A stretch of 64,000 bases of DNA from Pseudomonas sp. KBW05 (GTDB taxonomy: Bacteria > Pseudomonadota > Gammaproteobacteria > Pseudomonadales > Pseudomonadaceae), in assembly GCF_003852405.1 (NCBI RefSeq), contig NZ_QAJM01000007.1, positions 124,001 to 188,000 on the forward strand, given 5' to 3'. Position numbers and translations under genes: made by a program. Every line of letters begins with the position of its first letter. Position 1 is the first letter of the stretch. Positions 1 to 64,000 of this stretch are shown piece after piece. Under the pieces are notes generated by a model, which saw only the letters and a list, made by a program, of their open reading frames with translations, did not search any database and was not told the DNA's origin.

Positions 1-1573
1 ACACCAGGTTGCGCGACTTGTACAGCGCCTCGCGGATACGGATAGGGCCAAGGAAGGTATTGGTGTCGTTTTTCGGACGCCAGACCTTGTCCAGGTATTC
101 GTCGACAAACACGATCGGTGCATCGTTGACCAGGCTGGCAGCGGTATAGCCGTTATCCAGCGCGGCGCTGTAGATGAAGGGCTTGAAGCTTGAACCCGGC
201 TGGCGCTTGGCCTGCACGGCACGATTGTAGTTGCTCTGCTCGAAGGCGAACCCACCCACCAGGGCGCGGATGGCACCGTTCTGCGGGTCGAGGGAAACCA
301 GGGCGCCCTGGGCCAGCGGCACCTGGCTGAATTTGAGGCTGTCATCCTTCTGGCGTTGCACGCGGATCAGGTCACCCACCTGCGCCACATCGGACGGCTG
401 CTTGGGCATCGGGCCCATGCTATTGGTGTTCAGGAAGGGGCGCGCCCACTTCATGCTGTCCCAGGCCACATGGGCTTCGCCGGTGCGGGTCAGCACCTGT
501 ACGCCGTCTTTTTGCACCTGGGTCACGATGGCCGGTTCCAGGCCGCTGATGGCGCGCTGCTTGCCCAGTTCGGTGGTCCAGGCGCTGAGGGTCTTGCCCG
601 GCAGGCGCGACTCAGGCCCACGGTAGCCGTGGCGCTGGTCGTAGGTAATCAGCCCGGAATGCACCGCGTTGTTGGCGATTTCCTGGGTGTCGCTAGGCAC
701 CGTCGTGGTCACACGGAAACCTTCGGTGTAGGCCTCGCTGCCATAACGACCGACCATCTCGGCGCGGGCCATTTCAGCGATATACGGTGCGTTCACTTCT
801 GGCGTAGGCACGTGGTAACTGGCGTTCAACGGCTCGGCCACCGCGCTTTCATAGGCGGCCTGGTCGATCTTGCCCAGCTTGTACATGCGCCCCAGGATCC
901 AGTCGCGACGCTCTTTGCTGCGCGCCGGATTGGCCAGTGGGTTGAAGCGCGACGGCGCCTTGGGCAGGCCGGCGATCATCGCCATCTGCGCCAGGCTCGC
1001 GTCACGGATCGACTTGCCGTAGTAGACCTGCGATGCCGCCTCGATGCCGTAGGCACGGTTGCCCAGGTAGATCTTGTTGACGTACAGCTCAAGGATCTCG
1101 TCCTTGGTCAGCTGGCGTTCAATCTGCAGTGCCAGCAGGATCTCGGTGGCCTTGCGCGAAAAGCTGCGCTCGCTGGTGAGGAAGAAGTTCTTCGCCACCT
1201 GCATCGTGATGGTGCTGCCGCCGGATTGAATGTGTCCGCTTTTTACCAATTGCGTGGCGGCACGTACCAGGCTGCTGGGGTCAACGCCGTAGTGGTTGGC
1301 GAAATTATCGTCTTCGGCCGACAGCAATGCACTGATGAAATTGGGTGGAATATCGGCGAAACGGATCGGGGTGCGGCGCATTTCGCCGAACTCCGCGATC
1401 AGTTTTTCATCGCTGCTGTAGACCCGCAAAGGAATCTGCAACTGGATACTTCTGAGGGCCTCTACGGAGGGCAAACCCGGACTAAGGTAGAGGTAGGCCC
1501 CGCTGAGTACGAGCAGCAGCCCGCAGACGATCGCGACAATGGAGTACCCGAAAAACTTCAGCAGACGAATCAA
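1..1573 (-). CDS. ponA: Penicillin-binding protein 1A (bifunctional transglycosylase/transpeptidase), 3' end cut by window
   Basis: This is a class A penicillin-binding protein that polymerises and cross-links peptidoglycan in the periplasm. About 524 N-terminal codons are inside the window and the C-terminus lies beyond base 1. The translation starts with a short cytoplasmic stretch and one membrane anchor (residues about 8-30). The glycosyltransferase-51 domain follows, with the EDDNFANHYGVD and GGSTITMQVAKN motifs. An OB-like insert comes next, then the start of the transpeptidase domain with the SxxK box in RQPGSSFKPF near base 200. The start chosen is a TTG at 1573 giving MIRLLKFFGYS, because no ATG fits and P. 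aeruginosa PonA begins MRLLKF. The start codon is therefore uncertain by a few residues. The gene is divergent from pilM, as in other pseudomonads. Confidence 0.95.
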   Translation of the reverse strand, partial: MIRLLKFFGYSIVAIVCGLLLVLSGAYLYLSPGLPSVEALRSIQLQIPLRVYSSDEKLIAEFGEMRRTPIRFADIPPNFISALLSAEDDNFANHYGVDPSSLVRAATQLVKSGHIQSGGSTITMQVAKNFFLTSERSFSRKATEILLALQIERQLTKDEILELYVNKIYLGNRAYGIEAASQVYYGKSIRDASLAQMAMIAGLPKAPSRFNPLANPARSKERRDWILGRMYKLGKIDQAAYESAVAEPLNASYHVPTPEVNAPYIAEMARAEMVGRYGSEAYTEGFRVTTTVPSDTQEIANNAVHSGLITYDQRHGYRGPESRLPGKTLSAWTTELGKQRAISGLEPAIVTQVQKDGVQVLTRTGEAHVAWDSMKWARPFLNTNSMGPMPKQPSDVAQVGDLIRVQRQKDDSLKFSQVPLAQGALVSLDPQNGAIRALVGGFAFEQSNYNRAVQAKRQPGSSFKPFIYSAALDNGYTAASLVNDAPIVFVDEYLDKVWRPKNDTNTFLGPIRIREALYKSRNLV

Positions 1574-1776
1574 GGCTTTTGGATTTCCAGAGAAAAGAAT
1601 GGGTTAGGCGTCGGGGCATGCATGGCTAACGATGGATCGACCCGGGCTGTAGGTAAATAGCGGGGAAAAACGCTGGGCATTAAAGCATTTTTCGGCTTGG
1701 GGCGTCATTCGCGCCTGCTCAGCGGCCAACCGGCGGTAGGACCGCCGTTATGACAGGGAAAGTTTTGGGGAGTTTT

Positions 1777-2430
1777 ATGAGAAAGGGATTTTTCAGGCGA
1801 AAAGTTGATGCCGTCCTCGGCGTCGATATCAGCGACACGGCGATCCGGCTGGTCGAACTGGGCCATTCAAGCAGCGGTTACACCGTCAGAGGCTACGCCA
1901 CACAGGCGCTGCCGTTGCGTGCGGTGGTTGATGGCAACTTGCTAGACCTTGAGTCGGTAGGGCTTGCACTGCAGCAGGCAGTGGCCCGATTGCACACGTC
2001 AGCCAGGTACGCGGCAATTGCTGTGGCAGGCCCGTCGGTCATTACCCAGGTGATCGACATGGAGGCCGGGCTCAGCGACGAAGAGGTGGGCTGGCGGATT
2101 CAGATGGAGGCCGACCAATACATTCCCTATCCATTGGATGACGTGGCCATCGACTATCAAGTGCAGGGCCCATGCGCCCAGGACCCGGCGCGGGTCGAGG
2201 TGTTGTTGGCGGCCTGTCTCAGGGAACAGGTCGAGGCGCGTGAGGCCGTTTTGGCCCAGGCCGGGCTGGTGGCGCGGGTGGTGGATGTCGAAGGGTTTGC
2301 ATTGGCGCGTGCTTGCAGTCAGGATTTCGCCAGCTTCACGCCGGGCCGTCGAGTCGATGGCGCACAATGGGCCGTGGATGCCCAGGGAATGGGAGTTGCT
2401 TGCGGGTTGGCCCTGAGGAGTTTCGCTTGA
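1777..2430 (+). CDS. pilM: PilM-like type IV pilus assembly protein with large internal deletion
   Basis: PilM is normally a cytoplasmic actin-like ATPase of about 354 aa that binds the N-terminal peptide of PilN. This product has 217 aa. The ATG at 1777 has a strong GGGGAG Shine-Dalgarno 5 bases upstream. Residues about 12-180 match the first half of PilM, including the GVDISDTAIRLVEL phosphate-1 loop and the VDVEGFALARA stretch. The sequence then jumps to the extreme C-terminus (DAQGMGVACGLALRSF). About 140 residues are missing in frame, including the phosphate-2/adenosine half of the fold. The reading frame is intact and runs straight into pilN (TGATG). Nucleotide binding in the usual way seems impossible; a scaffold role or decay are both open. 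Confidence 0.85.
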   Translation: MRKGFFRRKVDAVLGVDISDTAIRLVELGHSSSGYTVRGYATQALPLRAVVDGNLLDLESVGLALQQAVARLHTSARYAAIAVAGPSVITQVIDMEAGLSDEEVGWRIQMEADQYIPYPLDDVAIDYQVQGPCAQDPARVEVLLAACLREQVEAREAVLAQAGLVARVVDVEGFALARACSQDFASFTPGRRVDGAQWAVDAQGMGVACGLALRSFA

Positions 2431-2981
2431 TGACACGAATCAATCTTTTACCTTGGCGTCAGGCGCTGGCAGAACGGCGGCGCAAGTTTTTCCTGATGTT
2501 GCTGCTGGCGTTCGCCGGTGTGGCGCTCGCCGCAGTATGGCTGGCGGACCAAGTGATCGACCAGGCGATCGATCGGCAAGTCACGCGCAACAACCACCTG
2601 GATAAGGACGTCGCCGTCCTCGATTCACGCATCAAGACCATCGACGACCTGCACGTGCAAAGCCAGCAATTGGCGCAGCGCATGAAGGTCGTCGAGGACT
2701 TGCACGATGGGCGTTCGGCCGGTGCCCAGCTGCTGGATCAGTTGGCGCGCGCCGTGCCGGATGGGGTGCACCTGCATGAAGTGGTGGCCAAGGGCGATAC
2801 GGTGAGCATTCGCGGCAGTGCTGAATCCAGCCAGGACATCGCCCAGTTGATGCGTCGCCTGGAGGCTACTGAAGGCGCCCATGCCGCTCGTTTGCAGCAT
2901 GTGCGAACGGAAGGCGCGCGCGGCGCCAATGAATTTCAGTTGATGGTGCGCCAGGGAGAATCCGGCGAGGTGCAACCTTGA
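2430..2981 (+). CDS. pilN: Type IV pilus inner-membrane alignment protein PilN
   Basis: PilN is a bitopic inner-membrane protein that pairs with PilO and links PilM to the periplasmic part of the pilus machine. The 183-aa product starts MTRINLLPWR. This carries the conserved INLLPWR peptide that docks PilM in other species, so the binding peptide survives although PilM is shortened. One hydrophobic segment lies at about residues 26-45, followed by a predicted coiled stretch and a ferredoxin-like periplasmic domain. The ATG overlaps the pilM stop (TGATG), so this start is preferred over an upstream in-frame ATG inside pilM. The end overlaps the next gene by 4 bases. Confidence 0.9.
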   Translation: MTRINLLPWRQALAERRRKFFLMLLLAFAGVALAAVWLADQVIDQAIDRQVTRNNHLDKDVAVLDSRIKTIDDLHVQSQQLAQRMKVVEDLHDGRSAGAQLLDQLARAVPDGVHLHEVVAKGDTVSIRGSAESSQDIAQLMRRLEATEGAHAARLQHVRTEGARGANEFQLMVRQGESGEVQP

Positions 2982-3949
2982 GCCTGCCCAGGCTCGATCT
3001 TTCTGCGCTCACTCACAACGCTGCACATTGGCCCCTGCCTGGCAAAGTCTTGCTGGGTGGCGCGTTGACAGGCCTGTTGTTTGTAGTGGGTGACCTTGTG
3101 TACCTGAGCCCTGCGCGGGAACGGTTGCACCAGACCGAGGTGCAGGAAGTGGTCCTGAAACAGCAAATTGCGCAAAAAACTGCCTTGGCTGCCGGTCTGG
3201 AGGGGCGGGCCCGTCAGATGGAACTGATGCAGGTGAAGGTTGATCGGCTTTTTCAAGCGCTGCCCGCTGAATCCGAAATGGCCGGCCTGCTGGAAGACAT
3301 TGCGCGGTTGGCATTGGCCAATGGCTTGTTGATTGAAAGCGTCACGCCGCTGGATGAGCAGCCACAGGCTTTTTATGTCGAGCAACCGGTGGCGGTTGGC
3401 GTCAGTGGCGCCTATCACGACCTGGCGATGTTCGTCAGCGCATTGGGTGGCCTGTCCCGATTCGCCACGGCCCATGAGGTTGCCCTGCGCCCGGAGGGCA
3501 GGCTGCTGCGTCTTGAGCTGCTGGTGAAGAGCTATTGGCGTATGCCTGCGGGCGGCCGGCAGGCTGGGGTCACCACGCCGGACGCGCGCTTTGTCTATGA
3601 TTCATCCGGCCTGCGCGACCCGTTCGCGCCACTTGCCGTTCAGACTGACCACGCGCGTGGGCGGCCGGCCCGGGCGCCGGACCTCACGCGCCCGCGTGGT
3701 GCCCTGGAAGCGTATGCGGTCGACCAGTTCGAAATGGTCGGCACCCTGTCTCGTGGCGTGCAGGCTTTCGTTCTGCTGCGCATGGCCTCTACGGTGCACC
3801 GGCTGGCGGTCGGTGATTACCTGGGGCCGGATCACGGTCGGGTCACCGCCATTTACGCTGGGCATGTCGAGCTGGTCGAGTTGTTCCCCGATGAACAGGG
3901 TGCATGGCTGGAACGCCCGCGAACCCTCGTGTTAAACGTCAACTCATAA
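2978..3949 (+). CDS. pilO: PilO-PilP fusion protein
   Basis: This single 323-aa reading frame covers two genes that are separate in well-studied type IV pilus systems. Residues 22-44 form one membrane segment, and residues about 50-188 match the PilO periplasmic domain. After a linker (about 189-205), residues about 206-323 match PilP: RDPFAPL at 213-219, LEAYAVDQFEMVGTL at 243-257 and the beta-rich C-terminus. Free PilP is a lipoprotein; here no lipobox or second signal peptide is present, so the PilP domain would be tethered through PilO's helix. The proposed start is a TTG at 2978 overlapping the pilN stop. There is no sign of a frameshift. Confidence 0.88.
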   Translation: MSLPRLDLSALTHNAAHWPLPGKVLLGGALTGLLFVVGDLVYLSPARERLHQTEVQEVVLKQQIAQKTALAAGLEGRARQMELMQVKVDRLFQALPAESEMAGLLEDIARLALANGLLIESVTPLDEQPQAFYVEQPVAVGVSGAYHDLAMFVSALGGLSRFATAHEVALRPEGRLLRLELLVKSYWRMPAGGRQAGVTTPDARFVYDSSGLRDPFAPLAVQTDHARGRPARAPDLTRPRGALEAYAVDQFEMVGTLSRGVQAFVLLRMASTVHRLAVGDYLGPDHGRVTAIYAGHVELVELFPDEQGAWLERPRTLVLNVNS

Positions 3950-3962
3950 CGGAATCAACCCA

Positions 3963-5330
3963 ATGAAAAGGACTTTCTTGTCCTTCGGTGTGGCGCTATG
4001 GATAGCGTTCACGGCACCGATGGCTGCTGCTGTGCCCAATCGCGTCGACCTGATCCAACTGCCGCCGCCGCAGGCGTTGGCAGGGGACAGGCTCAACCTC
4101 AACTTCCAGAACATCGAATTGCGCGCCGTGTTGCAGCAAATCGCCGACGTGGCCGGCCTCAATCTGGTGGCCAGCGACGATGTGCAAGGCTCGATCACCC
4201 TGCGTCTCAAGGATGTGCCCTGGGACCAGGCGCTCGACCTGGTGCTGCAAGCCAAGGGCCTGGATAAGCGGATCAAGGCCGGTGTATTGCTGGTGGCGCC
4301 TGCCGAGGAGTTGGCCGCCCGCGAACTGCTTGTGCTGGAATCCCGCCGGCAAATGGCCGAGCTGGCGCCGCTGCGTCGCGAGCTGTTGCAGGTCAATTAC
4401 GCCAAGGCGGCGGACCTGGCCAAGCTCTTCCAATCGGTGACGGGCCTGGAAGGCAGCACCGATGAGCGCGGCTCGGTGGCGGTGGATGACCGCACCAACA
4501 ACATCATTGCCTACCAGACCGGCGAGCGGCTGGAGGAGCTGCGGCGGATCGTGGCGCAACTGGATATCCCGGTGCGCCAGGTGATGATCGAGGCGCGGAT
4601 TGTCGAGGCCAATGTGGATTACGACAAAAGCCTGGGCGCGCGCTGGGGTGGGCGGCTCAATCGCGGGAACTGGGGCGCTGGCGGAATCCCCAAACCGTTA
4701 GCGGAGGGCGCAGAACCGCCGGAAAATCCGCCCAGCTCGCCGTTTGTCGATTTGGGGGCGATTACCGGCACGTCGGGCCTGGGCATCGCCTATATCACCG
4801 ACAACCTGCTGCTGGACCTGGAACTGACCGCCATGGAGAAAACCGGTAACGGTGAAATCGTCTCACAGCCCAAGGTGGTCACGTCCGACAAGGAAACTGC
4901 ACGTATCCTCAAGGGCACCGAGATCCCCTACCAGGAATCCAGCTCCAGCGGCGCCACCTCGGTGTCGTTCAAGGAGGCCTCGCTGTCCCTGGAAGTCACC
5001 CCGCAAATAACCCCCGACGGCCACGTGATCATGGAGGTCAAGGTCACCAAGGACGAGCCCGACTACCTGAACAAGCTCAACGACGTGCCGCCGATCAAGA
5101 AGAACGAAGTCAACGCCAAGGTGCTGGTCAAGGATGGCGAGACCATCGTTATCGGCGGGGTTTTCTCCAATACCCAAAGCAAAGTGGTAGATAAAGTGCC
5201 ATTTTTGGGCGATGTGCCGTATCTTGGCCGCCTTTTCCGGCGCGATGTGCTGGCGGAGAAAAAATCCGAGCTGCTGGTATTCCTGACTCCGCGTATTATG
5301 AATAACCAGGCGATTGCTGTGAGTCGTTGA
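3963..5330 (+). CDS. pilQ: PilQ-type outer-membrane secretin, short form
   Basis: Secretins form the outer-membrane pore for type IV pili or related DNA-uptake systems. The 455-aa product has a Sec signal peptide ([23 protein letters not shown]), an STN/N0 domain (about 43-115), an N1 domain (about 135-215) and the secretin domain (about 245-450) with VxxVPxLGDIPxLGxLF-type ([17 protein letters not shown]) and LLVFLTPRI motifs. P. aeruginosa PilQ is about 714 aa and carries peptidoglycan-binding AMIN domains in front. They are absent here, making this closer in size to HofQ-like secretins. The gene starts 13 bases after the pilO-pilP fusion and ends 4 bases before aroK. Confidence 0.92.
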
Positions 5331-5334
5331 TTCT

Positions 5335-5853
5335 GTGCGAAATTTGATTCTTGTAGGACCGATGGGGGCTGGAAAAAGCACCATCGGCCGTTTGCTGGCC
5401 AAAGAGCTGCGCCTGCCATTCAAAGATTCCGACAAGGAAATTGAATTGCGCACGGGTGCCAATATCCCATGGATCTTCGATAAGGAAGGCGAGCTGGGCT
5501 TTCGTGACCGCGAGCAGGCGATGATCGCCGAGCTGTGCGGCCTCGATGGCGTGGTATTGGCCACCGGCGGCGGCGCAGTCATGCGCGAAGAAAACCGTCG
5601 GGCGCTGCATGCCGGTGGTCGGGTGGTCTATCTGCATGCCTCGGTCGAGCAGCAGGTGGGCCGTACCGCCCGCGATCGCAATCGCCCGCTGCTGCGCACG
5701 GCCAACCCGGAGAAAACCTTGCGGGACCTGCTCACGCTGCGCGACCCGCTGTATCGGGAAATCGCCGATCTGGTGGTGGAAACCGATGAGCGGCCGCCGC
5801 GGATGGTGGTTCTCGATATTCTTGAGCGCCTGCAACGGCTGCCACCCCGTTAA
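5335..5853 (+). CDS. aroK: Shikimate kinase
   Basis: This kinase phosphorylates shikimate at the 3-hydroxyl in aromatic amino acid synthesis, in the cytosol. The 172-aa product has the Walker A motif GPMGAGKST at residues 8-16, the shikimate-binding Asp in FKDSDKEIE, and the [11 protein letters not shown] and RNRPLL lid motifs. Length is normal for the family. The start is a GTG at 5335, 4 bases after the pilQ stop, giving VRNLILVGP. The gene sits in the conserved pilQ-aroK-aroB order and is probably co-transcribed with both. Confidence 0.96.
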
Positions 5854-5978
5854 AGCCAGGCCCGAAATGCGCTATTCTCGGCGGCGCGCCATCACCTACT
5901 GAGGTGTGGCGTAGAGCCATCAGGCAATGCCCTATCTCGACGTTGCCGGTCGTCACACCATCTCTAACGCGGGGACAC

Positions 5979-7079
5979 ATGCAGACACTTAAGGTCGATC
6001 TAGGCGAGCGCAGCTACCCGATCCATATTGGCGAGGGTCTGCTGGACCAGCCCGAGTTGCTCGCCCCGCACATTGCTGGGCGGCAAGTGGCGATCATCTC
6101 CAACGAAACGGTCGCGCCGCTGTATCTAGAGCGTCTGAGCCGCAGCCTTGCGGCGTATTCGGTGATCTCGGTGATCCTGCCAGACGGCGAAGCCCACAAA
6201 AACTGGGAAACCCTGCAACTGATCTTTGATGGCCTGCTGACTGCACGCCATGACCGCCGCACCACCGTGATCGCCCTTGGCGGCGGTGTGATCGGCGACA
6301 TGGCCGGCTTTGCGGCGGCCTGCTACCAGCGTGGCGTGGACTTTATCCAGGTGCCGACCACCTTGCTGTCCCAGGTCGATTCGTCGGTGGGCGGCAAGAC
6401 CGGTATCAACCACCCGTTGGGCAAGAACATGGTCGGCGCGTTCTACCAGCCTCAGGCTGTACTGATCGACACCGCCACACTCAATACCTTGCCACCGCGC
6501 GAGTTGTCGGCGGGCCTGGCGGAAGTCATCAAGTACGGGCTGATCTGCGACGAGCCGTTCCTGGCCTGGCTGGAAGAACACGTCGACGCCTTGCGCAACC
6601 TTGACCAGGTGGCACTCACCGAAGCGATTTCCCGCTCCTGCGCCGCCAAGGCGCTGGTGGTGAATGCCGACGAACGGGAGTCCGGCGTACGGGCCACCTT
6701 GAACCTCGGCCACACCTTCGGCCATGCGATCGAAACGCACATGGGCTATGGTGTGTGGTTGCATGGGGAGGCCGTAGCGGCTGGCACAGTGATGGCATTG
6801 GAGATGTCGCAACGCCTGGGCTGGATCAGCGCCCAAGAGCGTGATCGTGGTATCCGCCTGTTCCAGCGCGCCGGTTTGCCGGTCATCCCGCCTGAAGAGA
6901 TGACCGAGGCGGACTTCCTCGAACATATGGCGATAGACAAGAAAGTGATCGACGGTCGACTGCGACTGGTGCTGCTGCGCCACATGGGCGAAGCCGTGGT
7001 AACCGACGATTATCCAAAAGAGATTTTACAAGCCACGCTGGGAGCGGATTACCGCGCCCTGGCTCAGCTGAAAGGTTAA
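5979..7079 (+). CDS. aroB: 3-Dehydroquinate synthase
   Basis: AroB converts DAHP to 3-dehydroquinate, the second step of the shikimate pathway, using NAD and a divalent metal. The 366-aa product shows the NAD-binding [14 protein letters not shown] stretch, the [19 protein letters not shown] motif and the metal-binding Glu and His residues in [19 protein letters not shown] and LHGEAV. The ATG at 5979 is preceded by GGGGA about 4 bases away and gives [15 protein letters not shown], the usual family start. An upstream in-frame ATG at 5904 was rejected. The 125-base gap to aroK contains an imperfect hairpin at 5885-5909. Confidence 0.96.
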
Positions 7080-7089
7080 TCAGATCCCG

Positions 7090-8664
7090 ATGACTAGTTT
7101 GCATGCCGACGAGGCGTTCCTCGGCCATTACCAGTTAAGCCACGACCCTTTTGCTCCACGGGTGCCTGGTTTCAAATTCTTCCCGGCCCAGCGCAAGCCA
7201 GTGCTGGGGCAACTGCACCATCTGGCGCGCTACAGCCAGTTGCTGCTGGTGGTGACCGGCCCGTTGGGCAGCGGCAAGACCTTGCTGCGCCAGGCGTTGG
7301 TGGCGAGCACCAACAAGCAATCGGTACAGAGCGTGGTGGTCTCCGCTCGCGGTGCCGGTGATGCGGCTGGCGTGCTGCGCCAGGTGGCCCAGGCGCTGGA
7401 CGTGTCCACGGCCGAGCCGAACGCGATCCTCAAGCAAGTGGTGCAACTGGGCCTGACCGGTCAGGAAGTCTATTTGCTGGTGGATGACGCCGAGCAGCTC
7501 GACGAATCCGCTCTTGAGGCGCTGCTGGCGCTGGCCGCCGGTACGCCGGAAGGCCGCCCGCATGTGTTCCTGTTTGGTGAGTCGTCGTTGATCGCCGATC
7601 TGGAGCAGATCAGCGGTGATCAAGAGCTGTTCCACGTGATCGAATTGCAGCCGTACGAAGAAGAAGAAACCCGCGAATACCTGGCTCAACGCCTGGAAGG
7701 CGCAGGCGCTGGTATCGAACTTTTCACGGCAAATCAGATCTCTGATATTCACGAAAGCTCCGACGGCTGGCCTGGCACCATCAACCAGGTTGCCCGCGAT
7801 GCGATGATCGAAGCCATGATTGCCAGCCGCTCTGCGGTCAAGCGTCCAAAGATGGGGTTCACTATGCCTAAGAAGCACGTATTGGCTATTTCCGCAGTTG
7901 TTGTGGTTGCTGTTGCCGCCGCCTGGTTGATCCCGGGTCGCAGCAAGGCACCGACCACTGCCGGCGCGCCAACCGAACAGGCGCAGTTGCCACTGGGCAA
8001 GCCTACTCCGAACGTTGAATTCGCCAACTCCGGCCAGCCGACCAACCTGCCGATGGTCGGTCAGCCGGTGATGCGCGGCCCGCTCGCTGAAGAAGCCGGT
8101 GGCATCTCCGAAGGCGACGACGGCGTGCCGGTGGAAGGCTCCAGCGCCACACCGCCAACCGTCACCACCACCGCGCCACCTGCAGGCGTGCCAGCAGGCC
8201 AGCCAGCCGCAGTGGCCAAGCCGACGCCGACGCCGGCACCGACTGTCGCCACTGCCAAGCCGGCGCCAGTGACCAAGCCGGTTGTCGCCGCGCCTGCGCC
8301 TGCTGCCAAGCCAGCCCCGGTTCCGGCCGCCAAGCCGGCTGAAAAGCCTGTCACCGTCGCTAAAGCGGGCGCTGCGGGCAGCGGTTGGTACGGCAGCCAG
8401 CCTGCCAGCAACTTCGTCGTGCAGATCCTCGGCACCAGCTCCGAAGCCAACGCCCAGGCGTTCGTGAAAGAGCAGGGCGGCGAGTACCGTTATTTCAAGA
8501 AAGTGCTCAACGGCAAGCCTCTCTACGTGATCACCTACGGCAACTTCTCCAGCCGTGCAGCCGCTGATTCTGCGATCAAATCCTTGCCAGCGAAGGTCCA
8601 GGCTGGTAAACCTTGGCCTCGCACTGTCGCCAGCGTTCAACAAGAACTGGCAGCAACTCGCTGA
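7090..8664 (+). CDS. DamX-like AAA and SPOR domain protein
   Basis: This 524-aa protein sits where pseudomonads and enterics carry a DamX-type protein, directly after aroB. Residues about 1-250 are an AAA domain with Walker A GPLGSGKT and Walker B LLVDDAEQL. One membrane helix follows at about 262-283. A long Ala/Pro/Lys-rich periplasmic linker spans about 290-430, and a C-terminal SPOR domain (about 437-515, starting FVVQILG) binds denuded peptidoglycan glycan strands at the division septum. The architecture suggests a septal protein. The ATPase activity is inferred from motifs only. It is likely the last gene of the pil-aro transcript, since a hairpin follows and a new promoter precedes gltB. 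Confidence 0.9.
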   Translation: MTSLHADEAFLGHYQLSHDPFAPRVPGFKFFPAQRKPVLGQLHHLARYSQLLLVVTGPLGSGKTLLRQALVASTNKQSVQSVVVSARGAGDAAGVLRQVAQALDVSTAEPNAILKQVVQLGLTGQEVYLLVDDAEQLDESALEALLALAAGTPEGRPHVFLFGESSLIADLEQISGDQELFHVIELQPYEEEETREYLAQRLEGAGAGIELFTANQISDIHESSDGWPGTINQVARDAMIEAMIASRSAVKRPKMGFTMPKKHVLAISAVVVVAVAAAWLIPGRSKAPTTAGAPTEQAQLPLGKPTPNVEFANSGQPTNLPMVGQPVMRGPLAEEAGGISEGDDGVPVEGSSATPPTVTTTAPPAGVPAGQPAAVAKPTPTPAPTVATAKPAPVTKPVVAAPAPAAKPAPVPAAKPAEKPVTVAKAGAAGSGWYGSQPASNFVVQILGTSSEANAQAFVKEQGGEYRYFKKVLNGKPLYVITYGNFSSRAAADSAIKSLPAKVQAGKPWPRTVASVQQELAATR

Positions 8665-9015
8665 AGATCCGGCGGCCTTACCCAGGCCGCCCTCCCGGCA
8701 CCTCAAAAAAAATCGCATGGCGTGCAGTCTCTAGAGACCGCGCGCTTTGTGGTGTCTGCGTCACAGTGGCTTTTGAGTCGTAGCGGTCAGAATTAAAAAA
8801 GTTTTGACTAGCACAGCATATCGCTTTAAACCTTTCATAAATGCGACATAGATTTGCGACATTTCGTCGCTAAATTTGTGAGCGTCTGTGTCGGTGTGTA
8901 CAATGACCTCCCTTTTGCCCCCGCTAAGCCGGCGTACGTTCGGCGTGGAAGGTAACCGGTTGAATTGAAAAGAAATTTGCCTCGATATAAGAGGCAGCCT
9001 GGTGAGAAAGTGTCT
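8665..9015. promoter_or_regulatory. Intergenic region with putative gltB promoter
   Basis: This 351-base gap has no credible gene. A 7-bp hairpin (8671-8677 with 8685-8691) follows the upstream stop but lacks a T tract, so it is only a weak terminator candidate. A sigma-70-like promoter reads TTGTGA at 8876-8881, a 17-base spacer, and TACAAT at 8899-8904, about 110 bases ahead of gltB. The region is AT-richer than its flanks around 8785-8880. The promoter was assigned by eye. Confidence 0.45.
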
Positions 9016-12000
9016 ATGAAAGCAGGTCTGTACCAACCCGATGAATTCAAGGATAACTGCGGTTTCGGCCTGATAGCCCATATGCAGGGCGAGCCCAGTC
9101 ATACCCTTTTGCAAACGGCCATCGAGGCCCTGACCTGCATGACCCACCGCGGTGGGATCAACGCCGACGGCAAGACCGGTGACGGTTGTGGCTTGCTGAT
9201 TCAAAAGCCCGACCTGTTCCTGCGCGCTGTCGCCAAAGAGCAATTTGCGGTCGACCTGTCCAAGCAATACGCCGTGGGCATGGTGTTCTTCAACCAGGAC
9301 CCGGTCAAAGCCCAAGCCGCTCGCGAAAACATGAACCGCGAAATCGTCGCCGCCGGCCTGCAACTCGTCGGCTGGCGCAAAGTGCCGATCGACACCAGCG
9401 TCCTCGGCCGCCTCGCGCTTGAGCGCCTGCCGCAGATCGAACAAGTGTTCATCGCCGGTGATGGCCTGAGCGACCAGGACATGGCGATCAAGCTGTTCAC
9501 CTCCCGCCGTCGTTCGTCGGTTGCCAACGCCGCCGACACCGAGCACTACATCTGCAGCTTTTCCCACAAGACCATCATTTACAAAGGCCTGATGATGCCG
9601 GCGGACCTCACCGCCTTCTATCCAGACCTGAGCGATGAGCGCCTGCAAACCGCAATCTGCGTGTTCCACCAGCGCTTCTCCACCAACACCCTGCCGAAAT
9701 GGCCGCTGGCCCAGCCATTCCGCTTCCTCGCCCACAACGGCGAGATCAACACCATCACCGGCAACCGCAACTGGGCCGTGGCCCGTCGCACCAAGTTCGC
9801 CAACGACTTGATGGACCTGGAAGAGCTCGGCCCGCTGGTCAACCGCGTCGGCTCCGACTCCTCCAGCATGGACAACATGCTCGAACTAATGGTCACCGGC
9901 GGCATCGACCTGTTCCGTGGCGTGCGCATGATCATTCCGCCAGCGTGGCAGAACGTCGAAACCATGGACCCGGACCTGCGTGCATTCTACGAGTACAACT
10001 CGATGCACATGGAACCGTGGGACGGCCCGGCCGGCGTGGTAATGACCGACGGCCGCTACGCGGTGTGCCTGCTTGACCGTAACGGCCTGCGCCCGGCGCG
10101 TTGGGTGACCACCACCAACGGTTTCATCACCCTCGCGTCGGAAATCGGCGTGTGGAACTACCAGCCCGAAGACGTGATTGCCAAAGGCCGCGTCGGCCCT
10201 GGGCAGATCCTCGCCGTGGACACCGAAACCGGGCAGATCCTCGACACCGACGCGATCGACAACCGCTTGAAGTCCCGTCACCCGTACAAGCAATGGCTGC
10301 GCAAGAACGCCCTGCGCATCCAGGCGACCATGGAAGACAACGACCACGGTTCGGCGTTCTATGACGTCGACCAGCTCAAGCAATACATGAAGATGTACCA
10401 GGTCACGTTCGAAGAGCGTGACCAGGTGCTGCGTCCGCTCGGCGAGCAAGGCTACGAAGCCGTGGGCTCGATGGGCGATGACACGCCGATGGCCGTGCTG
10501 TCCCAGCGCGTGCGCACGCCGTACGACTATTTCCGCCAGCAGTTCGCCCAGGTGACCAACCCGCCGATCGATCCGCTGCGCGAAGCCATCGTGATGTCGC
10601 TGGAAGTGTGCCTCGGTGCCGAGCGCAACATCTTCCAGGAATCCCCTGAGCACGCCTCCCGCGTGATCCTCAGCTCGCCAGTGATTTCCCCGGCCAAATG
10701 GCGTTCGTTGATGACCCTGGACCGCCCAGGCTTTGATCGCCAGATCATCGACCTGAACTACGACGAGAGCCTCGGCCTTGAAGCCGCTGTGCGCAACGTC
10801 GCCGACCAGGCCGAAGAAGCCGTGCGCGCCGGTCGTACCCAGATCGTGCTGACCGACCGTCACATCGCTCCGGGCAAGCTGCCGATCCACGCATCCCTGG
10901 CCACTGGCGCGGTGCACCACCGCCTGACCGAAAAAGGCCTGCGCTGCGACTCCAACATCCTCGTCGAAACCGCCACCGCCCGCGACCCGCATCACTTTGC
11001 GGTGTTGATCGGCTTCGGCGCATCGGCGGTGTATCCGTTCCTTGCGTACGAAGTACTCGGCGACCTGATCCGTACCGGTGAAGTGCTGGGCGACCTCTAC
11101 GAGGTGTTCAAGAACTACCGTAAAGGCATCACCAAGGGCCTGCTGAAGATCCTGTCGAAGATGGGCATCTCCACCGTCACGTCCTATCGCGGTGCGCAAC
11201 TGTTCGAAGCCATCGGCCTGTCCGAAGAGGTGTGCGACCTGAGCTTCCGTGGCGTGCCAAGCCGCATCAAGGGTGCGCGTTTCGTCGACATCGAAGCCGA
11301 GCAGAAAGCCCTGGCAGCCGAAGCCTGGAGCGCGCGCAAGCCGATCCAGCAAGGTGGCCTGCTGAAGTTCGTACACGGTGGCGAATACCACGCGTACAAC
11401 CCGGACGTGGTCAACACCCTGCAAGCCGCCGTGCAGCAGGGCGACTACGCCAAGTTCAAGGAATACACGAGCCTGGTGGACAACCGCCCGGTGTCGATGA
11501 TCCGCGACCTGTTCAAGGTGAAGACCCTGGACACGCCGATGGACATCAGCGAAGTCGAGCCGCTGGAATCGATCCTCAAGCGCTTCGACTCCGCCGGTAT
11601 CTCCCTGGGCGCCTTGTCGCCTGAGGCCCACGAAGCCCTGGCCGAAGCCATGAACCGCCTGGGTGCGCGTTCCAACTCCGGCGAAGGCGGCGAAGACCCG
11701 GCGCGCTACGGCACCATCAAGAGCTCGAAAATCAAGCAGGTGGCCACTGGCCGTTTTGGCGTGACCCCGGAATACCTGGTCAACGCCGAAGTGCTGCAGA
11801 TCAAGGTAGCCCAAGGCGCCAAGCCTGGCGAAGGCGGCCAACTGCCAGGCGGCAAGGTCAACGGCCTGATCGCCAAGCTGCGTTACGCTGTGCCGGGCGT
11901 GACCTTGATCTCGCCACCGCCGCACCACGACATCTACTCGATTGAAGACTTGTCGCAGCTGATTTTCGACTTGAAACAAGTCAACCCGCAGGCCCTGGTC

Positions 12001-13461
12001 TCGGTGAAGCTGGTGGCAGAAGCCGGCGTGGGCACCATCGCCGCTGGCGTGGCCAAGGCCTATGCCGACCTGATCACCATCTCCGGCTACGACGGCGGCA
12101 CCGGCGCTTCGCCGCTGACCTCCATCAAGTACGCCGGTGCACCGTGGGAACTGGGCCTGGCTGAAACCCACCAGACCCTGCGCGGCAACGACCTGCGCGG
12201 CAAGGTCCGTGTGCAAACCGACGGCGGCCTGAAAACCGGCCTCGACGTGATCAAGGCCGCGATCCTCGGCGCCGAAAGCTTCGGCTTCGGCACCGCGCCA
12301 ATGATCGCCCTGGGCTGCAAATACCTGCGCATCTGCCACTTGAACAACTGCGCCACCGGCGTCGCTACTCAGAACGAGAAGCTGCGCAAGGATCACTACA
12401 TCGGCACCGTCGACATGGTGGTGAACTTCTTCACCTACGTTGCCGAAGAAACCCGTGAGTGGCTGGCCAAGCTGGGCGTGCGCTCCCTTGAAGAGCTGAT
12501 CGGTCGCACCGATCTGCTGGAAATCCTCGAAGGTCAGACCGCCAAGCAACATCACCTGGACCTGACGCCGCTGTTGGGCAGCGATCACATTCCGGCCGAC
12601 AAACCGCAGTTCTGCGGCGTCGAGCGCAACCCGCCCTTCGACAAAGGCCTGCTGGCCGAGAAGATGGTGGAAATCGCCGGTTCGTCGATCAACGACGCCA
12701 GCGGTGGCGACTTCGCCCTGGATATCTGCAACTGCGACCGTTCCATCGGCGCGCGCATCTCCGGCGAAATCGCGCGCAAGCACGGCAACCAGGGCATGGC
12801 GAAAGCGCCGATCACCTTCCGCTTCAAAGGCACTGCGGGCCAGAGCTTCGGCGTGTGGAACGCCGGTGGCCTGCACATGTACCTGGAAGGCGACGCCAAC
12901 GACTACGTGGGCAAGGGCATGACCGGCGGCAAGCTGGTGATCGTTCCGCCGAAAGGCAGCGTCTACAAGACCCAGGACAGTGCCATCATCGGCAACACCT
13001 GCTTGTACGGCGCCACCGGTGGCAAGCTGTTCGCCGCCGGTACTGCCGGTGAGCGTTTCGCCGTGCGCAACTCCGGTGCCCACACCGTGGTGGAAGGCAC
13101 TGGCGATCACTGCTGCGAGTACATGACCGGGGGCTTTGTCGCGGTACTGGGCAAGACCGGTTACAACTTCGGCTCGGGCATGACCGGCGGTTTCGCCTAC
13201 GTGCTCGACCAGGACAACACCTTCGTCGACAAGGTCAACCACGAGTTGGTCGAGATCCAGCGGATCAGCGGCGAAGCCATGGAGTCCTACCGGAACCACT
13301 TGCAGCACGTGCTGGACGAGTACGTCGAGGAGACCGGCAGCGAATGGGGCCGCAACCTCGCCGAAAACCTCGATGATTACCTGCGTCGTTTCTGGCTGGT
13401 CAAGCCCAAGGCTGCCAACCTGAAATCGTTGCTTTCCAGCATCCGTGCCAACCCGCAGTGA
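9016..13461 (+). CDS. gltB: Glutamate synthase (NADPH) large subunit
   Basis: The large subunit of GOGAT transfers the amide of glutamine to 2-oxoglutarate, giving two glutamates, and is the main ammonium assimilation route with glutamine synthetase. The product is 1481 aa. Residue C15 in KDNCGFGL is the N-terminal nucleophile exposed after propeptide removal. The class II amidotransferase domain runs to about 430, followed by a central domain. The FMN/Fe-S synthase domain (about 850-1220) carries [24 protein letters not shown] and the 3Fe-4S cysteines around [15 protein letters not shown]. The C-terminal GXGXG beta-helix domain is complete. ATG 9016 was chosen over the ATG 51 bases upstream because the propeptide then has the usual length. 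Confidence 0.97.
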
Positions 13462-13484
13462 TATGCGCCTGAAGAGTTTGATGA

Positions 13485-14912
<1,428 letters not shown>

Positions 14913-14943
14913 CCCCTGATCCCGAGCTGAAATGGGCTCAAAC

Positions 14944-15033
14944 TGTGGGAGCGGGCTTGCTCGCGAATGCGGAGTATCAGTCACCAAATGTGTCGACTGA
15001 CCCACCGCTTTCGCGAGCAAGCCCGCTCCCACA
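14944..15033. repeat. REPIN A (GCGGGCTTGCTCGCGA type)
   Basis: Two inverted copies of GTGGGAGCGGGCTTGCTCGCGA enclose a spacer of about 45 bases, so the whole unit folds into a long hairpin. It lies between gltD and hemE. Outer and inner arms are nearly perfect complements. Confidence 0.93.
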
Positions 15034-15081
15034 TTTGGTTTCAGCGTGTTCAAGACATTGCTTCAAATCAACCCGATAGAC

Positions 15082-15109
15082 AAAAGGCACGGCGCACTCC
15101 GTGCCTTTT
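15082..15109 (+). terminator. Hairpin terminator after gltBD
   Basis: An 11-bp perfect stem (AAAAGGCACGG with CCGTGCCTTTT) around a 6-base loop lies 48 bases ahead of the hemE ATG. The flanking A and T tracts mean it could act in either direction. It most likely closes the gltBD transcript. Confidence 0.6.
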
Positions 15110-15156
15110 GCGTCCGGCTCTGAGAAAATGCCCGCACTTTTTTTGCGGATGCCGAC

Positions 15157-16224
15157 ATGACTGCCCTCAAGAACGACCGTTTCCTTCGTGCCCTGCTCAA
15201 GCAACCCGTGGACGTCACCCCTGTGTGGATGATGCGCCAGGCTGGTCGCTACCTGCCGGAATACCGCGCCAGCCGCGCCAACGCCGGCGACTTCATGAGC
15301 CTGTGCATGAACCCGGAGTTCGCCTGCGAAGTCACCCTGCAGCCGCTGGACCGCTACCCGCAACTGGACGCGGCCATCCTCTTCTCCGACATCCTCACCA
15401 TTCCTGATGCCATGGGCCAAGGCCTGTACTTCGAAACCGGCGAAGGCCCGCGTTTCAAGAAAGTCGTCAGCACCCTGGCCGACATCGAAGCCCTGCCGAT
15501 CCCTGATCCGCACAAGGACCTCGGCTACGTGATGGACGCCGTCAGCACCATCCGCCGCGAGCTCAACGGCCGCGTGCCGCTGATCGGCTTCTCCGGTAGC
15601 CCCTGGACCCTGGCCACCTACATGGTCGAAGGCGGCTCGTCGAAAGACTTCCGCAAGACCAAGGCCATGCTCTACGACAACCCGCAAGCCATGCACCTGC
15701 TGCTGGACAAGCTGGCCCAGTCGGTCACCTCCTACCTCAACGCGCAGATCATGGCCGGCGCGCAAGCCGTGCAGATCTTCGACACCTGGGGCGGCAACCT
15801 GTCGGCGGCGGCGTACCAGGAATTCTCCCTGGCCTACATGCGCAAGATCGTCAGCGGCCTGATCCGTGAACACGAAGGCCGCAAAGTGCCGGTGATCATG
15901 TTCACCAAAGGCGGCGGCCTGTGGCTGGAAAGTATCGCCGACGCCGGTGCCGACGCACTCGGCCTGGACTGGACCTGCGACCTCGGCGAAGCCCGCCAGC
16001 GCGTGGGCAACCGCGTCGCGCTGCAAGGCAACATGGACCCGACCGTGCTGTACGCCAAGCCGGAAGCGATCCGCACCGAAGTCGGCCGCATCCTCGCCAG
16101 CTACGGCAAGGGCAGTGGGCATGTGTTCAACCTGGGGCATGGCATTACGCCGGAAGTGAACCCGGAGCATGCGGGTGCGTTCTTGCGGGCGGTGCATGAA
16201 CTGTCCGCGCAGTACCACGAATAA
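15157..16224 (+). CDS. hemE: Uroporphyrinogen decarboxylase
   Basis: HemE decarboxylates the four acetate side chains of uroporphyrinogen III to coproporphyrinogen III in heme synthesis. The 355-aa protein has the signature [16 protein letters not shown] near residue 22 and [16 protein letters not shown] near 147, and ends with the expected [11 protein letters not shown] motif. Length is typical. ATG 15157 matches the family start. A clear rho-independent terminator follows 4 bases after the stop, so it is a single transcription unit. Confidence 0.97.
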
Positions 16225-16228
16225 AAAA

Positions 16229-16254
16229 AGCCCGGTTTGATACCGGGCTTTTTC
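16229..16254 (+). terminator. Rho-independent terminator of hemE
   Basis: An AGCCCGGT / ACCGGGCT stem with a short loop is followed by TTTTT, immediately after the hemE stop. Confidence 0.85.
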
Positions 16255-16275
16255 ATGGCTGAACACAAGTCAAAA

Positions 16276-16347
16276 TGTGGGAGCTGGCTTGCCTGCAATG
16301 ACGGCGTTGGATTCACCACCGCCATCGCAGGCAAGCCAGCTCCCACA
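16276..16347. repeat. REPIN B (GCTGGCTTGCCTGCGA type)
   Basis: Inverted copies of GTGGGAGCTGGCTTGCCTGC flank a short spacer; unit length 72 bases. It separates hemE from the convergent MFS gene. Confidence 0.92.
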
Positions 16348-16363
16348 TAAAAGCAGAACCGCT

Positions 16364-17677
16364 TCAGGTCTTCGCTGCCCCCAACGGCGGCAACTTCGCC
16401 AGCTTCAACGCCACCAGCAACGCCCCAATCAACAACGCCACGATAAACCCACCAATCCCATTCCACTCGGCGTAATGCCAGAAGAACCCGCCCGCCGTCC
16501 CCGCCACACTCGACCCCGCGTAATAGCAGAACAGATACAACGACGACGCCTGCCCCTTGGCCTTCACCGCGCGGCGGCCGATCCAGCTGCTGGCCACCGA
16601 GTGCGCGCCGAAGAAGCCGAAGGTGAAGATCAGCATGCCCGGCACCACCAGCCACAGCGGGGTGAACAGGGTCAGGGCGATGCCGGCGAGCATCAACACG
16701 ATGGTGGCCCACAGCACGCGGCGGCGGCCGAGGCGGTCGGCGAGGGAGCCGATTTTCGCCGAGCTGTAGATGCCCGAGAGGTACACCAGCGACAACAGGC
16801 CGACCACGGCCTGGCTGAGGTCATACGGATCGCCCAGCAGGCGATAGCCGATGTAGTTGAACATCGTCACGAACGCGCCCATCAGCAGGAAGGCTTCGAG
16901 GAACAGCCACGGCAGGCCGGCGTCCTTGAAGTGCATGACAAACCCATCCAGCAGGCTGCGCGGCTTGAGGCTGCTGGCGCGGAAGTTGCGCGATTCGGGG
17001 AGGATTTTCCAGAACACCGTGGCGGCGATCAGCGCCAGGGCACCGATGATCAAGGTGGCGGTGTGCCAACTGACGAAATCGATCAGCACGCCCATGATCA
17101 AGCGCCCGCTCATGCCGCCAATCGCGTTGCCACCGATGTACAAGCCCATGGCCAGGCCGATGTGTTGCGGGTGGATTTCCTCGCTCAAGTAGGTCATCGC
17201 TACGGCGGCCAGGCCGCTCAATGACAAGCCCACCAACGCACGCATCATCAGAATCCCTTCCCACGTCGGCATCAACCCACTGGCAATGGTTGCCAGCGCG
17301 GCGCAGAACAGGGCTGACACCATGACCGGCTTGCGGCCCAAGCGGTCGGAAATCGGCCCGGTGATCAGCAGGCCACAGGCGAGCATTGCGGTGGCGACCG
17401 ACAAGATCAGGCTGCTTTGCGCCGCATTGATGGAAAACTCGTGGGACAGTGCCGGCATCATCGGCTGTACGCAATACAGCAGGGCAAAGGTGGCAAAACC
17501 GCCGGAGAACAGCGCCAGCACCGTGCGCATGAACATCGGCGTGCCTTTTTCGATGTACGCGTCATTGAGCTGGGCCACCACCTCATCCAGGGCAGTGGGC
17601 GGGACTTCTTGAGCGAGTGGAGCGACAGCAGAATTCACGGGGACCTCGGGGAGGGAAAGCGTGCCAGGACCGGCCAT
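16364..17677 (-). CDS. MFS transporter (YnfM-like drug/small-molecule exporter)
   Basis: This 437-aa inner-membrane protein of the major facilitator superfamily shows 12 hydrophobic segments. After a polar N-terminal extension of about 55 residues, the typical DRLGRKPVM loop follows helix 2 and DRLGRRRVL follows helix 8. The closest known type is the YnfM/Bcr-like family of proton-driven efflux proteins; the substrate cannot be read from sequence. ATG 17677 was chosen since upstream codons run into the promoter and the neighbouring LysR gene. It is divergent from the LysR regulator 85 bases away, a layout that usually means direct regulation. Confidence 0.88.
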   Translation of the reverse strand: MAGPGTLSLPEVPVNSAVAPLAQEVPPTALDEVVAQLNDAYIEKGTPMFMRTVLALFSGGFATFALLYCVQPMMPALSHEFSINAAQSSLILSVATAMLACGLLITGPISDRLGRKPVMVSALFCAALATIASGLMPTWEGILMMRALVGLSLSGLAAVAMTYLSEEIHPQHIGLAMGLYIGGNAIGGMSGRLIMGVLIDFVSWHTATLIIGALALIAATVFWKILPESRNFRASSLKPRSLLDGFVMHFKDAGLPWLFLEAFLLMGAFVTMFNYIGYRLLGDPYDLSQAVVGLLSLVYLSGIYSSAKIGSLADRLGRRRVLWATIVLMLAGIALTLFTPLWLVVPGMLIFTFGFFGAHSVASSWIGRRAVKAKGQASSLYLFCYYAGSSVAGTAGGFFWHYAEWNGIGGFIVALLIGALLVALKLAKLPPLGAAKT

Positions 17678-17762
17678 GCAAAAAAGAATATAGCTGGCTA
17701 ATGATTCTTTCCAATATATTGTTCGACCTGTTTGAGAGCTTTTACGACCTAATGAGGCTGGC
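17678..17762. promoter_or_regulatory. Divergent promoter/operator between MFS and LysR genes
   Basis: This 85-base AT-rich spacer separates two divergent starts. It holds the T-N11-A-like stretches expected for a LysR site (around 17700-17730), but no single operator stands out by eye. The role is inferred from gene layout. Confidence 0.4.
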
Positions 17763-18656
17763 ATGGAATTACGACATCTGCGGTACTTCATCGCCGTCGC
17801 CGAAGAACTGCATTTCGGCCGCGCCGCGCAGGTGCTGGGCATCTCGCAACCGCCGCTGAGCCAGCAGATCCAGGCGCTGGAGCAGGAGGTGGGGGCGCGC
17901 TTGTTCGAACGTACCAATCGTCGGGTCGAGCTGAGCGAAGCGGGGCGCTTGTTCCTGCATGAGGCGCGGTTGGTGCTGGCCCAGGTGGACAAGGCGGCGG
18001 ACGTGGCACGCCGCGCGCAGTTGGGTGAGCTGGGGGAACTGAAGATCGGTTTCACCTCGTCGGCGCCCTTCAACGCCAGCATTCCCCAGGCGATCTTTGC
18101 GTTTCGCCAGGCGTTCCCGGCGGTTCACCTCAACTTGCAGGAGATGAGCAGCACCCAGGTGGCCGAGTCGCTGGTGGACGAGTCGATCCAGGTCGGCCTG
18201 ATGCGCCCGCTGCCGTTGCCGGACTCGTTGAGTGTGGTCGAGTTGATGCGCGAACCGCTGGTGGCCGTGTTGAACGCCGACCACCCGTTGGTGGACGGCA
18301 GCGAGCGTGGTTTGCACCTGGCGCAATTGGCCGAGGAACCGTTCGTGTTTTTCCCGCGCAGCTACGGCAGTGGGCTCTATGCGCAGTTGATCAACCTGGC
18401 CCGTGACGCCGGTTTCAGCCCGCACTTCGCCCAGGAAGCGGGGGAGGCGATGACCATCATCGGCCTGGTGGCAGCGGGGTTGGGCGTGTCGGTGCTGCCA
18501 GCGTCTTACCAGCGGATTCGCATTGATGGCGTGGTCTATCGCACGTTGTTGGATGAGGAAGCGGTGACGGCGGTGTGGCTGGTGCAACGCAAGGGCGTGC
18601 AAACGCCGATGGCGGAGGGGTTTGTGGAGTTGTTGACGCGTAAGGCCGTTCAGTAA
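17763..18656 (+). CDS. LysR-family transcriptional regulator
   Basis: This 297-aa regulator has a winged helix-turn-helix at residues 1-60 (MELRHLRYFIAVAEELHFGRAA followed by LGISQPPLSQQIQALEQEVG). A periplasmic-binding-protein-like effector domain follows at about 90-290. The start is the first ATG with the classic LysR beginning. It most likely controls the divergent MFS gene and itself. The inducer is unknown. Confidence 0.93.
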   Translation: MELRHLRYFIAVAEELHFGRAAQVLGISQPPLSQQIQALEQEVGARLFERTNRRVELSEAGRLFLHEARLVLAQVDKAADVARRAQLGELGELKIGFTSSAPFNASIPQAIFAFRQAFPAVHLNLQEMSSTQVAESLVDESIQVGLMRPLPLPDSLSVVELMREPLVAVLNADHPLVDGSERGLHLAQLAEEPFVFFPRSYGSGLYAQLINLARDAGFSPHFAQEAGEAMTIIGLVAAGLGVSVLPASYQRIRIDGVVYRTLLDEEAVTAVWLVQRKGVQTPMAEGFVELLTRKAVQ

Positions 18657-18688
18657 GAAAAACGCACTTCAAAACGAAGCAGATCCAG

Positions 18689-18787
18689 GTGGGAGCTGGC
18701 TTGCCTGCGATGGCGGCGGCACAGGCGACATCTTAGTTGCCAGACCCACCGCCTTCGCAGCCTCGCTAAAGCTCGACAGCTCCCACA
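18689..18787. repeat. REPIN C, degenerate right arm
   Basis: The left arm is a clean GTGGGAGCTGGCTTGCCTGCGA. The right arm (TCGCAGCCTCGCTAAAGCTCGACAGCTCCCAC) carries a 10-12 base change in its middle, so the hairpin is interrupted. It lies in the gap between the convergent LysR and lipoprotein genes. Confidence 0.8.
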
Positions 18788-18831
18788 GGGGACTGGGTTT
18801 GCAGGTTGTGTCAGGCGTACACCGTTCAAAA

Positions 18832-18930
18832 TGTGGGAGCTGGCTTGCCTGCGAAGACGGCGGCACAGGCGAAATCTCTATTGCCAGCCCCACCACCATC
18901 GCAGCCTCGATAAAGTTCGACAGCTCCACA
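18832..18930. repeat. REPIN D, degenerate right arm, tandem with C
   Basis: This second copy has the same altered right arm as REPIN C (CGCAGCCTCGATAAAGTTCGACAGCTCCAC), 45 bases further on. Shared changes suggest C and D arose from one event. Confidence 0.78.
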
Positions 18931-18947
18931 AGGGAGCAGCCCCGGTT

Positions 18948-19391
18948 TTACTTGGTAGTGCCCGTCTGCTCAAACAACTGCGCCGCCGAGCCGGCCTCGT
19001 TTGCGCCATTGCTGCGCAGCCCGGCCATGATGTCGCTGTCCAGGTTGTTCACCCAACGGTTGTAGTTGCGGTGGATCTTGCCGTCCTTGTAGCCCAGGTC
19101 GCGGCTGTCGCGGTAGGTGATGGCGTAGCTGTTGCGGGTGTAGCGGATGTCGATGGCGGCGTAATACTGGTTACGTATGGTGATCTCGGCCTGGACCAGT
19201 TGCGGGCTCAGGCGCTGCACGTTCCACTCGCGCTTTTTCAGGGCGTTGACGATGATCTGCTTCATTTTCTCTTCGCCCACCTGAACATCGGCCGGTATTT
19301 CGTGCTGTGGGTTAAGCACGGGCTTGTTGGTGCAGCCAGCGGTGGTCAGCAGGGCCAGGGTGATCAGGGTGGCGCGTAGCAAGGAAGACAT
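18948..19391 (-). CDS. Small putative lipoprotein downstream of the aryl polyene operon
   Basis: This is a 147-aa protein with a signal peptide and a clear lipobox (LLTTAGC, lipidated Cys20), so it is probably an envelope lipoprotein. The mature part is polar, with many Tyr and Arg residues (IRNQYYAAIDIRYTRNSYAITYRDSRD); the fold was not recognised. A TGGAGA ribosome site lies ahead of the ATG. It starts 28 bases after the last aryl polyene gene on the same strand and may be transcribed with it, although similar small lipoproteins occur elsewhere in pseudomonads. The function is unknown. Confidence 0.8.
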   Translation of the reverse strand: MSSLLRATLITLALLTTAGCTNKPVLNPQHEIPADVQVGEEKMKQIIVNALKKREWNVQRLSPQLVQAEITIRNQYYAAIDIRYTRNSYAITYRDSRDLGYKDGKIHRNYNRWVNNLDSDIMAGLRSNGANEAGSAAQLFEQTGTTK

Positions 19392-19418
19392 TCCGTATTC
19401 TCCAATCGATTAAAAAAG

Positions 19419-20645
19419 TCAGGACCAGCGGCGGAAGATCAGCGACGTGTTGACGCCGCCAAAGGCAAAGTTGTTGTTCATCACGTAGTCGTGGTGCATC
19501 TCGCGGAACTCACCTTGCAGGTAATCCAGCTCGCCGCATTGCGGGTCGACGGCGTCCAGGTTGAAGGTGTGCACATACTGGTTGCGGTTCATCATCTCGA
19601 TGCTGAACCACGACTCCAGCGCGCCGCACGCACCCAGGGTGTGACCGAGGAAGCTCTTCTGTGAACTGATGGGCATGCGGCTGCCGAACAGGGCGTGGGT
19701 GGCCAGGGTTTCGGCGACGTCACCTTGATCGGTGGCGGTGCCATGGCCGTTGACGTAGCCGATGGCGGACGGCTCCAGGCCTGCATCCTCAAGCGCTAGC
19801 TCCATCGCACGGCGCATGGTTTTCTGCTCCGGGCGCGTGGTGTGCTGGCCGTCGGCGTTGCTGCCGAAGCCGACCAGTTCCGCGTGGATATGCGCACCGC
19901 GCGCCAACGCATGTTCCAGTTCTTCCAGCACCAGCATCCCGCCGCCTTCGCCGATCACCAGGCCATCGCGGCCGCTGTCGTAGGGCCGTGGGCTGGTCTG
20001 CGGCGCATCGTTTTTCAGGCTGGTGGCGTAGAGCGCGTCGAACACCATGGCCTCGGTGGGGCACAGCTCTTCGGCGCCGCCGGCGAGCATCAACGGCAGG
20101 CGGCCGAACTTGATCGCCTCATAGGCATAGCCGATGCCCTGGCTGCCGCTGGTGCAGGCGCTGGACGTGGGGATCAGCCGCCCGGTCAGGCCAAAGAAGA
20201 TGCTGATATTCGCCGCCGTGGTGTGGGGCATCATGCGCACATAGGAGTTGGCATTCAGCCCCTCGGCCACCGAGTTCAGCAGCATATTGCCGAACGCCTT
20301 GATCTCGTCGGTGCTGCCGGTGGACGAACCACAGGCCACGCCCATGCGCCCATCCTTGATCGACTCGTCACCCAGCAAGCCGGCGTCCTGCAACGCCTGC
20401 TCCGCCGCCCACACGGCCAGGCGCGAGACGCGGCCCATGCTGCGCAGTTGCTTGCGCGTCCAGTGGGCCGGCACGACGAAATCGTCAATCGGCCCGGCCA
20501 GGCGCGTGTTCAGTTCGGTGAACCGGTCCCACTCGTCCATGCGCCGGATACCGCTGCGGTTGGCGCGGAAGTTGGCCGAGATGGTGGCCCAATCGCCGCC
20601 CAGGGAGGTCATGCCGGCCATGCCGGTGACGACGACGCGCTTCAT
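19419..20645 (-). CDS. apeR: Beta-ketoacyl-ACP synthase of aryl polyene cluster (ApeR-like)
   Basis: This is a 408-aa FabF-type ketosynthase. The active-site Cys164 sits in SSACTSGSQG, with catalytic His residues in NGHGTATDQGD and FLGHTLGACG. Known aryl polyene pathways use two ketosynthases: one pairs with a chain-length factor and one (ApeR) acts alone, early in chain extension. Position as last gene of the operon and order after the ketoreductase match apeR. ATG 20645 shares its A with the previous stop (TGATG); a GTG two codons earlier is possible. Confidence 0.9.
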   Translation of the reverse strand: MKRVVVTGMAGMTSLGGDWATISANFRANRSGIRRMDEWDRFTELNTRLAGPIDDFVVPAHWTRKQLRSMGRVSRLAVWAAEQALQDAGLLGDESIKDGRMGVACGSSTGSTDEIKAFGNMLLNSVAEGLNANSYVRMMPHTTAANISIFFGLTGRLIPTSSACTSGSQGIGYAYEAIKFGRLPLMLAGGAEELCPTEAMVFDALYATSLKNDAPQTSPRPYDSGRDGLVIGEGGGMLVLEELEHALARGAHIHAELVGFGSNADGQHTTRPEQKTMRRAMELALEDAGLEPSAIGYVNGHGTATDQGDVAETLATHALFGSRMPISSQKSFLGHTLGACGALESWFSIEMMNRNQYVHTFNLDAVDPQCGELDYLQGEFREMHHDYVMNNNFAFGGVNTSLIFRRWS

Positions 20646-21373
20646 CAGCACAGGCCTCCATTCACGGCCAGGACCTGGCGGGTGATATAGCCGGCTTCGG
20701 CCGACATCAGGAAATTCACCGCGCCGGCCACCTCTTCCGGGGTGCCCATGCGTTGCGCCGGGATCATTTTCATCAGCTCTTCTACCGGTACGTTTTCATC
20801 CAGCATCGCGGTGTCGATCAACCCCGGCGCGACGCAGTTGACGGTAATCTTGCGCTTGCCCAGCTCAATCGCCAAGGCTTTGGCCGCACCGATCAGGCCG
20901 GCTTTCGAGGCGCTGTAATTGACCTGGCCACGGTTGCCGATCAACCCCGACACCGAGGTAATGCACACGATACGCCCGGCGGCGCGACGACGAATCATCG
21001 GCATCATCACCGGGTGCAGCACGTTGTAGAAACCGTCCAGGTTGGTGCGTATCACCACGTCCCAATCGTCTTCCGACAACGCCGGAAACGCGCCGTCGCG
21101 GGTCAGGCCGGCATTGAGCACCACGCCGTAATAGGCACCATGCTGCTCCACATCGGCTTCGAGGATTTCCTTGCACGCAGCCCGGTCCGCCACATCGAAT
21201 TGCAGCACGCGCGCCTTGCGGCCCAACGCTTCGATTTCGACCTGCACCGCGTCGGCTTCGGCTCGCCCGCTGCGGCAGTGCAGCACGAGGTCATGCCCGG
21301 CCTGGGCCAGGCGCAGGGCGATGGCGCGGCCGATGCCACGGCTGGAGCCGGTGACCAGTACGGATTCAGTCAT
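20645..21373 (-). CDS. apeQ: 3-Oxoacyl-ACP reductase of aryl polyene cluster (ApeQ-like)
   Basis: This short-chain dehydrogenase reduces the beta-keto group after each condensation. The 242-aa product has the NADPH motif TGSSRGIGRA (8-17), the NAG motif near 87-89 and the catalytic Ser140, Tyr153 and Lys157 (NYSASK). Length is that of FabG. It overlaps both neighbours by 1-4 bases, so translational coupling is likely. Its function inside the pigment pathway is inferred from context. Confidence 0.92.
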   Translation of the reverse strand: MTESVLVTGSSRGIGRAIALRLAQAGHDLVLHCRSGRAEADAVQVEIEALGRKARVLQFDVADRAACKEILEADVEQHGAYYGVVLNAGLTRDGAFPALSEDDWDVVIRTNLDGFYNVLHPVMMPMIRRRAAGRIVCITSVSGLIGNRGQVNYSASKAGLIGAAKALAIELGKRKITVNCVAPGLIDTAMLDENVPVEELMKMIPAQRMGTPEEVAGAVNFLMSAEAGYITRQVLAVNGGLC

Positions 21374-21831
21374 GGCGTTACGTCCTTCGATTCATCTAAA
21401 TAGGTGGCCGCCTGGGGCGGTCGGAATACGTTCAAGCGCGCACTGGCCTGGATGCCCTCGCCGGTGAGGTGGCATTCGAACACACCCATGCCGTTGTCGT
21501 CTTCCAGGGAGCGCAGGCCGTGGATGGTCAACTCGGCGCCGGCCGGGAAGTGCTCCACGTTGCACTCGAATTTACGTGTGCCCAACAGGAAGCCCAGTTC
21601 CACCGCTTCGCCTTTGTGGCGCGCACGGCAACCGGCGTAGGCGGCGACGCTTTGCGCCATCAATTCAATGCCGACCCACGCCGGCAGGCTGCCGTCGGGG
21701 CGGTTGAACAGGCCGCCGGGGGTGACGGTGACGCGGGTGCGAATCTGCTCTTCATCGTACGACAGCACCTGGTCGATCAGGATCATGTCGCCGGCATGGG
21801 GCAGCAGTTCGGCGAGTGGCCAAGGGGTCAT
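21370..21831 (-). CDS. apeP: Hotdog-fold 3-hydroxyacyl-ACP dehydratase (ApeP-like)
   Basis: This is a 153-aa single hotdog-domain protein. The LLPHAGDMILID motif holds the catalytic His12 and WVGIELMAQSVAAYAG supplies the helix with the acidic residue. In aryl polyene synthesis such dehydratases remove water to give the conjugated double bonds. The product is short, as expected for ApeP. ATGA overlap with the ketosynthase upstream. Confidence 0.88.
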   Translation of the reverse strand: MTPWPLAELLPHAGDMILIDQVLSYDEEQIRTRVTVTPGGLFNRPDGSLPAWVGIELMAQSVAAYAGCRARHKGEAVELGFLLGTRKFECNVEHFPAGAELTIHGLRSLEDDNGMGVFECHLTGEGIQASARLNVFRPPQAATYLDESKDVTP

Positions 21832-22994
21832 GGGGCCTCTCCGATAATCAGGCTGACGTTGTTGCCGCCGAAGGCAAACGAGTTGCTCATCAGGCAGCGT
21901 TTTTCCAGGGTGTCGCCGCGCCGTGCCCAGTGCAAGGCTGGCAGCGCCGGATCAGCCACGCCGTCCCAGACGTGGGGCGGCAGTTGGCCGTGGGTCAGGC
22001 TCAACCAACAGAAGGCGGCTTCCAGCGCGCCAGCCGCACCGAGGGTGTGGCCGCTCATGGGCTTGGTCGATGAGCAGGCCACGCCGTGCGGGAACAGGTT
22101 GGCGACGGCCAGGCTTTCCATGGCGTCGTTGTGCTGGGTGGCGGTGCCGTGCAGGTTCAGGTAACCGATCTGCCCGGGCTGCAATTTTGCGCTGGCCAAC
22201 GCCTTGCGCATCGACTGCAACGCGCCTTTGCCGCTGGGTTCGGGCGCGGAGATATGGTGCGCGTCGCAACTGGCGCCGCTGCCCAGCAGGGCGATGGGCG
22301 CCGGTGCCTTGCTCATCACAAACAGCACTGCCGCCTCACCGATATTGATGCCGTTGCGGTTCACCGAAAACGGGTTGCAGCGCTCGTTCGACACCGCTTC
22401 CAACGAGCTGAAGCCGTTGAGCGTGAGCTTGCATAAGCTGTCCACGCCACCACAGATCACCGCATCGCAGACGCCCAGGTCCAGCAGGCGCTGGGCACTC
22501 ATCAGCGCGCGGGCACTGGAGGTGCAGGCGGTGGAAATCACATAGGCCGGGCCGCTCAGTTGCAGCCAGTCGGCGAGGAAGTTCGCCGGGGCGCTGAGTT
22601 CCTGCTGCTGGTAGTCATAATCGCCGGGGAACTGGTTTTCCCGCAGGAAATGGGCGATGCCACGACTGGCCTCGTCGATGCCGGAAGTGCTGGTGCCCAG
22701 CACAACGCCGACCCGCGACGCGCCGTAGGTGCGGATCGCCTGGCGAATCTCGCCCTCGATCTGCAACGCCGCTTCCAGCAGCAGCTGGTTATTGCGGCTG
22801 CTCTGCTGGCCGAGTTCCGCGGGGATAGTCGCCAGCTCGCCGTGCACAGCGCCTACCGGCAACACACGCTCCGGCACCCAACCGCTTTCGGCGGCCATGC
22901 CCGAGCAGTCGCCGGCAAACAGGCTGCGGCTGACCTCGGCCTGGCCACGGCCGAGGGCGCAGATCACGCCGAGGGCGTTGAGGTAGGCCGTCAT
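21828..22994 (-). CDS. apeO: Beta-ketoacyl-ACP synthase of aryl polyene cluster (ApeO-like)
   Basis: This is a 388-aa ketosynthase with active-site Cys157 (STACTSSARA) and His residues in LNLHGTATQHND and MSGHTLGAAG. ApeO is the catalytic half of the ketosynthase/chain-length-factor pair that extends the polyene; its likely partner is the ApeC-like protein at the other end of the operon. ATG 22994 overlaps the upstream stop (ATGA). The longer frame upstream was rejected because it lies inside the lipoprotein gene. Confidence 0.9.
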   Translation of the reverse strand: MTAYLNALGVICALGRGQAEVSRSLFAGDCSGMAAESGWVPERVLPVGAVHGELATIPAELGQQSSRNNQLLLEAALQIEGEIRQAIRTYGASRVGVVLGTSTSGIDEASRGIAHFLRENQFPGDYDYQQQELSAPANFLADWLQLSGPAYVISTACTSSARALMSAQRLLDLGVCDAVICGGVDSLCKLTLNGFSSLEAVSNERCNPFSVNRNGINIGEAAVLFVMSKAPAPIALLGSGASCDAHHISAPEPSGKGALQSMRKALASAKLQPGQIGYLNLHGTATQHNDAMESLAVANLFPHGVACSSTKPMSGHTLGAAGALEAAFCWLSLTHGQLPPHVWDGVADPALPALHWARRGDTLEKRCLMSNSFAFGGNNVSLIIGEAP

Positions 22995-23473
22995 TGCGCG
23001 GCCCCCAGCGGCGTGATGCGGTAGCTCAGGGGCTGGCCGCTGATGTTCACGCTGAACACCTCGGACGACTGATACACAATCTGCCAATGGCCCGGCAGGG
23101 TGCGCGTCAGGTCCATCGCCTGGGCGCTTGGATACAGCGCGCGCAGATCATCGGCCGAGGTCAGCGCAAACAGCAGCGCGGCAAACAGCTCGCGCGCCTG
23201 GGGATTGGGCGGCAGCAAGCCGTCGGCCTGCCACTGTCCATCGATCAGCTTTTGCCGGGCCTGGGGAATGCCCAGCGGGTCCATCATCGACCAGCGAATG
23301 CCGTTGCCTTCGCGTTGGATCACCAGCAGCCAGTCCTGGCTTTGGCCGTCGGCCAGGCGTTGCACGTGCAATTGCAGGGGCAACGCCAGGCTCGGGGTTT
23401 TCTCCGGCAACGGTGGCTGGCTGGCGCAGGCGCTCAGCAACAACAGGCAGCCGATCAGCAACACACGGATCAT
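22991..23473 (-). CDS. apeN: DUF3261 lipoprotein (ApeN-like)
   Basis: This 160-aa protein has a signal peptide and lipobox (LLLLSACAS, lipidated Cys at about 16), followed by a DUF3261-like body. Proteins of this family occur in aryl polyene clusters and are thought to help place the pigment lipid in the outer membrane; the mechanism is not known. ATG 23473 sits exactly at the lipoprotein signal and overlaps the methyltransferase stop (ATGA). Confidence 0.85.
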   Translation of the reverse strand: MIRVLLIGCLLLLSACASQPPLPEKTPSLALPLQLHVQRLADGQSQDWLLVIQREGNGIRWSMMDPLGIPQARQKLIDGQWQADGLLPPNPQARELFAALLFALTSADDLRALYPSAQAMDLTRTLPGHWQIVYQSSEVFSVNISGQPLSYRITPLGAAQ

Positions 23474-24204
23474 GTGGCCGCGCTCGCCAGGGGCTTGCGT
23501 GCCACGCAGTTGACCAGGGTTTCTTCGCGCTGCCCCACTGGCGGCGCCTTGCGCAGGCCCCAGCGTTCCAGCAGGCCGAAATCGCTGGAACGGCTCCACC
23601 ACAGATACGGGTACGAGACGTTCTGCGGGCCGAATTCAAAGCCCTGTTCGCGGATCATCTCCAAGTATTGCTCGGCGCTTTTCTGCACGTGCATCGGGTG
23701 GCGGAACAGCCAGCGGATCACCCAGGTGTCGATATAGGCTTCGGTGGACTCGGCAAACAGCAGATACCCGCCCGGCTTGAGCACGCGGTAGAACTCTTTC
23801 AGCGCGCGATGCTGTTCGACCAAGTGATGGAAGGTCTGGTGGCAGAACAGGATATCGACGCTTTCATCCGGCACATCGAGCGTGGCGCAATCGCTGCCGA
23901 TCAGCTCCACGGCCATGCCCTGGCGCGCCGCTTCAGCCTGGCTCAGTGTCAGGCTGTGGGGATCGGCGTCGAGGCCGATCAGGCGTGCGGGGGCGAACAC
24001 CTGCCGCAGGTATTGGAACGACTTGCCCTGGCCGCAACCGGCATCCAGCAGCACCGGCGCCTCTGGCAGCGGGTCAGTGAACAGGCTGCGCAGGTCGTTG
24101 ATCGCCACGCGCAACACATGGTGCTGCCAGGTGTGGCTGCGCAAAAACCAGAAGCCGAACTTGGTTTCCTCGACGTAGTTTTTACTTAAATACTGACTGC
24201 TCAT
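23470..24204 (-). CDS. SAM-dependent methyltransferase in aryl polyene cluster
   Basis: This is a 244-aa class I methyltransferase with the SAM motif LLDAGCGQGKS (about 51-61), the acidic ribose contact in IGLDADPHSL and a motif IV region LFCHQTFHHLV. It overlaps both neighbours by 4 bases and lies between the halogenase-like gene and apeN. Methylated aryl head groups are known for some aryl polyenes, so O- or C-methylation of the aryl ring is a reasonable guess. The substrate cannot be read from sequence. Confidence 0.88.
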   Translation of the reverse strand: MSSQYLSKNYVEETKFGFWFLRSHTWQHHVLRVAINDLRSLFTDPLPEAPVLLDAGCGQGKSFQYLRQVFAPARLIGLDADPHSLTLSQAEAARQGMAVELIGSDCATLDVPDESVDILFCHQTFHHLVEQHRALKEFYRVLKPGGYLLFAESTEAYIDTWVIRWLFRHPMHVQKSAEQYLEMIREQGFEFGPQNVSYPYLWWSRSSDFGLLERWGLRKAPPVGQREETLVNCVARKPLASAAT

Positions 24205-25448
24205 ACCGGCTCACCCGCACAGATTTCCGACAACATCCGCAAGCGTCGCTTGGGCTCGCTGACAAACGGGTTGCGCTCATCCCACGCGTAACCGGCGAGG
24301 ATCGAGCAGATCATCCGGCGGATCTCCGGCGAGCTGTCCGGGTGGTAGATCACATCCTGGAACGTCCCTGCATACCAGCCTTCGACGTAGCAGCGGAAGG
24401 TGTCCACGCCACGCTTCAATGGCTCGGCAAACTCGGTTTGCCAGTCCACGGTTTCGCCTTTGAGCTGGCGATGCAGCAGGGCGGCGGCCATGCTCGCCGA
24501 GCGCATGGCGATGGTCACGCCAGACGAGAACACCGGGTCGAGGAATTCTGCCGCATTGCCCAGCAGCGCAAAGCCCGGCCCGTGCAAGGTTTTGACGTTG
24601 GCCGAGTAGCCGCCGATGGTGCGCGCGGGCGTGTCCCAGACGGCGTTTTGCAGGACGCCGGACAAGCTTGGGGTTTCGTCGATAAACCCGCGCAGGCAGG
24701 CGTCGAGGTCGCCGTCGCGGCCGTCGAAATGCTCCTTGGCCGCGACCACGCCCACCGAGCAGCGACCGTTGCTGAACGGGATGCTCCAGAACCAGATGTC
24801 ACGCTGGGTCGGGTGGGTGGTGATGAGGATTTTGGTTCGGTCGAAACCGGGGTGTTCGATGCGGTCTTCGATATGGGTGAACACCGCCTGGCGCACCGGG
24901 AAATCCGACGGCGCTTCGAGGTCCAGCAGGCGCGGCAGCACACGGCCGTAGCCACTGGCGTCGAGCACGAACTTGGCCTTGAGGTGGTACTCGCTGCCGT
25001 TCTCGCGGCGCACGTGAAGGTAGTGGGTTTCACCTTTGAAATCGACGCCGACGATGGTTTCTCCGTAGCGGATTTCCACGCCCTGCCGCGCCGCCTGATC
25101 GGCCAGCAACTTGTCGAACTCGCCGCGCTGCACCTGGAAGGTGGTCGGCTTGCCCTGGCTGAACGTATCGCTGAAATCAAACGCGCTGTAGCGCTCGCCC
25201 CAGGCGAACGCGGCGCCGGTTTTCACCTGGAAACCGGCGGCCTGCACGGCGTCGAGCATGCCGGCTTCTTCGATGAAGTCGATGCAGTGAGACAGCAGGC
25301 TTTCGCCGATCGAGAACCGTGGAAAATGCTGGCGCTCGATAATCAGTACATCATGCCCTTTGCGCTTTAACAGCGCGGCGGCGATGGCCCCGGACGGACC
25401 GGCACCGATCACCACCACCTGGCGACGTTCCATTTCAACTATGGGCAC
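24201..25448 (-). CDS. Flavin-dependent halogenase-like oxidoreductase in aryl polyene cluster
   Basis: This 415-aa FAD protein has the dinucleotide motif VVVIGAGPSGAIAA near the start and the FSIGES motif at about 45-50. W219-F-W-S-I-P224 fits the WxWxIP pattern typical of flavin-dependent halogenases. Lys76 in FQVKTGAAFAWG lies where halogenases carry the Lys that handles hypohalous acid. GPGFALLGNAAEFLDPVFSSGV is the second FAD site. The start is a GTG at 25448 with a perfect AAGGAG five bases upstream, rather than the ATG before that site. Related proteins without halogenase activity exist, so ring hydroxylation or reduction remains possible. Confidence 0.82.
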   Translation of the reverse strand: MPIVEMERRQVVVIGAGPSGAIAAALLKRKGHDVLIIERQHFPRFSIGESLLSHCIDFIEEAGMLDAVQAAGFQVKTGAAFAWGERYSAFDFSDTFSQGKPTTFQVQRGEFDKLLADQAARQGVEIRYGETIVGVDFKGETHYLHVRRENGSEYHLKAKFVLDASGYGRVLPRLLDLEAPSDFPVRQAVFTHIEDRIEHPGFDRTKILITTHPTQRDIWFWSIPFSNGRCSVGVVAAKEHFDGRDGDLDACLRGFIDETPSLSGVLQNAVWDTPARTIGGYSANVKTLHGPGFALLGNAAEFLDPVFSSGVTIAMRSASMAAALLHRQLKGETVDWQTEFAEPLKRGVDTFRCYVEGWYAGTFQDVIYHPDSSPEIRRMICSILAGYAWDERNPFVSEPKRRLRMLSEICAGEPV

Positions 25449-25481
25449 GAGGGCTCCTTGCCGCATTGGCGATAATCACAT

Positions 25482-27794
25482 TCATAAGGCGTGTTTCTGT
25501 TTCCCGGCCCAGGGCGCCAGCATAAAGCTGAATGCCAGGCCGAGGCTGACCGATAAGCCGAAATTACTCACCGCCGGTGTGCTGGACACCGCCAGCAGGC
25601 CGAACGACAACCAGGTCGTCAGCGCCGCCAGCAGCGTGCCCAGCAGGCTGACCGCCGGGCCGCCGATCTGTTCGCGCATGAGGATCGCGTAATCGACGCT
25701 GATGGCCGTGACCAGCAGCAGGCCGAACAGGCTGAACAAGGTCAGCGGCTGGCCCAGCCAACCGAGGCTGGCCAGGCTGCACAGTGCGGCGAGCAACGGC
25801 AGGGCGACGATGCGCAGGGCACCGCCGAAGCCGAACGGCAGGATCAGCAACAGCACGATCAGCACGCACGACATCAATTTCAATTCAGCGGCGCTGATCT
25901 GCGTATCGGCAAACACCCGGTTCAGGTCGCCGAGGCGATCCACCAGTTGCACCCCGGGCAAGTCCAAGGCCTGCACCCGCAGTAGCGCCGGGTTGTTCAG
26001 GCCTTGCAGGCTGACCATCGCTGCCACGCCGCCGTCTACCGGGCCGAGCCACAAGGTACGCCAGGGTTCGGCCAGCGGGCCTTGCAGCGCGGCGTCGATG
26101 TCTTGGGTGGGCAGCGCTTGCAGTTGCGCGACTTCGCCTTGCAGGGCGCTGGCGGGGACGCCGAGATCCAGCAGCGGTTGCCAGTGTTGCGGCAGATTGT
26201 TCAGTGCCTCGCGCAGCGTTTGTTGCTCGGCGGGCAGGCTGACCAGTTGGCTGAGCGCCATATAGCCTTGGAGCTTGCCCATGTTCACCAGTTGGTCGAG
26301 GCGCTGGCCCAGGGCGCTTTCCCGTTCCAGCAACTGCTGTTGGTTCTCGGCGCGCACCAGAAAGAACTGGCTAGTGGGTTGGAACCCGGTAATCCGCGCC
26401 ACGGCTTGTGCTTCTTGCAGCAATTGCGGCGGCGCGCCGATCCATTGGCGAATGTCGTTTTTGCTGTTGAGCTGCCACAGGCCACCGGCGCAAAACAGCA
26501 GCAGCAGGACCAGCAGCGCCGCGCTCGGCACGCGCTTGAGCAACGATTCGCGCACCAGCCACAGGCATTCGGCAATGCGCAGCGGCCATTGCGCCGGGCG
26601 CAGTTCGACGCCCTTGAGCAGCGCCGGCAACAGGCACACCGCAGACAGGTACGCGCCGACCAGGCCGGCCGCCGAGAACACCGCGATTTGCGTCAGCGCC
26701 GGGAATGGCGTCCAGGCCAGCGCCAGGTAACCGATGCAACTGGTCGCCAGGCTCAGGCTCAGCCCCGGCAGCGTCAGGCGCAGCGCCGGCCAGCTGCGCC
26801 AGGGGTTCAGGCTCCAGCTTTTCGACAGGTAGTGCAGCGGGTAATCCACCGCCACGCCGATCAGGCTGGAGCCCAGCACCAGGGTCATCACATGCATATG
26901 GCCGAACAGCGCCACACAGGCCACCGCGCCAAACAGCATGCCCACCAGCACCGGCACAAACGCCAGCAACACGCGCCAGCGGCGGAAGGCGAGCAGCAGC
27001 AACAACAGGATACCGACGGTGGCGCCGCCGCCGACCCATGTGATTTCCCGCGTGGCTTGCTGCTGACCATTGGCCGCATACAGCAGCCCGCTGGCGGCGA
27101 GCAACTGCGCGCCTTGCTCGCCGGCCTGTGCACGGCTAGCCTGGAGCAGGTCCGCCACTTGCAGCGGCAGTTTCATATCGAAGGCATTGCCGGTGGTGCG
27201 CGCACGCAGCAGCACCCAGCTCTTGCCGTCGGCATCGGCAATCAACGCGCCGCTGCCGATATCCAGCTGTACCGAGCCATGTTGCGGCTGGCTGTTCTGG
27301 ATGCGTCCGGTCAGGCCCAGCCAGTCATCCTGGCTCGGCACCAGGCTGAAGCCGGTGAAGGGGTCGAACAGCGCTTGCACACGCTGCTGGATGAATGCGT
27401 CGGGTTGTTCGATCAGTTGCTCGCGGTCCTTGGCCGAGAGCATCGCCAGGCGCCCGCGCAGCAATTGCTCGCGCAGCGCCGGCAAGTCGGCTTGCAGGTT
27501 CCACTGGACCTTTTCAAACAGGCCGCTGGCTTGCCAGCGCTCGCCCAATTGTTGCGCCACGGCCACCGCTTGCTGGCGGTCGGCATGCCCCACCAGTACC
27601 AGCATTTCGCGGTTCAACGGCTCTTGCATGCGCTGTTCGGCTTGCAGCTCCAGGGCGTCCGGCGTGTTGCCCGGCACCAGCTCCATCAGGTTCGCCGACA
27701 ACGGCGCGCCATGGCGCCACTGCCAGCCGGCCAGGGCCAGCACGGCCACCAGCAGGATCAGGAACAGGCGCGGTAACAGACACTCACTGCGCAA
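25482..27794 (-). CDS. apeM: RND/MMPL-family exporter (ApeM-like)
   Basis: This 770-aa inner-membrane protein has two repeats of one membrane helix, a large periplasmic loop and a bundle of five to six helices, typical of the MMPL/RND branch. In aryl polyene clusters this protein is thought to move the polyene lipid from the inner membrane towards the outer membrane, with the LolA-like carrier next to it. The start is a TTG at 27794 overlapping the end of apeL by 11 bases. No in-frame ATG is available near there, so the start is uncertain. Confidence 0.87.
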   Translation of the reverse strand: MRSECLLPRLFLILLVAVLALAGWQWRHGAPLSANLMELVPGNTPDALELQAEQRMQEPLNREMLVLVGHADRQQAVAVAQQLGERWQASGLFEKVQWNLQADLPALREQLLRGRLAMLSAKDREQLIEQPDAFIQQRVQALFDPFTGFSLVPSQDDWLGLTGRIQNSQPQHGSVQLDIGSGALIADADGKSWVLLRARTTGNAFDMKLPLQVADLLQASRAQAGEQGAQLLAASGLLYAANGQQQATREITWVGGGATVGILLLLLLAFRRWRVLLAFVPVLVGMLFGAVACVALFGHMHVMTLVLGSSLIGVAVDYPLHYLSKSWSLNPWRSWPALRLTLPGLSLSLATSCIGYLALAWTPFPALTQIAVFSAAGLVGAYLSAVCLLPALLKGVELRPAQWPLRIAECLWLVRESLLKRVPSAALLVLLLLFCAGGLWQLNSKNDIRQWIGAPPQLLQEAQAVARITGFQPTSQFFLVRAENQQQLLERESALGQRLDQLVNMGKLQGYMALSQLVSLPAEQQTLREALNNLPQHWQPLLDLGVPASALQGEVAQLQALPTQDIDAALQGPLAEPWRTLWLGPVDGGVAAMVSLQGLNNPALLRVQALDLPGVQLVDRLGDLNRVFADTQISAAELKLMSCVLIVLLLILPFGFGGALRIVALPLLAALCSLASLGWLGQPLTLFSLFGLLLVTAISVDYAILMREQIGGPAVSLLGTLLAALTTWLSFGLLAVSSTPAVSNFGLSVSLGLAFSFMLAPWAGKQKHAL

Positions 27795-28479
27795 AGTCGT
27801 GTCTCTCCGCGTCGCTCAAGGGCAGGGCTGCGGTGCTGTCCTGCATCCGCAGCAGGGTGCTGTCGCCCTGGGTTTCCAGCAGCTCGATTTTTTGCACCAG
27901 CTCGCCACCGTCGATATTGATCTGGGTGAAGACCTGTTTTAACAGCAGGGAGCGTGGGATCAGCGTCAGCTTCCAGTCGTTGGCCTCGCCTTTCAATTGC
28001 AGTTCGAAGTCACGCTGCAAGCCGCTGCTGTCGCCCTGGAGCACGGCAAGGAACAGGCGATTCTGCTCGGCACCGGCGCTCTTGTTCGGCAAGGGCTGCC
28101 AACCGCTGGCGTCACGGCGGGCGATGCCTTGGGCGCTGATGCGGTAGTCCTGTTGCAGCGGGGTTTTCAGCAGCCACAGCAGGCCGTGGTCCTTGGCGAG
28201 GACGAAGGTGCCTTTGCTGACCAGCGGTTGGGGCAGGGCACGCAGGTGTTTTTCCTGGGTGAAGTTGCCGTGGATGACCGAGGGTTTGGCCAGTTGGTCG
28301 CTGAGTTGCTGCAAGTCAAAAGCATGGGCCATGCCTGAAACGCTCAACAACAGGATGAACGCGGTCCATGTGGGAGCGGGCTTGCTCGCGAAGGACCTGA
28401 GGGCGCCGCGGCGTGTCAGGTACCCAGTGATATCGTTGACGACCTTCGCGAGCAAGCCCGCTCCCACAGGGGATTTCAT
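27784..28479 (-). CDS. apeL: LolA-like periplasmic carrier (ApeL-like) with REPIN inside its 5' end
   Basis: LolA-fold proteins ferry lipids across the periplasm. The body (from FDLQQLSDQL) matches the LolA-like proteins of aryl polyene operons. ATG 28479 overlaps the thioesterase stop (ATGA). Codons 5-37 are encoded by a REPIN. Removing those 33 codons joins MKSP to WTAFILLLSVSGMAHA, a compact normal signal peptide. With the REPIN the 231-aa frame stays open and the n-region is about 33 residues longer and contains several Arg and Lys. Whether export still works, or whether translation starts internally at a CTG/TTG, cannot be told from sequence. Confidence 0.85.
   Translation of the reverse strand: MKSPVGAGLLAKVVNDITGYLTRRGALRSFASKPAPTWTAFILLLSVSGMAHAFDLQQLSDQLAKPSVIHGNFTQEKHLRALPQPLVSKGTFVLAKDHGLLWLLKTPLQQDYRISAQGIARRDASGWQPLPNKSAGAEQNRLFLAVLQGDSSGLQRDFELQLKGEANDWKLTLIPRSLLLKQVFTQINIDGGELVQKIELLETQGDSTLLRMQDSTAALPLSDAERHDFAQ
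28369..28468. repeat. REPIN E inside apeL coding region
   Basis: Inverted GTGGGAGCGGGCTTGCTCGCGA arms enclose a longer spacer than the other copies of this type (total 100 bases). Unlike all others in the window it lies within an open reading frame and keeps the frame open. Confidence 0.93.
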
Positions 28480-28901
28480 TTCAAGGCTCTCTCTACGGCG
28501 TCGGTGAATATCTTGGGGGAGGCCAATTGCATCTCGCGACTGGCGATTTCCACCGCCACTTGCACCGTGCTCGCTCGGGTCAACCGCTCGCCGCTGGCCA
28601 AATCGGTAATCAGGTAATTAACCTTCAAACGGTTCTCCCACTCCACCAGGCTCGCGCGTACGTTGATCGTCTGGCCAAATACCGCACCACGCACGTAGCG
28701 CAGCTGCATGTCGATCACCGGCCAGGCGTAGCCCGACTCCAGCATCTGCGTGTAGTTGTGGCCGAGTTTGTCCAGTAGCGCGCAGCGCGCCACTTCCAGG
28801 TACTTCACGTAATGCCCGTGCCAGACGACGTTCATGGTGTCGACGTCGAAAAACGGCACGAGGATCTCGGTGTCGCAGTGCAACACGCCGGGGCTACGCA
28901 T
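28476..28901 (-). CDS. apeK: Acyl-CoA/acyl-ACP thioesterase, hotdog fold (ApeK-like)
   Basis: This 141-aa protein resembles 4-hydroxybenzoyl-CoA thioesterase. The FFDVDTMNVVWHGHYVKYLEVAR motif holds the catalytic Asp and the conserved His. In aryl polyene operons ApeK is a thioesterase believed to release or proofread ACP-bound intermediates. Its ATG lies inside the end of the ammonia-lyase gene (8-base overlap) and its stop overlaps the apeL start by 4 bases. Confidence 0.9.
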   Translation of the reverse strand: MRSPGVLHCDTEILVPFFDVDTMNVVWHGHYVKYLEVARCALLDKLGHNYTQMLESGYAWPVIDMQLRYVRGAVFGQTINVRASLVEWENRLKVNYLITDLASGERLTRASTVQVAVEIASREMQLASPKIFTDAVERALK

Positions 28902-30435
28902 GCAGCCTCCAGTGTTGCGCGGCGATGCGTTGCAGGCACAGGCGCAGTTCGCCTTCGAGGGCGCGGTCTTCGATCACTGGCGGGAAGTCTTGGGCCAGTT
29001 GTTCGTGCATCGCGGCCAAGGCTGGCGGCAATGGGCGTGCATCTGCGGCCTGGGCGCGCAGCCACACGCCCTGGTTGGCGGCGAGCAAGGTGGCGGCGGC
29101 GACCTGTTCGGTCAGCTCCAGCACGCGGATCGCATCGCGGGCGGCGATGGTGCCCATGCTCACTTTGTCCTGGTTGTGGCATTCGGTGGAGCGCGAGAAC
29201 ACGCTGGCCGGCATGGTATTTTTCAGCGCTTCGGCGGTCCAGGCGCTGGTGCCGATCTGCACGGCCTTGAAGCCGTGGTTGATCATCGTGCGATCCGCCG
29301 GGGCGCCGGACAGGTTGCTCGGCAGGCCGTGGTTGTAGCGCACGTCCACCAGCAGCGCGAGTTGGCGGTCGAGCAGGTCGGCGACGTTGGCCACCAGGGT
29401 CTTGAGGCTGTCCATGGCGAAGGCGATGTGGCCGCCGTAGAAGTGCCCGCCGTGGAGCACGCGTTCTTCTTCGGCGTCGATGATCGGGTTGTCGTTGGCG
29501 CTGTTCAGTTCGATCTCGATGAACGAGCGCAGCCAGTTCAAGCTGTCGGCCAGCACGCCGAGGACGTGGGGCGCGCAGCGCAGCGAGTAGCGGTCCTGCA
29601 AGCGGTGCAACGGCGCAGTCGGAGCGTCAATCGCCAGGTCCTTGCGCAGCCAGGCGGCAACTTGCATCTGCCCCGGGTGCGGCTTGGCGGCGAACAGGCG
29701 TTCGTCGAAGTGTTCCGGGTTGCCTTGCAGCGCCACCACGTTCAGCGCGGTGATGCGCGTGGCCAGTTGCAGCAGGTAGTCGGCGCGGGCGAAGGCCAGG
29801 CACGCGAGGCCGGTCATAACGGCGGTGCCGTTCATCAGCGCGAGGGCTTCTTTGGGGCGCAGCACCAGCGGGTCCCAGCCCAGTTCGCGGTGCACATCGG
29901 CAGCCTGGCGGCGTTCGCCACGGAACATCACTTCACGTTCGCCGGACAAGGTCGCGGCCACGTAGGACAGCGGCGTCAGGTCACCGCTGGCGCCCACCGA
30001 GCCTTCTTCCGGGATCAGCGGCAGCACGTCGTGTTCCAGGAACGCATGCAGGCGTTCCAGCAGCTCCACGCGCACGCCGGACACGCCGTGGCACAGCGAC
30101 TGCAAACGCGCGGCCAGCACGGCGCGGGTGGCTTGCGCATCGAGCAACTTGCCCAGGCCGCAACCGTGGAAGGTGTAGAGGTGACGCGGCAACGCTTCGA
30201 CGTGCTGCAACGGCACGGCCACCACGCACGAGTCGCCGTAGCCGGTGGTCACGCCGTAGATCACGCCTTCCTTGTCCAGCAGCGAGTCGAGGAACTGCGC
30301 GCCTTTGGCGATGCGCTGGCGGTAGGCGGCATCGCTCTGCAATTGGGTGGGCGCCTGACGGTTGGCCAGGGCCAGCACGTCTTCGATGCGCAAAGCGCGT
30401 TCGCCAAAGGTTACCGGCTCAAGATGCGTCGTCAT
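28894..30435 (-). CDS. MIO-dependent aromatic amino acid ammonia-lyase in aryl polyene cluster
   Basis: This 513-aa protein belongs to the histidine/phenylalanine/tyrosine ammonia-lyase family. The Ala149-Ser150-Gly151 triad (VGASGDLTPL) would cyclise to the MIO cofactor. Catalytic Tyr60 lies in YGVTTGYG and NSANDNPI is intact. The substrate-selectivity pair appears to be Phe89-His90 (LYTFHGCG), unlike the Ser-His of histidine lyases. Because it sits in an aryl polyene operon, it is more likely to make cinnamate or coumarate from Phe or Tyr as an aryl starter than to degrade histidine. That role is inference; the core aryl polyene operon of E. coli lacks this gene. Confidence 0.88.
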   Translation of the reverse strand: MTTHLEPVTFGERALRIEDVLALANRQAPTQLQSDAAYRQRIAKGAQFLDSLLDKEGVIYGVTTGYGDSCVVAVPLQHVEALPRHLYTFHGCGLGKLLDAQATRAVLAARLQSLCHGVSGVRVELLERLHAFLEHDVLPLIPEEGSVGASGDLTPLSYVAATLSGEREVMFRGERRQAADVHRELGWDPLVLRPKEALALMNGTAVMTGLACLAFARADYLLQLATRITALNVVALQGNPEHFDERLFAAKPHPGQMQVAAWLRKDLAIDAPTAPLHRLQDRYSLRCAPHVLGVLADSLNWLRSFIEIELNSANDNPIIDAEEERVLHGGHFYGGHIAFAMDSLKTLVANVADLLDRQLALLVDVRYNHGLPSNLSGAPADRTMINHGFKAVQIGTSAWTAEALKNTMPASVFSRSTECHNQDKVSMGTIAARDAIRVLELTEQVAAATLLAANQGVWLRAQAADARPLPPALAAMHEQLAQDFPPVIEDRALEGELRLCLQRIAAQHWRLHA

Positions 30436-31354
30436 CGGTCTTCCAGAAAGGGTAAAAGTTGAACCATTGTTGGGGCGCTTCCAGGCAGAACTGGCCCAGG
30501 CGTGCGGCGTAGCGCGCGGTCCACAGGGCTATGACCTGCTCGCGGGTATTACGTTTCCATTCGATCAATTCGGCGAAAGGCTCGATGGTCAGGCGGTAGC
30601 GGTTGTTGTGCTTGAGGCACATCAGCAGGTTCACCGGGCATTTGAGCAAGCCAGCCAGCAGCCATGGGCCTTGGGGGAAAGCGGCGTCATGGCCGAGGAA
30701 GTCCACGCGCACCGTGCGCCCGCCGTGCAGCGGCACGCGGTCGCCAGCGATGGCCAGCCATTCACCGTCGTCCAGGCGCTGGCTGAGCAGCAGCATGGTG
30801 GCCGGGTCCAGCTCGCTGACCTGGATCAGGCGCAAGTGCGTCGCCCCGGCTTCGCCCAGCAGGCGGTTGAATTGTTCGGCGTGCTTGGTGTGCACCAGCA
30901 CGTTCATGGTCACTTGCTCGCCAATCTCGGCGAGGGCGCGGCACACTTCAAGGTTGCCCAGGTGTGCGCCCACCAGCATTTGCCCGCGTTCGCCGCGCAG
31001 TTGCCCGCGCAATTGCGCCGGGTCGTTGATCTCGATCTGTTCCAGGCGCAGTTTGCCGTTCCATACGTCGAGCTTGTCGAGCAAGGAGTCGGCGAAGGCC
31101 ATGAACTGGCCGAAGACGCGCTTGTGGGTGGGGCGCAGGTCATCGCGCCCGCTCCAGTCGGCCAGGCGCTGCTGGTATTGCCAGGCGCTGTGGCGTGCGG
31201 TGCGGCCGAACAGGAAGAAGTACAAGACGATGGCGTACAGCAGCGGGCTCAGCACGCGGCGGCCAAGGACCTTGGCGGCGAAGGCGGTGAGTTTCATCAG
31301 CAGGAAGCTGCCGCGCTCCTCGCGATCGGCCCAGTGCTTGGTGCTGTCGCTCAT
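30419..31354 (-). CDS. LpxL/HtrB-like acyltransferase (ApeJ C-terminal half equivalent)
   Basis: This 311-aa membrane-associated protein has one N-terminal hydrophobic segment (about 36-55) and the lysophospholipid/lipid A acyltransferase motif VGAHLGNLEVCRAL (H-x4-E type), with GDRVPL further on. In E. coli-type aryl polyene operons this domain is joined to a glycosyltransferase in ApeJ; here the two are separate, overlapping genes. It probably acylates the growing pigment lipid at the inner membrane. ATG 31354 overlaps the glycosyltransferase stop. Confidence 0.85.
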   Translation of the reverse strand: MSDSTKHWADREERGSFLLMKLTAFAAKVLGRRVLSPLLYAIVLYFFLFGRTARHSAWQYQQRLADWSGRDDLRPTHKRVFGQFMAFADSLLDKLDVWNGKLRLEQIEINDPAQLRGQLRGERGQMLVGAHLGNLEVCRALAEIGEQVTMNVLVHTKHAEQFNRLLGEAGATHLRLIQVSELDPATMLLLSQRLDDGEWLAIAGDRVPLHGGRTVRVDFLGHDAAFPQGPWLLAGLLKCPVNLLMCLKHNNRYRLTIEPFAELIEWKRNTREQVIALWTARYAARLGQFCLEAPQQWFNFYPFWKTDDDAS

Positions 31355-32085
31355 GCCTGCCACCGCCGCCACAGGATCATCGGTGAGCGCACCAACATGC
31401 CGAAGAACAAGCGGGTGTGCATCGCCGAGATGCGCACGTTGTCGCGGAACAGGCGGAAGTGCGACAGGCCGTCCGCCGGGTAGTGCACGCGGGTCGGCAG
31501 CCAGCGCATCGGCTGGTTGCGCCAGGCCAGGCGCACGAGGATGTCGGAGTCGAAATCCATGCGCGTGCCGATGTAGGCCGAGTCCATCAGCGCCAGCGTA
31601 GGGGCCAGTGGGTACACGCGAAAGCCGCACATGGAGTCGCGGATCTGTAGCGACAGGGTGTTGATCCACACCCACACGTGGGTCAGGTAGCGCGCGTACA
31701 GGCGGCCTTTGGGCACGCTGTCGTCGTATTCGGGGTAGCCGCAGATGATTGCGCTGGGGTGGGTGCGCGAGGCGTCGAGGAAGGTCTCGACTTCGCGCAG
31801 GTCGTGCTGGCCGTCGGCGTCCACCTGAAGCGCGTGGCTGAAACCCAGGCGCGCGGCTTCGCGGAAACCGGCCATGACCGCGCCGCCCTTGCCCTGGTTG
31901 TTCGGCAGGGTCAGCAAGGTGACGTTGTCCAGGGTCGCCAGTTGTGCCAGCACCGCGGCACAGGCCGGGCTGCTGCCGTCGTCTACCAGCAGGCAGGGCA
32001 GGCCGCTGTCCAACAGGCTCTGGACCACGGCGGGCACGGCGGCTTCGTGGTTGTAGACCGGGATCAGGGCGCAGGGGTTATGCAT
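31351..32085 (-). CDS. Family 2 glycosyltransferase (ApeJ N-terminal half equivalent)
   Basis: This 244-aa GT-A fold glycosyltransferase resembles the dolichyl-phosphate mannosyltransferase branch. ALIPVYNHE opens the fold, LLVDDGSSPA gives a nucleotide contact, ALQVDADGQHD gives the DxD metal motif, and a GYPEYDDSVPKGR loop follows. It would add a sugar to the aryl polyene lipid or its anchor. The start ATG lies 8 bases inside the end of the ligase gene, and the stop overlaps the acyltransferase start by 4 bases. Confidence 0.88.
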   Translation of the reverse strand: MHNPCALIPVYNHEAAVPAVVQSLLDSGLPCLLVDDGSSPACAAVLAQLATLDNVTLLTLPNNQGKGGAVMAGFREAARLGFSHALQVDADGQHDLREVETFLDASRTHPSAIICGYPEYDDSVPKGRLYARYLTHVWVWINTLSLQIRDSMCGFRVYPLAPTLALMDSAYIGTRMDFDSDILVRLAWRNQPMRWLPTRVHYPADGLSHFRLFRDNVRISAMHTRLFFGMLVRSPMILWRRWQA

Positions 32086-33748
32086 CGACGGTCTCCAGCA
32101 AAATCCGCCCACTGGAACAGGCCGCGTCGCCATTGCGATAGGTGAAGTACAGCTTGCTGCGCTCCTGATCAAAGCGCAGGTGTAGTTCGACCGCGTCGCC
32201 CGGGCGCATCAGTTGCTGGAACTTGAGCACTTCCATCCCGGCAAAGGTCGTAGGCAGTTCAAGCAACTGCTGGCCGAGGTTGAACGCCCATTCGATCTGC
32301 ACTACGCCCGGCAGCACCGGCGTGACCGGGAAATGGCCGCTGAAGTAGGCCAGGTCCGGCGGAATGCTCAACTGCAAGGTCCACTCGCCATTGGCTTCGG
32401 CTTGCTCCAATACTTCTGGCGCCTTTGGTCTTGGCGCCAGCAGCAACGCTTCGACGTGGGCCTGGGGCAGTTTGCCTTGGCTGGTCAGCGGCAATTGGCG
32501 CAGTAAGCGCCAACGACGCGGCAACGCCAGGGCTTCGCAGTGTTGGCTCAAGTGCTGGCGCAGGGTTTGGGTCAGCGTGCGACGGCCTTGATTGCGCAGG
32601 GCATGCAGGCCCTCGGCGCTCAGCACCACCAGCGCACCGAGTGACGCGCGGTTTTCCTGCACCACGCCCAGGCGCGTTTCGACGACCCACGGGTGAGCCA
32701 TCAGCGCCTGTTCAAGCATGGGCAGGGAGATGCGTTTTTCTTCCAGCTTGACGATGCGGTCCAGGCGCCCGAGCAGTTCGAAGCGGCCATCGGCGTGGAT
32801 ACGCGCGGCGTCGGCGGTTTGTTCGATATGCCCGACGGGCAGGTAGGGCGAGGCGATGCGCAGGGCGCCGTCGGCGTCCTGGCTCAGTTCCACGTCGGCG
32901 AACGGCTGCCAAGGCTGTGCGCCCTGGCGCCAGGCGATGCCGCCGGTTTCCGAGCTGCCGAGGATTTCCGTCGGCCATTGCTGCAAGCGGTCGTACAGCT
33001 CGCCAGCGGCCTCGATGGGCAACGCGCCGCCGGAGGAAAACACCCGCGACACCTGGCTCAGCGCCGGCCAGTCGAGGTTGTCGCCCATGCGCTTGAGCAG
33101 CGCCGGGCTGGCGACCCAGGCAAATTGTGGGTGTTCGCGGCTGGCGCGCTGCAAGTCCTCGGGAAAGGCCAGTTGCTTGCGCACAAAGGTGCGCCCGGCG
33201 CACAGCGGCCACAGCACGCGGAACAACAAACCGTAGATGTGTTGGGTGGCGACGCTGCCGATGATGCAGGCGCCTTTCAAGTCTGCGCCCCACAGGGTTT
33301 CCAGGGCGTCGACTTCGTTGGCCAGTTGGCGCAGGGACTTGTCGATGCGCTTGGGCTCGCCGCTGGAGCCGGAGGTGCACAGGCTCAGTTGGCAGGCGTC
33401 GAGGTCCAGCGCCGCGGCGCTCAACGGCGCCTCATACAGAGCGTCGAGATCCGCCGCTTCGGTCAACCAGGCGTCGACAGCCGCGTCCCAGCGTTGGCGG
33501 GTTTGCGCTTGCAGGTCGGCCGGCAGCAGCACGCTGACCCCGGCGCGCCAGGCACCCAGCAGGGCAATCGCCAAGAGGCCGGCGTCTTCCAGGTGCACGG
33601 CGACGCGCTGGATACTGCGCTCGCGCAGCCCCGCCGCCAGGCTCAGGGATTGCTCCCACAGCTGGGCGTGATTCATGGCAGGTTCGGTGGTGACCGGACG
33701 CTGTTCCAGCGGCTCAAGCAGCAAGTGCTCAAGTTTCAACCCATTCAT
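32078..33748 (-). CDS. apeH: Aryl-ACP ligase fused to hotdog dehydratase (ApeH-ApeI fusion)
   Basis: This is a 556-aa two-domain enzyme. Residues about 1-450 form an AMP-forming ligase ([10 protein letters not shown] at 124-133, [11 protein letters not shown], and [15 protein letters not shown]) that would activate an aromatic acid and load it on an ACP. Residues about 455-556 are a hotdog dehydratase with the [14 protein letters not shown] motif, equivalent to ApeI. In E. coli these are two proteins. ATG 33748 overlaps the apeG stop by 4 bases. A joined ligase and dehydratase fixes their ratio and may channel the starter unit. Confidence 0.88.
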
Positions 33749-34290
33749 ACGCGGCCTCGAACCCTTTGTCGTACCAGCCATTCCACGGCAAACAACAGCC
33801 CCATCAGCCCGTAGGCGATCAGGCCGTTGTACAACGTCCACCAGCTCAACGGCGCCCACAGGGTGAGGGCGGCGGCGAGCAGGCCATTACACAGAAAAAA
33901 CGCGCTCCAGACCACGGTGACCTGGCGCGTATACACAATCGCGTGGGGCGGCAGTTCTGGGTCGGTCATGCGCGCCAGGCGTTCCACCATCGGCGGGCCG
34001 TATTTCAGGCTCAGGCCAAACAGCGCCAGCATGAACGCGCTGACCAGGCTCGGGTACCAGCGCAGCAGGTGCGGGTTGTCGAACCAGGCCAGCAGCAGGC
34101 AGAACACGATCACCGCCAGTGCCATCCAGCGGCTGCCGGGGCGCCGGGCGCCGGTAAACGCGCGCAACAGCCACAGGCTGCCCAGCAGCAAACCGAATTG
34201 CCACGGCGCAAAGTGCTCGGTGCCGTAATACACCGCAAAGGGGTACAGCAGCCCCGCCAACAACAGGCCAAGGCCGATCAGCCGGCTCAT
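33745..34290 (-). CDS. apeG: Membrane protein of aryl polyene cluster (COG4648-like, ApeG position)
   Basis: This 181-aa protein has about five hydrophobic segments and resembles the COG4648 integral membrane family found only in pigment-type clusters. The function is unknown; a role in assembling or anchoring the synthase at the inner membrane has been supposed from gene linkage. It overlaps the ACP upstream and the ligase downstream by 4 bases each. Confidence 0.8.
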   Translation of the reverse strand: MSRLIGLGLLLAGLLYPFAVYYGTEHFAPWQFGLLLGSLWLLRAFTGARRPGSRWMALAVIVFCLLLAWFDNPHLLRWYPSLVSAFMLALFGLSLKYGPPMVERLARMTDPELPPHAIVYTRQVTVVWSAFFLCNGLLAAALTLWAPLSWWTLYNGLIAYGLMGLLFAVEWLVRQRVRGRV

Positions 34291-34541
34291 GCGGCGGGTT
34301 GCACCAGGCGGTACACCGCCTCAACCACGTCGTCCACGGTACGCACCGCCTTGAACTCCTCGGCGGCGATCTTCTTGCCGGTCTGGCGCTTGATATGGTC
34401 GATCAAGTCCACGGCGTCGATGCTGTCGATTTCCAGGTCCTGGTACAGGTTGGCGTCAAGGGTGACGCGTTCCGGCGCCAGTTCAAACAGTTCCACCAGG
34501 GCGTCGCGCAAGGTGTTGAAAATATCGTCACGAGTTTGCAT
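34287..34541 (-). CDS. apeF: Acyl carrier protein 2 (ApeF-like)
   Basis: This 84-aa acyl carrier protein has the phosphopantetheine site Ser40 in LEIDSIDAVDL. Four-helix ACP length. Aryl polyene operons carry two ACPs, one for the starter and chain and one with a less settled role. It starts 10 bases after the first ACP gene and overlaps apeG by 4 bases. Confidence 0.92.
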   Translation of the reverse strand: MQTRDDIFNTLRDALVELFELAPERVTLDANLYQDLEIDSIDAVDLIDHIKRQTGKKIAAEEFKAVRTVDDVVEAVYRLVQPAA

Positions 34542-34550
34542 GGTACGGTC

Positions 34551-34820
34551 TCAAGCTGCCTGTCGGGCCGTGACGAACGCCGCAAGGCTGGCCACGTTGG
34601 TGAAGTGATTGCGGGTGTCCTTGGCGTCGGCATCGATCTTGATGCCGTACTTTTTCTGGATCGCCAGGCCCAATTCCAGGGCGTCTACCGAATCCAGGCC
34701 CAGGCCTTCGCCGAACAGGGTTTGGTCGCTACCAATATCGTCGACACTGATGTCCTCAAGGCCCAGAGCCTCGATGATCAGGGTCTTTATGTCGTACTCA
34801 AGGCTGTTGCTGTCGCTCAT
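34551..34820 (-). CDS. apeE: Acyl carrier protein 1 (ApeE-like)
   Basis: This 89-aa acyl carrier protein has the pantetheine Ser44 in GLGLDSVDALEL. ATG 34820 is preceded by AAGGAG at 9 bases, so the ATG 30 bases upstream is not used. The start lies inside the end of the acyltransferase gene (23-base overlap). Confidence 0.92.
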   Translation of the reverse strand: MSDSNSLEYDIKTLIIEALGLEDISVDDIGSDQTLFGEGLGLDSVDALELGLAIQKKYGIKIDADAKDTRNHFTNVASLAAFVTARQAA

Positions 34821-35610
34821 CTTCGGCGAGCTCCTTAATAAAATAGTCATGCAGGTAATCGTTGAGCTTGCGTGAAGCCTGGGGTGCGGGCCCCAGTGTG
34901 GCGAACGCCTGTGGTTCTATATCGGCACCCACGCGCAAACTGAAGTGAAAGCGACGTTTGGGGATGCGATACCAGGGCTCGGCCTTGGTCAATGTGGTGG
35001 GGTTGACCTTGATCACCACCGGGGTGACGATTGTCGCACCGCGCAGTGCAATGGCGGCGCCCCCGCGATGAAAGGCGGGCGCAGCGCCGGGTGTGGTGCG
35101 GGTGCCCTCGGGGAAGATGATCAGGGTCTGGCCTTCGCGCAGGGCGTCGGCGGCGGCGTCGAGCATGTCGGCGCTGCCGTCATTGCTGATATAGCCGGCG
35201 TCGCGTACCGGGCCACGCATGAACGGGTTCTGGAACAGGCTCTGCTTGACCACGCAGTTGGTCTGGCGCATCAGACCGATGAGGAACACCACGTCGATCA
35301 GCGACGGGTGGTTGGCCACGATCATCTGCCCCGGGCGACCGAGTTTTTCCGCACCTTCGACGCTGTAGGTGAGGATGCCCAGGCGGTACATCAGACGGAT
35401 GAAAAACCAGAACAGGCAGCTGATGGTGTGGCGCGCACGCCGCTGATGCTGCTTGGCATCCCCCGGCAGGCAACTGAGCAGCGGGAACACCAGCACGCGC
35501 AGGCCCAGGCCGCCGATGCCAAACACCAGGAAGCTGATGGCCGTGGCGAACAGGCGCCAGTAGTAGGCCTGCCGTGGCTTGTCGGTGGTTACTTGCGTTG
35601 CCAGTTCCAT
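34798..35610 (-). CDS. apeD: 1-acyl-glycerol-3-phosphate acyltransferase family protein (ApeD-like)
   Basis: This 270-aa PlsC-type acyltransferase has the catalytic NHPSLIDVVFL (HX4D) block and a FPEGTRTTPG block, with one or two N-terminal hydrophobic segments (about 23-50). It may link the aryl polyene acyl chain to a lipid acceptor in the inner membrane. ATG 35610 lies 22 bases inside the end of the upstream gene. Confidence 0.9.
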   Translation of the reverse strand: MELATQVTTDKPRQAYYWRLFATAISFLVFGIGGLGLRVLVFPLLSCLPGDAKQHQRRARHTISCLFWFFIRLMYRLGILTYSVEGAEKLGRPGQMIVANHPSLIDVVFLIGLMRQTNCVVKQSLFQNPFMRGPVRDAGYISNDGSADMLDAAADALREGQTLIIFPEGTRTTPGAAPAFHRGGAAIALRGATIVTPVVIKVNPTTLTKAEPWYRIPKRRFHFSLRVGADIEPQAFATLGPAPQASRKLNDYLHDYFIKELAEDERQQQP

Positions 35611-36305
35611 ACGCGGTTCTTCCAGGCATGTTGGCAGGCGCCCTGCTCGTTGAGCAGGGTGCGCAGCAGGTTCAGGGCGTGGGGCCACTGGGCTTGAGTG
35701 GGTTGGACCGTGGCGGTGTGCAGTTCCAGTTGCCACTCGTCGCCCGGCGTCAGCAGCAGGCCGAGGGCGTAGGGAAACGGCACATCTGTGATCCAGCTGG
35801 CGTAGGCCTCGGGCGGCTGTTCTTCGGTGATCACCAGCAACACGGCCGGGGCGCCTTCGTTGAGCAGCGCGGCGGCTTCCAGCAGGCCGTGCTCCAGGCC
35901 GTCGCCGGCGGCGGCGAGGGCGGTCATTTCGCTGGTTTCATTGCGCAGGATCGACCACAGGCCAATCACCGCGTTATGCACCGACAGGCTGAACTGGGTC
36001 GGCGACAGGGGCTGGTCGTTGGCCAGGTCGCTGAGGATGTCGAGAGTGCGCGGGGTTTCGCCATGCCGGGAGATGAACACCAGCGGCAAATCCTGCAGGC
36101 CTTCGGCCAATGGCCAGCCGACGCTGAAGGCCATGCGTGCCAGGCGGCTCAGGCGGCGGCGCTGCATGGCTGGCAGAAATGACACGTCGGGGCAGGCGTC
36201 GCTGGCGGGAATGACCACTGGGGCCTTGCTCCAGGCCAGCCAGTCTTGCGCGCTGTCGAGCCCTGGAGCCCAGGCGCGCCATTGGGTGATGTTGAAATTG
36301 ATCAC
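35589..36305 (-). CDS. apeC: Beta-ketoacyl synthase-like chain-length factor (ApeC-like)
   Basis: This 238-aa protein resembles the N-terminal half of a ketosynthase (LSVHNAVIGLWSILRNETSEMTALAAAGDGLEHGLLEAA) but lacks an active-site Cys. Such truncated ketosynthase-like proteins (ApeC) form a heterodimer with ApeO and set chain length. It is the first gene of the operon. The start is a GTG at 36305 with only a weak ribosome site. Transcription would begin in the region 36306-36653. Confidence 0.85.
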   Translation of the reverse strand: MINFNITQWRAWAPGLDSAQDWLAWSKAPVVIPASDACPDVSFLPAMQRRRLSRLARMAFSVGWPLAEGLQDLPLVFISRHGETPRTLDILSDLANDQPLSPTQFSLSVHNAVIGLWSILRNETSEMTALAAAGDGLEHGLLEAAALLNEGAPAVLLVITEEQPPEAYASWITDVPFPYALGLLLTPGDEWQLELHTATVQPTQAQWPHALNLLRTLLNEQGACQHAWKNRVWNWQRK

Positions 36306-36653
36306 TGAGAGGTTATCCCGCCCCTGCGGGCTTCCATGTGCGGCCGTTGGCCCCGAATACCGGGACAGGGAACAATGGCCGAATGGCGCGCATTATCCCG
36401 GTGCTGCGGGCTTCTAGCAAACTTTGGTAATGAATTGTTCAAGGTTGATTACAAATGACTGGTAAAGATTTACAGATTGTCCGCTACCCGGGATCAGATT
36501 GGATTGTCAGATCGTTCTGTTTAATTTGTCGGTGGCAGATGACAGTCAGCGCTTCAATCGCCTGCGATGCGGTAGTGCATGGATGAACAAGGTAGCTAAC
36601 AGGCGCTTTTGCCCTCTACACTCGGGCATTCATTGATACACGGAGGTTTTTCC
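36306..36653. promoter_or_regulatory. Divergent regulatory region between aryl polyene operon and parA-like gene
   Basis: This 348-base region has no gene. It contains two copies of TTATCCCG-N4-TGCGGGCTTC-like sequence (36313-36334 and 36393-36414) exactly 80 bases apart, each able to form a small CCCG/CGGG hairpin. On minus, TTGAAC (36442-36437), a 17-base spacer and TGCTAG (36419-36414) form a weak promoter candidate for the aryl polyene operon. The stretch 36415-36530 is AT-rich. ACGGAGGTTT is the ribosome site for the plus-strand gene. Confidence 0.5.
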
Positions 36654-37424
36654 ATGCGGCGTGTGGTGTTCAATCAGAAAGGCGGCGTTGGCAAGTCCAG
36701 CATTGCCTGCAACCTGGCGGCGGTCAGCGCCAGCGAAGGCTATCGAACCCTGTTGGTGGACCTCGATGCACAAGCCAACTCAACCCAGTACCTCACCGGG
36801 CTGACGGGCGACGACATCCCCATGGGGATCGCGGATTTTTTCAAGCAAACCCTGTCTTCCGGGCCGTTTTCGAAGAAGAACAAGGTGGATATCTACGAAA
36901 CGCCCTTCGACAACCTGCACGTGGTCACCGCCACCGCCGAGCTAGCGGACTTGCAGCCCAAGCTTGAGGCCAAGCACAAGATCAACAAGCTGCGAAAACT
37001 GTTGGACGAGTTGAGCGAAGATTACGACCGAATCTACCTGGATACCCCGCCGGCGTTGAACTTCTACGCGGTTTCGGCGTTGATTGCCGCTGATCGCGTG
37101 CTGATCCCCTTCGATTGCGACAGCTTCTCGCGCCAGGCGCTGTACGGCCTGTTGGCGGAGATCGAAGAATTGAAGGAAGACCACAACGAAGGCCTTGAAG
37201 TGGAAGGCATCGTGGTCAACCAGTTCCAGGCCCGCGCGACGCTGCCGCAGCAGATGCTCGACGAGTTGATTGCAGAGGGTTTGCCGGTGCTGCCGGTGTA
37301 TCTGGCCAGCTCCGTGCGCATGCGTGAGTCGCACCAGGAGAGCAAGCCGCTGATCCACCTGGACCCACGGCACAAGCTGACCCAGCAGTTTGTGGAGTTG
37401 CATAACTTGCTGGAAAGCGCCTGA
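36654..37424 (+). CDS. ParA/MinD-family ATPase without adjacent parB
   Basis: This 256-aa protein has a deviant Walker A motif KGGVGKSS (residues 9-16), the Walker A' DLDAQANST near 41 and Walker [10 protein letters not shown] near 136, all intact. Such ATPases position DNA, chemoreceptor arrays or other large complexes. No parB-like partner is next to it; the gene stands alone between the aryl polyene operon promoter and a REPIN. ATG 36654 is chosen because of ACGGAGG ahead of it. The exact cargo is unknown. Confidence 0.9.
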
Positions 37425-37447
37425 TCTGACAGATCACTGAGAATCCC

Positions 37448-37536
37448 TGTGGGAGCGGGCTTGCTCGCGAATGCGGTGTATCAGTCACAGATATGTTGAC
37501 TGGCCCACCGCATTCGCGAGCAAGCCCGCTCCCACA
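37448..37536. repeat. REPIN F (GCGGGCTTGCTCGCGA type)
   Basis: Inverted GTGGGAGCGGGCTTGCTCGCGAATGCGG arms flank a spacer of about 32 bases; unit length 89. It lies 23 bases after the parA-like stop. Confidence 0.93.
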
Positions 37537-37570
37537 TTTTTTATTGCATTCCAGCAGGGGATTTGGATAT

Positions 37571-37839
37571 GTCCTACTGATGCTGTAGGACGGGTCTGGC
37601 AATAGGGGTTGAGCCTTGTATCGCTGCCTACGCGTACGCCAGAATCCGCCGGCTTGTGCGTCTGGAGGGGTGTCTCTTAAGGTTCTCGGGCCGCTGAATT
37701 CTCAGTGGTCGGGTTTAGTAGCCCAATCAAACGACAGCATGTGCAAGGCTCCAAAATCTTATGGTAGCTGTGCGCAGGGCACCTTCGGGTGCGCCGGTTT
37801 TGCTTTCGTTCCCGGTCTACTAACCTGCGTACAGCTGCC
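37571..37839 (+). promoter_or_regulatory. Structured leader-like element upstream of a 69-aa ORF
   Basis: The 350 bases ahead of the small ORF hold several hairpins. GTCCTAC/GTAGGAC pairs at 37571-37577 and 37585-37591. A 7-bp stem (37691-37697 with 37702-37708) contains one G-U pair. A 15-bp stem joins 37763-37777 to 37825-37839, with two G-U pairs and no mismatch. It encloses GCACC-TTCG-GGTGC (37779-37792), a UUCG-type tetraloop hairpin. The wobble pairs in otherwise perfect stems suggest selection on RNA. A 10-base direct repeat GTTTAGTAGC occurs at 37713 and 37846. Confidence 0.55.
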
Positions 37840-37889
37840 GCCCTCGTTTAGTAGCGAACAGGTGGTGGCCCTATCAGAGAACGAAAAGC

Positions 37890-38099
37890 ATGTTATTCAC
37901 CATAACCCCCAATCTGCCCACCGAAACCCTCGTCCTCAACAGCTACGAAACCTTCTCTTCCGTGCGCACCCTGCTGCTCAATCTGTCCAACGACCTCACC
38001 GGCGAACACCGCGACGTGGCCCTGGCGATCCATCAATTAAGCGAGCTAGGTGTCCTGCTGGTCGGCCAGATGATGGACCGCGAAGCCCCACTGCCCTAA
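37890..38099 (+). CDS. Small protein resembling DUF6124/DUF3077 family, short form
   Basis: This is a 69-aa ORF (MLFTITPNLPTETLVLNS...). It resembles the small Pseudomonas proteins grouped as DUF6124 (formerly DUF3077), which begin with a TPNPP motif and are usually about 110-120 aa. Here the TPN start is followed directly by what looks like the C-terminal helical half. Function unknown for the whole family. The upstream structured region supports a real gene. Weak ribosome site (AGAGAA). Confidence 0.65.
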   Translation: MLFTITPNLPTETLVLNSYETFSSVRTLLLNLSNDLTGEHRDVALAIHQLSELGVLLVGQMMDREAPLP

Positions 38100-38116
38100 A
38101 CCTGCAATGCGATCAG

Positions 38117-38188
38117 TGTGGGAGCTGGCTTGCCTGCGATAGCTTTGGTGAATTCAACACCGTCATCGCAGGCAAGCCAGCTCCCACA
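38117..38188. repeat. REPIN G (GCTGGCTTGCCTGCGA type)
   Basis: Inverted GTGGGAGCTGGCTTGCCTGCGAT arms; unit length 72. It lies between the small ORF and the convergent trxC. Confidence 0.93.
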
Positions 38189-38198
38189 TTTGACCGAG

Positions 38199-38633
38199 TT
38201 ACACGCCCTGGCTGCGCAACCAGGCCATCAACTGCGGCAACGGAAACGCCCCGCTCTGGCGCGCCACTTCGCGGCCGTTCTTGAACAGGATCAAGCTAGG
38301 AATCGAACGAATCCCCAACTGTGCCGACAGCTGTTGATTGGCCTCACTGTCCAGCTTGGCCAACCGGCATTTACCCACCAGTTGCCCGGCCGCCTGCTCA
38401 AACACCGGCGCAAACGATTTGCACGGCCCGCACCAGTCGGCCCATACATCCACCAGCAACGGCAAATCGCCTTTGATCTGGCTGGCATAGTCGCCTTGCT
38501 TCAGTTCGAAAGGCTTGTTCAACAACACCGGTTGCTTGCAGCGCCCGCACTTGGGCGTGTCGCCCAGGCGTTCGCCGGGGATGCGGTTGAGGCCGTTGCA
38601 ATGCGGGCAAGGGATGACGAGAGGGTCGGACAT
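38199..38633 (-). CDS. trxC: Thioredoxin 2 with zinc-finger N-terminus
   Basis: TrxC is a cytosolic thiol-disulfide reductase induced by oxidative stress in enterics. The 144-aa product has the four zinc-binding Cys (C9, C12, C29, C32) of the TrxC extension and the active site WCGPC at 67-71. It has normal length and ends SQGV. ATG 38633 has TAGGAG five bases ahead. Confidence 0.95.
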   Translation of the reverse strand: MSDPLVIPCPHCNGLNRIPGERLGDTPKCGRCKQPVLLNKPFELKQGDYASQIKGDLPLLVDVWADWCGPCKSFAPVFEQAAGQLVGKCRLAKLDSEANQQLSAQLGIRSIPSLILFKNGREVARQSGAFPLPQLMAWLRSQGV

Positions 38634-38658
38634 GAGGGCTCCTACAGTAATTGAAAGG

Positions 38659-40170
<1,512 letters not shown>

Positions 40171-43100
40171 TTAGTCGAGTTTGCTCGGCGGTGGTTCGGT
40201 GACGCCGCCGTCGTTGGCGGGCTTGGCCGGGCTGTCGACTTCCACCAGTTTGTATTCCTGGCCGTGAAGGTTCTTGAGGTAGACCTCCATCTGGCGGAAC
40301 GAGATGTTGATGTGGTGGTTCTTGAACTCGCGGTTGATAAAGCGGTTCACCTCGTCGATCACCGGGTTGCGGTCACCGAGGTCGCGCACGTGCATGCGCA
40401 GTTCGTGGTCGAGGGTGCTTTCGCCGAAATTGAGGAAGTACACATGGGGTTCGGGTTCTTTGAGGACGCGCGGGTTTTCCCTGGCGGCCTTGAGTAAGAG
40501 TTCCTTCACCAGATCCAGGTCAGAGCCGTAGTCCACGCCCAGTTTCAGGGTGACGCGGGTGATCGTGTCGGTCAGCGACCAGTTGATCAGTTGCCCGGTA
40601 ATGAACGTCTTGTTGGGGACGATAATGTCCTTGCGGTCAAAGTCGGTGATCGTCGTCGCACGGATGCGGATCTTGCTCACCGTGCCCGACAGGTTGCCGA
40701 TGGTGATGGTGTCGCCAATCCGCACCGGGCGTTCGAACAGGATCATGATGCCGGAGATAAAGTTGGCGAAGATCTCCTGCATGCCGAAACCCAACCCCAC
40801 CGACAGCGCTGCCACAAGCCATTGCAACTTGTCCCAGCTCACGCCGAGGGTGGACAGCGTCGACACAAAGCCGACGCCGGCAATCACGTAGGATAGCAAC
40901 GTGGTGGTCGCGTACGCGCTGCCCTGGGCCAGGTCCAGCTTGGACAGCACCAGCACTTCCAGCAAACCGGGCAGGTTGCGCGCCAGGGCGAAGGTGATGC
41001 CGATGATGATCAGGGCGCCGAGCAGGTCGCCGATGCTGATCGGCACCATGCTGATATTGGCGCCCGTGCCGCTGGTGTATTCGTACAACGTGACGTTATC
41101 CAGATACGAAAACACCGAGATCAGGTCCGACCACACCCAGTACAGCGCCGCGATAAAGCCGCCGAGCAGGGCCAGGCGGATCAGGCGCATGGACTGTTCG
41201 TTGACCTGCTCGATGTCCAGGGTGGGCTCCTCGATCACCGTTTCGCCGTCACCGGCTTCCTTGGCCGCCTGGCGTTTGGCCAGGGCGCGCGCATAGGCCA
41301 GGCGCCGTGCGGCAACGCCCAGGCCACGCACGAAGGTGGCTTCGATCACCAGCCAGAACATCAGCAAGTACAGGGTGTTAATCAACCGGTCGCTGAGCTT
41401 GAGCGCGGTGTAGTAGTAGCCAAAGCACACGGCGATAAACAGCGCGATGGGCAGGGCGGTAAACAGCACACCGACGGCTTTGCGGAACAGCGAGGCCTTT
41501 TCGTGGGCGGGGCTGTGCAGCAACAGGCGGCCCAGCAGCCAGGCCATCAGCGCGTAGCACAGCAGCACCACGCCGATGCCCAGCACGTCGTCGGCCAGCG
41601 CTGCCGGTTGGTGCTCGGCGATGGCCACCACGGCCACCAGTGCCAGCACCACCAGGCCGAGCTTGCGCACCCAGCCTTGGAGGAATTCGACCTGGGGCTT
41701 TTCCCAGCGGAAGTGCAGTTCGGCCACGCCGCCCGGCGCGAGGATGCGGTAGGCGGTGTAGAACACCATCCACGCCTGGGCGATCTGCAACAGCGCCGCG
41801 CCGAGGTTGGCGTTTTGCCCGCGGGCGTCGATCTGTAGCGCATAGCCGCACAGCGCCAGGCCCAGGGACACCGGCATCGCCAGCAGGATATTGATCAGGA
41901 TGGCCTGGGGCGTGTGCCACTGGCTGTCGCGCTTGAAGTGGCCGATGTCCTGGTGGACTTTGTTCAGGCGCTGATAGAGATTTTTTCGCCGCCACAGCAG
42001 CGCGCCGATCAACAACAGCAGCGGCAGGAACAGCAGCGGGCGCTGGGTCAGGCCGTCGTACAACTCGCTGACGCTGGACGCCCAGGGCAGGGTGGTGACC
42101 TGCTTGCTCAGGTGCGCCGGTACGGTTTCCAGCCACTCGGTGTCCAGCGGCTTGTTGCTGGGAATCCAGAACATCTGCTCGTCGAGCGTCGCGCGCAGCG
42201 TGGTGGCGGTGCTCAGCAGTTGCTTCTGGTTGAGTTGCAGGGTGATCGATTCATTCAGCAGCGCGCTCAGCTCACGGCTCAGGCGTTCCAGCAGGTCGCT
42301 GCGGGTGATCGCCAGTTCCAGCAAGGTACGGCGCAGTTGAGGGGTGACGTCTTCCGGCGCCTGGTTTGCCAGGAGGTTATCCACATAGGTGCTCGGCGAG
42401 CTGATCAGTTCGCGCTGCTGGTTGACCTCGAACTGGTACAGGCGAATGTTGGCGATGTCGTCCGCCAGGTCGCGGTCCACGGTGAGGCGCGGCAGGGCCT
42501 GTTTCTGTTTATAGAGGATCTTCGACAGCAGCAGGCTGCCCTTGAGCACGTTGATCTGCTCGTCCAGGGCGGCGTCGCTCTGGGTCACGGTGTCCAGTTG
42601 CTGCTTGGTTTGCAGGTTCTTCTGGGTCAGGTCGTTGAGGCGGTCGGTGCTTTTAAGCAGGTAGTCGGACAGTTTCAGGTTGGCCGCGCTTTCGGTGGCG
42701 AGCAGGCTGCTGCCGCCGGCCTTTTGCGCTTCGATGGATTGTTGCGTCACCGTTTGCTGCGACTGCGCCAGGCGTTTCTGGTTGATCAGGGTTTGCAGGT
42801 CCTGGATTTCTTGCTCCAGGCGCGCGGTTTTTTCCACCACCAGGTCGTGCTGGCTGTTGCCCAAATCCTGCAGTTGGCTGTTGCCGGCCAGTTCCTGGCG
42901 GCGCAGCGGGATCAGCGCGTTGAGGGCGGCGAGTTCGGCGTTCAGTTGGTTGCGCTGGTCGCTGCTGAGGGTTTTACCGTTGTCTTTGCCGGCCTTGAGG
43001 ATCGAATTGATCTGCAGGATGCGCGTCTGGCTGCTGCTGATTTCGGTCTGGGCGCGCTCGGGGCGGGTCTGGGCGGCGATGGTCAGGCTGTTGGCGTCGG

Positions 43101-43509
43101 CCAGGTCTTTTTGCAGGTCGCCTTGCTGGGTGGTGCGCTGCACCAGCAGTTGCTCCAGCTGCGGCACCGGCAGGCTGGCGTAGCGTTGTGCCACTGGGAT
43201 GACTTTGGTGGCCTTGAGCCGGGTCAGTTCGCGCTGGTTTTCGACGGTCTGGCGCGGCGCGTCTTCGAGCTGGCGCTTGAGGTCCACCAGGCGCTGCTCG
43301 TAATCCTGCTTGTTGCCCAGGTAGGTCAGGGTCTGTTGCAGGACGTTCTGCAACGCCTTCATGTCGGCGTCGGGCAGCTTGCGGTCGGGCAGCTTGTCCA
43401 AAGATTGCTGGATAGCGTCGGCGCTGGGCGGGTCGGCCGCGTGGACGGTGCCGACACAAAGGGTCAGGCCCAGCAGGGCAGTGGCGAGGAACGTGCGCAG
43501 GATTGGCAT
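40171..43509 (-). CDS. mscK: Large MscS-family mechanosensitive channel (MscK/KefA-like)
   Basis: This is an 1112-aa inner-membrane channel that opens under membrane tension during osmotic downshift. It has a signal peptide (1-24), a long periplasmic coiled-coil-rich domain (about 25-490, many Gln/Leu), around eight additional membrane helices (about 500-900) and the MscS core. The pore helix TM3 region is ALSVGLGFGMQEIFANFISG and the beta domain follows (PVRIGDTITIGNLSGTVSKI). It is similar in length to E. coli MscK and MscM. A poorly conserved tail (PAKPANDGG) ends the protein. Confidence 0.93.
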   Translation of the reverse strand: MPILRTFLATALLGLTLCVGTVHAADPPSADAIQQSLDKLPDRKLPDADMKALQNVLQQTLTYLGNKQDYEQRLVDLKRQLEDAPRQTVENQRELTRLKATKVIPVAQRYASLPVPQLEQLLVQRTTQQGDLQKDLADANSLTIAAQTRPERAQTEISSSQTRILQINSILKAGKDNGKTLSSDQRNQLNAELAALNALIPLRRQELAGNSQLQDLGNSQHDLVVEKTARLEQEIQDLQTLINQKRLAQSQQTVTQQSIEAQKAGGSSLLATESAANLKLSDYLLKSTDRLNDLTQKNLQTKQQLDTVTQSDAALDEQINVLKGSLLLSKILYKQKQALPRLTVDRDLADDIANIRLYQFEVNQQRELISSPSTYVDNLLANQAPEDVTPQLRRTLLELAITRSDLLERLSRELSALLNESITLQLNQKQLLSTATTLRATLDEQMFWIPSNKPLDTEWLETVPAHLSKQVTTLPWASSVSELYDGLTQRPLLFLPLLLLIGALLWRRKNLYQRLNKVHQDIGHFKRDSQWHTPQAILINILLAMPVSLGLALCGYALQIDARGQNANLGAALLQIAQAWMVFYTAYRILAPGGVAELHFRWEKPQVEFLQGWVRKLGLVVLALVAVVAIAEHQPAALADDVLGIGVVLLCYALMAWLLGRLLLHSPAHEKASLFRKAVGVLFTALPIALFIAVCFGYYYTALKLSDRLINTLYLLMFWLVIEATFVRGLGVAARRLAYARALAKRQAAKEAGDGETVIEEPTLDIEQVNEQSMRLIRLALLGGFIAALYWVWSDLISVFSYLDNVTLYEYTSGTGANISMVPISIGDLLGALIIIGITFALARNLPGLLEVLVLSKLDLAQGSAYATTTLLSYVIAGVGFVSTLSTLGVSWDKLQWLVAALSVGLGFGMQEIFANFISGIMILFERPVRIGDTITIGNLSGTVSKIRIRATTITDFDRKDIIVPNKTFITGQLINWSLTDTITRVTLKLGVDYGSDLDLVKELLLKAARENPRVLKEPEPHVYFLNFGESTLDHELRMHVRDLGDRNPVIDEVNRFINREFKNHHINISFRQMEVYLKNLHGQEYKLVEVDSPAKPANDGGVTEPPPSKLD

Positions 43510-43558
43510 AGAGACCGGTCGTGCAAGGTGAAGAATCGGGGCGTTGTCGCCCCGCAGT

Positions 43559-45301
43559 TTAGAGGAAGAGTCCGGGGCCCGGGCGACTTCCTTCGGGGAA
43601 TCTGACGCCCACTTTGCCGATCTTGTTCCCGTCCATGACCGCGACGGTCCAGATGGTGTTGTTCCATTCCACCTGGTCGCCGACGATGGGCGCGCCGCCG
43701 ACTTTCTGGGTGATGAAGCTGCTCAGTGGCATATCCGGGTCGATGCCTTCGAGCTTCAGGCCGTACAGGGCGGAGACCGCGCCCAGCTGGGCGTCGCCTT
43801 CCAGTACGAAGTCACCGAAGAAGCGCAGGTCGAGGCCGCGTTGCGGTGCCTGGCTGAACAGTTTGCCCAGGGCCGGCAGGTTGTGTTCGTGGCCGATCAC
43901 ACAGAGCAGGTCGCCGACTTCCAGCACCGTACTACCCGACGGATGGAGCAGTTGCTGGCCGCGGAACAGCGCGGCGATCCGCGTGCCTTCGGGCATTTTC
44001 AGTTCGCGCAGGGCGGCGCCGATGCACCATTTTTCGGCGCCGAGGCGGTACACGAACAGCTCCCACTCGCTGGTGACGTGCACTTCCAGGGCCGCGCGGG
44101 AGATTGGCGCCGGGTCAGGCGGGACGGTCACCTTGAGCAGCTTGGCCACCCACGGCAGGCTGGTGCCCTGTACCAGCAGCGAGACCAGCACGATAAAGAA
44201 CGCCAGGTTGAAGTACAGCTGCGCATGGGGCAGCCCGGCCATCAGCGGGAACACCGCGAGAATGATCGGCACCGCGCCGCGCAAGCCCACCCAGGCGATA
44301 AAGCCTTTTTCCCGGCCGTGGAACGCCTTGAACGGCAGCAGGCCGACCATCACCGACAGCGGCCGTGCAAACAGGATCATCCACAGCGCCAGGCCCAGGG
44401 CCGGCAGGGCAATCGGCAGCAAATCATGGGGCGTGACCAAAAGGCCCAGCACCAGGAACATGCCGATCTGCGCCAGCCAGGCCATGCCGTCGAGCATATG
44501 CAAGATGCCATGCCGGCTGCGCACCGGGCGGTTGCCGATCACCAGGCCGCACAGGTACACGGCGAGGAAGCCGCTGCCGTGCAGGGCGTTGGTCACGGCG
44601 AAGACGAACAGGCCGCCGGCGATCACCAGGATCGGGTACAGGCCGGTGGCCAGGTTGATGCGGTTGACCATTTGCAGCATCAACCAGCCGCCGCCCAGGC
44701 CGACGACGCCGCCGATACCGAATTCGCGCACCAGGTGCGTCAGCAGGCTCCAGTGCAGGCCGGTCTGGCCGCTGGCGAGCATGTCGATCAGGGTCACGGT
44801 GAGGAACACCGCCATCGGGTCGTTGCTGCCGGATTCGATTTCCAGGGTGGCGGTCACCCGTTCGTTGAGGCCCTTGCCACCCAGTAGCGAGAATACGGCT
44901 GCGGCGTCGGTTGAGCCGACAATGGCACCGATCAGCAAGCCCTGGATGATATTCAGGTCAAACAGCCACGCCGCCGCCATGCCGGTGAGGCCGGTGGTGA
45001 TCAACACCCCCATCGTGGCCAGCGACAACGCCGGCCAGAGTGCCACGCGGAAACTCGCCACCCGTGTACGCAAACCACCATCGAGCAGGATCACCGCCAG
45101 GGCGAGGTTGCCCACCAGGTAGGCGGTCGGGTAATTGTCAAAGATGATGCCGCCGCCATCGACGCCGGCGACCATGCCCACGGCCAGGATGATCACCAGG
45201 ATCGGGATGCCCAGGCGGGACGAAAGAGAACTCACCAGAATGCTCGCACTCACCAGCAACGCGCCGATCAAGAACAGGCTGTTGATGGTCGTCGCATTCA
45301 A
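43559..45301 (-). CDS. nhaP2: Potassium/proton antiporter, CPA1 family (NhaP2/CvrA-like)
   Basis: This 580-aa cation/proton antiporter has about 12 membrane helices with the CPA1 signature [17 protein letters not shown] near residue 150, followed by a TrkA-C domain and a CorC-like C-terminal domain (about 400-580). Length and layout match NhaP2. No ATG fits; the TTG at 45301 has TGGAGT 8 bases ahead and gives [16 protein letters not shown], so it is chosen over a longer frame. It is probably involved in potassium and pH balance. Confidence 0.92.
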
Positions 45302-45424
45302 AGGCAGTACTCCATGGGCAAACAAGACGGGGCGCAAACTGACCATGCAGTCTGCGTGCCAGCGATTCTAACCTGTTGAATTGCTGCGCTGTCAAAAAGC
45401 TTTTGCAGGTTGGCGAAGATCCAA

Positions 45425-45514
45425 TGTGGGAGCGGGCTTGCTCGCGAAAGCGGTGTGCCAGTCAATGCATCTGGCGACTGATACACCGCATTCGCGAGCA
45501 AGCCCGCTCCCACA
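45425..45514. repeat. REPIN H (GCGGGCTTGCTCGCGA type)
   Basis: Inverted GTGGGAGCGGGCTTGCTCGCGAA arms; unit length 90. Located between nhaP2 and the chemotaxis receptor gene, both on minus. Confidence 0.93.
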
Positions 45515-45535
45515 TTTTTGACTCAGGTGTGTCAG

Positions 45536-47161
45536 TCAGAGGCGGAAACGGCCCACCATCCCATTCAAATCCACCGCCAATCGCGACAACTCACTACTCG
45601 CCGCGCTGGTCTGGCTGGCACCCGTCGCCGATTGCACCGACAGATCGCGGATGTTCACCAGGTTACGGTCCACTTCTCGCGCCACTTGCGCCTGTTCTTC
45701 CGCTGCGCTGGCGATCACCAGGTTGCGTTCGTTGATCTCGACAATCGCCGTATTGATGGTATCCAGCGACAACCCCGCACCTTTGGCGATATTCAGCGTC
45801 GATTCCGCACGTTCGGTGCTGTTGCGCATCGAATCCACGGCGTGCTCGGTGCCGGCCTGGATGCTGCCGATCATTCGCTCGATCTCGCTGGTGGACTGCT
45901 GGGTGCGGTGGGCCAGTGCGCGCACTTCGTCGGCGACCACGGCAAAACCACGGCCGGCTTCACCAGCGCGGGCAGCTTCGATGGCGGCGTTGAGGGCCAG
46001 CAGGTTGGTCTGGTCGGCTAGGCCGCGAATCACGTCCAGCACCTTGCCGATATCCCGCGACTCATTGGCCAGGTCGCCAATCAGTGTGGCGGTGGCCTGC
46101 ACATCACCGCTCATGCGTTCGATGGCGCTGACGGTCTCTTGCACCAAATCGCGGCCGTCACCGGCGGAGGTGGTGGCGTTGCGCGAGGCTTCGGACGTGC
46201 TCACGGCATTGCGTGCCACTTCTTCCACGGCACTGGTCATCTCGTTGACGGCAGTGGCGGCCTGTTCGATCTCGTTGTTTTGCTGGGTCAGGCCACGGGC
46301 GCTTTCGTCGGTGACGGCGTTCAGCTCTTCGGCGGCCGAGGCCAGCTGGGTGGCGGAACCGGCGATGCGTTGCAGGGTGTCGCGCAGTTTGTCCTGCATC
46401 TTGGCCATGGCGGCGAGCAGGCGCCCGGCTTCGTCGTTGCCATCGACTTTGATCGGGCGGGTCAGGTTGCCTTCGGCCACTTCTTCGGCCGCTTCCAGCG
46501 CTTGGGCGATGGGCACGGTGATGCTGCGGGTCAGCAGCCAGGCGAACAGCACCGTCAGTGCGGTGGCGAGTGCCAGCAGGCCGACAACCAGGTTGAAGGC
46601 CAGGTCGTATTGATCCTTGGCCTCTTGGTTGGTGACTAGCGCCATCTTGTTGTTGATATCCAAGAGGCGCGCCAGCACTGCGTTGACCTGCTCGGAGTTG
46701 CTCAGCAGCTCGCTGTTGATCAGGGTGCGCAGGGCTTCCACCTGATTGGTCTGGGACAGGCTCTTCATGCGCGTTTCAATCTGGCGGTACTGGCCGAGCA
46801 GGGTGACGTACTCGTCGTAGGCCGCGCGCTCTTCACGGCTGTCGATGAGTTTTTCGTAGATGGCCTGGGCGGCGCGAATCTGCTGGTCGCGCAGTTCGAA
46901 GGTGTCCAGGGTCTTTTGCTGTACATCCGGCTCGCGGTTGGTCAGCAGGCGGTATGACAGCACGCGCAGGCGCAGGGTCAGCTGGGTGAACTCGTCGAGG
47001 GCGCGAATGCTCGGCACGCTGGACAGGGTGATGTCTTCGGCGGCGCCGCGGATCTTGCTCATCTGGTTCAAGGCGAACACACCGAGAAACAACATGAGCG
47101 CGCCGATAAACGCGAAGCCGAGAAAGGCACGCGGCGCGATATTCATATTACGAAGGGACAT
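45536..47161 (-). CDS. Methyl-accepting chemotaxis protein
   Basis: This is a 541-aa chemoreceptor. A membrane helix at about 12-32 is followed by a four-helix-bundle periplasmic sensor domain (about 33-188), a second helix (about 190-212), a HAMP domain (about 213-265) and a long cytoplasmic signalling domain with the hairpin tip [33 protein letters not shown]. It ends GRFRL with no CheR-docking pentapeptide. The ligand cannot be told from sequence. ATG 47161 has AGGA ahead; an ATG five codons later is possible. Confidence 0.95.
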
Positions 47162-47427
47162 GCTGGAATCCTGGGGAGAAGCGCGATCCGTGCGGCCATG
47201 AGAAGGGGGATGCTTCTCTATCGGTCGTACGACTAAAGTCTAAAGGGGGGCGTGCGTTTTTGTCGCATCCGATGAGCTTCAGGAACCAGATCGGCGAATT
47301 GCAGTCACTAAGGCTCGAAAGTGCGGCCCGGCCCATAAAAATCGGGCTGCGCGCCGGGGATAACCCTGGCATCCGAGGTGAATTTTCTTTATCGTCACCG
47401 CCCTTTGAAAAAGCCCGAGAAATCAAA

Positions 47428-47658
47428 ATGTTAGAAGCATCCCTCAGCCAATTGGAACAACTGGTCAGCGACCTGGTACAGCAGAACCAGGATCTGCTGG
47501 GCAGCAACGAATCCCTCAAGGCCGAACTGGCCCGCGCCAAGGATGAGAACGACAGCCTGCAATTGAGCCTGATGGAGCAGGAAGAAAAACAAGGCGCGAC
47601 CGCTGCCCGTATCCAGGCGCTGGTTGAGCGCGTGAGCGCAGGTCCTGTCGGCGCATGA
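47428..47658 (+). CDS. Small coiled-coil protein, ZapB/TIGR02449-like
   Basis: This is a 76-aa protein, almost entirely coiled coil (LEQLVSDLVQQNQDLLGSNESLKAELARAKDENDSL), like the small ZapB-type proteins encoded ahead of zapA in pseudomonads. It probably works with the ZapA-like neighbour, whose start overlaps its stop by 4 bases. An ATG further upstream in the same frame (47260) would add a charged, unrelated stretch and is not used. Confidence 0.82.
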   Translation: MLEASLSQLEQLVSDLVQQNQDLLGSNESLKAELARAKDENDSLQLSLMEQEEKQGATAARIQALVERVSAGPVGA

Positions 47659-47948
47659 ATGAAGGGATAAAGGTCGTTTCGATTCTCGGAGAGGATTACT
47701 CGATCAAGGCGCCAGCCGGGGAAGACAAAACCCTGATGCACGCCGTGACCATGCTCAAGGCCTCCCTGGCCACCACCAAGAAGAAGTATCCGACGCTGAT
47801 CGGCGACAAATTACTGGTGCTGGCGGCGCTGAACCTGTGCGCCGAGCAGATCGAAATGCAGCAGGCGCACCAAGAGGAACTCGACCGTTACCAAGAGCAA
47901 GTCAGCGCCACGGTCGATGTGATTTCCAAGGCGATCGGACAGCCTTAG
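47655..47948 (+). CDS. ZapA-like cell division protein, divergent paralogue
   Basis: This 97-aa protein shows the ZapA layout: an N-terminal beta part (VVSILGEDYSIKAPAGEDKTLMHAVTML) followed by the helix with the LIGDKLLVLAALNL motif, then a coiled-coil tail. ZapA stabilises FtsZ bundles. It differs clearly from the main Pseudomonas ZapA and lies in a different place: the usual pepP upstream and 6S RNA and ygfA downstream are absent. It is therefore likely a second, relocated copy. The gene end overlaps the convergent acyl-CoA dehydrogenase stop by 4 bases. Confidence 0.82.
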   Translation: MNEGIKVVSILGEDYSIKAPAGEDKTLMHAVTMLKASLATTKKKYPTLIGDKLLVLAALNLCAEQIEMQQAHQEELDRYQEQVSATVDVISKAIGQP

Positions 47949-49747
47949 AACCATTCGTCCTGCATCGCGAGGCACGTATCATCGCGTGCCTCCAGAATCG
48001 CCAGTTCATGATGGCAGCCCGGTACTTCCCAGGTCAGGAAGTAGCGGGCGGCCTGGAGCTTGCCTTTATAGAAGGCCGCGTCGGCCGCATTGCCCCTGGC
48101 CAGCCCTTCTTCGGCGCGAATCGCTTGTTCCAGCCAGCGCCAGCCAATCACCGTGTGCCCAAACACCTTCAAGTACAGCGCCGAGTTCGCCAGGCTGCTG
48201 TTGACCTTGCCCTGGGCGAGATCCGTGAGCAGGCCGAGGGTGACGCTTTGCAGGCGGTTGACCAGGTGTTCCAACGGTTCCCGTAGCGCGGTCAGCGTCG
48301 GGTATTCCTGCGCCCGGGCGCCGGTTTCGGCGATCAGTCTGATGAGTTGCTTCAAGCCTGCACCGCCGTTCTGCGCCAGCTTGCGCCCCAGCAAGTCCAG
48401 GGACTGGATGCCGTGGGTGCCTTCGTGGATCGGGTTCAGGCGGTTGTCGCGGTAGTACTGCTCCACCGGGTATTCGCGGGTGTAGCCGTGGCCGCCGAGG
48501 ATCTGGATCGCCAGTTCGTTGGCCTTGAGGCAGAACTCCGACGGCCAGGATTTGACGATGGGGGTGAGCAGGTCGAGCAGTTCGTGGGCCTGCTTGCGCT
48601 CGGCTTCGGCGGCCAGGGTGGTGGTGTCGTCGAACAGGCGCGCGGCGTACAGGCCGAGGTCAAAGGCGCCTTCGACGTAGGCTTTTTGTGTGAGCAGCAT
48701 GCGTTTTATATCGGCGTGCTGAATGATCGATACCGGTGCAGTCGTAGGATCTTTGCTATCCGGAAGGCGGCCCTGGGGACGCTCGCGGGCGTATTCCAAG
48801 GAGTACAGGTAGCCGGCGTAACCCAGCATCACCGCGCCCATGCCCACGCCGATACGCGCTTCGTTCATCATCTGGAACATGCAACTCAAACCCTGGTGCG
48901 GCTTGCCCACCAGATAGCCGACACAGTTGCCGTTATCGCCGAAGTTCAGCGCAGTAGACGTGGTGCCGCGCCAACCCATCTTGTGGAAAAGCCCAGCCAG
49001 CAACACATCGTTGCGCTCGCCCAGGCTGCCGTCGTCGTTGACCAGGAACTTGGGCACGATAAACAGCGAAATGCCCTTCACCCCGGCGGGGGCGTCCGGC
49101 AGCTTGGCCAGCACCATGTGCACGATATTTTCCGACAGCGGATGGTCGCCGCCGGAGATGAAGATCTTATTACCCTTGAGTCGATAGCTGCCGTCAGCCG
49201 CAGGTTCTGCGCGTGTACGAATATCCGACAACGATGAGCCTGCATGGGGTTCGGTCAGGGCCATGGTGCCGAAGAAACGCCCGTCGATCATCGGTTGCAG
49301 GAAGCGTTGCTTCTGCTCCTCGGTGCCGAAGCTTTCGATCAGGTTGGCGGCGCCCATGGTCAGGAACGGGTAGGACGTGGACGCGGCGTTGGCCGATTGG
49401 AAGTGCGCAAAGCATGCCTGGGAGAGCAGGGTAGGCAACTGCATGCCACCGGCTTCGAAGCTGCGCGCGGCGTTGAGGAAGCCGGCTTCCAGGAAGGCAT
49501 CGACGGCCGGCTTGACCTCGGGAATCAGGATGGCTGCGCCGTTTTCGTAGCGCGGTTCGTTTTCGTCGTTCTTGCGGTTATGGGGGGCGAAGTGCTTTTC
49601 GGCGATGCTGCGCGCGGTGCTGATGGCCGCATCGAAGGTTTCCCGATTGTGCTCGGCAAACCGCTCGCGCTGGGTCAGGCCCTCGGCATCGAGGACTTCG
49701 TACAGCTCGAAAGCCAGATTGCGGGAACTGAGCAGCGTCTCGGACAT
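47945..49747 (-). CDS. Acyl-CoA dehydrogenase
   Basis: This 600-aa FAD-dependent acyl-CoA dehydrogenase is of the long type with a C-terminal extension. It shows the FAD site MALTEPHAGSSLSDIRT, the KIFISGGDHPL stretch, and the catalytic base in NPIHEGTHGIQSLDLLGRK, where Glu in HEGTHG fits the usual position. It probably acts in beta-oxidation on fatty acyl-CoA; chain length is unknown. It is a single gene with REPIN I upstream. Confidence 0.93.
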   Translation of the reverse strand: MSETLLSSRNLAFELYEVLDAEGLTQRERFAEHNRETFDAAISTARSIAEKHFAPHNRKNDENEPRYENGAAILIPEVKPAVDAFLEAGFLNAARSFEAGGMQLPTLLSQACFAHFQSANAASTSYPFLTMGAANLIESFGTEEQKQRFLQPMIDGRFFGTMALTEPHAGSSLSDIRTRAEPAADGSYRLKGNKIFISGGDHPLSENIVHMVLAKLPDAPAGVKGISLFIVPKFLVNDDGSLGERNDVLLAGLFHKMGWRGTTSTALNFGDNGNCVGYLVGKPHQGLSCMFQMMNEARIGVGMGAVMLGYAGYLYSLEYARERPQGRLPDSKDPTTAPVSIIQHADIKRMLLTQKAYVEGAFDLGLYAARLFDDTTTLAAEAERKQAHELLDLLTPIVKSWPSEFCLKANELAIQILGGHGYTREYPVEQYYRDNRLNPIHEGTHGIQSLDLLGRKLAQNGGAGLKQLIRLIAETGARAQEYPTLTALREPLEHLVNRLQSVTLGLLTDLAQGKVNSSLANSALYLKVFGHTVIGWRWLEQAIRAEEGLARGNAADAAFYKGKLQAARYFLTWEVPGCHHELAILEARDDTCLAMQDEWF

Positions 49748-49867
49748 GGCGGCTTACCTATGTGGGAATAGGGCCGAGTCTAAGTGCGCAAATGGAGGGT
49801 GGATAGCAAGATTGATTTGGGTGATGGAGGGGCAAAACGCGAATAGGGGAGAGAAACGCGGTCCAAA

Positions 49868-49956
49868 TGTGGGAGCGGGCTTGCTCGCGAATGCAGAGTG
49901 TCAGTCACTGAATTATTGACTGACCCACCGCATTCGCGAGCAAGCCCGCTCCCACA
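49868..49956. repeat. REPIN I (GCGGGCTTGCTCGCGA type)
   Basis: Inverted arms as in REPIN F with almost the same spacer (GAGTGTCAGTCACTGAATTATTGAC); unit length 89. It lies between the ends of putA and the start of the acyl-CoA dehydrogenase gene. Confidence 0.93.
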
Positions 49957-49977
49957 TTTTTTACCGCGTTTCTTCAG

Positions 49978-52900
49978 TTAGCCGATGGTCATCAGGCTGG
50001 CGTTACCGCCCGCTGCCGCGGTGTTAACGCTCAACGCCCGCTCGATCACCAGGCGCTCCAGCGCAATCGCCGTCTCGCCTTGGGACAAACCATGCACCCC
50101 GACAATCGCACCACTGCGCTGCGCCACTTGCTGGCACACCGCACGCAGTTGGTCGGAATCACCGTGGTGCAGGACCGCATCAAACACCACCTCGTCCTTG
50201 GTCCAGTCAGCCACACGCTTGATCTTCGCCTGAATCTCTTTAGGCAGGCGTGGGAACACGGCCTTGGTCAAGTCAGTCTCTGGCCATACCGCCGAACCGC
50301 CTACCGCCAGTACGGCGGCCAGTTGGGTCAGCAGGTCGCTTTCCACGTCTGCCAGGCACAATACGTGCTCGCGGGGCAGGATGGCGTAGCTGTTGCGCTC
50401 GCCGGTCGGGCCAGCCAGTTGGCGAGTGATACCGCTTTGGGATTGCGCGGCGAACTGGTCGCACAGAGCGCTCAGGTCGCTGAGTTTATGGCTGTCGGCC
50501 CAGGTTTTCAGGGCGGTCAGCGGTTGGCTCATGGCGTCACGCAGGCGCAGATCCGGTGCGGCCAGTTTGTCGCCCCGTGCGAAGGATTGCTCGATGGCAT
50601 CCGTAGGACGAGTCGAGAGCAGGCGGTACAGGTACAACGGACCACCGGCTTTCGGGCCAGTGCCCGACAGGCCTTCGCCGCCGAACGGCTGCACACCGAC
50701 CACGGCGCCGACGATGTTGCGGTTCACATAGACGTTACCGGCATGGACGTTGTCGATCACCTTGGCGATAGTCTCGTCGATACGGGTGTGCACGCCCAGG
50801 GTCAAGCCGTAGCCCGACGCGTTGATCTGGCCGATGAGTTGGTCGATCTCTTTGCGCTTGTAGCGCACCACGTGCAGGACCGGGCCGAAGATCTCCCGTT
50901 GCAGTTCGTCGAAGCTTTCCAGTTCGATCAGGGTCGGCATCACGAAGGTGCCGCGCTTGATCTCTTCGCCGTCGGCAATTGCCACCTGGTACACATTGCG
51001 GCCTTTGTCGCGCATGGCCTGGATGTGCTTCTCGATGCCGGCCTTGGCTTCGGCGTCGATCACCGGGCCGATGTCGACCGACAGGCGCTCCGGGTTGCCC
51101 AGGCGGCATTCCGCCATGGCGCCCTTGAGCATTTCGATGACGCGGTCTGCAGAATCTTCCTGCAAGCACAGTACACGCAGGGCCGAGCAACGTTGGCCGG
51201 CACTGTCGAAGGCCGAGGACACCACATCGATGACCACTTGTTCGGTCAACGCGGAGGAGTCGACGATCATTGCGTTCTGGCCGCCGGTTTCGGCGATCAG
51301 CGGGATCGGTCGGCCCTGGGCATCCAGGCGTCCGGCGACATTGCGTTGCAGCAGGCGCGCCACTTCGGTGGAGCCGGTGAACATCACACCTTTGACGCGA
51401 TCATCACCCACCAGGCGCGCACCCACGGTTTCGCCCTGGCCCGGCAGCAATTGCAGCACGCCTTCCGGGATGCCCGCTTCCAGCAGGATGCGCACGGCTT
51501 GTGCAGCGACCAGCGGGGTTTGCTCGGCAGGCTTGGCCAGTACCGGGTTGCCGGCGGCCAGTGCAGCGGCAACCTGGCCGCTGAAGATGGCCAGCGGGAA
51601 GTTCCACGGGCTGATGCAGACCACCGGGCCCAGTGGGCGGTGGGCGTCGTTGGTGAAATCGTTGCGTGCCTGCACCGCGTAGTAGCGCAGGAAGTCCACG
51701 GCTTCGCGCACTTCGGCAATGGCGTTGGCGAAGGTCTTGCCGGCTTCACGGGCCAGCAGGCCCATCAGCGGTTGGATCTCGCCTTCCATCAGGTCGGCGG
51801 CGCGCTCCAGGATCGCCGCACGTTCGGCGGGCGGGGTCGCCTGCCAGATCGGGCCGGCGTTGATGGCGCATTGGATCGCGTTATCCACGTCTTCGACGGT
51901 GGCTTCTTGCACATGGCCGACCACATCACGCAGGTCGGACGGGTTCAGCACCGGTGCGGCGGGTTGGTTGCTGGCGGCGCAACCGAGCATCGGCGCGGCT
52001 TTCCAGTTGTTGTGCGCCGTTGCCAGCAGGGCGCAGGACAGCGATGCCAGGCGGTGTTCGTTGGCCAGGTCGATACCGGCCGAGTTGGCGCGCTCGCTGC
52101 CGTACAGGTCGCGCGGCAATGGAATACGCGGGTGCGGCAGGCCGAAGCCGCCTTCCAGCGTGGCCATTTGCTCGATGCTGGCCACTGGATCGGCCACCAG
52201 CTCCTGAATCGAGATGGACTGGTCGGCGATGCGATTGACGAACGAGGTGTTGGCGCCGTTTTCCAGCAGGCGACGCACCAGGTAAGCCAGCAGTGTTTCG
52301 TGGGTGCCGACCGGAGCGTACACACGGCACGGACGGTTCAGCTTGCCATCGGAGACCTTGCCTACAACCTGCTCGTACAGCGGTTCACCCATGCCGTGCA
52401 GGCATTGGAACTCGTACTGGCCGGGGTAGTAGTTCTGACCGGCGATATGGTAGATGGCCGACAAGGTGTGGGCATTGTGCGTGGCGAACTGCGGGTAGAT
52501 GACTTCCGGCACCGACAGCAGTTTGCGTGCGCAGGCGATGTAGGAAACGTCGGTGTACACCTTGCGGGTGTACACCGGGTAGCCTTCCAGGCCTTCGACT
52601 TGGGCGCGCTTGATCTCGCTGTCCCAGTACGCGCCTTTTACCAGGCGGATCATCAGGCGGTGGCGGCTGCGGCGCGCCAGGTCGATGACGTAGTCGATCA
52701 CATACGGGCAACGCTTCTGGTAAGCCTGGATGACGAAACCGATGCCATTCCAGCCGGTCAGTTGCGGCTCGAAGCACAGGCGTTCAAGCAGGTCCAGGGA
52801 CAGTTCCAGGCGGTCGGCTTCTTCGGCGTCGATGTTCAAGCCGATGTCGTATTGCTTGGCCAGCAGGGTCAGCGACAGCAGGCGCGGGTACAACTCGTCC

Positions 52901-53931
52901 ATTACGCGTTCGTACTGCGCACGGCTGTAACGCGGGTGCAGTGCCGAAAGCTTGATGGAGATGCCCGGGCCTTCATAAATCCCACGGCCGTGAGAGGCTT
53001 TGCCGATGGAGTGAATAGCTTGTTCGTACGAGGCCAGGTACTTCTGCGCATCGTGTTCGGTGAGTGCGGCTTCACCGAGCATGTCGTAGGAATAACGGAA
53101 ACCCTTGGCTTCGAATTTGCTCGCGTTGGCCAGGGCTTCGGCGATGGTTTCGCCGGTGACGAACTGCTCGCCCATCAGGCGCATGGCCATGTCGACGCCC
53201 TTGCGGATCATCGGCTCGCCGCTCTTGCCGATGATGCGGCTCAGGGACGAGGTCAGGCCCGCTTCATTGTGGGTGGCGACCAGTTTGCCGGTCAGCAACA
53301 AGCCCCAGGTCGCAGCATTGACGAACAGGGACGGGCTGTTGCCCAGGTGCGGCTGCCAGTTGCCGGTGCTGATCTTGTCGCGGATCAGCGCGTCGCGAGT
53401 GCCTTTGTCCGGGATGCGCAGCAGCGCTTCGGCCAGGCACATCAGCGCCACGCCTTCCTGGGACGACAGGGAAAATTCTTGCAGCAGGCCCTGAACAATA
53501 CCGGCACGGCCGCCAGCACTCTTCTGGTTACGTAGTTTTTCGGCAATCGAGGCGGCCAGCTTGTTGGTGGCTTCAGCCATCGGTGCCGGCAGGCGAGCCT
53601 GTTCGATCAGCATTGGCACCACTTCCGGCTCAGGGCGGCGGTAAGCGGCGGTGATCGAGGCGCGCAGCACGGATTGCGGCAGGATGCTCTCGGCGAACTC
53701 CAGGAAGCACTGGTGGGCGTGGTCGGTCTGCACCTCGCCTGCGTCATCCGCGTCCTTGCTGCTCAAACCATTGAGTTCGGTCAGGGTTGCACCACCCTCC
53801 AGTTTCTCCAGGTAATTGAAAATCGCCTGCTTGATCAGCCAGTGCGGCGTGCGATCAATGGAGGTCGCGGCAGCCTTCAGGCGTTCGCGGGTCGGGTCGT
53901 CGAGTTTGACCCCAAGGGTGGTCGTAGCCAT
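49978..53931 (-). CDS. putA: Bifunctional proline dehydrogenase/P5C dehydrogenase and put repressor
   Basis: PutA oxidises proline to glutamate in two steps at the inner membrane and, when soluble, represses the put genes. The 1317-aa product has a ribbon-helix-helix DNA-binding domain at residues 1-47 (TTLGVKLDDPTRERLKAAATSIDRTPHWLIKQAI). The proline dehydrogenase barrel follows at about 240-560, then the aldehyde dehydrogenase domain at about 650-1120 with catalytic Cys in SAGQRCSALR, and a C-terminal domain. It is the trifunctional type. ATG 53931 with GAGGA ahead gives the normal start. Confidence 0.97.
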   Translation of the reverse strand: MATTTLGVKLDDPTRERLKAAATSIDRTPHWLIKQAIFNYLEKLEGGATLTELNGLSSKDADDAGEVQTDHAHQCFLEFAESILPQSVLRASITAAYRRPEPEVVPMLIEQARLPAPMAEATNKLAASIAEKLRNQKSAGGRAGIVQGLLQEFSLSSQEGVALMCLAEALLRIPDKGTRDALIRDKISTGNWQPHLGNSPSLFVNAATWGLLLTGKLVATHNEAGLTSSLSRIIGKSGEPMIRKGVDMAMRLMGEQFVTGETIAEALANASKFEAKGFRYSYDMLGEAALTEHDAQKYLASYEQAIHSIGKASHGRGIYEGPGISIKLSALHPRYSRAQYERVMDELYPRLLSLTLLAKQYDIGLNIDAEEADRLELSLDLLERLCFEPQLTGWNGIGFVIQAYQKRCPYVIDYVIDLARRSRHRLMIRLVKGAYWDSEIKRAQVEGLEGYPVYTRKVYTDVSYIACARKLLSVPEVIYPQFATHNAHTLSAIYHIAGQNYYPGQYEFQCLHGMGEPLYEQVVGKVSDGKLNRPCRVYAPVGTHETLLAYLVRRLLENGANTSFVNRIADQSISIQELVADPVASIEQMATLEGGFGLPHPRIPLPRDLYGSERANSAGIDLANEHRLASLSCALLATAHNNWKAAPMLGCAASNQPAAPVLNPSDLRDVVGHVQEATVEDVDNAIQCAINAGPIWQATPPAERAAILERAADLMEGEIQPLMGLLAREAGKTFANAIAEVREAVDFLRYYAVQARNDFTNDAHRPLGPVVCISPWNFPLAIFSGQVAAALAAGNPVLAKPAEQTPLVAAQAVRILLEAGIPEGVLQLLPGQGETVGARLVGDDRVKGVMFTGSTEVARLLQRNVAGRLDAQGRPIPLIAETGGQNAMIVDSSALTEQVVIDVVSSAFDSAGQRCSALRVLCLQEDSADRVIEMLKGAMAECRLGNPERLSVDIGPVIDAEAKAGIEKHIQAMRDKGRNVYQVAIADGEEIKRGTFVMPTLIELESFDELQREIFGPVLHVVRYKRKEIDQLIGQINASGYGLTLGVHTRIDETIAKVIDNVHAGNVYVNRNIVGAVVGVQPFGGEGLSGTGPKAGGPLYLYRLLSTRPTDAIEQSFARGDKLAAPDLRLRDAMSQPLTALKTWADSHKLSDLSALCDQFAAQSQSGITRQLAGPTGERNSYAILPREHVLCLADVESDLLTQLAAVLAVGGSAVWPETDLTKAVFPRLPKEIQAKIKRVADWTKDEVVFDAVLHHGDSDQLRAVCQQVAQRSGAIVGVHGLSQGETAIALERLVIERALSVNTAAAGGNASLMTIG

Positions 53932-54391
53932 TTTCTTATCCTCATGGGTGCCACTACCGAGTGGCATCAGCTGGCGGCAAGATTAGCTTTGCCCATGCAG
54001 AGGTGCAACCGGGTGCAACCCTTTTTATGCATGAAATTTTCAGGGGTGGGCATGAAAAAAACCGACCCTCAGCGGAATCCGCTTCACGCTGGTGCATTTA
54101 CTTCTGAGATCGGCTGTTCTTGCTCCGAAAAGGAGCAAAAACGAGGTGTTTTCCGTAATTGGTACCTGGGTGCAACTTATTCTCAAGAAACTGGTTGCAC
54201 CTTATTTGCTTTGTTGAATAGCATTCGCGCCCAAGGTGCAACCACCTCCACGAGTCGGTTCATCGGCTGACGGCTTTCCTGGGGAAACGTCAGTCATAAA
54301 TGCGCGGCACGCAGTTATGTCTACCTACTTGCAGTGGGTGGCCGTCTGACAGACCGCCGCTACATAAAAACAAAGCCAGGGCGTCACTCAT
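53932..54391. promoter_or_regulatory. putA-putP control region with five GTTGCA sites
   Basis: This 460-base divergent region carries five copies of TGCAAC or GTTGCA: 54004-54009, 54014-54019, 54171-54176, 54194-54199 (as GTTGCA) and 54237-54242. GTTGCA is the core of PutA operators in E. coli. The first two sites are 10 bases apart, one helical turn, as expected for cooperative binding. No gene is present. PutA-mediated autoregulation is inferred from the RHH domain in putA and these sites. Confidence 0.6.
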
Positions 54392-55876
54392 ATGAGCGTA
54401 AGTAATCCAACCCTGATCACGTTTGTGATCTACATCGCAGCAATGGTGCTGATTGGCTTCATGGCCTATCGCTCCACCAACAACCTTTCCGATTACATCC
54501 TCGGCGGTCGCAGCCTCGGTAGCGTGGTCACGGCGTTGTCGGCCGGTGCTTCGGACATGAGCGGCTGGTTGTTGATGGGCTTGCCCGGCGCGATCTACAT
54601 GTCCGGCCTGTCGGAAAGCTGGATCGCCATCGGCCTGATCGTCGGTGCTTACCTCAACTGGCTGTTCGTGGCCGGTCGCCTGCGGGTACAGACCGAACAC
54701 AACGGCGACGCCCTGACCCTGCCGGATTACTTCTCCAGCCGTTTCGAAGATAAAAGCGGCCTGCTGCGGATCATCTCCGCCGTGGTAATCCTGGTGTTCT
54801 TCACCATCTACTGCGCCTCCGGCATCGTCGCCGGTGCCCGCCTGTTCGAAAGCACCTTCGGCATGTCCTACGAGACTGCGTTGTGGGCCGGCGCTGCCGC
54901 GACTATTGCCTACACCTTCGTTGGTGGTTTCCTGGCAGTGAGCTGGACAGATACCGTACAAGCCACGCTGATGATCTTCGCGCTGATCCTCACGCCGATC
55001 ATCGTGCTGCTGGCCACCGGTGGCGTTGATACCACCTTCCTCGCCATCGAAGCGAAGAACCCTGACAACTTCAACATGCTGAAAAACACCACCTTCATCG
55101 GCATCATCTCGCTGATGGGCTGGGGCCTGGGTTACTTCGGCCAGCCGCACATCCTCGCGCGTTTCATGGCGGCGGATTCGGTGAAGTCGATTGCCAAGGC
55201 GCGTCGCATCTCCATGACGTGGATGATCCTGTGCCTGGGCGGCACCGTGGCGGTGGGTTTCTTTGGTATTGCTTACTTCTCGGCGCACCCGGAAGTGGCG
55301 GGTCCTGTGACCGAGAACCACGAGCGTGTGTTCATCGAACTGGCCAAGCTGCTGTTCAACCCGTGGATTGCTGGCGTGCTGCTGTCGGCCATCCTGGCGG
55401 CGGTAATGAGCACCTTGAGCTGCCAGTTGCTGGTGTGCTCCAGCGCGCTGACCGAAGACTTCTACAAGACCTTCCTGCGCAAAAACGCCTCCCAGCTTGA
55501 GCTGGTATGGGTCGGGCGCCTGATGGTGTTGCTGGTTGCGCTGATCGCCATCGCCATGGCCGCCAACCCGGAAAACCGCGTACTGGGCCTGGTGAGCTAC
55601 GCCTGGGCCGGTTTCGGCGCAGCGTTCGGCCCTGTGGTGCTGATCTCGGTGATCTGGAAAGGCATGACCCGCGACGGCGCCCTGGCCGGCATCCTGGTCG
55701 GCGCGATCACCGTGATCGTGTGGAAACACTTCGAACTGCTGGGCCTGTACGAAATCATCCCGGGCTTCATCTTCGCCAGCCTGGCGATCTACTTCGTGAG
55801 CAAGCTGGGCGCACCGACTGCGGGTATGGTCGAGCGTTTTGATGCGGCGGAGAAGGACTACAACCTCAACAAGTAA
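54392..55876 (+). CDS. putP: Sodium/proline symporter
   Basis: This is a 494-aa member of the sodium:solute symporter family with 12-13 membrane helices. It shows the SSS signature near residue 40 (LGGRSLGSVVTALSAGASDMSGWLLMGLPG) and the Na-site GWGLGYFGQPHILARFMA. It imports proline for PutA and lies divergent from putA. The ATG at 54392 starts MSVSNPTLITFVIY. A strong terminator follows. Confidence 0.96.
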   Translation: MSVSNPTLITFVIYIAAMVLIGFMAYRSTNNLSDYILGGRSLGSVVTALSAGASDMSGWLLMGLPGAIYMSGLSESWIAIGLIVGAYLNWLFVAGRLRVQTEHNGDALTLPDYFSSRFEDKSGLLRIISAVVILVFFTIYCASGIVAGARLFESTFGMSYETALWAGAAATIAYTFVGGFLAVSWTDTVQATLMIFALILTPIIVLLATGGVDTTFLAIEAKNPDNFNMLKNTTFIGIISLMGWGLGYFGQPHILARFMAADSVKSIAKARRISMTWMILCLGGTVAVGFFGIAYFSAHPEVAGPVTENHERVFIELAKLLFNPWIAGVLLSAILAAVMSTLSCQLLVCSSALTEDFYKTFLRKNASQLELVWVGRLMVLLVALIAIAMAANPENRVLGLVSYAWAGFGAAFGPVVLISVIWKGMTRDGALAGILVGAITVIVWKHFELLGLYEIIPGFIFASLAIYFVSKLGAPTAGMVERFDAAEKDYNLNK

Positions 55877-55896
55877 AAATCGCCTGTTGAGTTGAG

Positions 55897-55937
55897 AAAA
55901 CGGCCCGCGTCCTTTGGATGGCGGGCCGTTTTTTTTT
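55897..55937 (+). terminator. Rho-independent terminator of putP
   Basis: A 12-bp stem (AAAACGGCCCGC with GCGGGCCGTTTT) around a 12-base loop is followed by an uninterrupted T run, 20 bases after the putP stop. Confidence 0.9.
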
Positions 55938-55967
55938 GGGGTGGTCTGGAGGTGAAAATGCGCCGGG

Positions 55968-56357
55968 TTACAGGCTCAGTTGATCGCTGAAATGAAAGAT
56001 CATCGCACTCGCTGCGCCGATTAACCCGATAAGAGCTGTTCCGTGAAGGGCGAATTTCAGGCTGCGGGGAAACTCTGCGACTTGTTTTACGTTGATGACA
56101 CCTCGTCTTGCATTCCATCTCGGTAGCGCAATTGCTACATAGACCACACACAGTCTGGATAATCTTCCTCGTAGGCTGTTGCCCAAAAGACGTTTGTAAT
56201 TAGTCAGGAGGCTGCATTGGTCCAAGCGCCGCTCCATCGACTCCAATTTTCGATAGGCCAGAAAGATGTCAAGCGAGACAGCTAGAAGCATTGAGGCTGC
56301 CGAGCCCAATGCTATTTGGTCTTTGGTAGGGAGGTTGAGTATGTACTCAATACTCAT
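55968..56357 (-). CDS. Small two-helix membrane protein, putative immunity protein of the T6SS pair
   Basis: This 129-aa protein has two hydrophobic segments: at about 17-35 (ALGSAASMLLAVSLDIFLAY) and near the C-terminus (LHGTALIGLIGAASAMIF). It has a basic cytosolic part with many Arg. No family was recognised. Its start overlaps the end of the glycine-rich effector-like gene by 11 bases, the typical spacing of an effector followed by its immunity gene, and a membrane immunity protein fits a membrane-acting toxin. GC content is near 50 percent, lower than vgrG, so transfer is likely. Confidence 0.65.
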   Translation of the reverse strand: MSIEYILNLPTKDQIALGSAASMLLAVSLDIFLAYRKLESMERRLDQCSLLTNYKRLLGNSLRGRLSRLCVVYVAIALPRWNARRGVINVKQVAEFPRSLKFALHGTALIGLIGAASAMIFHFSDQLSL

Positions 56358-57294
56358 ACAGTACCTCTCCGGCGGCTGCGCCAATCTCGCTGCCCCAATT
56401 GCCGAAAGCCGCGCCCATTGCGCCGCCTGCTATCAAAAGACAGCTCAGGGCGAGTGGCCCGGTTGTCGGAGCCATTACCGCTATACACAAGCCCATTCCC
56501 ATCTGGCCTCCAATGATTCCTCCTGCTACACCAACGGTTAATTTACCGGCTTCCACATACTTCGCTTTTCGGCATTGCTCCCCTCTCCCGGTAGAACACG
56601 CTTCCTTGATCTCCAGTGCCGTCGACGTCGTACTAAGCGCTATTCCCAACGGCGTGCCGTGTTTAAGCAGCTTCGCCGTCTTCGAAATTTTGGCAATCGT
56701 TTCTGCGTATCGATTTATCTCCCCGGTGTGCAAATAGCTCCTGGCCGAGATCCCCAGCATCTTCTTGATTGAACCTTCATTGCGCAGGCCCGTGCCATAC
56801 CGCGCAAAGCTGCGCATTTGCGCTTCCAGTTTGGCAAACAGCACTTGGCGGCGCGCCAGGAAGTCATCGCGCGCAGCGCCACCGCCCCGGCGCAGCGATT
56901 GTTTATGCAGGGCCTCAATCTCATCGAGAGTTTTCACGATTTCCTGCAAATGCCGACTCCCGGCATCCCCTGCAGTACCGATTCCCAGCGACGCGTATCC
57001 CAGCAACTTTTGCAGCAAATCATAATTCTGTAGCGCAAAGGCATCCCCGCCATGAGCCATCACGCTATGGCGAATATCCCAAGCCGCGCACATCAGCCGT
57101 GACTCCTCCGAGGTGCGGGCGGCAACCGTCTCGTCACCCATGATCACGAGTTGTCCCGGTAGCACCACCACATTGCGGATATGGGTATTCAGCGCGTCAA
57201 ACTTGGCTTCGGCGTGCTTGCTTAATCGCAAGCTAGCCTTGAGCTCCACGGACGTTTGTTGATGGTAATTAAGAAAGGCGTAGGGCTGAGGCAT
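56347..57294 (-). CDS. Putative T6SS membrane-acting effector with glycine-zipper C-terminus
   Basis: This is a 315-aa protein. Residues 1-205 are mixed helical and charged. Residues about 210-315 hold Gly/Ala-rich hydrophobic helices (KLTVGVAGGIIGGQMGMG, LALSCLLIAGGAMGAAFG) of glycine-zipper type, as seen in pore-forming or membrane-depolarising toxins. Two Cys pairs flank this part (C233, C241, C270, C285). No enzymatic motif was found. It lies divergent from vgrG and ahead of a small two-helix membrane protein, so an effector role is inferred. ATG 57294 (MPQPYAFLNY) is preferred; an ATG 66 bases earlier is possible. Confidence 0.65.
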   Translation of the reverse strand: MPQPYAFLNYHQQTSVELKASLRLSKHAEAKFDALNTHIRNVVVLPGQLVIMGDETVAARTSEESRLMCAAWDIRHSVMAHGGDAFALQNYDLLQKLLGYASLGIGTAGDAGSRHLQEIVKTLDEIEALHKQSLRRGGGAARDDFLARRQVLFAKLEAQMRSFARYGTGLRNEGSIKKMLGISARSYLHTGEINRYAETIAKISKTAKLLKHGTPLGIALSTTSTALEIKEACSTGRGEQCRKAKYVEAGKLTVGVAGGIIGGQMGMGLCIAVMAPTTGPLALSCLLIAGGAMGAAFGNWGSEIGAAAGEVLYEY

Positions 57295-57628
57295 CACAAG
57301 CACCCCAGCGATTCGATGTAGAGACGACTGGCCATGAACACATTCCTTTTGCATGAACATGGCTGCGAAATTTAATCAGTCGTCAGGACGGCGTCGTGGT
57401 TATGCGGGAGGGAATTTGGGGTGTTTTTTTGAGTTTGGGAAACGGGCTACGCAGCAATGAAAGGCTTCCGTCAGACGCCTGCATTTTCAGGCTGAAAACC
57501 CACGCAAAAGTGCAGAGGCGAAAAGCAAACCCATGCCGTAAGGATTTACTGATTTGTTCGCGCCGTGATCAGCAGGGCAAATGCCTGAGGCACTATCCCC
57601 CGCCCACTCCTTCGCAGAGAAACACCGG
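57295..57628. promoter_or_regulatory. Divergent region between effector-like gene and vgrG
   Basis: This is a 334-base gap without a gene. Inverted 8-base copies GACGACTG (about 57323) and CAGTCGTC (about 57377) lie near the minus-strand start. No clear sigma-54 or sigma-70 promoter could be picked by eye. Its role in co-expressing both arms of the island is inferred from layout. Confidence 0.3.
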
Positions 57629-59632
57629 ATGTTCGCTCCTGCCAATCAAAGTGCCTTTAACCTGACCCTGGACGGGGTCGCCAGCGACTTCAAGGTCTAC
57701 CGCTTCAACGGTACCGAAGCACTCAGCCAGCCCTATCGCTTTGACCTTGAACTGGTCAGCGAACAGCCCGACCTCGACCTCGAAGGCCTGCTGCATCGCC
57801 CGGTGTATATGGGGTTTGACGATCAGGGCCATGGCGTCCATGGCCTGGTCTACCGAGTGGCGCAAGGTGATTCCGGGCGGCGCCTGACGCGTTATCAGAT
57901 CAGCCTCGTGCCACAACTGGCCTATCTGGCACACAGCAGCCAGCAGCGTATTTTCCAGCACCAGACGGTGCCGCAGATCGTGGCGCAGGTGCTGGTGGGG
58001 CAGGGCATCCAGAGTGACCGCTTTGCGTTCCAGTTGAGTGGTACTTACCCCGAGCGCGAGTACTGCGTGCAGTTTGGCGAGACCGATCTGGCGTTCGTCC
58101 AGCGCCTGTGTGCCGAGGCGGGCATCCACTATCACTTCCAGCATGCGGCGGAGCGGCACCTGCTGGTGTTTGGCGATGACCAGACGGTCTTTGCCCAGGC
58201 TGACCAGCCCACGCCTTATACCCCCGGCTCCGGGATGGTCGCCGACACGCCGGCGATCAAACGCTTTGCCGTGCAACTGGAGACCCGCGCCACGGCGCTG
58301 AACCTGCGTGATTACGAATGGCGCAAGCCGCGCCTGGCGCTGGAAAGCGTGGCGGCTGGCGAGCAAGCTCCGCGCCTTGAGGTGCAGGATTATCCCGGCC
58401 ACTTCAGCGACCGCGCCCATGGCAAGTACCTAGCGCAACGTGGCCTGGAGCGCAGCCGCTGCGACTATCAGATCGCCCGAGGCAGTGGCGACGAACCGGC
58501 GCTGGCCAGCGGCCGTTTCATGCGGCTCGCCGGCCACCCGCGTGAGGCCTGGAATGACCTGTGGCTGATGACCCAGGTTGTCCACGAGGGCAAGCAGCCC
58601 CAAGTGCTGGAGGAAGCGGTCACCGAAGCGGCAGGTGGGGATTTTCGCCAGGGTTATCGCAACACCTTTGTCGCGGCGCCCTGGGATGTGATCTTTCGCC
58701 CGCCGTTGCCTGAGCGCCCGAGCATTTCCGGCTATCAGAACGCGGTGGTCACTGGCCCCGCCGACAGCGAAATCCATTGCGACGAATACGGCCGGGTCAA
58801 AGTGCAGTTGGCCTGGGACCGCAACGGCGAGCACAACGACCATTCCAGTTGCTGGTTGCGGGTGGCCAGCGGCTGGGCCCATGACCGCTATGGCGCGGTG
58901 CTGATCCCGCGAGTGGGCATGGAAGTGCTGGTGGGTTTCGTCAATGGCGATATGGACATGCCGTTGGTAATGGGCTGCCTGCCCAACGCGGCAACACCCG
59001 TGCCCCTCGACCTGCCGGCAGACAAGACCCGCAGCACGTTCCGCAGCCAAAGCAGCCCCGGTGGCGGCGGCTACAACGAGCTGCGCATCGAAGACCGCAA
59101 GGGCGCTGAGGAAATCTACTTGCGCGCCCAGCGCGACTGGACCCAGCACGTACTGCATGACCAGCAGGTGCAGGTCGATAACCGGCGTCGAATCCGAGTA
59201 GGCGGTGAATCCCATCATGAGCTGCAAGGTGAAGAACAGCGCATCACCCACGGCAACCGCCTGACCGAACTCAAGCAGGATGATCATCTGGTGGTCGGCG
59301 GTTCGCAGCAGATGCGTGCCGGGCGCTCCATTCAGATCGGTGCCGGGCACAGTGTGGTCATCGATGCGGGCGCGTCCGTGACGATTCAAGCGGGCGGGCA
59401 GTCGATCACGTTGTCGGCGGGCGGGATTTTCAGCAGCGTACCGATCCAGCTTGGCGGTGCGCCCGCTGCGGCCGCTGCACCGCTGATCCCGGGATTGAAA
59501 GAGACACTGCTGGCGGTCATACCCGCGCCGTTGAGCCGCGCGCAAGTGGCCAGCCTCAAGCGCAGCGCGCCGTTTTGCGAAGAGTGTGAGCGCTGCAAGA
59601 ACGGCCTGTGCGCCAACCCAGAACGGATTTAA
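57629..59632 (+). CDS. vgrG: Type VI secretion tip protein VgrG
   Basis: VgrG trimers form the puncturing tip of the type VI secretion spike and carry effectors. The 667-aa product has the gp27-like base (about 1-370, NLTLDGVASDFKVYRFNGTEAL), an OB-fold gp5 part (about 380-480, EYGRVKVQLAWDRNGEHND) and a beta-helix needle with the repeated short motifs up to about residue 610. No catalytic extension is present. It ends in a Cys-rich tail (FCEECERCKNGLCANPERI). ATG 57629 gives the common MFAPANQSAF start. It is an orphan copy: no other structural T6SS genes are in the window. Confidence 0.93.
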   Translation: MFAPANQSAFNLTLDGVASDFKVYRFNGTEALSQPYRFDLELVSEQPDLDLEGLLHRPVYMGFDDQGHGVHGLVYRVAQGDSGRRLTRYQISLVPQLAYLAHSSQQRIFQHQTVPQIVAQVLVGQGIQSDRFAFQLSGTYPEREYCVQFGETDLAFVQRLCAEAGIHYHFQHAAERHLLVFGDDQTVFAQADQPTPYTPGSGMVADTPAIKRFAVQLETRATALNLRDYEWRKPRLALESVAAGEQAPRLEVQDYPGHFSDRAHGKYLAQRGLERSRCDYQIARGSGDEPALASGRFMRLAGHPREAWNDLWLMTQVVHEGKQPQVLEEAVTEAAGGDFRQGYRNTFVAAPWDVIFRPPLPERPSISGYQNAVVTGPADSEIHCDEYGRVKVQLAWDRNGEHNDHSSCWLRVASGWAHDRYGAVLIPRVGMEVLVGFVNGDMDMPLVMGCLPNAATPVPLDLPADKTRSTFRSQSSPGGGGYNELRIEDRKGAEEIYLRAQRDWTQHVLHDQQVQVDNRRRIRVGGESHHELQGEEQRITHGNRLTELKQDDHLVVGGSQQMRAGRSIQIGAGHSVVIDAGASVTIQAGGQSITLSAGGIFSSVPIQLGGAPAAAAAPLIPGLKETLLAVIPAPLSRAQVASLKRSAPFCEECERCKNGLCANPERI

Positions 59633-59637
59633 CGACG

Positions 59638-60321
59638 ATGCATCAAACCTTGCTTCCCGGTGAACAACTCTTCGCCATCGTGAGCGCGGCCAGCGACGCC
59701 AAGCCGCTGACGGCGTGGCGAACCCATGCAGGCGCAACGGCGCTGCACCCCGTTTGGGCCGGCACGGCCTATGCGTCATGGGAGGAGGTCATGCCCTACG
59801 TCGCCATCGTCGAGCGTGGCAGTGCGTTCCTTGATTGGGTGGCCTCCACCGCATCCACCGATTGGGGTTGGCTGGCCGTCTCGTCCAGCCCGTTGGACGT
59901 GGTGATCGCGCACCTGCAAAGCCTGACCAAAGTGTACCTGCCGGAGGGACAGGCGGTGTTCCTGCGCTTCTGGGACGGTGCCCAGATGCTGCCGATCATT
60001 CAGCAATCGGGTGGGGAGATATTGCCGGTGTTCCAGCGTTACCTGATCAATGGCCAGGCGCTGAGCGTGGCAGCAGGCGCGGTGACGGCCGCCAAAGCCA
60101 GCCCATGGTGGCAAGTGCCTGCACCACTGATGGCGCTGCTGGCAGAGCAATCACCGCAGACGCTGATCGACAACCTGCTGCAATGGCTGGAAGAACAGCG
60201 CCCCGACCTCTGCGCGGCCTTCACGCCGACGACCTTGCGGCACAAGGTCGCCCGCTTCGTGCGGATTTCGCCCATCAGCCATGCAGCGCTGGCCGACTAC
60301 ATCGCCTCAGAGCTGGGTTGA
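59638..60321 (+). CDS. DUF4123 effector adaptor/chaperone
   Basis: This 227-aa DUF4123 protein resembles the Tap/TEC adaptors that load a specific effector onto VgrG. It shows aromatic-rich segments (STDWGWLAVSSSPLDVVIAHLQ) and VFLRFWDGAQMLPII. It starts 5 bases after vgrG, so both form one unit. In most T6SS islands the cognate effector follows this gene; here the next gene is metY on the other strand, and both stops overlap by 15 bases. The divergent glycine-rich protein is the only candidate cargo in view. Confidence 0.88.
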   Translation: MHQTLLPGEQLFAIVSAASDAKPLTAWRTHAGATALHPVWAGTAYASWEEVMPYVAIVERGSAFLDWVASTASTDWGWLAVSSSPLDVVIAHLQSLTKVYLPEGQAVFLRFWDGAQMLPIIQQSGGEILPVFQRYLINGQALSVAAGAVTAAKASPWWQVPAPLMALLAEQSPQTLIDNLLQWLEEQRPDLCAAFTPTTLRHKVARFVRISPISHAALADYIASELG

Positions 60322-61584
60322 ACCCAGGGCCTGTTGCAAGTCTTCGATCAGGTCTTCAATCGCTTCGATGCCCACCGACAGGCGGATCATTTCCGGTTTC
60401 ACCCCGGCCTTGGCCTGCTCTTGTTCGTTCATCTGCCGGTGGGTGGTGGAGGCCGGGTGGCAGGCCAGGGACTTGGCATCGCCGATATTCACCAGGCGCT
60501 TGAAGATTTGCAGCGCGTCGTAGAAGCGCACACCGGCTTCATAGCCGCCCTTCAAGCCAAACGACAGGATCGCCGAGGGTTTGCCCTGCAGGTATTTCTG
60601 CGCCAGGGCGTGGTGCGGATGATCCGGCAGGCCGGCGTAGCTGACCCATTCCACTTCGCGATGGCCTTGCAGGAACTGCGCGACCTTCAACGCGTTTTCG
60701 GTGTGGCGCTCCATGCGCAGCGCGAGGGTTTCCAGGCCTTGCAACAGCAGGAATGCGTTCATCGGCGCCAGCGCCGCGCCGGTATTGCGCAGCGGCACGG
60801 TGCGGGCGCGGGCGATAAAGGCCGCAGGGCCGAATTTTTCTGTGTAGACCACGCCGTGATAGGCCGGCTCGGGGTTGTTGAGGCCGGGGAATTTTTCCGG
60901 GTAATCGGTCCAGGGGAAGGTGCCGCTGTCGACAATCATGCCGCCCAGGGAGTTGCCATGGCCGCCGATATATTTGGTCAGCGAATGCACGACGATGTCG
61001 GCGCCGAACTGGATCGGCTTGCACAGGATCGGCGTGGCCACGGTGTTGTCCACCATCAGCGGCACGCCACGGGCATGGGCGACGTCGGCCAGGGCTTGCA
61101 GGTCGATGATATTGCCTGCCGGGTTGCCGATGCTTTCGCAGTACACCAGTTTGGTGTTGTCGTCGATCAGTTCGGCGATGGCTTGCGCGGAGTCGTCACG
61201 GGCGAAGCGCACGTCCACGCCAAAGCTGGGCAGCAAGTGCGCGAACAGGGTGTAGGTGCCGCCGTAGAGCTGCGGCGTGGTGACGATATTGTCGCCGGCG
61301 CGCGTCAGCGTTTGGATCGCATAGTGGATCGCCGCGCTGCCGGCCGACACGGCCAGGGCCGCGATCCCGCCTTCCAGGGCCGCGATGCGCTGTTCCAGCA
61401 CGTCGTTGGTGGGGTTCATGATGCGCGTGTAGATATTGCCGGGCACGTCCAGGTTGAACAGGTCGGCACCGTGCTGGGCGTTATCGAATTCGAAGGCGAC
61501 GTTCTGGTAGATCGGCACGGCGACGGCCTTGGTGGTGGGGTCCGACTTGAAGCCGTGGTGCAGTGCGAGGGTGGCGTCTTTCAT
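60307..61584 (-). CDS. metY: O-acetylhomoserine sulfhydrylase
   Basis: This PLP enzyme makes homocysteine from O-acetylhomoserine and sulfide. The 425-aa product starts MKDATLALHHGFKSDPTTKAVAVPIYQNVAFEF. PLP Lys204 lies in VVHSLTKYIGGHG. The family features SIGNPAGNIIDL and HPASTTHRQM are present. Length fits MetY rather than MetZ. A REPIN (J) lies upstream. The longer ORF upstream has no ribosome site and runs through REPIN J. Confidence 0.93.
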   Translation of the reverse strand: MKDATLALHHGFKSDPTTKAVAVPIYQNVAFEFDNAQHGADLFNLDVPGNIYTRIMNPTNDVLEQRIAALEGGIAALAVSAGSAAIHYAIQTLTRAGDNIVTTPQLYGGTYTLFAHLLPSFGVDVRFARDDSAQAIAELIDDNTKLVYCESIGNPAGNIIDLQALADVAHARGVPLMVDNTVATPILCKPIQFGADIVVHSLTKYIGGHGNSLGGMIVDSGTFPWTDYPEKFPGLNNPEPAYHGVVYTEKFGPAAFIARARTVPLRNTGAALAPMNAFLLLQGLETLALRMERHTENALKVAQFLQGHREVEWVSYAGLPDHPHHALAQKYLQGKPSAILSFGLKGGYEAGVRFYDALQIFKRLVNIGDAKSLACHPASTTHRQMNEQEQAKAGVKPEMIRLSVGIEAIEDLIEDLQQALGSTQL

Positions 61585-61609
61585 GATTGTTATTGACCTC
61601 CTTGGACAG

Positions 61610-61696
61610 TGTGGGAGCTGGCTTGCCTGCGATAGCTTCACCGCGGTGTGCAGGTAATACCGCGTCGCCTGCATCGCGGGCAAGCCCGCTCCCACA
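61610..61696. repeat. REPIN J, hybrid of two types
   Basis: The left arm is GTGGGAGCTGGCTTGCCTGCGAT. The right arm is CATCGCGGGCAAGCCCGCTCCCAC, which is closer to the GCGGGC type. All other copies have two like arms. It lies between metY and rlmJ, in the divergent gap. Confidence 0.88.
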
Positions 61697-61804
61697 TAAC
61701 CGGCTAGATCATTTTCAGCGAAGTTCCTGCGCTTTAAGCATAAGCACCGCACTGCACCTGAGCACGCGTAAAAGGTAAACTTCGCCCCCTGCGCAGGAGC
61801 AACC

Positions 61805-62641
61805 ATGAATTATCGTCACGCCTTTCACGCCGGCAACCACGCCGATGTCTTCAAACACCTGACCTTGACCCGCCTCATCGCCCTGATGTCGCGCAAGGAG
61901 CAGCCGTTCACCTACCTCGATACCCACGCCGGGATCGGCCTGTACGACTTGCAGGGCGACCAGGCCAACCGTACCGGTGAATACCTGGAAGGCATCGCGC
62001 GCCTGTGGGGCCAAAGTGACCTGCCGCCGCTGACCGCTGATTACATGCGCGTGTTGCACGAGATGAACCCGGATGGCCAGTTGCGCTACTACCCGGGCTC
62101 GCCGGAGCTGGCACGCCGCCTCACGCGGCCGCAGGACCGCGTGTTGCTCAATGAAAAGCACCCTGAAGACGGTGTGCTGCTCAAAGACAACATGAAGGGT
62201 GATCGCCGCGTCAAAGTGCATCTGGGTGAAGGCTGGCATGTGCCGCGTGCCCTGCTGCCAGTGCCGGAAAAACGCGCGTTGATGCTGATCGACCCGCCGT
62301 TCGAGAAGCTCGACGAGATGCAGCGCTGTGCCTCCTCCCTCAAGGAGGCCGTGAGCCGCATGCGCCAGACCGTCGCGGCCATCTGGTACCCGGTGAAGGA
62401 CCAGCGCATGTTGCGCCGCTTCTATCAGGACCTGGCCGGTACGGGTGCGCCAAAGCTGCTGCGTGTGGAGTTGTTGGTGCATCCATTGGATACGCCGAAC
62501 ACCCTGACGGGCTCGGGCCTGGCGATTGCCAACCCGCCGTGGGGTTTGGAAGAGGAATTGCGTGAGCTGCTGCCGTGGTTGTCCAAGCAACTGGGGCAGA
62601 CTCAGGGTGGGTGGCAGATGGATTGGTTGATTGCTGAGTAA
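61805..62641 (+). CDS. rlmJ: 23S rRNA (adenine-2030-N6)-methyltransferase
   Basis: RlmJ methylates A2030 of 23S rRNA. The 278-aa product begins MNYRHAFHAGNHADVFKHL, typical for this family, with THAGIGLYDL as the SAM site near residue 40 and the DPPFE catalytic motif near 162. Length is normal. GGAGCAACC lies ahead of the ATG. Confidence 0.95.
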   Translation: MNYRHAFHAGNHADVFKHLTLTRLIALMSRKEQPFTYLDTHAGIGLYDLQGDQANRTGEYLEGIARLWGQSDLPPLTADYMRVLHEMNPDGQLRYYPGSPELARRLTRPQDRVLLNEKHPEDGVLLKDNMKGDRRVKVHLGEGWHVPRALLPVPEKRALMLIDPPFEKLDEMQRCASSLKEAVSRMRQTVAAIWYPVKDQRMLRRFYQDLAGTGAPKLLRVELLVHPLDTPNTLTGSGLAIANPPWGLEEELRELLPWLSKQLGQTQGGWQMDWLIAE

Positions 62642-62670
62642 CTGGATCCCAAGCCTGGCATAGGACCCAA

Positions 62671-62760
62671 TGTGGGAGCGGGCTTGCTCGCGAATGCGGA
62701 GTGTCAGTCACAGAATCAGTTGACTGATCCACCGCTTTCGCGAGCAAGCCCGCTCCCACA
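62671..62760. repeat. REPIN K (GCGGGCTTGCTCGCGA type)
   Basis: Inverted GTGGGAGCGGGCTTGCTCGCGAA arms; unit length 90. Located between convergent rlmJ and msrA. Confidence 0.93.
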
Positions 62761-62777
62761 TTTGAACTGCGTTAGCC

Positions 62778-63425
62778 TCAGATCGGGCAGGTCACGCCCG
62801 TGCCGCCAATCCCGCAATAACCCTGCGGATTCTTCGCCAGGTACTGCTGGTGATACGCCTCGGCGAAGTACACCGTCGGCGCTTCATCGATCTCGGTGGT
62901 GATCTCACCCAGCCCGGCCTTGGTCAGCTCTTGCTGGTAAGCCTGTGCGCTGGCTTTGGCCGCCTCCAATTGCTCCGGCGTGGTCGCATAGATCACCGAG
63001 CGGTACTGGCTGCCGATGTCGTTGCCCTGGCGCATGCCCTGGGTCGGGTTGTGCAGTTCCCAGAACATCTTCAGCAGGTCTTCGTATTTCACTTTGGCCT
63101 GGTCATACACCACCAGCACCACTTCGCTGTGGCCGGTCAGGCCCGAGCAGACTTCTTCGTAAGTCGGGTTCGGCGTGAAGCCGCCGGCGTAGCCGACCAC
63201 GCTGCTGACCACGCCGTCGCGCTGCCAGAACTTGCGCTCGGCGCCCCAGAAGCAACCCAGGCCGAAGATCGCGAAACCGACGTCATCCAGGAAGGGCCCC
63301 AGCAGCGGGTTGCCGTTGACGAAGTGGGTTTCAGGCAGGGCCATCGGGGTTTCGCGGCCAGGCAAAGCTTGTTCTGCAGTAGGAAGCACGTTTTTATTCA
63401 CCAGAATTTCCGAGCGCAAGACCAT
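62778..63425 (-). CDS. msrA: Peptide methionine-S-sulfoxide reductase A
   Basis: MsrA reduces the S-form of methionine sulfoxide in proteins. The 215-aa product has the nucleophile Cys58 in GLGCFWGAE and the two C-terminal recycling Cys in [15 protein letters not shown] leader of about 45 residues precedes the core, as in many pseudomonads. The ATG at 63425 gives [12 protein letters not shown]; a later start is possible. Confidence 0.95.
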
Positions 63426-63498
63426 GATCAGTCCTCTCGTCAGGTTGAGTTAGCGGTAAAAGGTCAGACAGCCAGTGTGCCCGAGTGTTACCACGCTG

Positions 63499-64000
63499 TC
63501 AGGCGACAGGTCCGCGTGGATAGCGCTTGAGCATAGCAAACAGCTCTGCGCCGGGGATTGGCCGGTCGAACAGGTAGCCCTGGCCGACGTCACAGCGATG
63601 CCGGCGCAGGAACGCCAGCTGTTCAGCGGTCTCGATGCCTTCGGCCACGACCTTGAGCTTGAGGTTGTGGGCCATGGCGATCACCGCCGAGGTGATTTCC
63701 ATATCGTCCTGGTTGTCCGGGATTTCATGGATGAAGCTGCGATCAATCTTGATGATGTCGATCGGGAATTTTTTCAAGTAGCTCAGCGACGAATAGCCGG
63801 TGCCGAAATCGTCCATGGCCAGGGTCAGGCCAAAGCTTTTCAGCTGGTCCAGTTGCAGGCGCGTGTCCTCGGTGGCTTCCAGCAGCAAACCTTCGGTCAG
63901 TTCCAGCTCCAGCAGGTTGGCCGGCAGGTCTTCTTCTTTGAGGATGGTGGCAATCGAGGCCACCAGGTCCGGGTCGGAGAACTGTTTGGGCGACAGGTTG
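63499..64000 (-). CDS. EAL-domain cyclic-di-GMP phosphodiesterase, C-terminal part
   Basis: This is the C-terminal 166 residues of an EAL domain; the rest lies beyond the right edge. It shows LELELTEGLLL, the metal/catalytic stretch LAMDDFGTGYSSLSYLKKFPIDIIKIDRSFI (DDFGTG intact), KVVAEGIETAEQ with the loop-6 Glu, and QGYLFDRPIP. All residues seen are those of active phosphodiesterases. Upstream sensory or GGDEF domains are likely but out of view. Confidence 0.93.
   Translation of the reverse strand, partial: NLSPKQFSDPDLVASIATILKEEDLPANLLELELTEGLLLEATEDTRLQLDQLKSFGLTLAMDDFGTGYSSLSYLKKFPIDIIKIDRSFIHEIPDNQDDMEITSAVIAMAHNLKLKVVAEGIETAEQLAFLRRHRCDVGQGYLFDRPIPGAELFAMLKRYPRGPVA

Follow-up and report, generated by a model that had tools for sequence, protein, structure and literature searches.

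The first codons of apeL, the gene of a LolA-like carrier, have taken up palindromic repeats in frame again and again across Pseudomonas. The copy in the 64,000-nt stretch of DNA analysed here (the window) is a REPIN, and 166 of the 308 distinct thioesterase/apeL junctions that we read across the genus carry an insert at this spot, with 141 lacking one and one (L055) being a duplicated junction. We consider it likely that the n-region of the ApeL signal peptide is a recurrent and tolerated landing site, where REPINs settle behind the stop codon of the upstream gene and the disposable n-region hosts the copies that are in frame. The label extragenic reflects the view that REPs stay out of genes; in apeL, by contrast, a single codon neighbourhood of a single gene family has repeatedly received several repeat families, in different frames and orientations and in up to five tandem copies, and the gene still looks functional.

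On the minus strand, ATGAAATCCCCT runs from position 28479 and leads into a REP arm; after the 48-nt loop comes the second, inverted arm, and beyond it lie the hydrophobic core and mature ApeL (Table 1). The inverted arms are 29 nt each, are 97% complementary and have 48 nt between them, and both contain GTGGGAGCGGGCTTGCTCGCGAAGG, a GTGG/GTAG-type REP tetranucleotide followed by a palindrome; the element thus has the two inverted REPs and the spacer by which a REPIN is recognised. The sequence-only reading had placed a REPIN in frame within the apparent n-region of the ApeL signal peptide, and the arms, lying in an open 231-aa ORF, bear this out. It was also right that codons 5-37 are repeat, bordered by MKSP and WTAFILLLSVSGMAHA, and that the gene starts on the thioesterase stop, the ATG at 28477-28479 overlapping the TGA at 28476-28478 as ATGA. 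A putative hydrophobic core and an A-x-A motif can be made out in the protein ahead of FDL. ApeL matches PF03548 (LolA) at 31.7 bits (cut-off 23.6) and also PF19574 (LolA_3), and the gene before it encodes a 4HBT thioesterase. The aryl polyene cluster of E. coli, in the account of its gene order in PMC8253772, runs ApeK thioesterase, ApeL LolA-like protein, ApeM RND transporter and ApeN LolB-like protein, so that apeL likewise stands between a thioesterase and an RND/MMPL exporter.

The repeat is abundant in this genome. A REP 16-mer has 20 matches in the window at up to 2 mismatches, against 0.17 expected, and a REP 23-mer has 539+545 matches in the genome at up to 1 mismatch, against 0 for a control pattern; the latter figures count REP matches and not the 98-nt loop type. 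At 98 nt the apeL element is longer than the 21 other REPINs read in the genome, 20 of which measure 87-88 nt and one 85 nt. It has the 77-nt spacing of the GTAGGAGCGAGC-type pairs of two other genomes (G017 and G122) but GTGGGAGCGGGC-type arms, a combination suggesting that the arms were replaced. REP populations tend to be extragenic, whereas the apeL copy lies inside an ORF, and we therefore class it as an intragenic REPIN variant.

Table 1. Features of apeL and its operon neighbours in the window.
Feature	Position	Strand	Basis or remark
apeL (231 aa), LolA-like periplasmic carrier, signal peptide extended by the REPIN	27784..28479	-	ORF, open; Pfam matches
REPIN, 98 nt, codons 5-37 (33 codons) of apeL	28370..28467	-	
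Upstream REP arm, translated VGAGLLAK	28443..28471	-	
Downstream REP arm, translated FASKPAPT	28366..28394	-	
REPIN loop, long-spacing type	28395..28442	-	Differs from the loops of 21 other REPINs read in the genome
Putative signal-peptide hydrophobic and c-region, codons 38-53 (WTAFILLLSVSGMAHA)	28321..28368	-	Read from the sequence
Mature ApeL, from FDLQQL	27787..28320	-	Predicted cleavage site
ATGA overlap of apeL start and thioesterase stop	28476..28479	-	
Possible ribosome site AGAGAGAG of the upstream start	28487..28494	-	Suggested by the sequence
Thioesterase (apeK-like), REPIN directly after its stop	28476..28901	-	PF13279, PF03061
MMPL/RND-type exporter (apeM-like), next gene	25482..27794	-	PF03176
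apeN-like lipoprotein	22991..23473	-	Without REPIN in this window

We searched 399 Pseudomonas genomes, this strain's among them, and located the protein in 317. One locus from each of 270 of these was read together with 80 named loci (L126-L128 being three contigs of a single genome), giving 350 loci; 47 of the 317 genomes, 40 of them from more distant relatives, fall outside the reading. The thioesterase was readable in 347 of the 350 loci, which yielded the 308 distinct junctions. An insert was scored if at least 100 nt separate the thioesterase stop from the F of the mature protein, and a short form if the distance is less. At L055 the junction appears to be partly duplicated, the first copy with its frame closed and the second intact. 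Short forms start at the same thioesterase overlap and have ~16 to 30 residues ahead of the mature protein; the first in-phase start (ATG or GTG) is at offset -1 in 282 of the 308 distinct junctions. These repeat-free relatives have ordinary-looking signal peptides spelled in other letters, and none with the N-terminus of the extended form was found, in keeping with the sequence-only reading. Among the 30 best matches, which include this strain, a repeat occupies the same place in 27 of the 29 remaining loci (L015 and L034 are without one), and the exact REPIN-free ancestor form of this strain was not seen among the loci read.

The distribution of inserts on the apeL gene tree (307 tips, ~750 nt, branches under support 80 collapsed) requires at least 35 changes of presence or absence, at least 49 changes of core group or presence, with none as the ancestral state, and at least 62 changes of kind; this tree may differ from the species tree, and transfer of the cluster between genomes would inflate the counts. 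Scars of REP ends are recognisable in three of the 141 short forms (L015, L171 and L293; 0.0 expected), and the mature gene of L293 is 95% identical to that of L285, which has an insert.

An inverted repeat scoring above the best of 20 shuffles is present in 140 of the 166 inserts, compared with three of the 141 short forms; the other 26 inserts have none. We sorted the inserts into kinds, which are our own labels, derived from the protein letters by regular expressions with hand corrections. Kind A (VGAGLLAK / LPAMDV ... ASKPAPT) has 95 members, with a further 5 and 5 having other loops; there are 16 of B, six of C, seven of D, three of E, seven of F, five of G, six of H and two each of I, J and K, and five belong to no kind. 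Kinds B and C are a single element in opposite orientations, and changes are therefore better counted by core than by kind; D and E share a core read in different frames. At the DNA level there are at least four core groups, of the GGAGC.RGCTTGC, GTAGC.GCTG.CGA, GTGGCGAG.GAGCTTGC and CCCTCTCCC types, and 139 of the 166 inserts match one or other of these patterns; 16 of the 27 that match none are of kind A. The first core is read in several frames (VGAG.., CGSG.., WERP..), and the inserts span 66 combinations of kind and length. Four of the kinds are dispersed in the genomes that carry them: A (G000), B (G337, 82 matches), D (G262, 75) and G (G292, 154). Tandem in-frame units are found in P. 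proteolytica (L129; five), P. brenneri (L153; four) and L046 (two), with 212, 183 and 89 residues, respectively, before the mature protein. Three REP types tested in ten genomes range from 0 to 961 per genome. The arms are not always those of the host's commonest REP: in G165 (L061) the type found at apeL has only 12 perfect copies, two of them being the apeL arms, and another type has 45. One locus (L357) has a 392-nt in-frame apeL extension with a GTG start that lies outside all of the repeat groups.

The inserts are specific to their site in the stretches read, which cover apeL, apeN and near neighbours. In 53 of the 80 named loci a REP core lies upstream of the mature start, no more than 640 nt away, and in none of the 80 was one of the searched cores found elsewhere in the ~6 kb read per locus. 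REPs of other genomes sit near the point where the upstream ORF ends, according to the passages of PMC3733652 on their placement. The apeN-like gene of the window also begins at its neighbour's stop, and five of 37 genomes (L417, L418, L420, L424 and L425) have in-frame inverted repeats before the lipobox of apeN, with the gene starting at the upstream stop and each inverted repeat above 100 shuffles; the 37 are a non-random set, hand-picked from apeL carriers and some non-carriers.

We propose that REPINs tend to insert just past the 3' end of an upstream gene, and that this preference would be the cause of the recurrence. In the ape operon, where start and stop overlap, the place behind the thioesterase stop would already belong to the opening codons of the gene that follows. 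The same insert would be expected to break the protein in most such overlapping genes; in apeL and apeN the first codons would specify a signal-peptide n-region, loosely constrained and removed upon export, so that an insert could survive if it kept the frame and were free of stops. The ribosome would initiate at the ATG on the thioesterase stop, translate the repeat, giving an n-region some 20 to 200 residues long, and continue into the usual hydrophobic core. The repeat could later be swapped, decay, be amplified in tandem or be deleted, always in frame. Such a landing site would account for the recurrence, the variety, the in-frame losses, the tandem growth and the ApeN cases.

Selection differs sharply along the gene. 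Among 49 pairs of carriers, pN/pS is 0.72 (95% interval 0.61–0.86) in the extension, 0.31 in the hydrophobic and c-region and 0.10 in the mature protein. The gene thus has the look of a working one in carriers, with hardly any constraint on the extension peptide itself. At the nucleotide level pS is 0.09–0.10 in the repeat arms compared with 0.26 in the mature gene, and the arms remain complementary in most carriers, so that there may be a constraint at the DNA or RNA level, or homogenisation, beyond mere tolerance. It is possible, if unlikely, that selection keeps the hairpin for its RNA, as a control element that would retard termination or re-initiation and so determine the ApeK:ApeL ratio: a stem of nearly 30 pairs stands ~ten nt past the start codon and directly behind the thioesterase stop, and any palindromic family would suffice, so that unrelated families would recur at the start of apeL. 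The predicted hairpin of the apeL REPIN (-70.8 kcal/mol, z -8.8) and the 140 carriers that keep the inverted repeat are consistent with this, and post-transcriptional roles have been proposed for REPs at the 5' ends of ORFs, in the part of PMC3733652 dealing with these. However, the 141 insert-free junctions and the 26 inserts with no stem above shuffles argue against it. The arms speak on both sides, with pairing readable in 59 of 100 kind-A rows and statistics that ignore relatedness: one position covaries (25 G-C, 16 A-T, 18 G-T, 0 A-C), but a second has a non-pairing C-A in 22 of the 59, and covariation is also expected if whole REPINs are swapped or homogenised. Homogenisation with other REPINs would explain the arm pattern, and so would a degree of selection on the hairpin; a regulatory role is possible.

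In every one of the 166 inserts an ATG or GTG lies between -10 and +19 relative to the thioesterase stop, in phase with the mature protein and open as far as it. Of the 126 frames offered by 21 REPINs of this genome, 59 are open, which with one length in three being a multiple of three gives a chance of ~0.16 per random insertion. Openness alone is rejected as evidence of coding, as 18 of 34 REPINs of the genome (that of apeL included) lie in ORFs of at least 120 aa, and the argument is instead built on phase, start site and recurrence. If the repeat were an untranslated intergenic leader, apeL would start downstream of it or inside it, at an arm GTG or an LPAM-type ATG. We judge this improbable, although some ATG, GTG or TTG is present at codons -24 to -13 before the mature protein in 91 of the 166 carriers: only 18 of these have an ATG, the other 75 carriers have no start codon there, a start within the core would leave no charged n-region, and insert-free relatives begin at the thioesterase stop. 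Two other REPINs of the genome do lie in ORF extensions (window 60310-61806, and L003) of genes that, from what we take to be their identities, presumably start downstream. An untranslated position is also suspected for most N-terminal REPs of P. putida in the section of PMC3733652 that treats them. A start upstream of the repeat is most likely for apeL; a start inside it, leaving part of the repeat coding, is less well excluded. The REPIN at 61611-61695 of the window lies in the open extension of the ORF at 60310-61806 (minus strand), ahead of the likely start MKDATLALHH of what we take to be a sulfhydrylase-like gene, and this extension is probably not coding.

The sequence-only reading was also correct that the n-region is long and basic, as the net charge of the extension is +1 or more in 156 of the 166 (0.94), with a mean of +3.6. 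We give little credence to the idea that the REPIN-coded n-region is adaptive as protein, its longer basic stretch altering how ApeL is targeted or when it is exported. In open alternative frames of the same DNA the mean charge is +3.5, so that the mean lends no support to selection for positive charge, although a smaller share of them, 0.79, reaches +1 or more; mild selection on charge is possible on these sequence comparisons. For the kind-A loop pN/pS is 0.63 in the frame used and 1.65 and 0.84 in the two others, but non-A kinds are near 0.90, and the 66 combinations of kind and length and the use of several frames show how variable the sequence and length of the extension are.

The sequence-only reading had raised the possibility that the insert weakens or switches off transport. 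A recent, single insertion in this strain with that effect is scarcely credible: only the oddity of the site speaks for it, relatives carry the repeat, which rules out a strain-specific event, more than half of the junctions have an insert, and mature ApeL in carriers is under the strong purifying selection of a working gene.

A tolerated landing site behind the thioesterase stop is thus our preferred explanation. The wider notion that n-regions at start/stop overlaps are a general refuge for palindromic repeats, whose hairpins are co-opted as translational set-points between the coupled genes and renewed by swapping with the genome's current repeat families, is one that we hold to be rather doubtful. 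The apeL junctions form a replicated natural experiment on REPIN insertion sites, on the swapping of a repeat population with a resident copy and on weak constraint in n-regions, and offer a natural test of selfish DNA living inside genes. They also caution against trimming N-terminal REP extensions as a matter of rule, since such extensions can be genuine.

Intragenic REPs and the Rickettsia elements are already known, and Xanthomonas recB is a precedent; an in-frame signal-peptide landing site that is genus-wide, involves several families and has tandem arrays was not found reported in the open-licence literature searched. The REPINs or REP doublets of the Pseudomonas fluorescens group, as characterised in the relevant parts of Bertels and Rainey (2011; PMC3116915), have in common with the apeL element the inverted REP pair, the high copy number and the hairpin; they were described from extragenic space, whereas those of apeL lie in frame within a single gene and recur at one position across many species. 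Closer in behaviour are the intragenic GTAG/CGTC REP doublets, translated in frame as 20-30 residues, and recB of two Xanthomonas species, in which different REPs occur at about one site (both in the intragenic cases set out in PMC3733652); their in-frame reading and same-site recurrence resemble apeL. Most N-terminal P. putida cases are treated there as probably non-coding, apeL is not named in the passages on these cases, and apeL goes beyond them in genus-wide recurrence, in several cores and frames, in tandem arrays and in its signal-peptide site. The palindromic elements of Rickettsia, kept in frame in protein genes and roughly neutral (Ogata et al. 2000, as summarised in PMC2229807), are likewise in-frame palindromes within genes, a likeness of behaviour and not of membership; they are another family and occupy many genes per genome, and that summary describes no single recurrent signal-peptide site. 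The YPAL/RU-2 MITE that forms part of a predicted signal peptide (Delihas, PMC2229807) is, as at apeL, a small repeat feeding such a peptide. One locus with a hydrophobic-rich frame is highlighted in that account, whereas at apeL the repeat would supply the n-region ahead of an older h-region.
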